DNA from: Nocardioidaceae bacterium
GTDB taxonomy: Bacteria; Actinomycetota; Actinomycetes; Propionibacteriales; Nocardioidaceae
Length of the DNA: 48,035 nucleotides
Reading direction: 5' to 3'
Assembly (NCBI GenBank): GCA_025927595.1
Contig: JAICLD010000002.1
Location: 1-48,035, forward strand
Notes under the pieces: model-generated
Databases searched by the model: none
The model's input: only the letters and a program-made list of their open reading frames with translations
Told to the model about the DNA's origin: nothing
Part shown: piece after piece, positions 1-48,035 of the stretch
How positions within the stretch are numbered: the stretch's first letter is position 1
How the letters are laid out: every line of letters starts with the position of its first letter
Position numbers and translations under genes: made by a program

Positions 1-942
1 CAGCTCGGGCATCAGCTCGAAGGCCTGCTCCAGCTGGGGGTCGAAGTCCTCGGAGGTGAAGGGCATCTCGGTCGGCGACAGCTTGGCCTGCTCGATCGAG
101 GGGATCTCCTCCGGCTCGTGCAGGATCGCCCGGTGGGCGTAGGAGCCGACCTCCATGTCGGCGCCGTGCTGGCGCTCGTAGCAGAAGGTGTCCATGTCCC
201 GGACGATCGGGAAGGAGATCTCGCCCTCGTGGCCGGACAGCTGCGGGCACGGGCCGACGCTGATCATCTGGTGGACCGCAGGCGTGAGCGGGATGCTGAT
301 CCCGGCCATGTCGCCGATCTTGGGGCTCCAGACGCCGCAGGCGATCACGACGGTCTCGGCGTCGATGTCGCCGCCGGACGTGCGCACCCGCCGGATCACG
401 CCGTCCTCGACGTCGAGGCCGGTGACCTCGACGGTCGGGACGACCGTGAGGGCGCCCAGCTCCAGGGCGCGCTCGCGCATGATGGTCCCGGCTCGCAGCG
501 AGTCCACGACGCCCACCGACGGCGTCCAGAACGCGCCGACGATCTGGTCGGGGTCGAGGAACGGCACCTTCTCCTGCACCTGGGCGGGGGTCACCAGCTC
601 GGACTCGATCCCCCAGGCACGCGCCGAGGACATCCGGCGTCGCAGCTCCTCCATGCGCTCCTCGGTGCGCGCGACCTCGAAGCCGCCGGACTGCGTGAAG
701 ACGCCCATCTCCTGGTACTGCTTGACCGAGTCGAGGGTCAGGTCGGTGATCTCCCGCGAGTGGTCGACCGGGAAGATGAAGTTCGAGGCGTGACCGGTCG
801 AGCCGCCGGGGTTCGGCAGCGGGCCCTTGTCGATCTGCACGATGTCGCGCCACCCCAGCCGCGCGAGGTGGTAGACGAGGCTGTTGCCCACGATGCCGGC
901 GCCGATCACGACGACGCGGGCTGAGGACGGGACCGAGGCCAT
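1..942 (-). CDS. FAD-dependent oxidoreductase, dimethylglycine/sarcosine dehydrogenase-like (3' end outside window)
   Basis: Reading the minus strand from the ATG at 942 gives 314 uninterrupted codons to the window edge. The start begins MASVPSSARVVVIGAG and is preceded by a GGGAGG ribosome site 6 bases upstream. Residues about 10-20 (VVVIGAGIVG) are a Rossmann FAD-binding motif, followed by the PNPGGSTGHASN segment typical of the DAO-fold half of dimethylglycine/sarcosine dehydrogenases, which covalently or tightly bind FAD and usually carry a C-terminal GcvT folate-binding domain. That domain, if present, lies beyond base 1. The likely role is oxidative demethylation of dimethylglycine or sarcosine, passing one-carbon units to tetrahydrofolate. 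The gene follows the bet/opu operon but is separated from it by a terminator hairpin and its own operator. The exact substrate is uncertain. Confidence 0.85.
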   Translation of the reverse strand, partial: MASVPSSARVVVIGAGIVGNSLVYHLARLGWRDIVQIDKGPLPNPGGSTGHASNFIFPVDHSREITDLTLDSVKQYQEMGVFTQSGGFEVARTEERMEELRRRMSSARAWGIESELVTPAQVQEKVPFLDPDQIVGAFWTPSVGVVDSLRAGTIMRERALELGALTVVPTVEVTGLDVEDGVIRRVRTSGGDIDAETVVIACGVWSPKIGDMAGISIPLTPAVHQMISVGPCPQLSGHEGEISFPIVRDMDTFCYERQHGADMEVGSYAHRAILHEPEEIPSIEQAKLSPTEMPFTSEDFDPQLEQAFELMPEL

Positions 943-967
943 GACGGCCTCCCTTCTGAGGTCAGAG

Positions 968-1005
968 TGTTGCGTGTTCCGCAACAGCGTGCGCTATCCG
1001 GAACA
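968..1005. promoter_or_regulatory. Putative IclR-family operator A (two abutting 19-bp units)
   Basis: Unit 1 (968-986) is a perfect inverted repeat, TGTTGCG-N5-CGCAACA. Unit 2 (987-1005) directly abuts it and keeps only the right arm as CGGAACA (6 of 7). It lies 26-63 bases upstream of the dehydrogenase start at 942. The same 38-bp layout recurs before betB and between iclR and purU, so it is inferred to be a shared operator of the IclR protein encoded at 8528-9301. Binding is not shown by sequence alone. Confidence 0.7.
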
Positions 1006-1048
1006 GTGCCCTCATCTTCGGCGGTCCTGCGGCGCCGTGTCAACCGGA

Positions 1049-1083
1049 CGCGGCGGCCCGTCGGGAACCGACGGACCGCCGCG
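1049..1083 (-). terminator. Strong hairpin after the betaine operon
   Basis: Outer arms CGCGGCGG (1049-1056) and CCGCCGCG (1076-1083) and inner arms CCGTCGG (1058-1064) and CCGACGG (1068-1074) form a 15-bp stem with one C/A mismatch and a three-base loop. It begins 26 bases past the lipoprotein stop codon. There is no clear T tract, as is common in high-GC actinobacteria. It probably ends the betB-opuAC transcript and makes the downstream dehydrogenase an independent unit. Confidence 0.65.
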
Positions 1084-1108
1084 CCTAGCCAACGGGTGGA
1101 GCGGGTGC

Positions 1109-2086
1109 TCAGGTGCCCTGCAGCCAGGCCTTCACCTTGTCGGGGTTCGCCGAGATCCACTTCTTCGCGGCGTCCGTCGGGCTCATGTGGTCGGCCGCGA
1201 TGTACTTGGCGACCAGGTTCTGGTCGTCGTTGGTCCAGTGGAAGTTCTTGACCAGCGTGTACGCGGGGCTCTTGGACTCGGCGAACTTCGTCGCGACGAC
1301 CTTGTTCAGGTTGTACTTCGGGTAGTCGCAGGCGATCTTCGCCGGGTTCGAGTCGCAGCCGGGCGTGTACTTCGGCAGGCTCACCTTCTTCATCGGCACC
1401 TCGGACAGGAACCACTGCGGGTCGTAGAAGTAGCCGATCACCCAGCTGTGGTTCTTCTCCGCCTTCCGGTAGGCCTGGATCAGCGCGGTCTCGCTGCCGG
1501 CGTAGACCACCTTGAAGTTCAGGTTCAGGTTCTTGACCAGCGCCTCGTCGTTGGTGACGAACGACGGGTCGCCGTCGAGGAACTGCCCCTTGCCACCGGA
1601 CTCGGACGTCTTGAACTTCGACGCGTACTTGTTGAGGTTCTTCCAGCTCAGGATGTCCGGGTGCGCCTTGGCCAGCCACGGCGGCACGTACCAGCCGATC
1701 ACGCCGATGTTGCCGGTCGGGCCGGCGTCCTGCCCGGTGTGGTTGCCCTTGATGTACTTCTTCACCAGGTCGGGGTGGCCCCAGTTCTCCAGGACCACGT
1801 CGACGTCGCCGCTGCCGAAGCCCTGCCAGGACACCTCCTCCTTGAGGTTCTTGTAGTTGACCTGACAGCCCAGCTTCTGCTGGGCGACCGTGCCGACGAC
1901 GTACGCGTCGGCCTCGTACCCGACCCACGGGTTGACCGCGATGTTGAACGGCCCGCAGCTCTTGCCGCTCGCGGTGGTGGTCGACTTGATGTTGGACCCC
2001 CCGCACCCGGCGAGCACCAGTCCCGCGACCGCGGCCAGCGCCACCAGCGACAGTCGCCTGATGCTCCTGTTGTTGCGTCTTGCCAC
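1109..2086 (-). CDS. opuAC: Glycine betaine/proline ABC transporter substrate-binding lipoprotein
   Basis: This is a 325-residue protein starting at GTG 2086, chosen because GAGGAGGAAGAA lies just upstream and because the next residues form a lipoprotein signal (ARRNNRSIRR basic N-region, hydrophobic stretch, lipobox LAGC with Cys28). The mature part (NPWVGYEADAYVVGTVAQQ, then VVLENWGHPD) is typical of the OpuAC/ProX family, which binds quaternary amines such as glycine betaine in a cage of aromatic residues. It is the last gene of the bet-opu operon, 38 bases after the permease. It delivers ligand to the fused permease; whether choline, betaine or proline is preferred cannot be told here. 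Confidence 0.93.
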   Translation of the reverse strand: MARRNNRSIRRLSLVALAAVAGLVLAGCGGSNIKSTTTASGKSCGPFNIAVNPWVGYEADAYVVGTVAQQKLGCQVNYKNLKEEVSWQGFGSGDVDVVLENWGHPDLVKKYIKGNHTGQDAGPTGNIGVIGWYVPPWLAKAHPDILSWKNLNKYASKFKTSESGGKGQFLDGDPSFVTNDEALVKNLNLNFKVVYAGSETALIQAYRKAEKNHSWVIGYFYDPQWFLSEVPMKKVSLPKYTPGCDSNPAKIACDYPKYNLNKVVATKFAESKSPAYTLVKNFHWTNDDQNLVAKYIAADHMSPTDAAKKWISANPDKVKAWLQGT

Positions 2087-2124
2087 TTCTTCCTCCTCGA
2101 TGTTGCCCAGTCGGGTGTTCGGAG

Positions 2125-4128
2125 TCAGGCGCGCCCGTGACGGGCGGCTGCGTGTCGGGCGATGCGGTCGAGCATGATGCCGAGCGCGGTGATGGCGATG
2201 CCGGCGGCCAGCCCCTTCCCGAAGAGCTGGTCCTGGGAGAAGCCGGCCACGACGAAGTAGCCCAGCGAGCCACCACCCACGAGGCCCCCGATCACGACCA
2301 TGGACAGCACGTAGAGCAGGCCCTGGTTGGTCGCCAGCACGACGGCCGCCCGCGACATCGGCAGCTGCACCTTGGTGATCATCTGCCACACCGTGGCGCC
2401 GGAGGACTCCGCGGCCTCGACCGAGGTCGGGGACACGCCGCGGATGCCGTCCGCCACCAGCTTCGTGGCGATCGGGACGCCGTAGGCCACCGCTGCGACG
2501 ATCGCGGTGAACCGCCCCACGCCGAACAGCGCGAGAGCCGGCACGAGGTAGACGAAGGGCGGGATGGTCTGCAGGGCATCCAGCAACGGCCGCAGGATCG
2601 TGTCGGTCCGGCCGCTGCGACCCATCGTCACCCCGAGGACCACGGACACGACCACGACGATGATGGTGGCGACGAGCACCGTGGTCAGCGTGATCATCGA
2701 GTCGTTCCACAGGCCGACGCCGAGCAGCACCGCCTCGCACACCGCGGCCGTCACCGTCGGCCGCCAGCCACCCAGCACGTAGGCCAGGGCCAGGATCGCC
2801 GCGGCGCTGAGCCACCACGGGGAGGACGCCAGCACGGACTGGAGCGGGTTGATCAGGCCGTAGCTGACGATGTTGGCGAACGCCGTCGTCACCTGCTCGA
2901 TCGCGTTGACGACCGCGTCGGTGACCGACGAGATGAAGCTGGAGACCGGCCTCTGCAGCGCCGGGTGCGCGGGGAACTGCGCGGCCGACAGACGCAGCCT
3001 CGAGACGTAGACGGCCACCACGGTGACGACCGCGAGCACCACCAGCACGATCCTGCGCATCCGCCGGGTGCCACTGCCGGCCCTCGCGAGGATCTCGCCG
3101 CGCTGGCTCGCCGCGGTCGTGGTCCGGTCGAGCATGATCGCGATGACCACGATGAGACCGCCGGAGACCGCGGACCCGCCGATGTCGAGCGCCGCCAGTG
3201 ACTGGGTGACCGGGACGCCGAGGCCGGGTCCGCTGACGAACGCGGCGATGATCGCCATCGACAGCGCGGCCATCATGCACTGGTTGATGCCGACCACGAT
3301 CGTGCGGCGCGCCATCGGCAGCTGGACCTTGCGCAGCTGCTGCCCGGACGTGCAGCCCAGCGACTGCGAGGCCTCGACCGCACCCTCGGACACTCCGCGG
3401 ATCCCGTGCTCGGTGATGCGGATCAGCGGGGGGATGGCGTAGATGACGGTCAGCACGATCGCCGACGCGGTGCCGATGCCGAAGATGAGCGCGAGCGGCG
3501 GCAGGTAGGCGAACGACGGCATGGTCTGCATCGCGTCGAGCAGGGGGGTGATCGAGGCGCTCACCCCTTTGCGGCGCGCCATCCAGATGCCGATGGGCAC
3601 GCCGATCAGGACGCAGATCGCCACGGCGAGCAACGTGATCAGCAGCGTGTCGATGCTCTCCCGCCAGTAGCCGAGGTAGCCGAACGCCAGGGTGCCGACG
3701 AGCACCAGGACCGCGGACCGGACGCCGGCGAGCGCGAACGCGGTGAAGACCAGGAGCGCCAGCACCCCGACCCAGCCGATCTCGGGGACGGGACGGCCGG
3801 GGGCCGGGGTGCTGAAGAGGTACTGCAGGTGGGTGAAGAGCCAGTTGAGCCCGTCGCTGAGGCCGCCGATGACCTTGAAGAAGACGTTGGTCTCACGGGC
3901 CGCGTCGAAGGAGTTCTTGACGTCGTTGAGCCAGCTCTGGAACGACGTGAGCTGGGCGCCGGGAAGCGCCAGGGTCTGGTGGCCCCGCAGCACCAGCCAG
4001 CCGAGGACCCAGACGGCGACCACGACCGCGAGACGGGCGAACGTGTGGGTCGGCCGGTGGCTCTCGACCCGTGGCTGCTCCTCCTGCACCGGCGAGGTGT
4101 CGGCCGGCCGGGTGACCGTGGTGCTCAC
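2125..4128 (-). CDS. opuAB: Glycine betaine ABC transporter, double (fused) permease
   Basis: The 667-residue protein starts at GTG 4128, overlapping the ATPase stop as GTGA. It contains two homologous MetI-type permease domains, at about residues 150-335 and 450-650. Each has an EAA loop that docks the ATPase: [15 protein letters not shown] followed by KVQLPMARR in the first, [15 protein letters not shown] followed by KVQLPMSRA in the second. Each half carries several hydrophobic segments, and a long extracytoplasmic linker lies between them. Most OpuA/ProW permeases are single-domain and homodimerise; this one is a fused pseudo-dimer, a form known in some actinobacteria. It acts in the cytoplasmic membrane with the neighbouring ATPase and lipoprotein. 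Confidence 0.93.
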
Positions 4129-5201
4129 GACGCCACGTCCTCCTCGGCGACGACCACGCGCAGGATGTCCTCGTCCTCGACGATGCCCAGGAACGTCTCG
4201 CCGTCGAAGACGCGGACAGGGTCCTGAGCGGCGAGCACCTGCCGGGCCGCGTCCCGCACGACCTCGTCGGCCTGCAGGGCCGGGCCGCGCCCGGGGTCGC
4301 CTCCCTCGGGACGCCGGCACACGTAGCGCAGCGTCAGCACGTGGGAGCGGGGCACGTCGCTGACGAAGTCGCGGACGTACTCGTCCGCCGGGTTGGCGAC
4401 GACCTCGGCCGGCGTGCCGATCTGGACGATCTCGCCGTCGCGCATGATCAGGATCCGGTCGCCGAGCTTGAGCGCCTCCTGGAGGTCGTGGGTGATGAAG
4501 ATCATCGTCTTCCCGACCTCCTGGTGCAGCCGGATGACCTCGTTCTGCATGTCGCGGCGGATCAGCGGGTCGAGCGCCGAGAACGGCTCGTCGAACATCA
4601 TCAGCGTGGGGTCGACCGCGAGGGCGCGGGCCAGCCCCACGCGCTGCTGCATGCCACCGGACAGCTGGTCGGGGAAGGACCCCTCGTTCCCGGCGAGCCC
4701 GACGAGGTCGACCATCTCCTGCGCCCGCACGCGCCGTTCGCTCTTGCCGAGCCCGCGCACCTCGAGCCCGAAGGCCACGTTGTCGATCACCGTGCGGTGC
4801 GGCAGCAGTCCGAAGTGCTGGAACACCATGGCCACGTGGTGCCGGCGCAGCTCGCGCAGGTGGCCCGCGTCGGCGGAGGTGATGTCCTCACCGCCCATCC
4901 GGATCGTGCCGGCCGTCGGCTCGATCAGGCGCGTCAGCAGCCGGACGAGCGTCGACTTGCCGGAGCCGGAGAGCCCCATGACGACGAACACCTCACCCGG
5001 CTGCACCGAGAAGGAGACGTCCTTGACCGCGGTGACGCATCCCGTCTTGGCCTGCAGCTCCTTGCGGGACAGCGCCGCGTCCGGCGTGCCGATCACCTTG
5101 TCGGCACGGCTGCCGAAGATCTTCCACAGGCCGTCCACCACCAGGGCCGGGTCGCCCGCAGGAGTGGAACGGCCCTCGGTCGCGGGCACGGTCTGGGTCA
5201 T
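4125..5201 (-). CDS. opuAA: Glycine betaine/proline ABC transporter ATP-binding protein
   Basis: This 358-residue ATPase starts at ATG 5201, overlapping the betA stop (ATGA), with GGAGGAGAG upstream. It shows Walker [10 protein letters not shown] (residues 76-84), signature LSGGMQQR (180-187) and Walker B LMMFDEP (200-206). The long N-terminal lead (LWKIFG...[12 protein letters not shown]) is characteristic of the OpuAA/ProV subfamily. The C-terminus ([20 protein letters not shown]) resembles a single CBS half-motif; family members often have two CBS repeats acting as an ionic-strength sensor, so gating may be reduced or altered here. It energises betaine or choline import for the BetA/BetB pathway encoded just upstream. 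Confidence 0.95.
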
Positions 5202-6928
5202 CGCTGCTCTCCTCCGGTCGAGGGTGAGGGGTGCGACGGCGGGTGGAGCGGAGAGTTGTCACGGTAGCGGTAGAACGGCGCGTCGGAGGGCGGCAGCGGG
5301 GTGTTTCCGGCGATCAGGTCCGCCGCCTTCTCCGCCAGCATCATCACCGGCGCGTAGATGTTGCCGTTCGTGATGTACGGCATCGACGACGCGTCGACCA
5401 CCCGCAGCCCGTCGACGCCGTGCACCCGCATGGTCTCCGGATCCAGCACGGACTGCTCGTCGACGCCCATCCGGGCGGTGCACGACGGGTGCAGTGCGGT
5501 CTCGGCGTCCTTGGCGACCCAGTCCAGGATCTCCTGGTCGCTGTCCACCGACGGGCCCGGTGACAGCTCCCCCGCGTTGAAGACGTCGAACGCGGGCTGG
5601 TTGAGGATGTGCCGGGCCGCCCGGACCATCTCGATCCACTCCCGACGGTCGTTCTCGGTCGAGAGGTAGTTGAACCGCAGCGCCGGGTGCTCGTAGGGGT
5701 CGCGCGACCTCAGCCTGACTGAGCCCCGCACGTCGGAGTACATCGGGCCGATGTGGACCTGGTAGCCGTGCTCGGCGGCCGGCCGCGACCCGTCGTACCG
5801 GATCGCGATGGGCAGGAAGTGGAACATCAGGTTCGGGTAGTCCACCCGGTCGTTGCTGCGGATGAACCCGCCGGCCTCGAAGTGGTTCGAGGACCCCACG
5901 CCGCGGCGCAGGAACAGCCACTCGGCGCCGATCCGCGGCTTGTGCCGGTGCTTGAGCCACGGGCCGATCGACACCGGCTGCTTCGAGGCGTACTGGATGT
6001 AGACCTCGAGGTGGTCCTGGAGGTTGCTGCCCACCCCGGGCAGGTCCGCGAGGACGTCGATCCCGAGGCCCTCGAGGTGCTCCTTGGGGCCGATGCCGGC
6101 CAGGAGCAGCAGCTGCGGGCTGTTGATCGCGCCGCCGCACAGGACCACCTCGCCGGCCCGGACGCGGCGCGACCCTCGGCCGGCGCGGTGGTAGTCGACG
6201 CCGGTGACCCGCGGGGTGCCGTCCCGGCGCTCGGTGACCAGGCCGGTGACCATGGCCAGCGTCTCCACCCGTAGGTTGGGGCGGTGCCGCACCGGGTGCA
6301 GGTACGCCCGCGCGGCGCTGAGCCGGCGGCCGCGGTAGACGTTGCGGTCGAACGGCGCGAACCCCTCCTGGCGGTAGCCGTTGACGTCGTCGGTGAGCGG
6401 GTGGCCGGCCTGCTGCACCGCCTCGAAGAACGCCCCGAACAGCGGGCTGGTCGCCGGGCCGCGCTCCATGAGGAGCGGACCGCTCCCGCCGCGCCACTCG
6501 TCGGCGCCGGCCAGGCAGGTCTCCATGCGCTTGAAGTAGGGCAGGCAGTGCGCGTAGTCCCAGGACTCCATGCCCTTGTCCGCCGCCCACCGCTCCAGGT
6601 CGAGCGGGTTGCCGCGCTGGAAGATCATGCCGTTGATGCTGCTGGAGCCACCGAGCACCTTCCCGCGCGCGTGGTACACGCGGCGGCCGTCCATGAACGG
6701 CTCCGGCTCGGACTCGTACTTCCAGTCGTAGAGCCGGTTGCCGATCGGGTAGGGCAGCGCGGCGGGCATGTGGATGAACGGGTCGATCCGGAAGTCGCTG
6801 CGCCCGGCCTCCAGCACGAGCACGGTCGTGCCGGCGTCGGCGCTGAGCCGGTTGGCCAGCGCGCATCCCGCGGACCCGCCTCCGACGATGACGTAGTCGT
6901 ACGTCGCGTCCTGGCTGTTCACGTCCAC
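5198..6928 (-). CDS. betA: Choline dehydrogenase-type GMC oxidoreductase
   Basis: The 576-residue flavoprotein has an N-terminal FAD-binding motif ([12 protein letters not shown], residues 10-21), the GMC signature [13 protein letters not shown] near residue 90, a second GMC signature ([15 protein letters not shown]), and the C-terminal active-site block [10 protein letters not shown] followed by [19 protein letters not shown]. The family oxidises alcohols; length and the adjacent betB, betaine transporter and dehydrogenase argue for choline to betaine aldehyde. It starts at ATG 6928, 7 bases after betB, and ends in an ATGA overlap with opuAA. A related alcohol as true substrate cannot be excluded. 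Confidence 0.9.
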
Positions 6929-6935
6929 CTCTTCC

Positions 6936-8417
6936 TCAGGCCTTCTCTGCGCCGTCGAACCAGCGTTGCGCCGCCGGCCGGATGTTGTGCCAGACGTGCT
7001 TGGTCTCCCGGTACTCCTCGATGCCGGTCGCGCCGAGCTCGCGGCCGATGCCGGACTGCTTGTAGCCGCCCCACTCGGCCTGCGGGACGTACGGGTGGTA
7101 GTCGTTGATCCACACCGTCCCCATCCGCAGCCGCGAGGCGACCCGCTCGGCGCGGCCGGCGCTCTGGGTCCAGACGGCGCCAGCGAGGCCGTAGATGCTG
7201 TCGTTGGCCACCTCGACGGCCTCGTCCTCGGTGGTGAACGTCTCGACGGTCAGGACGGGGCCGAACGACTCGTCGTGGACGACCGACATCGAGCGGTCGC
7301 AGCGGTCGAGGACCGTGGGCAGGTAGTAGAAGCCGTCGGCCAGCTCGGGCGCGTCGGGCCGGGCGCCGCCGCAGCGCAGCGTCGCCCCCTCCTTGAGGCC
7401 GAGCGCGACGTACTCCTCGACCTTGTCGCGGTGCGCCTCGGAGATCAGGGGTCCGGTCTCGGCGCGGTCGTCGAAGGGGCCGCCGAGACGGATCCGGCCG
7501 GCACGCGCGACGAGCTCGTCGACGAACGAGTCGTGCACCGACTCCTCGATGACGAGCCGCGCGCCGGCCGAGCAGACCTGGCCGGAGTGCAGGAACACCG
7601 CGGTCAGTGCGAAGTCGAGGGCCGCGTCGAGGTCGGCGTCGGCGAACACCACGTTCGGGTTCTTGCCGCCGAGCTCGAGGGCGACCTTCTTCACGGTGCC
7701 GGCGGCGCTGACCATGATCCGCTTGCCGGTGGCCAGTCCCCCCGTGAACGACACCAGGTCGACCCGCGGGTCCTCGCTGAGCAGCGCGCCGGCCCGGGGG
7801 CCCGCGCCCAGCACGAGGTTGGCGACGCCGGCGGGGACGCCGGCCTCCTCCAGCAGGCGCATCAGGTGGATCGCCGTGTGCGGTGTGAGCTCGCTGGGCT
7901 TGAGGACGAACGTGTCCCCGGCCGCCAGCGCCGGTGCCACCTTCCAGGAGGTCTGCAGCAGCGGGTAGTTCCAGGGCGTGATCAGCCCGGCGACGCCGAT
8001 CGGCTCGTGCACGATCCGGCTCACGACGTCGGGGCGGCCGGTGTCGACGACCCGTCCGGCGTCCTCGGCCGCGACGTTGCCGTAGTGCCGGAAGACCCCG
8101 ACGACGTCGTCGACGTCGTACTCGCTCTCGACGAGGCGCTTGCCGGTGTCCAGCGACTCCGCCCGGGCGACGTCGGCCCTGTCGCGCTGGAGGAGGTCCG
8201 CGACCCGGTGCAGCAGCCGGCCACGCTCCAGCGAGGAGGAGCCGCACCAGGCGCCGTCGTCGAACGCCTCGCGGGCGGCCGTGATCGCGGCCTCGGTGTC
8301 GGCGGGCCCGGCCTCGTCGATCTCGGCGACCAGCGACCCGTCCGCCGGGCAGCGGATCTCGCGCCGGCCCCCCTCGCGAGCGGCCACCCAGCGGCCGCCG
8401 ATGTACAGTTCCGGCAC
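6936..8417 (-). CDS. betB: Betaine-aldehyde dehydrogenase
   Basis: A 493-residue NAD(P)-dependent aldehyde dehydrogenase, first gene of the minus-strand bet-opu operon. Visible motifs are [13 protein letters not shown] (substrate and cofactor pocket), [12 protein letters not shown] with the catalytic Glu, and [11 protein letters not shown] with the nucleophilic Cys. In this context it oxidises betaine aldehyde to glycine betaine, the step after BetA. The start is GTG 8417 ([11 protein letters not shown]), the position where family members begin; the ribosome site is weak. Thirty bases upstream begins operator B, consistent with control by the IclR protein encoded next door. Confidence 0.92.
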
Positions 8418-8446
8418 CTGTCGTCCGTCCGTTCCATCCGATAAGT

Positions 8447-8484
8447 CGTTGCGTATGTCGCAACGGGGTGTGCGTTACGCAACA
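8447..8484. promoter_or_regulatory. Putative IclR-family operator B, before betB
   Basis: Unit 1 (8447-8465) is a perfect inverted repeat, CGTTGCG-N5-CGCAACG. Unit 2 (8466-8484) abuts it and retains the right arm CGCAACA. It occupies the gap between the iclR stop (8528) and betB start (8417), about 30-67 bases before the start codon, where it would overlap a -35 region. The layout matches operators A and C. Confidence 0.72.
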
Positions 8485-8527
8485 CCTTTGCCGCATCGGG
8501 TGACCCCGTCAACCCCGGTGCGGCACC

Positions 8528-9301
8528 CTACGCCGATCCGTGACCCAGCCGCCTGGAGACCTCGTCGGCCGCGTCCGTCACCACCGGTACCACCTCCTTG
8601 ACCCGAGCCTCCCCGAGCCGGAACGTCGGACCCGACACGCTGAGCGAGGCGATCACGTCCCCGTGGGCGTTGTGGATCGGCGCCGCGATCGCGGTCAGGC
8701 CGAGCTCGAGCTCGTCGACGGCGACCGCGTAGCCCTGCTCGCGGACCTCGACGAGCTCGCGCCGCAGCCGCGCGCGGCTGGTGACGGTGGTGGGGGTGTA
8801 GGCCGTGAGCCGCGGCACCCGCTGGTCGACCTCGGCGGGCGACAGGCCGCTGAGCAGCACCTTGCCGTTCGAGGTCGCGTGCAGCGGGATGTGCTGGCCG
8901 ACCCAGTTGTGCGCCTGGAGCGCCGACTGCCCGGCGACCTGGTCCAGGTAGAGCACCGACCGGTCCGAGAGTACCGCGACGTTCACCGTCTCCCCGGTGT
9001 CGGCAGCGAGCTTGCGGACGACCGGTCGCGCCTCCTGGACCACGTCGAGCCGGGCGGTGGTCGCGCCCGCCAGGCGGAGCACGCCGACGCCGAGCCGGTA
9101 CTTGCCGCGGTCCTCGTTCTGCTCCACCATCCCGTGGGACTCGAGGGTCGCGACGAGCCGGAAGGCCGTGCTCTTGTGGACGCCGAGCTCGCCGGCGATC
9201 TCGGTCACGCCAGCCTCGCCCAGGCGTGCCAGGATGCCGAGGATGGTCAGTGCTCGGTCCACCGACTGCACCCCGGGAGCCGTCTCGGTGGTGCTCTGCA
9301 T
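8528..9301 (-). CDS. IclR-family transcriptional regulator of the choline/betaine module
   Basis: The 257-residue protein starts at ATG 9301. An N-terminal winged helix-turn-helix spans about residues 12-60 (GVTEIAGELGVHKSTAFRLV), followed by the IclR effector-binding domain (YLDQVAGQSALQAHNW, HATSNGKVLLSGL, and GLTAIAAPIHNAHGDVIASLSVSGP). It lies between betB and the divergent purU. Three matching 38-bp operator-like sites, including one covering its own -35 region, suggest that it regulates itself, the bet-opu operon, the downstream dehydrogenase and possibly purU. The effector is probably choline or a pathway intermediate (inference). A longer reading frame extends upstream, but the TACGGT box six bases before this ATG supports the start chosen. 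Confidence 0.93.
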   Translation of the reverse strand: MQSTTETAPGVQSVDRALTILGILARLGEAGVTEIAGELGVHKSTAFRLVATLESHGMVEQNEDRGKYRLGVGVLRLAGATTARLDVVQEARPVVRKLAADTGETVNVAVLSDRSVLYLDQVAGQSALQAHNWVGQHIPLHATSNGKVLLSGLSPAEVDQRVPRLTAYTPTTVTSRARLRRELVEVREQGYAVAVDELELGLTAIAAPIHNAHGDVIASLSVSGPTFRLGEARVKEVVPVVTDAADEVSRRLGHGSA

Positions 9302-9307
9302 GGGCCG

Positions 9308-9313
9308 ACCGTA
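9308..9313 (-). promoter_or_regulatory. Leaderless-type -10 box of the iclR gene
   Basis: On the minus strand TACGGT is followed by six bases and then the ATG at 9301, with no ribosome site, the pattern of leaderless actinobacterial mRNAs. Operator C begins 10 bases upstream and would cover the -35 region. Confidence 0.55.
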
Positions 9314-9322
9314 GCGCACCCG

Positions 9323-9360
9323 TGTTGCGTATGACAGGACGAGTTTCTGTTGGCGCAACC
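9323..9360. promoter_or_regulatory. Putative IclR-family operator C, between iclR and purU
   Basis: Two abutting 19-bp units. Unit 1 (9323-9341) begins with the left arm TGTTGCG but has a poor right arm; unit 2 (9342-9360) ends with the right arm CGCAACC. The outer arms are therefore conserved at exactly the spacing seen in operators A and B. It overlaps the iclR -35 region and ends 7 bases before the purU -35 box. Confidence 0.62.
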
Positions 9361-9367
9361 GTCGCCG

Positions 9368-9397
9368 TTGACGGGAGGGGTGCCGCGCCGGTACAAC
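9368..9397 (+). promoter_or_regulatory. purU promoter, leaderless type
   Basis: TTGACG (9368-9373) and TACAAC (9392-9397) are separated by 18 bases, a good housekeeping-sigma layout. Seven bases then lead directly to the ATG at 9405, so the transcript probably has almost no leader. Operator C lies immediately upstream of the -35 box, a position from which a bound regulator could activate or repress. Confidence 0.6.
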
Positions 9398-9404
9398 GTG
9401 CGCC

Positions 9405-10298
9405 ATGACCGACGCCAGCTCCACCTCCTCCCCCACCTTCGTGCTCACGCTGGTGTGCCCGGACCGGCCGGGGATCGTGCACGCCGTCACCGGGCTGCTC
9501 GTGGAGCACCACGGCAACATCTTGGAGAGCCAGCAGTTCGACGACCTCGGTGAGCAGCGGTTCTTCATGCGGGTCCGGTTCGGCGTCGAGGACGCCGCGG
9601 GGGGACAGGACCCCCAGGCGCTGCTCCAGCGGCTCCGCGCGGCGTTCGCCCCGGTCGCCGAGCGGTTCTCGATGACCTGGGAGCTGTGGCTGGCCACGGC
9701 GCCGTACCGGACGCTGATCCTGGTCTCGAAGTTCAGCCACTGCCTCAACGACCTGCTGTTCCGGTGGAGCAGGTCCGCGCTGCAGATCGACGTCGTCGGG
9801 GTCGTCTCGAACCACCTCGACTGCGAGCCGATGGTGACGTCGTACGGGGTGCCCTACCACCACATCCCGGTGACACCGGACACCAAGGCCGACGCCGAGG
9901 CCCAGATGCTCGGGCTCGTCGACTCCCTCGGCGTCGACCTCGTGGTGCTCGCGCGCTACATGCAGGTGCTCTCCGACGACACCTGCCGCTCGCTCGAGGG
10001 CCGGGCGATCAACATCCACCACTCGTTCCTGCCGAGCTTCAAGGGTGCGCGCCCCTACCACCAGGCGTTCGACCGCGGCGTCAAGCTCGTCGGCGCCACC
10101 GCCCACTACGTCACCGCCGACCTCGACGAGGGCCCGATCATCGAGCAGGACGTCATGCGCGTCGACCACCGCTTCGACGCCGCCGAGCTCGCCGCCGCCG
10201 GCCGCGACGTCGAGAGCCAGGTGCTCTCCCGGGCCGTCCGCTGGCACGCCGAGTCCCGCGTCCTGCTCAACGGCTACAAGACCGTCGTGTTCCGCTGA
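9405..10298 (+). CDS. purU: Formyltetrahydrofolate deformylase
   Basis: The 297-residue enzyme hydrolyses 10-formyl-THF to formate and THF. An N-terminal ACT domain (about residues 10-85: LVCPDRPGIVHAVTGLLVEH) is followed by a formyltransferase-fold domain with INIHHSFLPSFKGARPYHQA (catalytic His region) and ATAHYVTADLDEGPIIEQD (catalytic Asp region). Family members are 280-300 residues, so it is complete. In E. coli PurU supplies formate and balances C1-folate. Here, divergent from the betaine regulator and beside operator C, it most likely recycles folate loaded during betaine demethylation (inference). It is followed by the palindromic repeat at 10316. Confidence 0.96.
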   Translation: MTDASSTSSPTFVLTLVCPDRPGIVHAVTGLLVEHHGNILESQQFDDLGEQRFFMRVRFGVEDAAGGQDPQALLQRLRAAFAPVAERFSMTWELWLATAPYRTLILVSKFSHCLNDLLFRWSRSALQIDVVGVVSNHLDCEPMVTSYGVPYHHIPVTPDTKADAEAQMLGLVDSLGVDLVVLARYMQVLSDDTCRSLEGRAINIHHSFLPSFKGARPYHQAFDRGVKLVGATAHYVTADLDEGPIIEQDVMRVDHRFDAAELAAAGRDVESQVLSRAVRWHAESRVLLNGYKTVVFR

Positions 10299-10315
10299 CG
10301 CCGCCGGCCGGTTGT

Positions 10316-10378
10316 CGGTTTACCAGGCGCCCCTGGTAAACCGGCACACCCCTGCTGTTGCAACAGCAGGAGTGTGCC
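10316..10378. repeat. Composite double palindrome, left copy
   Basis: The first palindrome (10316-10343) pairs GGTTTACCAGG with CCTGGTAAACC around a 4-base loop. The second (10343-10378) pairs an 18-base arm GGCACAC...TGTTG with CAACAG...GTGTGCC with no loop and one mismatch. It sits 18 bases after the purU stop and could act as a bidirectional terminator. A second copy in inverted order lies at 11515-11577, so the pair brackets the AbiEi-like gene. Confidence 0.85.
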
Positions 10379-10464
10379 AGTTCCCTCGGGGGTGTGGCGT
10401 CCCCAGCTCGTACGACGGACCGGCGGAAGCCGTCGCCGCGCGGAGAGCGTCCACACACCTCGGC

Positions 10465-11490
10465 ATGGCGGTCACGGGTCCACAGGGAGCGAAGGAACAC
10501 CGCTCCGGCCGCTTCCGGCGGCTCACACTGCGGGGCGTGCAGGACTACTTCAGGGCGCTCGACGAGCGGCATGGCTTCATCGCCCGGTCGGAGATCCTCG
10601 CCGCGGGGCACGACGACCGATTCATCCGCGACATGCTTCGACGCCGGGTCTGGACCCGGATCCGCAACGGCGCCTACACGCCGCTCGACACCTGGCAGCG
10701 GCTCGACGCGGTCGAACGTCACGTGCGCCGCGCCCGTGCCGTCCTCCATGCTCATGGTGACGCGGTGGCCCTCAGCCACGTCAGCGCGATGGTGGTCAGG
10801 GGTGGCTGCGACGTCTGGGGCATCGACCTGAGTCGGGTTCACGTCACCCGGCGCGATGGTCGCTCCGGCAGCATCGAGCGGGACGTCGTCCACCACCAAG
10901 GGTCCCTCCGGGATGACGACGTCGAGATGATGGCCGGGATGGCCGTCCTCGACGAGGCGCGCTCCTTGGCCGAGACGATCTGTGGGGCCGGTGTGGAGTC
11001 AGGCCTCGTGGTGGCGGACTCGACGTTCCGCAGAGGGCGCGTCACCGTCGACCGGCTGGAGCAGCTGCGTGAGGCCATGCAGCGCCACCGCGGCAGCCGC
11101 ACCCTGGACCTGGTGCTGCGGCTGGCGGACGGCCGGGCTCAGTCGGTCGGCGAGTCGCGGTGCCGCTACCTCTTCTGGAAGCACGGCCTGCCCCGGCCGG
11201 AGCTGCAGTTCCCGGTGTTCGACCGGGACGGGAGGCTGCTGGGGTTCACCGACCTCGCCTGGCCGGCTCACCGACTGCTCTTCGAGTTCGACGGCCGGGT
11301 CAAGTACGGCCGCCTGCTCGAGCCCGGCCAGGAGCCCGGAGACGTCGTCTTCGCCGAGAAGCGTCGCGAGGACGCGATTCGACGGGCCACGGGCTTCACC
11401 TTCGAACGCGCCACGTGGGCCGACCTGTCGACGCCGGCCGCCACCGTGGCACGGGTCCGGGTCCACATGGTCAGCGGCTCTACCGCATGA
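10465..11490 (+). CDS. AbiEi-like winged-helix protein with C-terminal DUF559/VSR-like nuclease fold
   Basis: The 341-residue protein starts at ATG 10465; GTG 10537 is a plausible alternative because AbiEi-type domains usually begin about there (VQDYFRALDERHGFIARSEI). Residues about 25-75 (ARSEILAAGHDDRFIRDML, then VWTRIRNGAYTPL) resemble the AbiEi antitoxin N-terminal winged helix. The C-terminal part (PELQFPVFDRDGRLLGFTDL, then FEFDGRVKYGR) resembles the DUF559/Vsr-like endonuclease core, with Asp and Glu-Phe-Asp acidic positions. Such proteins are abundant, often multicopy, in Nocardioides and relatives, and their function is unknown. No AbiEii-like toxin gene adjoins it. The gene stands alone between two inverted palindromic repeats. 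Confidence 0.8.
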   Translation: MAVTGPQGAKEHRSGRFRRLTLRGVQDYFRALDERHGFIARSEILAAGHDDRFIRDMLRRRVWTRIRNGAYTPLDTWQRLDAVERHVRRARAVLHAHGDAVALSHVSAMVVRGGCDVWGIDLSRVHVTRRDGRSGSIERDVVHHQGSLRDDDVEMMAGMAVLDEARSLAETICGAGVESGLVVADSTFRRGRVTVDRLEQLREAMQRHRGSRTLDLVLRLADGRAQSVGESRCRYLFWKHGLPRPELQFPVFDRDGRLLGFTDLAWPAHRLLFEFDGRVKYGRLLEPGQEPGDVVFAEKRREDAIRRATGFTFERATWADLSTPAATVARVRVHMVSGSTA

Positions 11491-11514
11491 CGGCGCGACG
11501 ACCCTGACAGAACT

Positions 11515-11577
11515 GGCACACCCCTGCTGTTGCAACGGCAGGGGTGTGCCGGTTTACCAGGGGCACCTGGTAAACCG
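11515..11577. repeat. Composite double palindrome, right copy (inverted relative to the left)
   Basis: This carries the same two palindromes as at 10316-10378 but in reverse order: the GGCACAC...GTGTGCC palindrome (11515-11550), then GGTTTACCAGG/CCTGGTAAACC (11550-11577). It lies between the convergent ends of the AbiEi-like gene (11490) and ribF (11587), so a bidirectional terminator role is plausible. Both copies are 63 bases, with only a few base differences, and lie 1,136 bases apart. Confidence 0.85.
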
Positions 11578-11586
11578 GCAGGCCGC

Positions 11587-12531
11587 TCAGGCGCCCAGCA
11601 GGTCCCGGCTGCGGTCGACGTCGCGGCGCATGGTCTCGACCAGGTCCGCGACGGAGTCGAAGCGGAGCATCCCGCGGATCCGGGCGACGAAGGCCACCTC
11701 GACCTCGACGCCGTACAGCTCGAGGTCGTCGCGGTCGAGCACGTAGGCCTCGACGCGGCGCTCGCGGTCGCCGTCGAAGGTCGGGTTCGTGCCGACGCTG
11801 ATCGCGGCGGGCAGCCACGGGGCGTCGGGCACGTCGAGCCGCCGCAGCCGGCCGGCGTAGACGCCGTCCTGCGGGGCGGCCAGCATCCCCGACGCCGGGA
11901 CGTTGGCGGTCGGGTACCCCAGCTCGCGGCCGCGCTGGTCACCCTTCACGACCTCGCCGCGGACGGTGAACGGCCGGCCGAGGGCCTCCGCCGCACCCTC
12001 GACGTCCCCGGCGGACAGGCAGTTGCGGACGTACGTCGAGGACCAGACCTGCGGCCCGCCGTCGAGCGCGATCCCCTCCGCGGTGAAGTCGTGCTCGCGT
12101 CCCAGCGCGACCAGCGTCGAGACGTCCCCGGAGGCGCGCGCCCCGAAGCGGAAGTTCGCCCCGACGACGACCGCCCGGACGTGCAGGGTGTCGACGAGGA
12201 CAGCGGTGACGAAGCGCTCCGGGGGCCAGGCGGCCACGTCCCGGTCGAAGGGCACCACGAGGAGGTCGTCGACGCCGGCCTCGGCCAGCAGCGCGGCCCG
12301 GGTCCCGATGCCGGTCAGGGTCGGCGGGGCGTGCTCGGGCCGCAGCACCGCGATCGGGTGCGGGTCGAACGTGACCGCCACCACCGGGAGGCCTCCGAGC
12401 CCGCGGGCCACCTCGGCGGCGCGGCCGACCACGTGCCGGTGCCCGAGGTGGACGCCGTCGAAGTTGCCGATCGTCGCCACGGTGCGGCCGAGGTCGAGGG
12501 GCACCTCGGCCGGGGTGCGCCATACCTCCAC
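11587..12531 (-). CDS. ribF: Bifunctional riboflavin kinase/FAD synthetase
   Basis: The 314-residue enzyme makes FMN from riboflavin and then FAD. The N-terminal adenylyltransferase domain shows GNFDGVHLGHRHVV (residues about 22-35) and VVGANFRFG; the C-terminal riboflavin-kinase domain shows GYPTANV and PTFDGD. It starts at GTG 12531 (MEVWRTPAEVPLDLGR). It is the last gene of the minus-strand rimP-to-ribF block, 55 bases after truB, and ends at the palindromic repeat. In many actinobacteria ribF is followed by rpsO; here it is not. Confidence 0.96.
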   Translation of the reverse strand: MEVWRTPAEVPLDLGRTVATIGNFDGVHLGHRHVVGRAAEVARGLGGLPVVAVTFDPHPIAVLRPEHAPPTLTGIGTRAALLAEAGVDDLLVVPFDRDVAAWPPERFVTAVLVDTLHVRAVVVGANFRFGARASGDVSTLVALGREHDFTAEGIALDGGPQVWSSTYVRNCLSAGDVEGAAEALGRPFTVRGEVVKGDQRGRELGYPTANVPASGMLAAPQDGVYAGRLRRLDVPDAPWLPAAISVGTNPTFDGDRERRVEAYVLDRDDLELYGVEVEVAFVARIRGMLRFDSVADLVETMRRDVDRSRDLLGA

Positions 12532-12586
12532 GTGTCCTCCGCTCGGCCCGTCGTCGTGTCGGCTGCGACGATCGTGCCACAGCCGC

Positions 12587-13471
12587 TCAGACGAAGACGG
12601 CGACGGGGGCGGCGCCCTGGCCCCGCCGCTCGTAGAGGGCGAGGAACTCTCCTGCCGGACCGACGAGGGCCACCGGGCCGGACTGCTCGAGGGTCAACGG
12701 GAGCGCTCGGCCGTGCCGCACGGCCGCGGCCGCCTCCTCGTCGAGGTCGACGGCGGGGAAGCACCGCCGGGCCACCGCGTCGAGCCCCAGGACCTCGAAG
12801 CCGCCGGCCAGGTCCCCGAGGGTACGGGCCTCGTCGAGCGTGAAGGGCCCGACGGCGGTACGGCGCAGCCGGGTCAGGTGCCCGCCCACGCCCAGGGCGC
12901 CACCCAGGTCGCGGGCCAGCGCGCGCACGTAGGTGCCGCTGCTGCACCGCACGGTCACGTCGGCGTCCAGCCAGTCCCCGTCCCGGCGGACGTCGTGGAC
13001 GGTCAGCTCGTGGACGGTCACCGGCCGCGCCGGCAGCTCGACGGCCTCGCCGGCGCGGACCCGCGCGTAGGAGCGCCGGCCGTCGACCTTGACCGCCGAC
13101 ACCGACGAGGGCCGCTGCTCGATGTCGCCGACGAAGGCCTGCGCCGCGGCGGCCACGGCAGCCGCGTCGAGCCCCGCCGTCGGCACCGGCTCGAGCAGGT
13201 CGCCCTCGGCGTCGTCGGTCGTGGTCCCGGCCCCGAGCCGGACGGTGGCGTCGTACGCCTTCTCGGTCAGCGTCAGGTGCCCGAGCAGTCGGGTGGCCCG
13301 GCCGACGCCGACGACGAGCACGCCGGTCGCCATCGGGTCCAGGGTGCCTGCGTGCCCGACCTTGCGCGTGCCGGCCAGCCGCCGGACCCGGGCCACCACG
13401 TCGTGCGAGGTCAGCCCGCCCGGCTTGTCGACGACGACCAGCCCCCCGGCGGGCGGCCCTGCGGCGCTCAC
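12587..13471 (-). CDS. truB: tRNA pseudouridine(55) synthase
   Basis: The 294-residue enzyme forms pseudouridine at position 55 of tRNA. The TruB signature [17 protein letters not shown] (residues about 9-25) and the catalytic-Asp block [17 protein letters not shown] are present, as is [17 protein letters not shown]. It starts at GTG 13471, overlapping the rbfA stop as GTGA, which implies translational coupling. A much longer open frame extends upstream, but homology begins only at this GTG. Confidence 0.96.
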
Positions 13472-13971
13472 TCCCCGCGCACCCGGCCCGGCGCCGTGCG
13501 GTCGGCTCCCGCGGCCGGCTCCTCGAGGTCGTCGGGCTCGTCGAGGTCGTCGTCCTCGTGGGGCTTGCGGTAGGGGTCGGGCTCCCCGGCGTACGTCGCC
13601 CCGGCGGCCGCCGCGGCGACGGCCGCGTCGGACTCGCGCGCCCGGGCCAGCAGGTCGTCGATGTGCCGGGCGGTGTCGGGCAGCGCGTCGTGGACGAACG
13701 CGAGCGACGGCGCGTGCCGCATCCCGAGCTGCTTGGCGACCTCCGAGCGCAGCACCCCCTTGGCGGACTCGAGCGCGGCGGCCGAGGCGGCCACCTCCTC
13801 CTCCTCGCCCAGGACGGTGTAGAAGATCGACGCCTGCTGGGTGTCGCCGCTGACCCGCACGTCGGTGACCGTCACGAAGCCGAGCCGCGGGTCCTTGATC
13901 CGCCTCTCGAGCATCTCGGCGACGATGACCTGGATGCGGTCCGCGACCCTGCGGACCCGGGGGCTTGCCAT
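13468..13971 (-). CDS. rbfA: 30S ribosome-binding factor RbfA
   Basis: The 167-residue protein has the RbfA KH-like fold ([59 protein letters not shown]). It assists late 16S rRNA maturation and cold adaptation. Beyond about residue 120 it has an acidic, disordered tail ([14 protein letters not shown]) typical of high-GC actinobacteria. It starts at ATG 13971 with GGAGCAA nearby. The NrnA-like DHH phosphoesterase found between rbfA and truB in mycobacteria is absent here. Confidence 0.95.
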
Positions 13972-14038
13972 GGTTGCTCCTGCTGGTCTCTGCGGATCCG
14001 GTCGGCGACGACCCTGAGCACTCGCTGCGGGCCGACGC

Positions 14039-14060
14039 GTCCGCGCAGCACTGCGCGGAC
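14039..14060. terminator. Hairpin between infB and rbfA
   Basis: The ten-base arms GTCCGCGCAG and CTGCGCGGAC pair perfectly around a two-base loop in the 114-base gap between the infB stop and rbfA start. A GACGCGTCC motif occurs on each side (14034-14042 and 14073-14081). It could attenuate or process the transcript inside the operon; the function is not established. Confidence 0.45.
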
Positions 14061-14085
14061 CCGCCGACCCACCGACGCGTCCCGG

Positions 14086-17019
14086 CTACGCCCGGGGGAT
14101 CTCCCGCATCTCGAAGCACTCCACGACGTCGCCCTGCTTGATGTCGTTGTAGCCACGCAGGACCAGCCCGCACTCGAAGCCCTCGCGGACCTCGGTCACG
14201 TCGTCCTTCTCGCGCCGCAGCGACGCCAGGTCGAGGCTGTCCGACACCACGTTGCCGTCGCGGATGAGCCGCGCCTTGGCGTTGCGGCGGATCGTGCCCG
14301 AGATCACCATGCAGCCGGCGATGTTGCCGATCCGGCTGGAGCGGAAGATCTCGCGGATCTCGGCCTGGCCGAGCGAGACCTCCTCGAACTCCGGCTTGAG
14401 CAGGCCCTTGAGCGCCGCCTCGATCTCCTCGATCGCCTGGTAGATGACCGAGTAGTAGCGGATCTCGACGCCCTCCTTGTCGGCCATCTCCGTCGCCTTG
14501 CCCTGCGGGCGGACGTTGAAGCCGATGATGATCGCGTCGGAGGCCGCCGCGAGGTCGACGTTGGTCTCGGTGATCGCACCGACACCGCGGTCGATGACCC
14601 GCAGGTTGACGCCCTCGCCGACGTCGATCTTGGCCAGCGAGTCCTCGAGGGCCTCGACCGAGCCGGAGACGTCGCCCTTCAGGATCAGGTTGAGCTCCTG
14701 GCTCGCACCCTTCTCCATCGAGGCCATGAAGTCCTCGAGCGTACGACGGACGCGGCGCTTGGCCTGCATGGCCGCCCGCTCCCGCGACTCGCGCTTCTCG
14801 GCGATCTGCCGGGCCACCCGGTCGTCGTCGACGACGATGAGGTTCTGGCCCGCGCCGGGGACGGCGGTGAGCCCGAGCACCATCGCGGGTCGCGACGGCA
14901 GCGCCACGTCGAGGTTCTCGCCGTACTCGTCGAGCATCGCCCGGACCCGCCCGTAGGCGGGGCCGGCGACGATCGAGTCGCCGACGTGCAGGGTGCCGCG
15001 CTGGATCAGCACGGTCGCCACCGGGCCACGGCCGCGGTCGAGGTGCGCCTCGACGATGAGGCCCTGGGCGTCCTGGTCGGGGTTGGCCCGCAGGTCCAGG
15101 GACGCGTCCGCCGTCAGCACGATCGCCTCGAGCAGCTTGTCGAGGTTCAGCTCGGCCTTCGCGGAGACGTCGACGAACATCGTGTCGCCGCCGTACTCCT
15201 CGGGGACCAGGCCGTACTCCGAGAGCTGGCCGCGGACCTTGGTCGGGTCGGCCGCAGGTACGTCGATCTTGTTGACCGCGACCACGATGGGCACCCCGGC
15301 CGCCTTGGCGTGGTTGAGCGCCTCGACGGTCTGGGGCATGACGCCGTCGTCGGCCGCGACCACGAGCACCGCGATGTCGGTCGCCTGCGCACCGCGGGCA
15401 CGCATGGCGGTGAACGCCTCGTGGCCCGGGGTGTCGATGAAGGTGATCCGGCGGTCCTCGCCGTCGACCTGCGTCGCGACCTGGTAGGCCCCGATGTGCT
15501 GGGTGATCCCACCGGCCTCCTTGGCGACCACGTTGGCGTTGCGCAACGCGTCGAGGAGCTTGGTCTTGCCGTGGTCGACGTGGCCCATGACGGTGACGAC
15601 CGGCGGTCGCGCCGCCAGGTCGGACTCGTCGCCCTCGTCCTCGCCGAACTCGAGGTCGAAGGACTCCAGCAGCTCACGGTCCTCGTCCTCGGGCGAGACC
15701 ACCTCGATGACGTAGTTCAGCTCGTCGCCGAGCAGCTCGAGCGTCTCGTCGTTGACCGACTCGGTCGCCGTCACCATCTCACCGAGGCTGAACAGCATCT
15801 GCACCAGCGCCGCCGCGTCCACGCCGATCTTCTCGGCGAAGTCCGTCAGCGAGGACCCGCGCGCCAGACGAACGGTCTCGCCGTCGCCCTTGCGGACCCG
15901 CACGCCGCCGATGGTCGGGGCCTGCATCGCCTCGAACTCCTGACGACGGGCCCGCTTCGACTTGCGGCCACGCCGCGAGGGGCCGCCCGGACGCCCGAAG
16001 GCGCCCTGGGTCTGCCCGCGCTGGCCGGGGCGACCGCCGCCGGGGCGGCCACCGCCGCCGGGACGACCGGCGAAGCCACCACCCGCACCCGCGCCGGGGG
16101 CGCCGGGGCCGCCGCGACCCGGGGCGCCACCACGCGCGCCGGGTGCGCCACCGCGGCCGGGAGCACCCGGTCGACCCGCGGGACGACCACCGGGGCCGGC
16201 GCCGAACGCCGCCGGGGACTTCGGCATCATCGCCGGGTTCGGACGCGGCATCCCGGGACGACCCGGAGCACCGCCCTCACGGGCAGCCGGCGGACGGGGC
16301 GCCCGGTCGGCCGGCGCCTCGGCACCGGGGCGCGGAGCCGGGCGCCTGCCCATGCCCTGGGTGGAGGAGAACGGGTTGTTGCCGGGACGCGGCGAGCCGG
16401 GACGACCGGCGCCGCCCGAGGGACGCGCCGCCGGACGTGCCGGCGGGGGGCCGGGACGGTGCGTCGGCGCCGGGACGCCGGCGCGCGCCGCCGGAGCGGC
16501 GGCAGGGTCGGGCTCGTCGGGGGCAGCGGCCGCCGCGGGGGCCTGCGGAGCCGGCTCCGGAGCGGCCGGCTGCGCGGGGGCGGCCGGCTCGGTGCGTGCC
16601 TGGCCCGGAACCGGTCGGGGTCCGGGTCGGGGTCCGGACGGTGCCGCGGGCGCAGCGGGTGCTGCCGGGGCAGCGGCGGCTGCGGGCGTCTCCGCCGCGG
16701 GAGCGGCCGGCGCCACGGGCGTGACGGGGGCTGCCTGCGCCGGGACCGTAGCGGCAGGCGCCTCCTGGACCGGCGCCGGGGCCGGTTCCGCGGGGGCGGC
16801 GGCTGCCGGCGCCTGGGCGGGCGCTCCGGACGGCTTCTTGGCGGCGCCGGAGCTCTTCAGCTCCTCGCCGAACTGCGTCGTGAACCTCTTCACGACCGGG
16901 GGCTCGACCGTCGACGACGCCGACTTGACGAACTCGCCCATCTCCTTGAGCTTGGCCAGGACGACCTTGCTCTCCACTCCGAGCTCCTTGGCGAGCTCGT
17001 GGACTCGGACCTTAGCCAC
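14086..17019 (-). CDS. infB: Translation initiation factor IF-2
   Basis: The 977-residue GTPase places initiator fMet-tRNA on the 30S subunit. The N-terminus ([20 protein letters not shown]) is the IF2_N domain. A long Ala/Pro/Gly/Arg-rich low-complexity stretch runs from about residue 55 to 345, then a second IF2_N domain and the G domain with [14 protein letters not shown] (G1), DTPGHEAF (G3) and NKIDVP (G4). The C-terminal IF2 domains follow. The length is typical of actinobacterial IF-2. It is transcribed after ylxR with a 99-base gap. Confidence 0.98.
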
Positions 17020-17118
17020 GCTTCTCCTTCTGGTCCGAGTCGGGTGCTCCCCCGCGGTGGGGGACGAGCCGGACCGTTAGCTGGTGTGCATGCTCATCGA
17101 GAGGTTCTCATCGAGTGC

Positions 17119-17487
17119 TCATGAGCTGCTGCTCCACTTCCTTGTCGGTCGTGCTGCGGGTGGTGCGGGGGTGTCGTGCGCCGCCGGGTGCTCGTGCACG
17201 AACGCCTCGAGCAGCCGGGTGCCCAGCCCGGCTCCCTCCGTGCGGAGGGCCCTGGCGAAGGCTCGGCGTCGCAGGGCGAGCACCAGGCACGCGGTCGAGG
17301 GATGCAGGTGCGCCCCCCGGCCAGGTGCCCCGCCCTGCGGATCGGGGACGACCTCCAGGCCTGCTCCCCGGTCCTGGGCGACGACTCGCACCAGCTCGAG
17401 CTTGTCGGCCCGCTGCCGGCAGCCGACGCAGGTCCGGATGCTGCCTCGTCGATCCCCGGGGGCACCGCGAGAGGACATCCGACCCAC
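17119..17487 (-). CDS. YlxR-family (DUF448) RNA-binding protein
   Basis: A 122-residue protein with the YlxR signature [19 protein letters not shown], then [27 protein letters not shown]. It lies between nusA and infB, the position conserved across Gram-positives. YlxR binds nucleic acid and in Streptomyces and Clostridium has been linked to RNase P or regulatory roles. It starts at GTG 17487 or, three codons later, ATG 17478; neither has a convincing ribosome site. The C-terminal tail is Ser/Pro rich and unconserved. Confidence 0.88.
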
Positions 17488-17521
17488 GCTTTCTGCCGGC
17501 GGTGGCGAACCGTCCCCCAGT

Positions 17522-18583
17522 CTAGCCGCTGCCGGCCCCGCTGCCGAACTCGGCGACCGGCGGGTCCACGGGCGGGGTGACGGGCGGGGCGACCGGCGGG
17601 GCGACCGGAGGGCCGTCCGGCGCCTCGTCGGAGCGGATGTCGATGCGCCAGCCGGTCAGCCGCGCGGCGAGCCGCGCGTTCTGGCCCTCCTTGCCGATGG
17701 CCAGCGACAGCTGGTAGTCGGGCACCACGACCCGGGCCGAGCGCGCGGCGAGGTCGACCACCCGGACCTCGGAGACCCGCGCCGGTGAGAGGGCGTGGGC
17801 CACCATCTCGGCCGGGTCCTCGGAGAAGTCCACGATGTCGATCTTCTCCCCGTGCAGCTCGCTCATCACCGCACGGACCCGCTGCCCCATCGGCCCGATG
17901 CAGGCGCCCTTGGGGTTGACCCCCGGCACCGTCGAGCGCACCGAGATCTTCGTGCGGTGCCCGGCCTCCCGCGCGATCCCGCAGATCTCGACGGTGCCGT
18001 CGGCGATCTCCGGCACCTCGAGCGCGAACAGCTTCTTGACCAGGTTGGGGTGCGAGCGCGACAGCATCACCTGCGGGCCCCGCATCCCCTTGCGCACCGA
18101 CACGACCAGGCAGCGGATCCGGGAGCCGTGCTCGTAGCGCTCCCCCGGGACCTGCTCGCCCGCCGGCAGCAGCGCCTCGAGCCGGCCGAGGTCGACCATC
18201 ACGTCACGCGGGTCGCGGCCCTGCTGGATCACCCCGGAGATGATGTCGCCCTCCTTGCCCGAGAACTCCCCGAACTTGACGTCGTCCTCGGCGTCGCGCA
18301 GCCGCTGCAGCATGATCTGCTTCGCTGTGGTCGCCGCGATCCGGCCGAAGCCGTCGGGCGTGTCCTCGTACTCCGCGAGGACCGTCCCCTCCTCGTCGGT
18401 CTCGGCCGCGAAGACGCTGACGTGGCCGCTCTTGCGGTCCAGCTGCACGCGCGCGTGCGGCTGGGCGCCGGGGCTCTTGTGGTACGCCGTCAGGAGCGCC
18501 TGCTCGATCGCCTCGACGAGGATGTCGAAGGAGATCTCCTTCTCCCGCTCCAGCGAGCGCAGGATGTTCATGTCGATGTCCAT
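17522..18583 (-). CDS. nusA: Transcription termination/antitermination protein NusA
   Basis: The 353-residue protein starts at ATG 18583 ([18 protein letters not shown]) with AAGGAG upstream, 5 bases after rimP. An N-terminal RNA-polymerase-binding domain is followed by S1 and two KH domains ([20 protein letters not shown], then [20 protein letters not shown]). It lacks the C-terminal acidic repeats of E. coli NusA, as usual in actinobacteria; instead there is a short tail of proline-valine repeats ([18 protein letters not shown]). Confidence 0.97.
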
Positions 18584-18588
18584 GCGGG

Positions 18589-19056
18589 TCAGGGCTCCTT
18601 CCGGTTGAGCTCGGTCTGGACCACGGCCTTGGCGACGGCGGCGTACGCGACCTCACGGGACTCCCCGTCGACGTCGAGCACGGCCAGGGCCTCGTCGGCG
18701 TCGCGGACCCGGCCGGTCACCGAGCCGCCGTCTGCCAGCGCGACCTTGACCAGCCGGCCGACGTTGCGGCGCCAGTGCCGGGGCAGCGTGAGCGGACGGT
18801 CGGTGCCGCGGGAGGTCACCTCGAGGACGTAGGGCCGCTCGCCCATCACGTCGTGCTCGTCGAGGAGCCGGGACACCTCGCGGGTCGCCTCGGCGATGTC
18901 GTCCAGGGTGACGCCGCCGTCGCGGTCGACGGCGACGCGCAGGAGCCGGCGGCGTCCGGCCTCGGTGACGTCGACCGCCTCCACGTCCAGCCCGGCGGCG
19001 GCCAGCGGTCCGGTCAGCACCTCGGCCACCTGCTCGCGGGTCCGGTCGGTCCTCAC
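18589..19056 (-). CDS. rimP: Ribosome maturation factor RimP
   Basis: A 155-residue protein needed for 30S subunit maturation. GTG 19056 is chosen because AGGAGGG lies four bases before it; an upstream in-frame GTG at 19098 would add 14 residues. Typical RimP segments are [34 protein letters not shown] and [11 protein letters not shown]. It is the first gene of the rimP-nusA-ylxR-infB operon and is divergent from the DUF4439 lipoprotein gene. Confidence 0.95.
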
Positions 19057-19154
19057 GGTGCCCTCCTGCTGTGCTGTTGTGGTCGACGCTGGCACCACCC
19101 TAACCGTTGGCGTGCCGGTCCCCGACCGGTCGCGTCCCCTGACAGACTCGCCCC

Positions 19155-19745
19155 GTGCCAGTGCCGCCCGTGCCGCCCGCGCCCGCGCTCTCCCGTCGTA
19201 CGGCGACGGGCGGGGCGCTCGCGGTCACCGCCGTCCTCGCGACCGGCTGCACCGGCGCGGACCGGCGACCCGGGGCGGCGGGCCCGACGCCGTCGGTGAC
19301 CGGATCACCCACGGCCGTGCCGGAGGACCCCGACGTCGCGCTGGCGCGGGCCGTGCTGCTCCGGGAGCGGGCGATGCTGGCGACGCTGCAGGCGACCGCC
19401 CGGGTGCACCCCCGGCTGCGCGGCGTGCTCGCGAGCGGCCGCGCGTCGCACCGGGACCACGTCCGGGTGCTCTCCGCAGCCGTCCCGGACGGCACCGGGC
19501 CGGCACCCGCCGCCGCGTCCCGGCGCCGCCCCCGACACCCGGCTGCGGTCCCCGCCCGGCCCTCGGCGGCCCTGGCGGCGCTCGCCGGAGCCGAGGAGCG
19601 GCACGCGCGCGACGGCCGGGACAGCTGTGTCGCGGCGCGCAGCGGCACGTTCGCGCGACTCCTGGCGAGCATGGCGGCGGCCGCCTCGCAGCAGGCGGCG
19701 GTGCTCTCCGCCGCTGCCCGGGAGTCCGCCCGGGAGTCGGCATGA
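19155..19745 (+). CDS. Small lipoprotein of unknown function, paired with a ferritin-like protein
   Basis: The 196-residue protein starts at GTG 19155. Residues about 13-32 have Arg residues (SRRTATGG), a hydrophobic run and a lipobox (VLATGCTG), so it is probably an exported lipoprotein. The rest is Ala-rich helical sequence without a firm family match (ERAMLATLQATARVHPRLRG). Genes like this commonly precede DUF4439 genes near rimP in actinobacteria, and the stop overlaps the next start (ATGA), implying a joint function. That function is unknown. Confidence 0.8.
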   Translation: MPVPPVPPAPALSRRTATGGALAVTAVLATGCTGADRRPGAAGPTPSVTGSPTAVPEDPDVALARAVLLRERAMLATLQATARVHPRLRGVLASGRASHRDHVRVLSAAVPDGTGPAPAAASRRRPRHPAAVPARPSAALAALAGAEERHARDGRDSCVAARSGTFARLLASMAAAASQQAAVLSAAARESARESA

Positions 19746-20200
19746 GTCCGGTGCAGTCCCTGCAGCACGCGCTGGCGGGAGAGCACGCGGCGGTGTACCT
19801 CTACGGCGTCCTGGGCGGCCGGGTCCCGGCCTCCCAGCAGCCGGACCTCGCGGCGCGGCTGGCCGCCGGCTACGCCACCCATCGCGGGCGTCGGGACCAG
19901 CTGACCGCCATGGTCCGGGCGGCCGGGGGCGTGCCCGTGGCCGCCGAGGTCAGCTACCGGCTGCCGAACCCGTGCCGCACCCCGGGCCAGCTGCGCGCCG
20001 CGGCGCTCGACGTCGAGCGCCGGTGCGCCGCCGTCTACGCCGCCACGGTGGCCGGCACCGCGCGCCGGGAGCGGGCCTGGGCGGCGGCGGCGCTGGCCGA
20101 CGGCGCCGTGCGGCAGCTGTCGTTCGGCGGAGCGCCGCAGCCCTACCCGGGGATGCCGGGCCGCCCCGGGCCGAACGGGACGACCGGGGCGAACGGGTAG
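19742..20200 (+). CDS. Ferritin-like DUF4439 domain protein
   Basis: The 152-residue protein starts at ATG 19742 within the overlap with the lipoprotein gene. LQHALAGEHAAVYLYGVLGG and AALDVERRCAAVYAATVAGT carry the Glu/His pattern of the ferritin-like DUF4439 family. Whether it binds metal is unknown. It ends 11 bases before the convergent proS stop. The C-terminal tail is Pro/Gly rich. Confidence 0.82.
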   Translation: MSPVQSLQHALAGEHAAVYLYGVLGGRVPASQQPDLAARLAAGYATHRGRRDQLTAMVRAAGGVPVAAEVSYRLPNPCRTPGQLRAAALDVERRCAAVYAATVAGTARRERAWAAAALADGAVRQLSFGGAPQPYPGMPGRPGPNGTTGANG

Positions 20201-20211
20201 GCCGGCTCGGC

Positions 20212-22002
20212 TCAGTCCTCCGGGACCGGGCTGCCGTCCGGCTCCCGGGTCGCGGCGACCACGTAGGCGGCCGCCGCGTCGACGGCGACGACCTCACGCT
20301 CCCCCGACGTCCGGTCCCGCACCTCGACGACGCCGTCGGCGAGCCCCTTGCCGACCACGACGATCGTGGGCACGCCGATCAGCTCGGCGTCCTTGAACTT
20401 CACCCCCGGTGACACCTTGGGGCGGTCGTCGTACAGCACGGTGAGGCCGCGGGCGGTGAGCTCGACCGCGAGCGCGTCGGCGGTCTCGTGCACCGCGGCG
20501 TCCTTGCCCGTGGCGACCACGTGCACGTCGGCGGGCGCGACCTCGCGCGGCCAGGCAAGGCCCAGCTCGTCGTGGGTGTTCTCCGCGATCGCCGCCACCG
20601 CACGGGAGATGCCGATCCCGTAGGAGCCCATCGTGACCGTGACGAGCTTGCCGGACTCGTCGAGGACCTGGAGCCCGAGCGCGTCGGCGTACTTGCGGCC
20701 GAGCGCGAAGATGTGGCCCATCTCGATGCCGCGCGCGGTCTGCAGCGTCCCGTCGCAGCAGGGGCACGGGTCGCCGTCGCGGACCTCCGCGGCCTCGATC
20801 ACACCGTCGGGGGTGAAGTCGCGGCCCACCACCAGGTCGAGGACGTGGGACCCAGAGACGTCGGCGCCGGTGACCCAGCGGGTGCCCTCGACGACCCGCG
20901 GGTCGACGAGGTACCGGATCCCGGACTCGTTCTTCTCGCCCAGCACGCCGGGCCCGATGTAGCCCTTCGCCAGCGAGGGGTGGCGCGCGAAGTCGGCCTC
21001 TCCGAAGGCGTCCACCTCGATCGGCTCGAGCTGCCCGCCGAGCCGCTTCTCGTCGACGCCGCGGTCGCCGGGCAGGCCGATCGCCACCGGCTCCCGGGTG
21101 CCGTCGGGGTGCTTGAGGACCACGAGGACGTTCTTCAGGGTGTCCCCCGCGTGCCAGGGCCGGTCCGGTCGCGGGAACGCGGTGTTGAGGTGGTCCACGA
21201 GCGTCTGGATCGTCGGGGTGTCGGGCGTCTGCTCGGCGTGCGCGGGCGGCGCGTCGTCGTACGGCACCGGGGCGGGGGGCCGGACCTGCACCGCCTCGAC
21301 GTTCGCGGCGTAGTCGCAGGTGGAGCAGCGGACGTACGTGTCCTCGCCGTTCTCCGCTGTCGCCAGGAACTCCTCCGACCTGGAGCCGCCCATCGCGCCC
21401 GACGTCGCCGTGACGACCACGTAGTCGAAGCCGAGCCGGTCGAAGGTGCGGACGTACGCCGCGCGGTGCGCCTCGTAGGAGCGGTCCAGGCCCTCGTCGC
21501 TCACGTCGAAGGAGTAGGAGTCCTTCATGACGAACTCGCGGCCGCGCAGCAGGCCCGCGCGCGGCCGGGCCTCGTCGCGGTACTTGGTCTGGATCTGGTA
21601 GAGCCAGACGGGCAGGTCCTTGTAGGAGGAGTACAGGTCCTTGACGACGAGCGTGAACAGCTCCTCGTGGGTCGGCCCGAGCAGGTAGTCGCCGCCCTTG
21701 CGGTCCTGGAGGCGGAAGATCCCGTCGCCGTACTCCGACCACCGGCCGGTCGCCTCGTAGGGCTCGCGCGGCAGCAGCGCGGGGAACTGCAGCTCCTGGG
21801 CGCCGATCGCGTCCATCTCCTCGCGCACGACCCGCTCCACGTTGCGGAGCACGCGCAGCCCCAGCGGCAGCCAGGAGTAGATGCCCGGGGCGGCGCGGCG
21901 GATGTAGCCCGCCCGGACCAGCAGCCGGTGGCTGGGGACCTCGGCGTCCGCCGGGTCGTCCCGGAGCGTGCGCAGGAACAGGCTCGACATCCGCAGGATC
22001 AT
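20212..22002 (-). CDS. proS: Prolyl-tRNA synthetase
   Basis: The 596-residue class II synthetase is of the bacterial type with an editing insertion. It shows motif 1 ([20 protein letters not shown]), the motif 2 region (GPTHEELFT, and [17 protein letters not shown]), the editing-domain segment (KVLVVLK-like, then [15 protein letters not shown]), motif 3 ([16 protein letters not shown]) and a C-terminal anticodon-binding domain ([13 protein letters not shown]). It starts at ATG 22002 ([17 protein letters not shown]). Its place between the DUF4439 pair and the acetyltransferase matches the usual actinobacterial order apart from the inserted phosphoesterase. Confidence 0.97.
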
Positions 22003-22153
22003 CTCGGGGCCCCCGCGGGGGCGTGAGCGACGTGTCCTGAGCCCAGTCGAAGGGAGCGAGCGGCTTCGTGGGGCGAGATCATGGGCGGAAGGCTATCCGT
22101 CCGGGGCCGTCACCGTCGCGCCCGCACACCCGTTGCCCCGCGTCGCGGTCGCG

Positions 22154-23818
22154 CTACCGGCCGCCGATCCGGACGGCTCGCGCGAGGCCGTGCACGCGTG
22201 CGTCCCGGCTCGACAGCGGCTCGAGCCCGAAGCTGTGCTCGATCGTCGCGAGGATCGAGGTCGTGTCGTAGACGCGGTGGTCGACGCCGGAGTGCCGGAA
22301 GGACCTGCTGAGCACGAGCGCGGGGATCCGGGTCCCGGGACCCCACTCGTCGTGGACGCCGCGGGTGCCCATGCCGGGTGGCGGGACGTGGTCCCACTGG
22401 CCGCCGAACTCGTCGTAGGTGACCACCACGAGCGTGCTGCGCGCCTGCGGCCCCCGGGTGACGGCCTTGAGCAGGCGCACCAGGTGGTCGCTGCCGTTCG
22501 GCTCGCTGGAGTAGCCGGGGTGCTCGTTCTCGGCGCCGTAGGGCTTGACGAAGCTCACCGCGGGCAGCCGTCCCGTCCGGGCGGCGTGGAAGAACCGCTT
22601 CTCGTCCCGCAGGTGCCGGCGTCCCGGCTGCCCCGGTGCGTAGTCCGCGAAGTAGTTGAAGGGCTGGTGGTGGTACTGGAACAGCGGCCCGGGAGTGCCG
22701 GCCGCCGCCGCGTCCCAGCCCCCGGAGTACCAGCTCCAGGACAGCCCGGCGTCGGTGAGCCGGTCACCGATGTTGGGGTAGGTCGCGTCGTCGATCAGCG
22801 GCAGCCGTGCCCCCGTCGCGGCGGCCGGCGGGCTGGACGGCTGCATCGTGTTCACCGCGAAGTCGCCGCAGGCCAGGGCCGGGTGCTCCGCCGGACCGCA
22901 GGCCTGGGTGAGCTGGGCGTCCTTGACGGTCGTGGCCGGGTGGTACAGCGGGTAGCTCGCGTTCGGGAACCCGTCGGCGTCCAGCACCGAGTGCAGGCCC
23001 TCGTCCGGCCCGCCCGGGCCGGCACTGGTGTCGAGGGGCGACCGCGCGGCGATCAGCCACTGGTGGTTGAGGAACGAGCCACCGAACGCGGACTGGAAGA
23101 AGTGGTCGGCGACGACGTACTTCGGCGCCCGGCGGGAGTGCAGGTAGCGGTAGACCGGCAGCGACCTCGTCCGGTAGTGCCCCATGGTCAGCCCGACCGC
23201 GTCGGAGCCGGTGACGTACCGGTCCTGCCGGCCCCCGTCGAGCTGGTACTGCTCCTGGTAGAAGCGGTGCACGAGGTCCTGCGTGCAGCCGCCCGGGAGG
23301 CCCTGCCCCTTCGGCACGCCGTGGTCCGCCTTCTGCCCGGGCGCCGGGCAGGTGGTGTCCTCGGGACGGATGTAGCGGTCGATCGTGAACGTGCCGTTGT
23401 GGAAGTGGCTCGTGAAGCCCGTGACGGGTCCGCCGGACGTGTAGACCGTGTGCGAGTCGGCGCACCGCGCGGACAGTGGCGGGGTGGCCAGGTTCACGTC
23501 GTTCTGCAGCAGGCAGGTGTAGGGAGTGCCGTCCTGCGCCACCTGGGTCCTGCTCTGCGCGGACGCCTGCCGCCGGCCCTCGACGCGGTGCCGGCCGACG
23601 CGGCCCCAGCCGCCGTAGAGGTTGTCGAAGGAGTGGTTCTCCTCGTAGATCACGACCAGGTGCCGGAAGCCCCCGGGCAGGGTCCCGCGGGCGTGCTGGT
23701 GCCCGTGCGCGCGGGCCGGGACGTCCGGGGACGCGTCGTCGCCCGACCCCACCAGGAGTCCCGGCGAGACGGCCAGCGAGGCGGTCGCACAGGCGGCGAC
23801 GAGTCCGGCGAGGCTCAT
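22154..23818 (-). CDS. Secreted phosphoesterase of the acid phosphatase/phospholipase C superfamily
   Basis: The 554-residue protein starts at ATG 23818 with an N-terminal hydrophobic segment and Ala cleavage context (MSLAGLVAACATASLAVSPG), so it is probably exported. The family signature VVIYEENHSFDNLYGG (about residues 54-70) supplies the metal-binding Glu and Asn; later metal-site motifs include HNGTFTIDRY, VVTYDEFGGQWDHVPPPGMG and GPGTRIPALVLS. The family includes AcpA-type acid phosphatases and bacterial phospholipases C; the substrate is unknown. Four 10-bp direct repeats lie about 125-160 bases upstream, where a regulator might bind. Confidence 0.88.
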   Translation of the reverse strand: MSLAGLVAACATASLAVSPGLLVGSGDDASPDVPARAHGHQHARGTLPGGFRHLVVIYEENHSFDNLYGGWGRVGRHRVEGRRQASAQSRTQVAQDGTPYTCLLQNDVNLATPPLSARCADSHTVYTSGGPVTGFTSHFHNGTFTIDRYIRPEDTTCPAPGQKADHGVPKGQGLPGGCTQDLVHRFYQEQYQLDGGRQDRYVTGSDAVGLTMGHYRTRSLPVYRYLHSRRAPKYVVADHFFQSAFGGSFLNHQWLIAARSPLDTSAGPGGPDEGLHSVLDADGFPNASYPLYHPATTVKDAQLTQACGPAEHPALACGDFAVNTMQPSSPPAAATGARLPLIDDATYPNIGDRLTDAGLSWSWYSGGWDAAAAGTPGPLFQYHHQPFNYFADYAPGQPGRRHLRDEKRFFHAARTGRLPAVSFVKPYGAENEHPGYSSEPNGSDHLVRLLKAVTRGPQARSTLVVVTYDEFGGQWDHVPPPGMGTRGVHDEWGPGTRIPALVLSRSFRHSGVDHRVYDTTSILATIEHSFGLEPLSSRDARVHGLARAVRIGGR

Positions 23819-23940
23819 GGTGGTCTCCCCTCGTGGTGCCGACGATCACGGCATCTGTACCAGGGTCCACGGTGGACCGGACCCTCCCGCCGCCGCAACC
23901 CCCGGTCCGGTCCGGCCGCGGGCTCGGACCCGCCAGGGCG

Positions 23941-23980
23941 GGTCAGACCATGTCAGAACATGGCAGAACATGTCAGAACA
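23941..23980. repeat. Four tandem 10-bp units upstream of the phosphoesterase
   Basis: On the plus strand four consecutive 10-mers follow TGNCAGAACA: GGTCAGACCA, TGTCAGAACA, TGGCAGAACA, TGTCAGAACA. The last overlaps the acetyltransferase stop codon at 23973. The 10-base period places each unit on the same helix face, so this may be a multi-site operator for the phosphoesterase gene. Confidence 0.7.
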
Positions 23981-24818
23981 TGATCGTCGCGAAGGTGGCG
24001 CTCTGCCGGAAGCCGACCCGTTCGTAGGCACGCCGCGCGGGGGTGTTGTGCGCGTTCACGTAGAGCGAGACGACCGGCGCGATGTCGGCGAGCGCCAGCG
24101 ACACCACCGCGGCCATGCCGGCCTCCGCCAGCCCCTCCCCGCGACGGTGCGGGGCGACGTACACGCCCTGGACCTGGCAGGCGTACGGCGACGTGGCGGC
24201 CACCTCGGCCTTGAAGACCACCCGCCCGTGCTCGAAGCGGGCGAAGGACCAGCCGCGGGAGACCAGCTGCGCGACCCGGGCCCGGTACAGGTCGGCGCCG
24301 CCCCCGAGCTCCGGGGAGACGCCGACCTCCTCGGTGTACATCGCCACGCACGCCGGGTAGAGCGCGTCGAGGTCGGACCGCTCGCTGCGCCGGACCAGCG
24401 GGTCGGGGGCGACGGCCGGCTCGGCGCCGATCTCCAGGTGCGGCTGGTCCCAGCGCAGGTCCCGCGCCGGTCCCCAGTGCGGCTCCAGCCGCCGCCACAG
24501 CGACGCGACCGTCCCCGCCGGCCCCACGATCGTCGCGCAGCGACGGCGCTGCGAGACGGCCCGGGCGGCGAACGCCTCCAGGGCCGGCTCGCCCGCCTGC
24601 ACCGGCACGAGGTTCGCCGCGGAGTGGCACGCCGCGACCAGCCGGCCGTCCACCAGGTAGCCCCACATCTCCCCGCCCAGCCAGCGCGGGTCCAGCCCGG
24701 TCAGGCGGCTGCGGTAGTCGGCGAACGCGTTGACCACCGGGTCCTGCGCGGCGAGCTCCAGCATCGCGGGGAGGTCGGAGGGGCCGAGCAGGCGCAGTCC
24801 GTGCTGGGTGCCGAGCAC
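23973..24818 (-). CDS. GNAT acetyltransferase with N-terminal DUF4081 domain
   Basis: The 281-residue protein starts at GTG 24818 (VLGTQHGLRLLGPSD). TAGGCT lies seven bases upstream and overlaps the dctA stop, a leaderless promoter pattern that supports this start. The N-terminal half matches the DUF4081 type; the C-terminal GNAT domain has CQVQGVYVAPHRRGEGLAEAG (acetyl-CoA loop) and SLYVNAHNTPARRAYERVGF. Proteins of this type lie near ispG in mycobacteria and other actinobacteria. The acceptor substrate is unknown. Confidence 0.88.
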   Translation of the reverse strand: MLGTQHGLRLLGPSDLPAMLELAAQDPVVNAFADYRSRLTGLDPRWLGGEMWGYLVDGRLVAACHSAANLVPVQAGEPALEAFAARAVSQRRRCATIVGPAGTVASLWRRLEPHWGPARDLRWDQPHLEIGAEPAVAPDPLVRRSERSDLDALYPACVAMYTEEVGVSPELGGGADLYRARVAQLVSRGWSFARFEHGRVVFKAEVAATSPYACQVQGVYVAPHRRGEGLAEAGMAAVVSLALADIAPVVSLYVNAHNTPARRAYERVGFRQSATFATIMF

Positions 24819-24828
24819 ACGCGGGAGC

Positions 24829-26217
24829 CTACGCGCCGACGAGGCTCTTCGCGGTGCGTGGCCCGGTCGGCTCGCTCCCCTCGACGGACCCGGCGGCCTG
24901 CTCGTCGGCGTCGAGCATCGTGGTCTCGTCGAAGGGCCGCTCCCCCGCCAGGACCGCCCGCATCTGCTCACGGTCCACGCCACCGGTCCAGGTCGCGACG
25001 AGGACCGTCGCGACGGCGTTGCCGGCGAAGTTCGTCAGGGCGCGGGCCTCGGACATGAAGCGGTCGATGCCGACGATGAGGCCGACGCCGTCGAGCAGCT
25101 CGGGGCGGTGCGTGGACAGCCCGCCCGCCAGGGTGGCGAGCCCGGCGCCGGTCACGCCGGCGGCGCCCTTGGACGCGATGACCATGAAGACCAGCAGCGA
25201 GATCTGCTCGCCGAGGTGCAGCGGCTTGCCGAGCGCCTCGGCCACGAACAGCGACGCCATCGTCAGGTAGATCGCGGTGCCGTCGAGGTTGAAGGAGTAG
25301 CCGGTCGGCACCACGACGCCGACGGTGGCCTGGTCGACGCCGGCGTGCTCCATCTTGGCGATCAGCCGCGGCAGCGCCGACTCCGAGGACGACGTCGACA
25401 GGATCAGCAGGAACTCGCGGGCGAGGTAGCGCAGCAGGCTGAACACGTTGACGCCGGTGACCAGCTTGAGGATGGTGCCGAGCACGACGAACACGAAGAT
25501 CGCGCAGGTGATGTAGAAGCCGACCATGATGACCGCGAGGCTCTTCAGCGCGTCGATGCCGGTCTCGCCGACGACGGCGGCCATCGCGCCGAAGGCGCCG
25601 ACGGGCGCGGCCCACATGATCATCGCGAGCACCCGGAACACCAGCCGCTGCACGTGCTCGACGCCGCGCACGATCGGGCGGCCGGCGGGGCCCATGGCCT
25701 GGAGCGCGAACCCGACGAGCAGCGCCACCAGCAGGGCCTGGAGGACCTCCCCGTCGGTGAGGGAGGAGACGAGCGTGGTGGGGATGATGCCGAGCAGGAA
25801 GTCCGTCGTGGTCCCCGCCTCGGCGGCCTGGTCCGCGCCGGCCTTGGCGACGTCCGGGGTCAGGTGCAGTCCCGCGCCCGGGTGCAGGAGGTTGCCGACC
25901 ACCAGGCCGATGGCCAGCGCGACGGTCGACATCACCAGGAAGTAGCCGAGGGCGAGGCCGCCGACCTTGCCGACGTGGGCGGCGCTGCGGACGGAGCCGA
26001 CGCCGAGCACGATCGTGCAGAAGATGACCGGCGCGATCATCATCTTGATCAGGCCGACGAAGGCCGTGCCGACCGGCTTGAGGCCCACCGCGAAGCCGGG
26101 AGCGGCCAGCCCGACGAGGACGCCGAGGACGACGGCGGCGATGACGGCGAGGTACAGCCAGTGGGTGCGGTCGGTGCGCCGGGCGGGGCCGGCCTCGGTT
26201 CTGACGGGCGACGACAT
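24829..26217 (-). CDS. dctA: Dicarboxylate/amino acid:cation symporter (DAACS family)
   Basis: The 462-residue membrane protein starts at ATG 26217 with GGAG upstream. It has multiple hydrophobic segments (LYLAVIAAVVLGVLVGLAAP, LALGYFLVMSTVALAIGLVV) and the family signature serine-rich loop STSSSESALPRL, followed by VVPTGYSFNLDGTAIYLTMA and the sodium/substrate region FAGNAVATVLVA. These are typical of DctA/GltP carriers of C4-dicarboxylates or glutamate. The divergent two-component system of the CitA/DctS type suggests C4-dicarboxylate uptake under its control. Confidence 0.92.
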   Translation of the reverse strand: MSSPVRTEAGPARRTDRTHWLYLAVIAAVVLGVLVGLAAPGFAVGLKPVGTAFVGLIKMMIAPVIFCTIVLGVGSVRSAAHVGKVGGLALGYFLVMSTVALAIGLVVGNLLHPGAGLHLTPDVAKAGADQAAEAGTTTDFLLGIIPTTLVSSLTDGEVLQALLVALLVGFALQAMGPAGRPIVRGVEHVQRLVFRVLAMIMWAAPVGAFGAMAAVVGETGIDALKSLAVIMVGFYITCAIFVFVVLGTILKLVTGVNVFSLLRYLAREFLLILSTSSSESALPRLIAKMEHAGVDQATVGVVVPTGYSFNLDGTAIYLTMASLFVAEALGKPLHLGEQISLLVFMVIASKGAAGVTGAGLATLAGGLSTHRPELLDGVGLIVGIDRFMSEARALTNFAGNAVATVLVATWTGGVDREQMRAVLAGERPFDETTMLDADEQAAGSVEGSEPTGPRTAKSLVGA

Positions 26218-26238
26218 GGCGGTGTCTCCAAGAGGGCT

Positions 26239-26275
26239 GGGGGGTCCGGGGGGTCCGGGGGGTCCGGGGGTGTCC
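26239..26275. repeat. G-rich tandem repeat between dctA and the sensor kinase
   Basis: About three and a half copies of a 9-base GGGGTCCGG unit form several runs of four to six G on the plus strand. The run lies in the 152-base divergent intergenic region, about 22-58 bases before the dctA start. It could fold as a G-quadruplex and affect dctA expression; this is untested. Confidence 0.7.
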
Positions 26276-26369
26276 CGGTGGAGCCGACGATGTCGCACCC
26301 TGTGAGCGCGGTCACCGTTCTGGTCGTTGAGTTCACACGCCCTGGCTCCTCCGGGGCGAGAATGCCGGG

Positions 26370-27956
26370 GTGTCCCGTCCCTCCGGCCGCCGCAGCCCCG
26401 TCGCCCGGCAGATCCTCCTGCTGCAGGTGCTGGTCGTCCTCGTGGTGGTGGCCGGGTCCGTGGCGCTGACCTACACCGACGCCCGGCGGACGCAGGTCGC
26501 CGGCGCCCGCGACCGGTCGCTGGCGGTGGCCGTCGCGGTGGCGGACACCCCGCTGGTGCGCCGGGCGCTGCGGACGCCGGACCCCTCGAAGGCGATCCAG
26601 CCGTTCGCCGAGCGGGTACGGCGCGACTCCGGCACCGACTTCGTCGTGGTGATGAGCACCCACCGCGTCCGCTACTCCCACCCGGACCCGGCCCGGATCG
26701 GGGGCCGCTTCATCGGCGACCTCGGCACGGCGCCGCTCGGCACACCGTTCACCGAGGAGTACACCGGCACCCTCGGCCCCTCGATGCGGGCGGTGGTCCC
26801 GGTCGAGGCGGGGGGACGCGTGGTCGCGCTCGTCTCGGTCGGCATCACGATGGAGCGGATCCAGGACGCGCTCGTGAGCCGGCTGCCCACCATCGGCCTG
26901 GCCGCCGCCGGGATCCTCGCGGCCGGACTCGTCGGCGCCTGGCTGATCAGCCGGCGGCTGCGCCGGCAGACGCACGGGATGGGCGAGCGCGAGATCACCC
27001 GGATGTACGAGTACTACGACGCCGTGCTGCACGCGGTGCGCGAGGGGCTGCTCCTCGTCGACGCGGAGGGCCGGCTCCAGCTGGTCAACGAGGAGGCCAC
27101 CCGGCTGCTCGGCGTCGGCGAGGACGACGTGGGCCGGCCGGTCGCCGACCTCGGCCTGCCGAAGCCGCTCGCCCGGGCGGTGGCCTCGGGCGTCCAGCGC
27201 TCCGACGAGATCCACCTGGTCGACGACCGGGTGCTGGTGCTCAACAGCTCGCCGGCGCGGTGGCAGGGACACGACGTGGGGTCGGTCGTCACGCTGCGCG
27301 ACCACACCGAGATCCAGGCCGTGGCGGGCGAGCTGGACACCGTGCGGGGACTGGCGGAGTCCCTGCGCAGCCAGAGCCACGAGGCCGCCAACCGGCTGCA
27401 CACGGTGGTGTCGCTGGTCGAGCTCGGCCGCACGGACGAGGCGCTCGACTTCGCCACCGAGGAGCTCGAGACCGCCCAGGTGCTCACCGACCGCGTCGTC
27501 GGCTCGGTGTCGGACCCGGTCGTGTCGGCGCTGCTGCTGGGCAAGACAGCACAGGCGGCCGAGCGAGGGGTGCAGCTGCGGCTCGACGACCGCATCGACG
27601 TCTCCGGCCTGCCGGTGGACCAGCGGGACGCCGTGACGATGCTGGGCAACCTGCTCGACAACGCCATGGACGCCGTCGGCGACCGCCCGGAGCGGGTGGT
27701 GCTGGTCGAGATGACCTCGTCGGCCGACTCCCTGCACCTGCGGGTCTCCGACTCCGGCGCCGGCCTGTCCCCCGCGCTGCGGCAGCGGGTCTTCGAGCGC
27801 GGCTGGTCCACCAAGACCTCCGACGGGCCGGTCGGGCGCGGCCTGGGGCTGGCCCTGGTGGTGCAGGCGGTGCGCAGGTACGGCGGCCGCATCGACGTGG
27901 CCGGCTCGCCGCTGGGCGGGGCCGCCTTCGACATCCGGATCGGGACCGTCCCGTGA
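26370..27956 (+). CDS. Sensor histidine kinase, CitA/DctS/DcuS type
   Basis: The 528-residue kinase starts at GTG 26370, with a GAGAAT box six bases upstream. TM1 is at about residues 13-33 and TM2 near 173-193 (IGLAAAGILAAGLVGAWLI), enclosing an extracytoplasmic PDC-type sensor domain (DTPLVRRALRTPD, HPDPARIGGRF). A PAS domain (VREGLLLVDAEGRLQLVNEE) precedes the CitA-type phosphoacceptor segment SQSHEAANRLHTVVSLVELG. The ATPase domain shows NLLDNAMDAV and DSGAGLSP plus GRGLGLALV. It forms a GTGA overlap with its response regulator. The ligand is probably a C4-dicarboxylate or citrate-like acid. Confidence 0.94.
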   Translation: MSRPSGRRSPVARQILLLQVLVVLVVVAGSVALTYTDARRTQVAGARDRSLAVAVAVADTPLVRRALRTPDPSKAIQPFAERVRRDSGTDFVVVMSTHRVRYSHPDPARIGGRFIGDLGTAPLGTPFTEEYTGTLGPSMRAVVPVEAGGRVVALVSVGITMERIQDALVSRLPTIGLAAAGILAAGLVGAWLISRRLRRQTHGMGEREITRMYEYYDAVLHAVREGLLLVDAEGRLQLVNEEATRLLGVGEDDVGRPVADLGLPKPLARAVASGVQRSDEIHLVDDRVLVLNSSPARWQGHDVGSVVTLRDHTEIQAVAGELDTVRGLAESLRSQSHEAANRLHTVVSLVELGRTDEALDFATEELETAQVLTDRVVGSVSDPVVSALLLGKTAQAAERGVQLRLDDRIDVSGLPVDQRDAVTMLGNLLDNAMDAVGDRPERVVLVEMTSSADSLHLRVSDSGAGLSPALRQRVFERGWSTKTSDGPVGRGLGLALVVQAVRRYGGRIDVAGSPLGGAAFDIRIGTVP

Positions 27957-28654
27957 CGCCGGACCGCCCCCGAGACGTGCGGGTGCTCGTCGTCGAGGAC
28001 GAGGAGCTGTCGGCGCAGGCGCACGCCGACTACGTCCGTCGTACGGCGGGGTTCGAGCTGGCCGGGGTGGCCCGGTCGTCGGTCGAGACGCTGCGGGCGC
28101 TGCGGGCCGACGGAGCGGTGGACCTGGTGCTGCTGGACATGCACCTGCCCGACGGGCACGGGCTCGGGCTGCTGCGAGCGATGCGCGCGGAGGGTCACCT
28201 GTGCGACGTGATCGCGGTGACCGCGGCCCGCGACGTCGAGGTGGTCAAGCGGGCCGTCTCGCAGGGCGTGGTGCTCTACCTGCTCAAGCCGTTCACCTAC
28301 GCGGGGTTCCGCAGCAAGCTCGAGCAGTACGCCGACTACCGCCGACGGCTCAGCGACGACACCGGCCCGCTCGGCCAGGACGAGGTCGACCGGGTCCTGG
28401 GCGTGCTGCGGGCGACGCCGCGACGGTCGGCGGTCCCCAAGGGCATGAGCGTCGACACGCTACGGGAGGTGACGCTGGCGCTGCGCGACGGCGTCGGCCG
28501 CTCCGCCTCCGAGCTCGCCGGCGACATCGGCAGCTCGCGGGTCACCGCACGGCGCTACCTGGAGTACCTCGCGGCGGAGGAGGTCGTCGAGCGCAGCGTC
28601 CGGTACGGCGGCAGCGGCCGCCCCGAGGTGGAGTACCGCTGGACGGGTGCCTGA
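27953..28654 (+). CDS. Response regulator, CitB/DcuR type
   Basis: The 233-residue protein starts at GTG 27953 overlapping the kinase stop. The receiver domain (VRVLVVEDEELSAQAHADYV) has phosphoacceptor Asp in LVLLDMHLPDGHG and the conserved Lys in YLLKPFTYAGF. The C-terminal winged helix (SASELAGDIGSSRVTARRYL) is the CitB/DcuR type. It probably activates the divergent dctA gene in response to the ligand sensed by the kinase. It ends 5 bases from the convergent ispG stop; the two stop codons sit in the small palindrome CTGACC-C-GGTCAG (28651-28663). Confidence 0.94.
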   Translation: MTPDRPRDVRVLVVEDEELSAQAHADYVRRTAGFELAGVARSSVETLRALRADGAVDLVLLDMHLPDGHGLGLLRAMRAEGHLCDVIAVTAARDVEVVKRAVSQGVVLYLLKPFTYAGFRSKLEQYADYRRRLSDDTGPLGQDEVDRVLGVLRATPRRSAVPKGMSVDTLREVTLALRDGVGRSASELAGDIGSSRVTARRYLEYLAAEEVVERSVRYGGSGRPEVEYRWTGA

Positions 28655-28659
28655 CCCGG

Positions 28660-29817
28660 TCAGCCGACCGTGACGGTGGCGCCGCCGCCGCCGTCGACCG
28701 CCGGCTCGAGCTCCTCGGCGATCCGCATCGCCTCCTCGATCAGGGTCTCGACGATCTTCGACTCCGGGACGGTCTTGACGACCTCGCCCTTGACGAAGAT
28801 CTGGCCCTTGCCGTTGCCCGAGGCGACGCCGAGGTCGGCCTCGCGCGCCTCGCCGGGACCGTTGACGACGCAGCCCATGACCGCGACCCGCAGCGGGACC
28901 TCGAGCCCGTCGAGCCCGGCCGTCACCTCGTCCGCGAGCTTGTAGACGTCGACCTGGGCCCGCCCGCACGACGGGCAGGAGACGATCTCGAGGCGACGCG
29001 GGCGCAGGTTGAGCGACTCCAGGATCTGCAGGCCGACCTTGACCTCCTCGACCGGAGGCGCGGACAGCGAGACCCGGATCGTGTCGCCGATCCCCTTCGA
29101 CAGCAGCGCACCGAACGCCACGCTGCTCTTGATCGTGCCCTGGAACGCCGGGCCTGCCTCGGTGACGCCGAGGTGGAGCGGCCAGTCCCCGCGCTCGGCG
29201 AGCATCTCGTAGGCCCTCACCATCACGACCGGGTCGTTGTGCTTGACCGAGATCTTGAAGTCGTGGAAGTCGTGCTCCTCGAACAGGGACGCCTCCCAGA
29301 CGGCGGACTCCACGAGCGCCTCGGGCGTGGCGCGGCCGTGCTTCTCCAGGAGCCGCTTGTCGAGACTGCCGGCGTTGACGCCGATCCGGATCGACGTACC
29401 GCGGTCCTTGGCGGCCCGGGCGATCTGCTTCACCTGGTCGTCGAAGCGGCGGATGTTGCCCGGGTTGACCCGTACGGCGGCGCAGCCGGCGTCGATCGCG
29501 GCGAAGACGTACTTGGGCTGGAAGTGGATGTCGGCGATGACCGGGATCTGCGAGTGCGACGCGATCTGCGGCAGCGCCTCGGCGTCGTCCTGCGACGGGC
29601 AGGCCACCCGCACGATGTCGCAGCCGGCAGCGGTGAGCTCGGCGATCTGCTGCAGCGTCGTGTTGACGTCGGCGGTCAGCGTCGTGGTCATCGACTGCAC
29701 GGAGATCGGCGCGTCGCCGCCGACCAGGACCGTCCCCACCTTGATCTGGCGGCTCCGCCGCCGGGGTGCCAGCACCGGCGGAGGGGCGGCCGGCATGCCG
29801 AGGTTGACCGAGGTCAT
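28660..29817 (-). CDS. ispG: 4-hydroxy-3-methylbut-2-en-1-yl diphosphate synthase
   Basis: The 385-residue [4Fe-4S] enzyme performs the penultimate step of the MEP isoprenoid pathway. The N-terminal TIM-barrel part shows [19 protein letters not shown] and RVNPGNI; the cluster-binding cysteines are in [11 protein letters not shown] and [13 protein letters not shown]. The start at ATG 29817 has AAGAAGGAAG upstream. It lies downstream of rip and dxr on the same strand, 73 bases after rip. Confidence 0.97.
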
Positions 29818-29890
29818 CGTCTTCCTTCTTGTCTGCTTGTCTGCGTGTCGAGCGGTTCGTGGTGCCGTTCGTGTGCCCGGGGTGGGAGCG

Positions 29891-31210
29891 CTAGCTGAGG
29901 CTGACCGGCGCGACGATGTCGGCGTAGATCAGAACGACGCTCGCCACCAGGATGACACCGGCCATGACGTACCCCACCGGGAGCAGCTTGGCGACGTCGA
30001 CGAAGCCGGGGTCGGGGCGGCGGAGCAGCTTCGCGACGGCCCGCCGCAGCGCCTCGTAGACGGCGCCGGCCATCTGACCGCCGTCGAGGGGGAGCAGCGG
30101 CACCAGGTTCAGGACCCCGAGGAAGAGGTTGAGCCCGGCGAGCAGGCCGACGACGCTGAAGATCCCGTCGCTCAGCGGGACGCCCCGCTGGCTGGTCAGC
30201 TCGCCCGCGACGCGTCCCGCGCCGACGACGCTCATCGGGCCGTTCGGGTCCCGCTTCTCCAGACCGACCGCGGCCCGGGCGACGTGGTAGAGCTTCACCG
30301 GCAGCGAGCCGATCGCCTTGACGGTCTCCCAGGTGCCGCTGGCCATGGTGGACACGACGTAGCCGGGCCCCTGCCGGACGTAGCCGGCCGTCGGGACCAC
30401 CCCGAGGAAGCCCGTGCGGGTCAGCTGGTCGGAGCCGCCGGGGACCGGTCGCGCGGTGACGGTCGTGCTCGTGTGCAGCGTCCGCCGGTGACCGGCGCGC
30501 TCGACCACGATCGTGGCGGCACCGGCGTCGTTCGCGGCGATCACCTTGCGCAGCTGCCACCAGGTCGAGACCGGGGTGCCGTTGAACGACACGATCCGGT
30601 CACCGGGGCGGATCCCGGCCTTCTTGGCGGGAGCCTCGGGGTCCGCGGCCGTGCAGGGCCGCTCGGACGCGTCCGCCGACGTGGTCGCGATGACGCACTG
30701 CGAGACCTGTCCCACCACGGTGCTGCCGGTGTCGGGCACCAGCGCACCGCGGCCCATGAACACGACCGCGAACAGCAGGAACGCCAGGACCAGGTTGGTG
30801 GCGACGCCCGAGCCCATGATCACGAGCTTCTTCCACCACGACAGCCGGTAGAAGAGGCGGTCCTCGTCGCCCTCCTCCACCAGGTCGTACTCCGCCGAGC
30901 GCGCGTCGCGGATCAGCTGCGACACGACGCCCGTGTTCGAGCCGCGCAGCGCCGACGGGTCGTCCCCGTCGCCGGGCGGCAGCATCCCGACGAGCTTGAC
31001 GTAGCCGCCGAAGGGCACCGCCTTGACGCCGTACTCGGTCTCGCCGCGGCGGCGGGACCACACCGTCGGCCCGAAGCCGACGAAGTACTGGGTCACCTTG
31101 ACGCCGAACAGCTTGCCCGGCACGAGGTGGCCGAGCTCGTGCAGGCCGATGGACGCGGCGACGCCGACGGCGAACACCAGCACCCCGAGCACGAACATGA
31201 GCACGGTCAT
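29891..31210 (-). CDS. Site-2 protease, Rip1/RseP family
   Basis: The 439-residue membrane zinc protease starts at ATG 31210 in an ATGA overlap with dxr. TM1 contains the zinc motif [11 protein letters not shown] (HExxH). A PDZ domain lies near residues 185-290 ([20 protein letters not shown]), and a C-terminal TM has [13 protein letters not shown] with the third zinc ligand Asp. In mycobacteria Rip1 cleaves anti-sigma factors. An extended upstream start (31255) is less likely because of the overlap and homology. The dxr-rip-ispG order is conserved in actinobacteria. Confidence 0.94.
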
Positions 31211-32325
31211 CTCGCGGTGGTCCCGGTTCCTCTCCTCGCCTCGGCACGTGCCCAAGCGTCGGCCGCCAGCACGTCCTCGACGGTCACGTCCGTCGGGTTC
31301 GAGGGTACGTCGTGCGAGCGCAGGACCCGCTCGATCGTCGGCACGATGTCGGTGAACCTCGTCTCACCGTCGAGGAACGCCTGCACGCAGACCTCGTTCG
31401 CCGCGTTGTAGACCGCCGGCGCCGTGCCGCCGCGGACCCCGGCCTCGCGAGCCAGCCGGACGGCGGGGAACGCCTCGTCGTCGAGCGGCAGGAACTCCCA
31501 CGTCTGCGCGGCGGTCCAGTCGACCGGCGGTGCGGCGTCCGGGACCCGGTCGGGCCAGCCGAGGCCGAGCGCGATCGGGACCAGCATCGAGGGCGGCGAA
31601 GCCTGGGCCAGCGTCGAGCCGTCGACGAACTCGACCATGGAGTGCACGACGGACGTGGGGTGGACGACGACCTCGATGCGGTCGAACGGGACCCCGAAGA
31701 GCAGGTGCGCCTCGATCACCTCGAGCCCCTTGTTCACCAGCGTCGCGGAGTTCAGCGTGACCACCGGCCCCATCGACCAGGTGGGGTGCGCCAGGGCCTG
31801 CCGGGGCGTCACGTCGTGCAGCTGCTCGGGCCGGCGGCCGCGGAACGGCCCGCCACTGGCGGTGAGCACGAGCCGGCGCACCTCGTCGGCGCGGCCGGCG
31901 CGCAGGCACTGGGCCAGCGCGCTGTGCTCGGAGTCGACCGGGACGATCTGGCCGGGCCGGGCGCGGCGGGTCACGACCGGGCCGCCGATGATCAGCGACT
32001 CCTTGTTGGCCAGCGCGAGCGTGCGGCCGGCGTCCAGCGCGGCCAGCGTCGGCCGCAGGCCCACGGCGCCGGTCATGCCGTTGAGCACCACGTCGCACTC
32101 CAGCCCGGCGGCGTGGCAGGAGGCCTCCTCGCCGAGGTCGGCGAAGGCCGGCGCGAACTCCGCGACCTGCGCGGCGAACAGGTCGGGCCGCGACCCTGCA
32201 GCGGTGAGGGCCACCACCCGGAACCGGTCCGGGTTGGCCCGGACGACCTCGAGCGCCTGGGTGCCGATCGAGCCTGTGGAGCCCAGAAGCACGACGTCGC
32301 GGCGACTGCTCGGCGGGGGAGGCAC
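31207..32325 (-). CDS. dxr: 1-deoxy-D-xylulose-5-phosphate reductoisomerase
   Basis: The 372-residue NADPH enzyme converts DXP to MEP. The start is GTG 32325 ([19 protein letters not shown]); the open frame extends further upstream but homology does not. Motifs are [14 protein letters not shown] (NADPH), [31 protein letters not shown] and [20 protein letters not shown]. It is divergent from gabT with only 31 bases between the starts, so the promoters must overlap. Confidence 0.96.
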
Positions 32326-32343
32326 CCACCCATCCTGCCGGAC

Positions 32344-32349
32344 TAGGGT
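32344..32349 (+). promoter_or_regulatory. Leaderless-type -10 box of gabT
   Basis: TAGGGT is followed by seven bases and then GTG 32357, with no ribosome site. A clear -35 is not visible. It lies in the 31-base gap shared with divergent dxr. Confidence 0.5.
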
Positions 32350-32356
32350 GGGCACC

Positions 32357-33754
32357 GTGACCTTCACCTCGACCGACACCCCCGTCACCGCCCCCGGCAC
32401 CGCGCCCGCCTCCTCCACGGCCGGCGGCCCCGGGCTCCCCCAGGAGCGGCGCCTCGTCACGGCGATCCCCGGACCCCGCTCACAGGAGCGCTTCGAGCGA
32501 CGCGGCCGGCATGTCGCCGCCGGGGTGGGCACCACCCTGCCCGTCTTCGTCGAGTCCGCGGGCGGCGGCGTCCTCGTGGACGTCGACGGCAACTCGCTGA
32601 TCGACCTCGGCTCGGGCATCGCGGTCGTCGGCGTCGGCAACGCCGCCCCGCACGTCGTCGACCGCGTCGTCGAGCAGGTCCGCGCGTTCACCCACACCTG
32701 CTTCATGGTCACGCCCTACGACGTGTACGTCGACGTGTGCGAGCAGCTCGGGGAGCTGACGCCCGGCGACCACGACAAGCGCTCGGCGCTGTTCAACTCC
32801 GGCGCCGAGGCGGTCGAGAACGCCGTCAAGGTGGCCCGCTCCTACACCGGGCGCAGCGCCGTGGCCGTCGTCGACCACGCCTACCACGGCCGCACGAACC
32901 TCACGATGGCGATGACCGCGAAGTCGATGCCCTACAAGCACGGGTTCGGGCCGTTCGCCAACGAGGTGTACCGGGTCCCGACGTCCTACCCGTTCCGGGA
33001 GCCGACGGCGATCTCCGGCGAGCAGGCGGCCGATCGCGCGATCGACGTACTCGAGAAGCAGGTGGGGGCGACCGACCTCGCGTGCCTGGTGATCGAGCCG
33101 ATCCTCGGCGAGGGCGGATTCGTGGTGCCGGCCGACGGGTTCCTGCCTCGGCTGCGGGAGTGGACCGCGGCGCACGGCGTGGTGCTGGTCGCCGACGAGA
33201 TCCAGACCGGCTTCTGCCGCACGGGCGACTGGTTCGCGTGCGACCACGAGGGCGTCGTCCCCGACCTGATCACGACCGCGAAGGGGATCGCCGGCGGCCT
33301 GCCGCTCTCGGCGGTGACCGGCCGCGCGGAGATCATGGACTCCGTGCACAACGGCGGCCTGGGCGGCACCTACGGCGGCAACCCGGTCGCCTGCGCGGCG
33401 GCGCTCGGCGCCATCGCGACCATGCGCGAGGACAACCTGTGCGGGCGGGCCCGCGAGATCGGCGAGCTCGTCGGCGGCCGGCTGCGCGGGATCGCCGAGC
33501 GGCACCCCTGTATCGGCGACGTCCGCGGCCGCGGCGCGATGATGGCGGTCGAGGTCGTCGACGAGGACGGCCGCAGCCCGCACCCGGTGCGTGCGGCGGC
33601 GGTCTCGGCGTACTGCCACTCCCAGGGAGTCGTGACGCTGACCTGCGGGACCTACGGCAACGTGCTGCGGTTCCTGCCGCCGCTGGTGATCTCCGACGCC
33701 CTGCTCGGGGAGGGGTTCGACGTCGTCGCCGAGGCCTTCGACGCCACCGCCTGA
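32357..33754 (+). CDS. gabT: 4-aminobutyrate (GABA) aminotransferase
   Basis: A 465-residue class-III PLP aminotransferase. Motifs are [52 protein letters not shown] (PLP-binding Asp) and [19 protein letters not shown] (Schiff-base Lys). It matches actinobacterial GabT, which converts GABA and 2-oxoglutarate to succinate semialdehyde and glutamate. The first about 30 residues ([20 protein letters not shown]) are disordered. Beside the aminobutyraldehyde dehydrogenase it would complete putrescine-to-succinate-semialdehyde degradation; no gabD is visible in the window. Confidence 0.93.
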
Positions 33755-33762
33755 CCCGCCGC

Positions 33763-33965
33763 GACGGCGCGTCTGGCGCTTCCCGACCCGGTGAGACGGC
33801 GCGTCTGGCGTCCTACGAGGCGGTGAGACGGCGCGTCTGGCGTCCTACGAGGCGGTGAGACGGCGCGTCTGGTGAAGTTGCCCCGCCAAATGCGCCGGGT
33901 CAGCAGCACACCGCCCGCCAGACGCGCCGGGTCAGCAGCATGCAGCCCGCCAGACGCGCCGGGTC
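33763..33965. repeat. 32-bp-period repeat array with converging orientations
   Basis: Four cores GACGGCGCGTCTGG start at 33763, 33795, 33827 and 33859, exactly 32 bases apart. Three cores in inverted orientation, CCAGACGCGCCGGGTC (the first degenerate), start at 33886, 33918 and 33950, again 32 apart. Most direct units contain the palindrome AGACG-GCG-CGTCT. The array fills the gap between convergent gabT (stop 33754) and the saccharopine-like gene (stop 33999). The remaining 33966-33998 shows nothing recognisable. Confidence 0.9.
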
Positions 33966-33998
33966 GGCAGCTTGCAGGCGATCGGTCGTACGTCGGAG

Positions 33999-35228
33999 CT
34001 AGTCCTGCGGCGGGGGACGGTCACGGCTGCCAGCGTCGCGCTGGCCCCACGGTGCGCCGTACTGCGTGAGCAGGTCCAGGAACGGGACGGCGTCGAACGC
34101 CTCGGGCCCGAGCACACCTGTCCCGGACCAGGTCCCCCTGGCCAGCAGCTCCAGCGCCACGACCGGGTTGACGGCGGTCTGCCAGACGACGCACTGGTGA
34201 CCGTACTCGCTCATCGACCACTCGTTGTCCACCACGTGGTAGAGGTACGTCGACCGGGGCCGGCCGTCCTTGCCGGTCCCGGTGACCTGCAGCCCCGCGC
34301 AGGTCTTTCCGCGCATCCTCTCCCCCAGCGTCGCGGGGTCGGGGAGGCAGGCCGCGACGACGTCGCGAGGGCTGACCTCGACACCGCCGGCGCGGACCTT
34401 CTCGGTGCGGTCCAGGCCGAGCAGGTGCAGCGTCCGGAGCACGCCGATGAACTCCTCGCCGAGGCCGTACTTGAACGTCACCCGCTTCGCGTCGACCCAG
34501 CGCGGCATGAGGAGCACCTCCTCGTGCTCGACGTTGACGCACTCGACCGGCCCGATCCCCTCGGGGAAGTCGAAGACCTCCGGCTCGCTGAACGGCTCGG
34601 TCGTGAACCAGTCGCGGCCCTTCTCCCACACCACCGGCGGGTTGAGGCACTCCTCGATCGTCGTCCAGATGGAGAACGAGGGAGCGAAGTCGTGACCCGC
34701 GACGGTCAGGTTCGCCCCGTCGCGAACGCCGAGCTCGTCGATGTCCTCGAACAGGTGGTCCGCGGCGTACCTCGCGAACACGTCGGACAGCCCCGGCTCG
34801 ACGCCGATCCCGCACAGCGCGAGGCGCCCCGCGCCCTCCCAGTCGGCGGCCTTCGCGAACTGCTCGTCGCCAAGCTTCACGCCGACCTCGGAGTACGGCG
34901 CGTCGGGATGGGGCCGCGACAGGCTCATCGCCATGTCGAGGTAGTCGGCTCCCCCGTCGTACGCGCCGTCGAAGATGGGCATCACGAACCGCGGGTCGAC
35001 GGCGTTCATCACGTGGGTGACTGCGTGCTCACGGACGAGGGACGCGACGGCGGAGGCCGACGACGCGTCGACCCGTGCGGCCACGAAGCGTCCGTCGGCG
35101 GCCGCAGCCCGCTCCGCGCGCGCGAGGTCGTAGTCGCTGACGACGAGCAGCTCGAAGAAGTCGCGGCGGGCCGCGATGGAGGCGAACGCCGCGCCGACAC
35201 CGCCGGCGCCGACGAGGAGGATCCGCAC
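33999..35228 (-). CDS. Saccharopine dehydrogenase-family NAD(P)-dependent protein
   Basis: The 409-residue protein starts at GTG 35228, one base after the patD stop. The N-terminus MRILLVGAGGVGAAFASIAA is a Rossmann NAD(P)-binding motif, followed by DLARAERAAAADG and a LCGIGVEPGLSDVFARYAAD segment typical of the saccharopine dehydrogenase/Lys9-like family. Carboxy(nor)spermidine dehydrogenases belong to the same family. It is translationally coupled to the aminobutyraldehyde dehydrogenase, so a role in polyamine or GABA metabolism is inferred. The reaction is unknown; lysine degradation is the main alternative. Confidence 0.85.
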   Translation of the reverse strand: MRILLVGAGGVGAAFASIAARRDFFELLVVSDYDLARAERAAAADGRFVAARVDASSASAVASLVREHAVTHVMNAVDPRFVMPIFDGAYDGGADYLDMAMSLSRPHPDAPYSEVGVKLGDEQFAKAADWEGAGRLALCGIGVEPGLSDVFARYAADHLFEDIDELGVRDGANLTVAGHDFAPSFSIWTTIEECLNPPVVWEKGRDWFTTEPFSEPEVFDFPEGIGPVECVNVEHEEVLLMPRWVDAKRVTFKYGLGEEFIGVLRTLHLLGLDRTEKVRAGGVEVSPRDVVAACLPDPATLGERMRGKTCAGLQVTGTGKDGRPRSTYLYHVVDNEWSMSEYGHQCVVWQTAVNPVVALELLARGTWSGTGVLGPEAFDAVPFLDLLTQYGAPWGQRDAGSRDRPPPQD

Positions 35229-35229
35229 G

Positions 35230-36660
35230 CTAGGAGCCGATGTAGGACATCACGTGCTTGATCCGCGTGTAGTCCTCCAGGCCGTACATGGAGAGGTCCT
35301 TGCCGTAGCCGCTGTGCTTGAACCCGCCGTGCGGCATCTCCGCGACGATCGGGATGTGGGTGTTGATCCACACGCACCCGAAGTCGAGGTGCTTGGCCAT
35401 GCGCATCGCCCGACCGTGGTCCTTGGTCCACACCGAGGAGGCGAGGCCGTACTTCACGCCGTTGGCCCAGCGCAGGGCCTCCTGCTCGTCGCTGAACCTC
35501 TGGACGGTGATGACGGGTCCGAAGATCTCGTCCTGGATGACCTCGTCGTCCTGACGCAGCCCGGAGACGACGGTCGGGGCGTAGAAGAAGCCCTGGTCGC
35601 CCTGCCGCGCGCCGCCGGTCTCCACGCTCGCGTGGTCGGGCAGCCGCTCGAGCATGCCGCTGACCCGGTCGAGCTGGCTGCGGTTGTTGAGGGGGCCGTA
35701 CAGCACGTCGTCGTCGGGCGCGCCGGTCCTGGTCGACCTGGCCTGCTCGGTGAGGGCGGCGACGAAGTCCTGGTGGACGCCCGGGCCGGCGAGCACGCGG
35801 GTCGCCGCCGTGCAGTCCTGGCCGGCGTTGAAGTAGCCGGCCGCCGCGATGCCCTCGGCCGCGGCCTCCACGTCGGCGTCGTCGAACACGATGACCGGCG
35901 CCTTGCCGCCGAGCTCGAGGTGCGCGCGCTTGAGCTGGGCTGCCGCGGAGCCCGCGACCTCCATGCCCGCGCGGACGGAGCCGGTGATCGACACCATCTG
36001 CGGCACCGGGTGCTCGACCAGCGCGCGCCCGGTGTCCCGGTCGCCGCAGACGACGTTGAACACGCCCGGCGGCAGGAACTCCTGCGCCATCTGCGCGAAC
36101 AGCGTGGTCGACGCCGGGGTGGTGTCCGACGGCTTGAGGACCACGGTGTTCCCCGCCGCGAGCGCGGGACCGATCTTCCAGACCATCATCATCAGCGGGT
36201 AGTTCCACGGCGTCACCTGCGCGACCACGCCGATGGGCTCGCGGCGGATGCTGGAGGTGTGGTCCTTGAGGTACTCGCCGGTGGCCCGGCCCTCCAGCAC
36301 GCGCGCGGCCCCCGCGAAGAACCGGAGCTGGTCCACGCACGGCGGCAGCTCCTCCTCGGCGGTCAGCTGGAGCGGCTTGCCGGTGTTCTGCGACTCCGCG
36401 CGCACGAACTCGTCGGCGCGCGACTCCAGTGCGTCCGCGATCTTCAGCAGCGCCCGCTGCCGCTCCGCCGGCGTGGTGTCGCCCCACTGCTCGAAGGCGG
36501 TCTCGGCGGCGCGCATGGCGCGGTCGACGTCCTCGGCCCCGGAGGCGGGCGCCGAGGCGTAGACCTCCCCGGTCACGGGACTGACGAGGTCGTACGTCGC
36601 GCCGTCCGCGGCGGCGACGGGCTCGCCGTTGACGATGTTGTGGAAGCTGAGGTCGGCCAT
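35230..36660 (-). CDS. patD: Gamma-aminobutyraldehyde dehydrogenase
   Basis: A 476-residue aldehyde dehydrogenase starting at ATG 36660 (MADLSFHNIVNGEP). It shows TPWNYPLMMMVWKIGPALAA, LELGGKAPVIVF (catalytic Glu) and YFNAGQDCTAATRV (catalytic Cys in GQDC, the usual form of PatD/YdcW-type enzymes). It would oxidise 4-aminobutyraldehyde from putrescine to GABA, the substrate of the nearby GabT. An earlier in-frame ATG at 36741 exists, but TAGGCT seven bases before 36660 supports the shorter form. Confidence 0.92.
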   Translation of the reverse strand: MADLSFHNIVNGEPVAAADGATYDLVSPVTGEVYASAPASGAEDVDRAMRAAETAFEQWGDTTPAERQRALLKIADALESRADEFVRAESQNTGKPLQLTAEEELPPCVDQLRFFAGAARVLEGRATGEYLKDHTSSIRREPIGVVAQVTPWNYPLMMMVWKIGPALAAGNTVVLKPSDTTPASTTLFAQMAQEFLPPGVFNVVCGDRDTGRALVEHPVPQMVSITGSVRAGMEVAGSAAAQLKRAHLELGGKAPVIVFDDADVEAAAEGIAAAGYFNAGQDCTAATRVLAGPGVHQDFVAALTEQARSTRTGAPDDDVLYGPLNNRSQLDRVSGMLERLPDHASVETGGARQGDQGFFYAPTVVSGLRQDDEVIQDEIFGPVITVQRFSDEQEALRWANGVKYGLASSVWTKDHGRAMRMAKHLDFGCVWINTHIPIVAEMPHGGFKHSGYGKDLSMYGLEDYTRIKHVMSYIGS

Positions 36661-36667
36661 GGCCCGA

Positions 36668-36673
36668 AGCCTA
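36668..36673 (-). promoter_or_regulatory. Leaderless-type -10 box of patD
   Basis: On the minus strand TAGGCT is followed by seven bases and the ATG at 36660. There is no ribosome site. The rest of the gap to 36788 has only a weak hairpin (CGACACG at 36736, CGTGTCG at 36756). Confidence 0.5.
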
Positions 36674-36788
36674 GCGATCAGGCAACGAGATCGATAGGGA
36701 GCGCCAGGAAAGACTGACGAGATCCTCCGCAGAGCCGACACGCGGGCGCGATATCCGTGTCGCCGCGCCTCCCGGGGCCGAGGGCCGG

Positions 36789-38201
36789 TCAGTACCCGGA
36801 CGGTCTCGCGGGGACGTACAGCCAGTCGTGGAAGAGCGGGCCGAGGTCCTGCCCCGAGACTCGCTCCGCCAGGGCGACGAGCTGCGCCGTGGTGCCGTGC
36901 CCCTCATGGTGGGCGGCGGCCCAGCGCCGCATGACCGCGAAGAAGTCGCTCGTGCCGATCCGCTCGCGCAGCACCTGCAGGGTCATCGCACCGCGCTCGT
37001 AGACCGGGGCGCCGAACATGTCGGCGGGGTCGCTGAAGCGGGCCGGTGCGGGGCTCCACAGCGAGGAGGACGCCGGGTTCGCGTCGTACCGCTCGCGGAA
37101 CGCGCGGGCCGGGCTCGGCCCGCCGTGGACGGCGTTCCACAGGTCCTCGGAGTACGTCGCGAAGCCCTCGTGCAGCCACAGGTCGGTCCATCGGGTCAGC
37201 GTGACGGAGTCGCCGTACCACTGGTGGGCGAGCTCGTGCACGACCGTGACCGCGTCGGGAGCCCCGTCGAAGACCGGGCGGTTCTGGGTCTCGAGGGCGT
37301 AGCCGACCCCCACGCGGTCGATCACCACACCCGTGCTCGAGAACGGGTAGCGGCCGTAGCGCCGCTCCAGGAACCGGACCGCCCTCGGCACCAGCCGGCG
37401 CACCGCCGCCTGGCTGCCGTAGCGGGGGTCGACGAAGCTCCAGACCGGCAGCCTGCGGCCGGTCGTGGTGCGCATCGTCGAGTGGTGCACGGAGTAGCGG
37501 CCGATCGAGACCATCGCCAGGTACGTCGCCATCCGGTGGCCCTGCCGCCAGGTCCACGTCGTCCGGCCGGCCTGGGACCGCCGGCGGACCAGCTCGCCGT
37601 TGCCCGCCACCGCGAGCCGGGACGGGGCGGTCACCCTCACGGCGAAGGTCGCCTTGTCGCGCGGGGTGTTGTTGTCAGGGAACCAGGTCATCGCGCCGAC
37701 CGGCTCGCTGACCACCGTCGCACCGTCGTCGGTCGGCACCCATCCCTCCGAGGAGCCGTCCGGGTCGATGTGGGTGGTCGGGCGTCCCGCGTAGGCGACG
37801 CTCGTCGTGAACCGGCCGCGGACCGGTCGTCGCGGGGTCACCACCAGCTTGTGTCCGTGCCGCTCGAACCGCGCCGGGTGGCCGTCCACCCGCACGGAGC
37901 GGACGTGCAGGCCCTGGAGGTCGAGCGAGTACGACGAGAGCGGGTGCGTCGTGCGCGCGAACACCGAGGTGGCCGCGTCGATCCGGCCGGTGCGTGGCGC
38001 GAACGCGAGCCGGATCGCGTAGTGGCGCACCTGGTAGCCGGAGTTGCCCATCGAGGGGAACAGCGGGTCGCCGGCCGACCCCCCACCCGGCGACGGCGTC
38101 GACGCCCGTGCGGTGGCCGGCGGCGCGACGGCGGTCAGCGAGCCCAGGCCCACGGTCGTGGCGAGCACGGCGGCGACGAGACGGGGACGCACCGACGGCA
38201 T
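36789..38201 (-). CDS. Secreted M1-family metallopeptidase
   Basis: The 470-residue protein starts at ATG 38201 with CAGGAG upstream. It has a Sec-type signal peptide (MPSVRPRLVAAVLATTVGLG, Ala-X-Ala sites near ATARA). The gluzincin motif TVVHELAHQWYGDSVT is followed 18 residues later by a zinc-ligand Glu (LWLHEGFATYSEDL), as in aminopeptidase N/M1 enzymes. It is shorter than full aminopeptidase N (about 850), lacking the C-terminal helical domain, as in other small secreted actinobacterial M1 enzymes. No link with its neighbours is evident. Confidence 0.93.
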   Translation of the reverse strand: MPSVRPRLVAAVLATTVGLGSLTAVAPPATARASTPSPGGGSAGDPLFPSMGNSGYQVRHYAIRLAFAPRTGRIDAATSVFARTTHPLSSYSLDLQGLHVRSVRVDGHPARFERHGHKLVVTPRRPVRGRFTTSVAYAGRPTTHIDPDGSSEGWVPTDDGATVVSEPVGAMTWFPDNNTPRDKATFAVRVTAPSRLAVAGNGELVRRRSQAGRTTWTWRQGHRMATYLAMVSIGRYSVHHSTMRTTTGRRLPVWSFVDPRYGSQAAVRRLVPRAVRFLERRYGRYPFSSTGVVIDRVGVGYALETQNRPVFDGAPDAVTVVHELAHQWYGDSVTLTRWTDLWLHEGFATYSEDLWNAVHGGPSPARAFRERYDANPASSSLWSPAPARFSDPADMFGAPVYERGAMTLQVLRERIGTSDFFAVMRRWAAAHHEGHGTTAQLVALAERVSGQDLGPLFHDWLYVPARPSGY

Positions 38202-38265
38202 GGTCGCTCCTGGGGTTCGGGGTCGTTGCTGGGGCAGGGCGGAATCACGCTAGCAGCGGCCTCCG

Positions 38266-39897
38266 TCAGGACACGTGGACCGGCACCCCGTCGACGTACG
38301 TCGCGACGACGCGGGCCCGGCCGATCTCGCCCGGGTCCCCGGCCAGCGGGTCACGGTCGAGGACCGCCAGGTCGGCGAGGCGGCCCGGCGCCAGCACGCC
38401 GGCGCCGTCGAGGTGGTTCACGTGCGCCGCACCGCTCGTGTACGCGGCGAACGCCTGCACCGGGTGGAGGGCCTCCGCCGGCAGGAACGGCTCACCCGGG
38501 TTCTCGGGGTCCGTGCGGTTGACGGCGACGTGGATCGCGGCCAGGGGGTCGGGCGTGCTGACGGGCCAGTCGCTGCCCGCGACCAGACGGGCTCCCGCCC
38601 GCGCGAGCGAGGCGAAGGGGTACTGCCAGCCGGCGAGCTCGGCGTCGAGGAACGGCAGCGTCAGCTCGGTCATGGCGTCGTCGACGGCGGCCCACAACGC
38701 CTGGATGTTGGCGCTCACGTCGAGCGCCGCGAAGCGCGCACGGTCCTGCGGGGCCACGACCTGCAGGTGCGCGACGTGGTGCCGGCCCGCCGAGACGCCG
38801 TTGGCGGTGCGGGCCGCCTCGAAGGCGTCGAGCGCCTCCCGGACCGCCCGGTCCCCGATCGCGTGCACATGGATCCCGAAGCCCTCGGCGTCGAGCCGGG
38901 TCACCGCGGCCGCCAGCAGCGCCGGCTCGACGAAGGAGAGGCCGCGCCGTGCCGTGCTGCCGCCCCTGCCGTCGAGATAGGGCCGGGACAGCGCGGCGGT
39001 GCCGTTCTCGACGACGCCGTCCTGCATGATCTTCACCGAGCCGGCGTCCAGCCGGCCGCGGGTCAGCGCGGCCCTTCGCTCGAGCAGGTCCGGCACCTGA
39101 TCGAGGCCGCGGTCGCGTCGCCACCACAGCGCACCGCGCACCCGGGCGGTGAGCGTGCCCGCCCCGACGGCGCGCACGTACGCCCCGGAGGGGTCGCCGT
39201 TGCCGGCGTACTCCCCGAGCAGGGCGTCCTGCCACGCCGTGACCCCGAGCGAGTGCAGGTAGGACTGCGCGACCTGCAGCCCGAGGTCGTACTCCGCGTC
39301 GGTGGTGGCCGGGATCCGCCGCTGCACGAGGTCCATGGCGCCCTCGTGAAGGGTGCCGGTGGGGGCCCCGGCCGGGTCCCGCTCGATCCGCCCGTCGGCC
39401 GGGTCCGGCGTGCCGGGACCCACCCCGGCCAGCCGCAGGGCCGCGGAGCTCACCCAGGCGCCGTGGTGGTCGCGGTTGGCGAGGAAGACGGGACGGCCCG
39501 CAAGCACGTGGTCGAGGTCCGCGGCGAGCGGACCGGCCGGCCCGAAAGCGGGCATCGACCAGCCCCCGCCGAGCACCCAGGGGCGGTCGGGGTGCTCCTC
39601 GGCGTAGCGGCGGACCTCGACGAGGTACTCCTCCCGCGTCGAGAGGCCGGTGAGGTCGCAGCGGGTCCGCTCGACGCCGCCCTGCACCGGGTGCACGTGC
39701 GCGTCCTGGAAGCCGGGCAGCACCAGACCGCCCGCGAGGTCCACGACCTCGGCACCCGTCGTGACGTGCTCCGTGAGCCGGTCCTCGGGCTCCACGGCGA
39801 CGACCCGGTCGCCCCGGACGACGACCCCGTGGCCCGGTCGGTGCCGGTGCCCGTCGAAGACGTGGCCGTTGCGAAGGACGAGGGTCGGCGTGCGCAT
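38266..39897 (-). CDS. Amidohydrolase, YtcJ-like
   Basis: The 543-residue protein shows the metal-dependent amidohydrolase pattern: VLPGFQDAHVHPVQGG (first His pair), SVKIMQDGVVENGTAAL, GIHVHAIGDRAVREAL, and AGSDWPVSTPDPLAAI (catalytic Asp). YtcJ-like proteins hydrolyse various N-acyl or cyclic amides; the substrate cannot be told. It starts at ATG 39897 and is divergent from the class-III aminotransferase at 40046. The 148-base gap between them must hold both promoters; no clear operator was seen. Confidence 0.9.
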   Translation of the reverse strand: MRTPTLVLRNGHVFDGHRHRPGHGVVVRGDRVVAVEPEDRLTEHVTTGAEVVDLAGGLVLPGFQDAHVHPVQGGVERTRCDLTGLSTREEYLVEVRRYAEEHPDRPWVLGGGWSMPAFGPAGPLAADLDHVLAGRPVFLANRDHHGAWVSSAALRLAGVGPGTPDPADGRIERDPAGAPTGTLHEGAMDLVQRRIPATTDAEYDLGLQVAQSYLHSLGVTAWQDALLGEYAGNGDPSGAYVRAVGAGTLTARVRGALWWRRDRGLDQVPDLLERRAALTRGRLDAGSVKIMQDGVVENGTAALSRPYLDGRGGSTARRGLSFVEPALLAAAVTRLDAEGFGIHVHAIGDRAVREALDAFEAARTANGVSAGRHHVAHLQVVAPQDRARFAALDVSANIQALWAAVDDAMTELTLPFLDAELAGWQYPFASLARAGARLVAGSDWPVSTPDPLAAIHVAVNRTDPENPGEPFLPAEALHPVQAFAAYTSGAAHVNHLDGAGVLAPGRLADLAVLDRDPLAGDPGEIGRARVVATYVDGVPVHVS

Positions 39898-40045
39898 CGG
39901 ACCAGTGTGCCTTCGGATTCCGTCGACTGACCAGGGGTACGGTGACGAAGTCGTTCCATCTCACCCGGTACGAGCGACGGATCCGCTTGCATTCGGTGTC
40001 CAGCGACGGGCACCATGGAGGCACCCACGACGAGGAGAGCGACGC

Positions 40046-41464
40046 ATGACCTCACCCAGCCAGACGCCGTCAGGCCTGCCCATGGACGACGAGACGTACT
40101 CGGCCCTGCAGAAGTCCGCACGGGAGCACCTGTGGATGCACTTCACGCGGATGTCGAGCTACGACCACGCCGACGTCCCGGTGATCGTGCGCGGCGAGGG
40201 CGCCTACGTGTACGACGCCAAGGGCCGGCGCTACCTCGACGCGCTCGCCGGGCTGTTCGTGAGCCAGGTCGGTCACGGTCGCGCCGAGCTCGCGCAGGCG
40301 GCCGCGCGGCAGGCCTCGGAGCTCGCCTTCTTCCCGCTGTGGTCCTACGCCCACCCCGAGGCCATCAAGCTGGCCGAGCGGGTGGCGAACTACGCCCCCG
40401 GCGACCTGAACCGGGTGTTCTTCACCAGCGGCGGCGGCGAGGCCGTCGAGTCGGCCTGGAAGCTGGCCAAGAACTACTTCAAGATCACCGGCAGGCCGAT
40501 GAAGCACAAGGTGATCAGCCGCTCGATCGCCTACCACGGGACCACGCAGGGCGCGCTCTCGATCACGGGGCTGCCGGGCCTGAAGGCGGTCTTCGAGCCG
40601 CTGGTGCCCTCGACGTTCCGCGTGCCGAACACGAACTTCTACCGCGCCCCGCAGCCCTACCAGTCCTCGGGCGACCTCGAGGCGTTCGGCCTCTGGGCCG
40701 CGGACCAGATCGCGGTGGCGATCGAGAACGAGGGACCCGAGACGGTCGCCGCGGTCTTCCTCGAGCCCGTGCAGAACGCCGGCGGCTGCTTCCCGCCGCC
40801 TCCCGGCTACTTCCAGCGGGTCCGCGAGATCTGCGACCGGTACGACGTCCTGCTCGTCAGCGACGAGGTGATCTGCGCCTTCGGGCGGCTCGGGCACATG
40901 TTCGGTGCCGAGCGCTACGGCTACCAGCCCGACATGATCACCTGCGCGAAGGGCCTCACGTCCGGCTACTCCCCGCTCGGCGCCATGATCGCCTCCGACC
41001 GGCTGATGGAGCCGTTCCTGCACGGCACCGAGACGTTCGCGCACGGCTACACGTTCGGCGGCCACCCGGTGTCCACGGCGGTCGGCAACGCGAACCTCGA
41101 CATCTTCGAGCGGGAGGGCCTCAACCGCCACGTGCTCGACACCCAGGACGCGTTCCGCGCCACCTTGGAGAAGCTGACCGACCTGCCGATCGTGGGCGAC
41201 GTCCGTGGCGACGGCTTCTTCTACGGCATCGAGATGGTCAAGGACAAGGCGACCAAGGAGACCTTCGACGACGTCGAGGCCGAGCGGCTGCTGCGCGGCT
41301 TCCTGTCCAAGGCGCTGTTCGACGCGGGTCTCTACTGCCGCGCCGACGACCGCGGCGACCCGGTGATCCAGCTCGCTCCCCCGCTGACCTGCGACCAGGA
41401 GCACTTCGACGAGATCGAGCAGAAGCTGCGCTCGGTGCTCGAGGAGGCCTGGACCAAGCTGTGA
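40046..41464 (+). CDS. Class-III aminotransferase, putrescine/omega-amino acid:pyruvate type
   Basis: The 472-residue PLP enzyme starts at ATG 40046 with GAGGAG upstream. It shows YDAKGRRYLDALAGLFVSQV, FFTSGGGEAVESAWKLAKNY, VLLVSDEVICAFGRLGHMFG (PLP Asp) and ITCAKGLTSGYSPLGAMI (Schiff-base Lys). The combination resembles putrescine-pyruvate (SpuC) and beta-alanine/taurine-pyruvate transaminases. With PatD and GabT nearby, putrescine to 4-aminobutyraldehyde is the favoured role (inference). It ends 10 bases before a convergent MFS gene. Confidence 0.88.
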   Translation: MTSPSQTPSGLPMDDETYSALQKSAREHLWMHFTRMSSYDHADVPVIVRGEGAYVYDAKGRRYLDALAGLFVSQVGHGRAELAQAAARQASELAFFPLWSYAHPEAIKLAERVANYAPGDLNRVFFTSGGGEAVESAWKLAKNYFKITGRPMKHKVISRSIAYHGTTQGALSITGLPGLKAVFEPLVPSTFRVPNTNFYRAPQPYQSSGDLEAFGLWAADQIAVAIENEGPETVAAVFLEPVQNAGGCFPPPPGYFQRVREICDRYDVLLVSDEVICAFGRLGHMFGAERYGYQPDMITCAKGLTSGYSPLGAMIASDRLMEPFLHGTETFAHGYTFGGHPVSTAVGNANLDIFEREGLNRHVLDTQDAFRATLEKLTDLPIVGDVRGDGFFYGIEMVKDKATKETFDDVEAERLLRGFLSKALFDAGLYCRADDRGDPVIQLAPPLTCDQEHFDEIEQKLRSVLEEAWTKL

Positions 41465-41468
41465 CCTG

Positions 41469-41483
41469 GCCCGGCTACCGGGC
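41469..41483. terminator. Short hairpin between convergent genes
   Basis: GCCCGG-CTA-CCGGGC is a perfect 6-bp stem with a three-base loop, and the loop is the MFS stop codon on the minus strand. It may serve as a small bidirectional terminator. Confidence 0.4.
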
Positions 41484-42824
41484 GTAGCTGGACTCCTGCT
41501 CGATGTCGGAGCGGCTGTGGTCGTGCATCGCGGCCAGCGCGGCCAGCGTGATCACCGACGAGATCAGGATGTACACCGAGACGGCGTAGCCGGTGTCGAA
41601 GGTGTGGATCAGCCAGGTCGCGATCAGGGCCGCGGGGCCCCCGGCCACGACGGAGGCGAGCTGGTAGCCGAGCCCGGCGCCTCCGTACCGCAGTGACGTC
41701 GGGAAGCTCTCGGCGATCAGGGACGCCTGCGGGCCGTACTGCATGGAGTGCGGCACCAGGCCGAGGCAGACCGCGACGAACACCAGCCAGGTGACGTTGC
41801 TGTCGAGCAGCGCGAAGTACACGAAGCCCCACACGCCCATGAGCGCGGCGCCGGCGGCGTACACCTTCTTGCGCCCGACCGTGTCCGAGAGGTTGCCGAA
41901 GAACGGCACCAGGACGAACTCCAGGGCCGCCGCGATCAGCGTGCCGATCAGCACGAAGTTGTTCCCGTAGCCGTGCGTGTCGTCGGTGAGGTAGGACAGG
42001 ACGAAGGCGGTCACCACGTAGAACGGCATCTGCTCCGACATCCGCACCAGTGCGGACAGGATGATCGCCCGGGGGTGGTTCCTGATCACCTCGAGCACCG
42101 GCGCCTTCTTGACCGCCTTGTCCGCCACGATCTTGGCGAACATCGGGGTCTCGAGGATCTTCAGCCGGATGTAGAGGCCGATGGCGACCAGGACCAGGCT
42201 GCACAGGAACGGCACCCGCCAGCCCCAGGAGGTGAACGCGGCGTCGTCGGTAGCGGTGCTCAGCAGGGTCAGGAAGCCGGTTCCGAGGATCAGCCCGGAC
42301 GCCACGCCGAGCTGCGGCCAGCTGCCCATCAGCCCGCGCCTCTTCTGGTCGCCCCACTCCATCGACAGGAGCACCGAGCCGCTCCACTCGCCCCCTACCG
42401 CGATGCCCTGCACGACCCGGAGCAGGATCAGCAGCAGGGGCGCGGCGACGCCCCAGCTCGCGGCCCCCGGCAGCACGCCGATCAGCGTCGTGGACAGCCC
42501 CATCATCAGCAGCGTCACGATCAGGGTGACCTTGCGGCCGATCCGGTCACCCCAGTGCCCGAAGATCGCCGCCCCGATCGGGCGGGCCGCGAACCCGACG
42601 AAGTACGTCGCGAAGGACTCCAGGGTCCCGACGTAGTGGGAGGCGTGCGGGAAGAACACGCTGGGGAACACCAGCGCGGACGCGGTCCCGTAGAGGAAGT
42701 AGTCGTACCACTCGATCGTGGTGCCGACCGTGCTCGCCAGGGCGGCACGGCGGACCTGCCGGCCGTGCTCGGCGGTGCCGGCGACCTCGCGGCTCTCGCG
42801 GGCCTGCTGCGGGTCGAGTGTCAT
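41475..42824 (-). CDS. MFS transporter, metabolite:H+ symporter (MHS) family
   Basis: The 449-residue membrane protein starts at ATG 42824 with GAGAGGA upstream. About 12 hydrophobic segments are evident; the MFS loop 2-3 motif appears as GHWGDRIGRKVTLIVTLLMM and the MHS-type VVQGIAVGGEWSGSVLLSME in the TM4 region, then GSWPQLGVASGLILGTGFL. MHS carriers import organic acids, proline, betaine or similar solutes with protons; the substrate here is unknown. An upstream in-frame start at 42893 is less likely. Confidence 0.9.
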   Translation of the reverse strand: MTLDPQQARESREVAGTAEHGRQVRRAALASTVGTTIEWYDYFLYGTASALVFPSVFFPHASHYVGTLESFATYFVGFAARPIGAAIFGHWGDRIGRKVTLIVTLLMMGLSTTLIGVLPGAASWGVAAPLLLILLRVVQGIAVGGEWSGSVLLSMEWGDQKRRGLMGSWPQLGVASGLILGTGFLTLLSTATDDAAFTSWGWRVPFLCSLVLVAIGLYIRLKILETPMFAKIVADKAVKKAPVLEVIRNHPRAIILSALVRMSEQMPFYVVTAFVLSYLTDDTHGYGNNFVLIGTLIAAALEFVLVPFFGNLSDTVGRKKVYAAGAALMGVWGFVYFALLDSNVTWLVFVAVCLGLVPHSMQYGPQASLIAESFPTSLRYGGAGLGYQLASVVAGGPAALIATWLIHTFDTGYAVSVYILISSVITLAALAAMHDHSRSDIEQESSYAR

Positions 42825-42964
42825 CGTGGGATCCTCTCCGCGGGGCTGTTGGGTGGGCCGTCGGTCTCCATACCCACCGACATGTGACCCCAATCACGTT
42901 CGTCAGCAGCGCGGTCGGGCAGCGGTGGCGACGCGGTGTGCTCGGCACCGGACCCCGGGAGGGC

Positions 42965-42970
42965 TAGGCT
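42965..42970 (+). promoter_or_regulatory. -10 box upstream of the TSUP exporter gene
   Basis: TAGGCT lies about 48 bases before the GTG at 43014, followed by the purine-rich GAGGGGG site. It argues against the earlier in-frame ATG at 42936, which lies upstream of the box. Confidence 0.35.
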
Positions 42971-43013
42971 CGCCCGGACCGCCGGACGACGAGGGGGACC
43001 CGCGCTGGGACTC

Positions 43014-43748
43014 GTGCTGCTGCTCGCCGGCATGGTGGGCGTCCTGATCGGCATGGTGGGCGTCGGCGGGGTGCTCCTGCCGCCGGGGCTGGTGACCCTG
43101 GGCGGGATGGGACCGCACGCCGCCACCGCGACGAGCACCTGGGCGTTCCTGTTCACCGGCGTGGTGGGAACCGCCGCCTACGCCTGGCGCGGCGTGGTCC
43201 CCTGGCCGATGCTGACGCGGCTCGCCGTGGGGCTGGTGCCCGCGGCCTTCCTCGGGGCGGCCGCGAACGCCCTGCTCCCCGCGCCGGCGGTGCTGCTGCT
43301 CCTGGCGCTGCTCACCCTGCTCGTCGGCGTCCGGCAGCTGCTCCGGCCCCGCGCCGCCGGCTCGGGCCGCGGGCCCGGGACGGCCGGCCTGGTGGCCGTC
43401 GGCGTCGGGGTCGGGTTCACCTGCGCGCTGACCGGGACCGGCGGGCCGGTGCTGCTCGTGCCGGTCCTGCTGGCCCTCGGGGTCGCCCCCGTGCGCGCGG
43501 TCGCGGTCAGCCAGGCCGCCCAGCTCGCGATCGTCGTGCCGGCCTCCGCCGGCTACCTCCAGGCGGGCGTCACCGACGTCCGGCTCGGCAGCCTGCTCGG
43601 CGTGCTGGCCGCCGGTGGGACGGTCGTGGGCGCCCTCCTCGCGACGCGGATGCGCCCGGCCCGCCTGGGACAGGTCGTGGCGCTCGCCTGCACCGTGGCG
43701 GGGGGCTTCCTGCTGGTCCGCACGGTCGGCGGCCTGGCGGGGTGGTAG
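43014..43748 (+). CDS. TSUP-family (TauE/SafE-like) membrane transporter
   Basis: The 244-residue membrane protein has repeated Gly-rich helices: VLIGMVGVGGVLLPPGLVTL at the N-terminus and GVGFTCALTGTGGPVLLVPV in the second half, the paired motif of TauE/SafE carriers of sulfonates or other organic anions. About 7-8 hydrophobic segments. The start is uncertain: GTG 43014 is chosen, but CTG 43005 fits the GAGGGGG site better. It ends 4 bases from convergent puuB-like stop. Substrate unknown. Confidence 0.82.
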   Translation: MLLLAGMVGVLIGMVGVGGVLLPPGLVTLGGMGPHAATATSTWAFLFTGVVGTAAYAWRGVVPWPMLTRLAVGLVPAAFLGAAANALLPAPAVLLLLALLTLLVGVRQLLRPRAAGSGRGPGTAGLVAVGVGVGFTCALTGTGGPVLLVPVLLALGVAPVRAVAVSQAAQLAIVVPASAGYLQAGVTDVRLGSLLGVLAAGGTVVGALLATRMRPARLGQVVALACTVAGGFLLVRTVGGLAGW

Positions 43749-43752
43749 CCGC

Positions 43753-45165
43753 TCAGGAGTCGAAGCCGAGGCCGGCCCGGTCGAGCGCCCGCAGCCACAG
43801 GTTGCGACGGCCGCCGTCGGCGTCGGCTCGCGCCAGCGACCACCGGGTCAGCTGCACGCCGGCGTACCGGAACGGCTCGGGAGGGAACGGCAGCGGCCGG
43901 CGGCGGGTCATCGCCAACCGGGTCCGCTCGGTCTCCCGGCCGGTGGTCGCGCGGTCCAGCAGGTCCAGGGCGACGTCGGCGCCGAACCGGGTAGCGGCCA
44001 CCCCGAGGCCGGTGTACCCGACCGCGTACGCGACCCGGCCGCCGTACGCCGTCCCGAAGAGCGCCGTGAAGCGGGTGGAGGTGTCGATCACGCCGCCCCA
44101 ACGGTGCGTGAAGCGGAGCCCCTCGAGCTGGGGGAACGTGTCGAGGAAGTGCTCGGCGAGCCGCTCGTGGGTGCGCGACTGCTCCAGGCGGGGTTCGATC
44201 CGGCTGCCGAAGTGGTACACCGCGTCGTAGCCGCCCCACAGGATCCGGTCGTCGCGGGTCAGGCGGTAGTAGTGGAACATGTTCGACGCGTCGCCGACCC
44301 CCTGCCGGTTCCTCCAGCCGACGGCCTCGCGCTGCGCCGGGGAGAGCGGCTCGCTCATCAGCACGTAGTCGTACACCGGGACCGTCATCAGCCGCAGCCG
44401 CCGCAGCAGCGAGGGGAAGGCGTTGGTGCCCAGGACCACCTGGCGGGCGCGCACCTCGCCGTCCCCGGTGCGCAGGTGCACGCCGCCGGCGTGCTCGTCC
44501 ACGGACCGGACCGGGGTGCCCTCGTACACCCGGACCCCGGCGGCGAGCACCGCCTCGCGCAGCCCCCATGCCAGTCGAGCCGGCTCCACCATGGCCGTGC
44601 CGGCGCGGTCCCACAGCCCGGCCAGGTAGCGCGGGGAGTCGACCTCGGCCCGGACGCCGGCCTCGTCCAGCAGCACGACGTCGTGCCCGACCCCCGTCAT
44701 CGCGGTCGCCAGGTCGTGCAGCTCGAGCGCCTCGTGCGGGGACCGCGCGACGGTCAGCTCGCCGGTGTCCTCCCAGGCGCAGTCGATGCCGTGGCTGCGG
44801 ACCGTCTCGGCGATGTCGCGCAGGTTCTCCGCACCGAGGCGCTCGAGCTCCGGCAGCTCGTCGGGCCACCGCTCGACGCCGTTGCCGAAGCCATGGGTCA
44901 GGCTCGCGGAGGCGAAGCCGCCGTTGCGCCCGCTCGCCTGGTCGCCGCACCGGCCCGCCTCGAGCAGGACGACGTCGCGGGCCGGGTCGCGCTCCTTCGC
45001 CCGCAGCGCTGCCCAGAGGCCGGTGTAGCCGCCGCCGACGACGGCGAGGTCGGTCGCCTCGGGCCCGTGCAGCGGGGCCAGGGCCGCCGGCCGCGCCGGG
45101 TCGTCGAGCCAGTAGGTGCGAGGCGCGGCGTCGGCGAGAGACCGCAGCGCTGCGGTGCCCACCAC
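43753..45165 (-). CDS. puuB: FAD-dependent oxidoreductase, gamma-glutamylputrescine oxidase-like
   Basis: The 470-residue flavoenzyme of the DAO family has LAVVGGGYTGLWAALRA (FAD-binding) and LLEAGRCGDQASGRNGGFAS, typical of PuuB-type and related actinobacterial oxidases. PuuB oxidises gamma-glutamylputrescine; other family members act on glycine, sarcosine or polyamines. It follows potC with a one-base gap, so oxidation of the imported polyamine is a reasonable inference. No puuA is visible, so the gamma-glutamyl step is unproven here. Confidence 0.8.
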   Translation of the reverse strand: MVGTAALRSLADAAPRTYWLDDPARPAALAPLHGPEATDLAVVGGGYTGLWAALRAKERDPARDVVLLEAGRCGDQASGRNGGFASASLTHGFGNGVERWPDELPELERLGAENLRDIAETVRSHGIDCAWEDTGELTVARSPHEALELHDLATAMTGVGHDVVLLDEAGVRAEVDSPRYLAGLWDRAGTAMVEPARLAWGLREAVLAAGVRVYEGTPVRSVDEHAGGVHLRTGDGEVRARQVVLGTNAFPSLLRRLRLMTVPVYDYVLMSEPLSPAQREAVGWRNRQGVGDASNMFHYYRLTRDDRILWGGYDAVYHFGSRIEPRLEQSRTHERLAEHFLDTFPQLEGLRFTHRWGGVIDTSTRFTALFGTAYGGRVAYAVGYTGLGVAATRFGADVALDLLDRATTGRETERTRLAMTRRRPLPFPPEPFRYAGVQLTRWSLARADADGGRRNLWLRALDRAGLGFDS

Positions 45166-45166
45166 G

Positions 45167-46000
45167 TCAGGCCGGGCGGCGTCGCTGCAGCGCGCTGCCG
45201 GCCAGCACCAGGCCGAGCGCGATCAGGAACATCACCGTGCCGACGACGTTGACCTGGGCCGGGATGCCGCGCTGCGCGGACCCCCAGACGAACATCGGGA
45301 AGGTGATCGTGTTGCCGTGGTTGAAGTTCGTGACGATGAAGTCGTCGAACGAGAGCGAGAAGCTGAGCAGCGCGGCGGCGAGGATGCCCGGGAAGACCAG
45401 CGGGAACGTGACCCGCCAGAACGCCTGCCACTCGTTCGCGTAGAGGTCCATGGCGGCCTGCTCCAGCGTGGAGTCGAGCCCGGCCAGCCGGGCCTTGACG
45501 GTCACCACCACGAACGACAGGCAGAACATGATGTGGGCGACCAGGATCGACCAGAAGCCCAGCTTGCCCGCGAGCCCGACACTGCTGAACAGGGCGAGCA
45601 GCGAGGAGCCCATGACGACCTCGGGAGTCGCCATCGGCAGGAAGATCAGCAGGCTCGTGGCCGCCCGGCCCCGGAACCGGTGACGCACCAGCGCGAAGGC
45701 CACGAGCGTCCCCAGCAGGGTCGCCACGACGGTCGCGAGGAAGCCGATCTGCAGGCTGGTCACGACCGCGCCGCACATGCCGCTCGACTGGCAGGGGTTC
45801 GCCCAGTTGTCCCACGTGAAGGCGTCGAACTCGTAGGACAGCCTGCTCGTCGGCTGGTTGAACGACATCAGCACGACGAAGAAGATCGGCAGGAACATGT
45901 AGACGAGGACCACGAGGGCGACCGCCATGACGACGTGGTCGCCGACCCAGCGGCCGGTCCGCTGGAGGGACGAGGTCCGGCTGACGGTGGTCGCGGTCAC
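45167..46000 (-). CDS. potC: Spermidine/putrescine ABC transporter permease
   Basis: The 277-residue permease starts at GTG 46000, overlapping the potB stop (GTGA). It has about six TM segments (VVMAVALVVLVYMFLPIFFV and others), the PotC-type MSFNQP segment after TM1, and the EAA loop (TLEQAAMDLYANEWQAFWRV). It works with PotA and PotB. An open frame extends upstream through potB in another register, but that is a shadow. Confidence 0.92.
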   Translation of the reverse strand: MTATTVSRTSSLQRTGRWVGDHVVMAVALVVLVYMFLPIFFVVLMSFNQPTSRLSYEFDAFTWDNWANPCQSSGMCGAVVTSLQIGFLATVVATLLGTLVAFALVRHRFRGRAATSLLIFLPMATPEVVMGSSLLALFSSVGLAGKLGFWSILVAHIMFCLSFVVVTVKARLAGLDSTLEQAAMDLYANEWQAFWRVTFPLVFPGILAAALLSFSLSFDDFIVTNFNHGNTITFPMFVWGSAQRGIPAQVNVVGTVMFLIALGLVLAGSALQRRRPA

Positions 46001-46917
46001 ACCAGCTCCTCGGTCCCGGCGCGGCGGACGTACACGAGCACCATCACGACGATGGCCGCCATCAGCACGACCGAGCAGGCGGCCGCGACGGGGTAGTTCA
46101 GCTGCACCAGGAAGGTGTTGTCGATGACGTTGCCGATCATGTACTGCCTCGGAGTGCCGAGCAGCTGGGCGTTGATGTAGTCCCCGGCCGCGGGGATGAA
46201 GGTGAGCAGGGTTCCGGCCACCACTCCCGGCATCGACAGGGGCAGCGTGATCTTGCGGAAGGACGTGACCCCGTCGGCGTACAGGTCCTTGCCCGCCTCC
46301 ACCAGCCGCAGGTCGATCTTCTCGAGGCTGGCGTAGATCGGCAGCACCATGAACGGCAGGAAGTTGTAGGTGAGGCCGGTCACGACGGCCACGGACGTGG
46401 CCAGCAACCGGCTGTCGGGGCCCAGGAGGTGCAGGAACTGCAGCGAGCTCACCACGAAGCCGTTGTCGGCGAGGATCGACTTCCACGCCAGCGTGCGGAC
46501 GAGGAAGCTGGTGAAGAACGGTGCGATCACCATGACCAGCATGAGGTTCTTCCATCGGCCGGCCTTGACCGCGATCGCGTACGCCAGCGGGTAGCCGAGG
46601 AGCAGCGCCAGGACGGTGGCGCTCAGGGCGTAGTACAGCGACCGCAGGAACGGGTCGCGGTACTGCGAGAGCACGTCGAGGTAGGTTCCGAACGACCACG
46701 TCATGGCGTAGCCGGTGTCCAGCGAGCCGTTCGGGTCGTAGAGGGACGTGGCGAGCAGCTGCACGGTGGGCACGGCGAAGAACAGCAGCAGCCACAGCAT
46801 GCCCGGCAGCAGGAGCAGGTAGCCCGCGCGCGAGCTCCTGCGGCGGGGCTCCTCCCGGTCGCCGTCCCTCGGGTCGAGCGAGCCGCCGACCGTCGCCCCG
46901 GCCTGCGCGACGCTCAT
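45997..46917 (-). CDS. potB: Spermidine/putrescine ABC transporter permease
   Basis: The 306-residue permease starts at ATG 46917 in an ATGA overlap with potA. After a polar N-terminus it has LLLLPGMLWLLLFFAVPTVQ and several more TM segments, and the EAA loop LRLVEAGKDLYADGVTSFRK. PotB-type permeases pair with PotC for polyamine import. Confidence 0.92.
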   Translation of the reverse strand: MSVAQAGATVGGSLDPRDGDREEPRRRSSRAGYLLLLPGMLWLLLFFAVPTVQLLATSLYDPNGSLDTGYAMTWSFGTYLDVLSQYRDPFLRSLYYALSATVLALLLGYPLAYAIAVKAGRWKNLMLVMVIAPFFTSFLVRTLAWKSILADNGFVVSSLQFLHLLGPDSRLLATSVAVVTGLTYNFLPFMVLPIYASLEKIDLRLVEAGKDLYADGVTSFRKITLPLSMPGVVAGTLLTFIPAAGDYINAQLLGTPRQYMIGNVIDNTFLVQLNYPVAAACSVVLMAAIVVMVLVYVRRAGTEELV

Positions 46918-48035
46918 GCGGGCTGGGTGCCGACGAGCTCGGCGTAGCTCTGGTCCCCGGCGTGGGCGTCCTGGTCGGCGTCGAGCAGGAAGGTGTGCTC
47001 GGGGGACCACCGCAGGTCCACAGGGGATCCCGGCCGGAACGCCCGGTGGGCACCGCTGTTCTGCTCGAAGACCGTGAGCTCCTGTCCCCAGGGCATCTGG
47101 ACGAGGTACTGCGTGCTGACCCCGATGAAGCTGACGTCGCTGACGACACCGCCCACCAGGACGTTCGAACCGGCGGACTCGACCGAGCCCGCGTCCGCGA
47201 GGAACACCTTCTCCGGCCGCACGCCCACCCAGACCGTGCCATCGCTGCGTCGGGCGCGGGACGCCTGGGCGGTCAGCCTGCAGCCGTAGGCGTCGACGAC
47301 CACGTCGGTCCCCCGCGCCTCGAGGACGCCGGCGCGCACCAGGTTGGACTGCCCCAGGAAGTTGGAGACGAAGGTCGTGGCGGGGTCGTCGTACAGCTCC
47401 GACGGGCTGCCCATCTGCTCGATCACCCCCTGGTTCATCACCGCGATGGTGTCGGCCATCGTCATGGCCTCCTCCTGGTCGTGGGTGACGTGCACGAACG
47501 TGATGCCGACCTCGGTCTGGATCCGCTTGAGCTCGATCTGCATCTGGCGGCGCAGCTTCAGGTCCAGCGCCCCCAGGGGCTCGTCCAGGAGCAGCACCTG
47601 CGGGCGGTTGATCAGCGCGCGCGCGAGCGCCACCCGCTGCTGCTGGCCGCCGGAGAGCTGGGCCGGCCGGCGCTTGTCGTAGCCGCCCAGCTCGACGAGC
47701 TCGAGCATCTCGTGGACCTGCCGCTTGACGTCCTTGACCCCGCGGCGACGCAAGCCGAAGGCGACGTTCTCGAAGATGTCGAGGTGCGGGAACAGCGCAT
47801 AGCTCTGGAACACGGTGTTGACCGGTCGCTTGTAGGGCCGGAGCCGGCTGATGTCCCGGCCGGCGATCGTGATGGTGCCCGACGTCGGCTCCTCGAGGCC
47901 GGCGACCATCCGCAGCGTCGTCGTCTTCCCGCAGCCGGACGGCCCGAGCAGGGCGAAGAACCGGCCCTGCTCGACCAGGAGGTCGAGGGCGTCCACGGCG
48001 GTGAAGTCCCCGAAGCGCTTGGTGACGGCGGTGAG
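46914..48035 (-). CDS. potA: Spermidine/putrescine ABC transporter ATPase (5' end outside window)
   Basis: The reading frame is open from 48035, so the start codon lies beyond the window; at least 373 residues are visible. It shows LTAVTKRFGDFTAVDALDLL at the edge, Walker A GPSGCGKTT, signature LSGGQQQR, Walker B LLLDEPLGALD and H-loop HVTHDQEEAM, then a TOBE domain (VWVGVRPEKVFLAD). It is the first visible gene of the potABC-puuB-like operon; a potD-like binding protein may lie upstream. Confidence 0.94.
   Translation of the reverse strand, partial: LTAVTKRFGDFTAVDALDLLVEQGRFFALLGPSGCGKTTTLRMVAGLEEPTSGTITIAGRDISRLRPYKRPVNTVFQSYALFPHLDIFENVAFGLRRRGVKDVKRQVHEMLELVELGGYDKRRPAQLSGGQQQRVALARALINRPQVLLLDEPLGALDLKLRRQMQIELKRIQTEVGITFVHVTHDQEEAMTMADTIAVMNQGVIEQMGSPSELYDDPATTFVSNFLGQSNLVRAGVLEARGTDVVVDAYGCRLTAQASRARRSDGTVWVGVRPEKVFLADAGSVESAGSNVLVGGVVSDVSFIGVSTQYLVQMPWGQELTVFEQNSGAHRAFRPGSPVDLRWSPEHTFLLDADQDAHAGDQSYAELVGTQPA

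Follow-up and report, generated by a model that had tools for sequence, protein, structure and literature searches.

The window analysed here is a 48,035-nucleotide stretch from the assembly of a Nocardioidaceae bacterium, and in the gap between two of its convergent genes lies an array of short units repeated at a fixed period, first in one orientation and then in the other. The locus raises the question of what this array is, how it came to be there and what it may do to the two genes that end at it; the original prediction had left the choice between a termination or insulation element, a protein-binding array and a mobile repeat family.

The array between gabT and a saccharopine-dehydrogenase-like gene

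The gene to the left of the array, gabT (32471 to 33754, + strand), encodes a 4-aminobutyrate transaminase; its coding part was confirmed by the NF004714 profile, above cut-off, its start is predicted, and its stop codon abuts the + arm. The stop codon of the gene to the right (33999 to 35228, - strand) faces the - arm, and this gene, which had been called saccharopine-like, is indeed a carboxynorspermidine-synthase/saccharopine-dehydrogenase-like gene by the NF043000 profile, which it matches with 162 bits, the cut-off being 800. In the gap between them, the four direct units begin at positions 33763, 33795, 33827 and 33859 and the three inverted ones at 33882, 33914 and 33946, in exact 32-nt steps, and both the unit starts and the TRF scores (176 and 143) bore out the predicted arrangement. 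The first direct unit (33763 to 33794, + strand) lies 8 nt past the gabT stop and has the core CGACGGCGCGTCTGGCG; the second (33795 to 33826, + strand) reads AGACGGCGCGTCTGGCG; the third (33827 to 33858, + strand) is the same as the second, spacer included; and the fourth (33859 to 33872, + strand) is a core alone, followed by the apex between the arms (33873 to 33886, on no strand). From the start of the last + core to the start of the first - core there are 28 nt, which is the most frequent value in the family described below. The inverted units, all on the - strand, comprise a first one with the degenerate core CCAAATGCGCCGGGTC (33882 to 33913) and two with CCAGACGCGCCGGGTC (33914 to 33945 and 33946 to 33977). 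The repeat tract reaches about 33977 rather than the 33965 given at first, and the cores, described as uniform, are so in three of the four direct units (AGACGGCGCGTCT) and in the second and third inverted ones, but not in the first direct unit, which has CGACGG, nor in the degenerate first inverted unit.

When the array-bearing intergenic sequence was shuffled 20,000 times, not once did the 11-mer core occur twice or more, which confirms that the array is real. RNA folding of this G+C-rich array gave moderate hairpins (z -3.7 and -3.2), consistent with the long stems in several registers that had been proposed, and the hairpins predicted at many other loci were strong, reaching -215 kcal/mol (z -21.6) at locus L173 of a relative. 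No T-run terminator was found between 33600 and 34200, and the Rfam covariance models gave no match to the array at E values up to 1. A coding role as a peptide repeat was rejected because the unit length of 32 nt is not a multiple of three, and a CRISPR array was rejected on account of spacers of 10-18 nt that are partly identical and of the presence of arrays at dozens of sites. The window contains two other short tandem repeats, at 23942-23982 (four copies of the 10-bp GTCAGAACAT) and at 26239-26275 (four copies of the 9-bp GGGGGGTCC), whose sequences are unrelated to the array.

A repeat family dispersed behind genes

When the core was searched for genome-wide and in relatives, 86 exact copies of GGCGCGTCTGGCG were found in the 2.94-Mb assembly to which the window belongs, an incomplete (82 %) Nocardioidaceae MAG, compared with a single copy of the reversed control; the copies follow one another mostly in 32-nt steps and are often close to contig ends. 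The same core is numerous in two of the six other genomes of the genus (G004 and G006), and the shorter core CGGCGCGTC forms arrays at 31-33-nt steps in six of the seven genus genomes, with a control near zero, as well as in several genomes from other Nocardioidaceae genera. The seventh genus genome, G005, has a repeat of different sequence. In a phylum-wide sample of 397 genomes that included our own, 18 others had one or two matches and none had the flanking consensus, a chance-like result, and a scan of named genomes returned one further Nocardioidaceae MAG and isolated matches in unrelated taxa. Matches in 88 viral stretches, single in all but one, look like chance and were set aside, and lone cores within coding sequence, which can be read as the peptide ADPARLA, were discounted as probably fortuitous. 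On contig 186 of our genome (7254-7320) a 32-bp array passes into seven cores spaced 9 bp apart (GGCGCGTCT); this run-away microsatellite closes the contig and may be an assembly artefact.

The architecture of the arrays was analyzed at about 110 loci of 13 genomes that were chosen for holding arrays, so that the figures describe arrays and not genomes; genes at these loci were called with a codon-usage caller written for the analysis, which reproduces the genes of the window. Of 289 direct steps, 260 measured 32 nt and nearly all others 31 or 33 nt, and 32 nt was still the dominant step among spacers that differ at more than three of their nine free positions. In facing elements the + arm comes first and the - arm follows. 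Where an arm had a called neighbour, it pointed away from the 3' end of that gene in 93 cases but not in 35, mostly lying from -5 to +10 nt relative to the stop, and in our genome and in G004 the first unit often provides the TGA stop itself (cTGACCCGG). Genome G001 is an exception, its units being embedded in a larger composite element and located farther from stops. At its loci L199-L208 this composite repeat, of roughly 250 bp, consists of GACCCGGCTCGAACCTCCCGC units, CGGCGCGTCTTGCCC units and then CTTCCCCAGGCG repeats, mostly away from stop codons.

Each unit comprises about 22 conserved nucleotides, made up of CGA[G/C][T/C]CGGCGCGTC and a genome-specific right half, plus about 10 free nucleotides that complete the 32 bp. 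The left part, CGA[G/C][T/C]CGG, is common to several genera, whereas the right half varies by genome: TGGCG in ours and in G004, TGCACG in G002, CGCAGG in most copies of G006, TGCAG in G003 and G108, TTGCCC in G001 and G199, CTGAC in G135 and TGCCCC in G228. Behind one and the same gene family, arrays differ in sequence from species to species and keep their plan, with periods of 32, 31 and 21 nt. An array-blind survey of 0.99 Mb of Nocardioidaceae DNA, the window apart, detected 16 intergenic repeats that have inverted copies; nine lay between convergent genes (9 of 71 convergent gaps), and periods of 22, 31 and 32 accounted for 11 of the 16. Two other families of the order, sampled over 0.26 Mb, had no such repeat behind convergent genes. 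In G150 a 22-bp phased family, GAGTTGGGCCCC, reaches 88 copies (control, 5) with the same plan of a + arm and a - arm, as at 813267-813420 and 3916026-3916059 of contig 1. In this small sample, periods near 21-22 and 31-32 nt are suggestive of two and three helical turns.

Filled and empty sites were compared at two places, behind gabT and at the nuclease locus described below. The end of contig 131 of G002, behind gabT (L095), carries a long inverted repeat with CGCCGAGGCG..CCCGTTCCG that resembles the repeat flanking the nuclease homologue of G002 and may be an element or an assembly chimera. Spacers within a single array are similar or identical, and L175 contains a 96-bp higher-order repeat, from which we suggest that the arms would grow through ordinary tandem duplication. 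Unit number does vary freely, as a neutral minisatellite would have it, but unit length, arm order and placement at stop codons are kept across genera. Taken together, these results make it very probable that the array in the window belongs to a REP-like family dispersed at gene 3' ends; the proposal of a mobile repeat family is therefore well supported as to dispersal, whereas movement is something that we infer.

The gene bracketed by the repeats

By comparing array-adjacent genes between genomes, we found one gene that lies next to arrays in our genome (contig 196, 7095-8057, protein P0002) and in G003, G004 and G199, and its homologues were then fetched regardless of arrays. Bracketing was scored as an inverted 16-mer common to the 330 nt upstream and the 230 nt downstream of a gene. 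A perfect inverted 16-mer surrounded 13 of 24 homologues but just one among 305 control genes of comparable length, and a match of at least 15 of the 16 positions was observed for 16 of 24 and 8 of 305, respectively. In a second set, the bracket was perfect at 9 of 15 Nocardioidaceae loci, one of which was our own gene again, and at 1 of 10 from outside the family. The neighbourhoods of 23 orthologues fell into 14 upstream and 11 downstream clusters, and therefore the repeats go with the nuclease gene rather than with one locus. On contig 196 the convergent neighbour of the nuclease gene (L051, 8174-10111) shows weak matches to HemN_C and VWA_2 and is the common downstream neighbour in four genus genomes.

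The right half of the dispersed units was compared with the flanks of the nuclease gene of the same genome, excluding from the units the nuclease loci present in the set. The two agreed at 7 or 8 of the 8 positions in 10 of the 12 genomes, G001 and G081 being the failures, and the summed match of 81 was reached in none of 20,000 permutations (54±4.6), a permutation that ignores relatedness. For G005, which lacks the core, the flank repeat of its nuclease gene, GAGGCGCGCGTCGT, was predicted beforehand to be dispersed, and 22 copies of it were found (control, 0), of which 15 lie elsewhere than at the gene, with 0 and 1 copies in our genome and in G004, respectively. Similarly, copies of the 22-bp family of G150 lie beside a nuclease paralogue at 3916170. 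Our genome has a second paralogue (L449; contig 180, 14802-15734) bracketed by a different 33-bp unit, CGGCGCGTCCCCAGC, of which no other copy was found in the 0.35 Mb of our genome that was searched. Other paralogues, such as L279, L276 and most homologues from outside Nocardioidaceae, have no matching flanks. One homologue from outside the family (L452, in G665) is bracketed by TTTGCGTTCATTCGTC and its inverse, which have no relation to the units of Nocardioidaceae. The nuclease gene is not alone in being bracketed, since facing arrays with 340-730 bp between them also surround other sequences (L226 2964-3641, L055 9083-9887, L221, L227 and L234); the reading frame within L226 is, in our reading, GNAT-like.

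The bracketed protein has about 320 residues. Its N-terminal two thirds (24-199) match AbiEi antitoxin profiles, the winged-helix profile PF13338 being above cut-off in most homologues tested and the PADLOC AbiEi models also matching, and its C-terminal part matches REase_MTES_1575 (PF18741) with E values down to 2e-7, below the curated cut-off. Residues D245, E256, G259 and H263 are invariant across 16 homologues, a set that in our reading would fit a PD-(D/E)XK/Vsr-like nuclease, whose activity is predicted. A profile search of the PDB gave nothing significant, the best match being the mobile intron protein 3r3p (E 0.36), and the Y1 transposase profile PF01797 matched in none of seven genus genomes compared with 5 of 14 control genomes. 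The sites to which AbiEi proteins attach as monomers are 23-bp repeats, and such repeated sites also serve their autoregulation (PMC7319586); this site length is close to the roughly 22 conserved positions of the unit. Because the bracketed gene encodes an AbiEi-type winged helix, the proposed protein-binding array is plausible, with binding putative.

Explanations for the arrays

REP, REPIN and BIME elements are short extragenic repeats of tens to about a hundred copies located within 20 nt of stops; REPs lie behind genes or between convergent genes, sometimes provide the stop codon, form opposite-orientation pairs and are species-specific, and RAYT (TnpA-REP) genes are bracketed by the same repeats as the dispersed REPs (PMC3733652; PMC8266576). 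The Nocardioidaceae family is likewise a short extragenic repeat with many dispersed copies (86 against 1 for the control), located behind coding regions and often between convergent genes (G001 excepted), with opposite-orientation pairs able to form one hairpin and with a nuclease gene bracketed by the genome's own repeat. In contrast to REPs, its single units are weakly palindromic, only the AGACGGCGCGTCT variant being a near-palindrome, both arms show strict 32-bp (or 22-bp) tandem phasing, and the bracketed gene encodes an AbiEi-type winged helix together with a putative PD-(D/E)XK-type nuclease. The system works like REP/RAYT by anatomy, placement and behaviour, but it falls outside that family on two defining points: its unit is not a GTAG-tagged palindrome, and no Y1 HUH enzyme was found in the seven genus genomes.

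CGTC REPs, which have 8-9-bp stems and 4-5-nt loops within one unit and a CCA-like tail and rarely cluster, have been reported from five phyla, Actinomycetota not among them (PMC3733652). They are also extragenic, lie at gene 3' ends and have no RAYT, and the core described here happens to end in CGTC, but its unit consensus, compared with the published description, has no such stem, loop or tail. The operators of AbiEi and Rv2827c resemble the arrays as repeated sites of about 23 bp for winged-helix monomers, and the bracketed protein is AbiEi-like; however, those operators sit at one promoter, whereas the Nocardioidaceae units are dispersed behind genes and the protein adds a probable nuclease domain. 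The position of the nuclease gene within its presumed target and the weak match to 3r3p recall homing endonucleases, although there is no intron or intein and cutting of the target is here presumed. Bacterial minisatellites and MIRU-VNTR loci are intergenic tandem repeats of variable copy number, as is the array in the window, but this one has two facing arms, stop-codon placement, a genome-wide unit and a bracketed nuclease gene. In the open-access papers that were searched, neither these arrays nor this nuclease-repeat pairing was described.

With somewhat better than even chances, we regard the array in the window as a non-autonomous copy of a Nocardioidaceae REP-like dispersed repeat family with a non-RAYT nuclease partner, and from the sequence comparisons the AbiEi-like nuclease is probably the functional partner of the repeats. 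It is a good candidate for driving their spread, although a flank match to the dispersed family is not proof that the nuclease gene moves it. The protein would bind the sites of about 22 bp and would drive the spread and homogenisation of the units, most likely by cutting or nicking units that are then restored by copying repair, a homing-like gene conversion that would explain genome-wide homogenisation. Against this explanation stand the presumed nature of movement, cutting and binding, the mismatches in G001 and G081 together with a permutation blind to relatedness, the several paralogues with non-matching flanks (L279, L276 and most of those outside Nocardioidaceae), the arrays that occasionally bracket other genes (L226, L055), the flank repeat of L449 seen nowhere else in the 0.35 Mb searched, the REase_MTES_1575 match under its curated cut-off and the G001 arrays within a composite element away from stop codons.

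The alternative that survives best, although we consider it unlikely, is that the AbiEi-like protein is a regulator, with the arrays as phased cooperative sites where bound protein would act as a block or insulator to transcription between convergent genes, those at its own gene serving autoregulation, and with units spread by recombination and selection and not by the nuclease. Periods of 32, 31, 22 and 21 nt near whole helical turns, a spacer whose length is kept while its sequence is free, and the AbiEi precedent of repeated 23-bp sites (PMC7319586) would fit such a regulon. However, the turnover of a whole genome's units between sister species would be hard to achieve by point selection at dozens of sites, the majority of sites are behind genes and not at promoters, and the protein has a probable nuclease domain with invariant motif residues.

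Because the facing arms stand directly behind stop codons, a long hairpin can form at the end of the transcript from either neighbouring gene, and on the host genes the effect of the arrays would be that of a 3'-end hairpin, protecting or attenuating transcript ends. That the arrays affect transcript ends is a possibility to which we give somewhat less than an even chance. The termination or insulation option stood as far as position is concerned, with units abutting stop codons, but intrinsic terminators combine the G+C-rich hairpin seen here with a T-run after the stem, which was not found between 33600 and 34200. Less likely still than a regulon is a reading in which the repeats were selected as bidirectional hairpin terminators or 3'-end stabilisers, ordinary recombination spread them and the nuclease gene is one more that collected them: placement, convergent context and strong hairpins would suit it, but the T-run is missing, a minority of convergent gaps has an array with an inverted copy (9 of 71), and two-sided bracketing, which occurs far more often at the nuclease gene than at the controls, stays with it across different neighbourhoods. 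We find it improbable that the units are terminal repeats of a transposon moved by some other transposase with the nuclease gene as cargo or passenger, as the resemblance of the bracketed gene to a unit between inverted repeats and the longer composite element of G001 might suggest, since that gene is nearly always of the AbiEi-nuclease family and the PF01797 search of seven genus genomes revealed no Y1 transposase. A neutral local minisatellite without common function or spread is very improbable, despite the similar or identical spacers within an array, the 96-bp repeat of L175 and the 9-bp run-away on contig 186, since one unit occurs at dozens of unlinked sites, homogenised per genome, its length is kept despite unrelated spacers, arm order and stop-codon placement are fixed, and the idea that the sites have no sequence in common is already contradicted.

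Returning to the REP-like family with its nuclease partner, architecture, dispersal, 3'-end placement, a sequence shared within each genome and inverted copies around the nuclease gene were all observed. A wider reading, to which we give a little less than even odds, is that Nocardioidaceae harbor a second, independent REP-like system, in which helically phased 3'-end arrays would be spread and homogenised by an AbiEi-type winged-helix PD-(D/E)XK nuclease outside the known transposase classes, with several paralogue-repeat pairs per genome and pairs changing so fast that sister species differ at the same sites. A repeat family with no detected Y1 transposase is tied to one nuclease gene by a genome-by-genome sequence match, and therefore a direct test of its spread needs no more than one protein and one 32-bp site, while the fixed phasing and free spacer sequence offer a clean way to separate DNA-binding from RNA-hairpin explanations of gene-end repeats.
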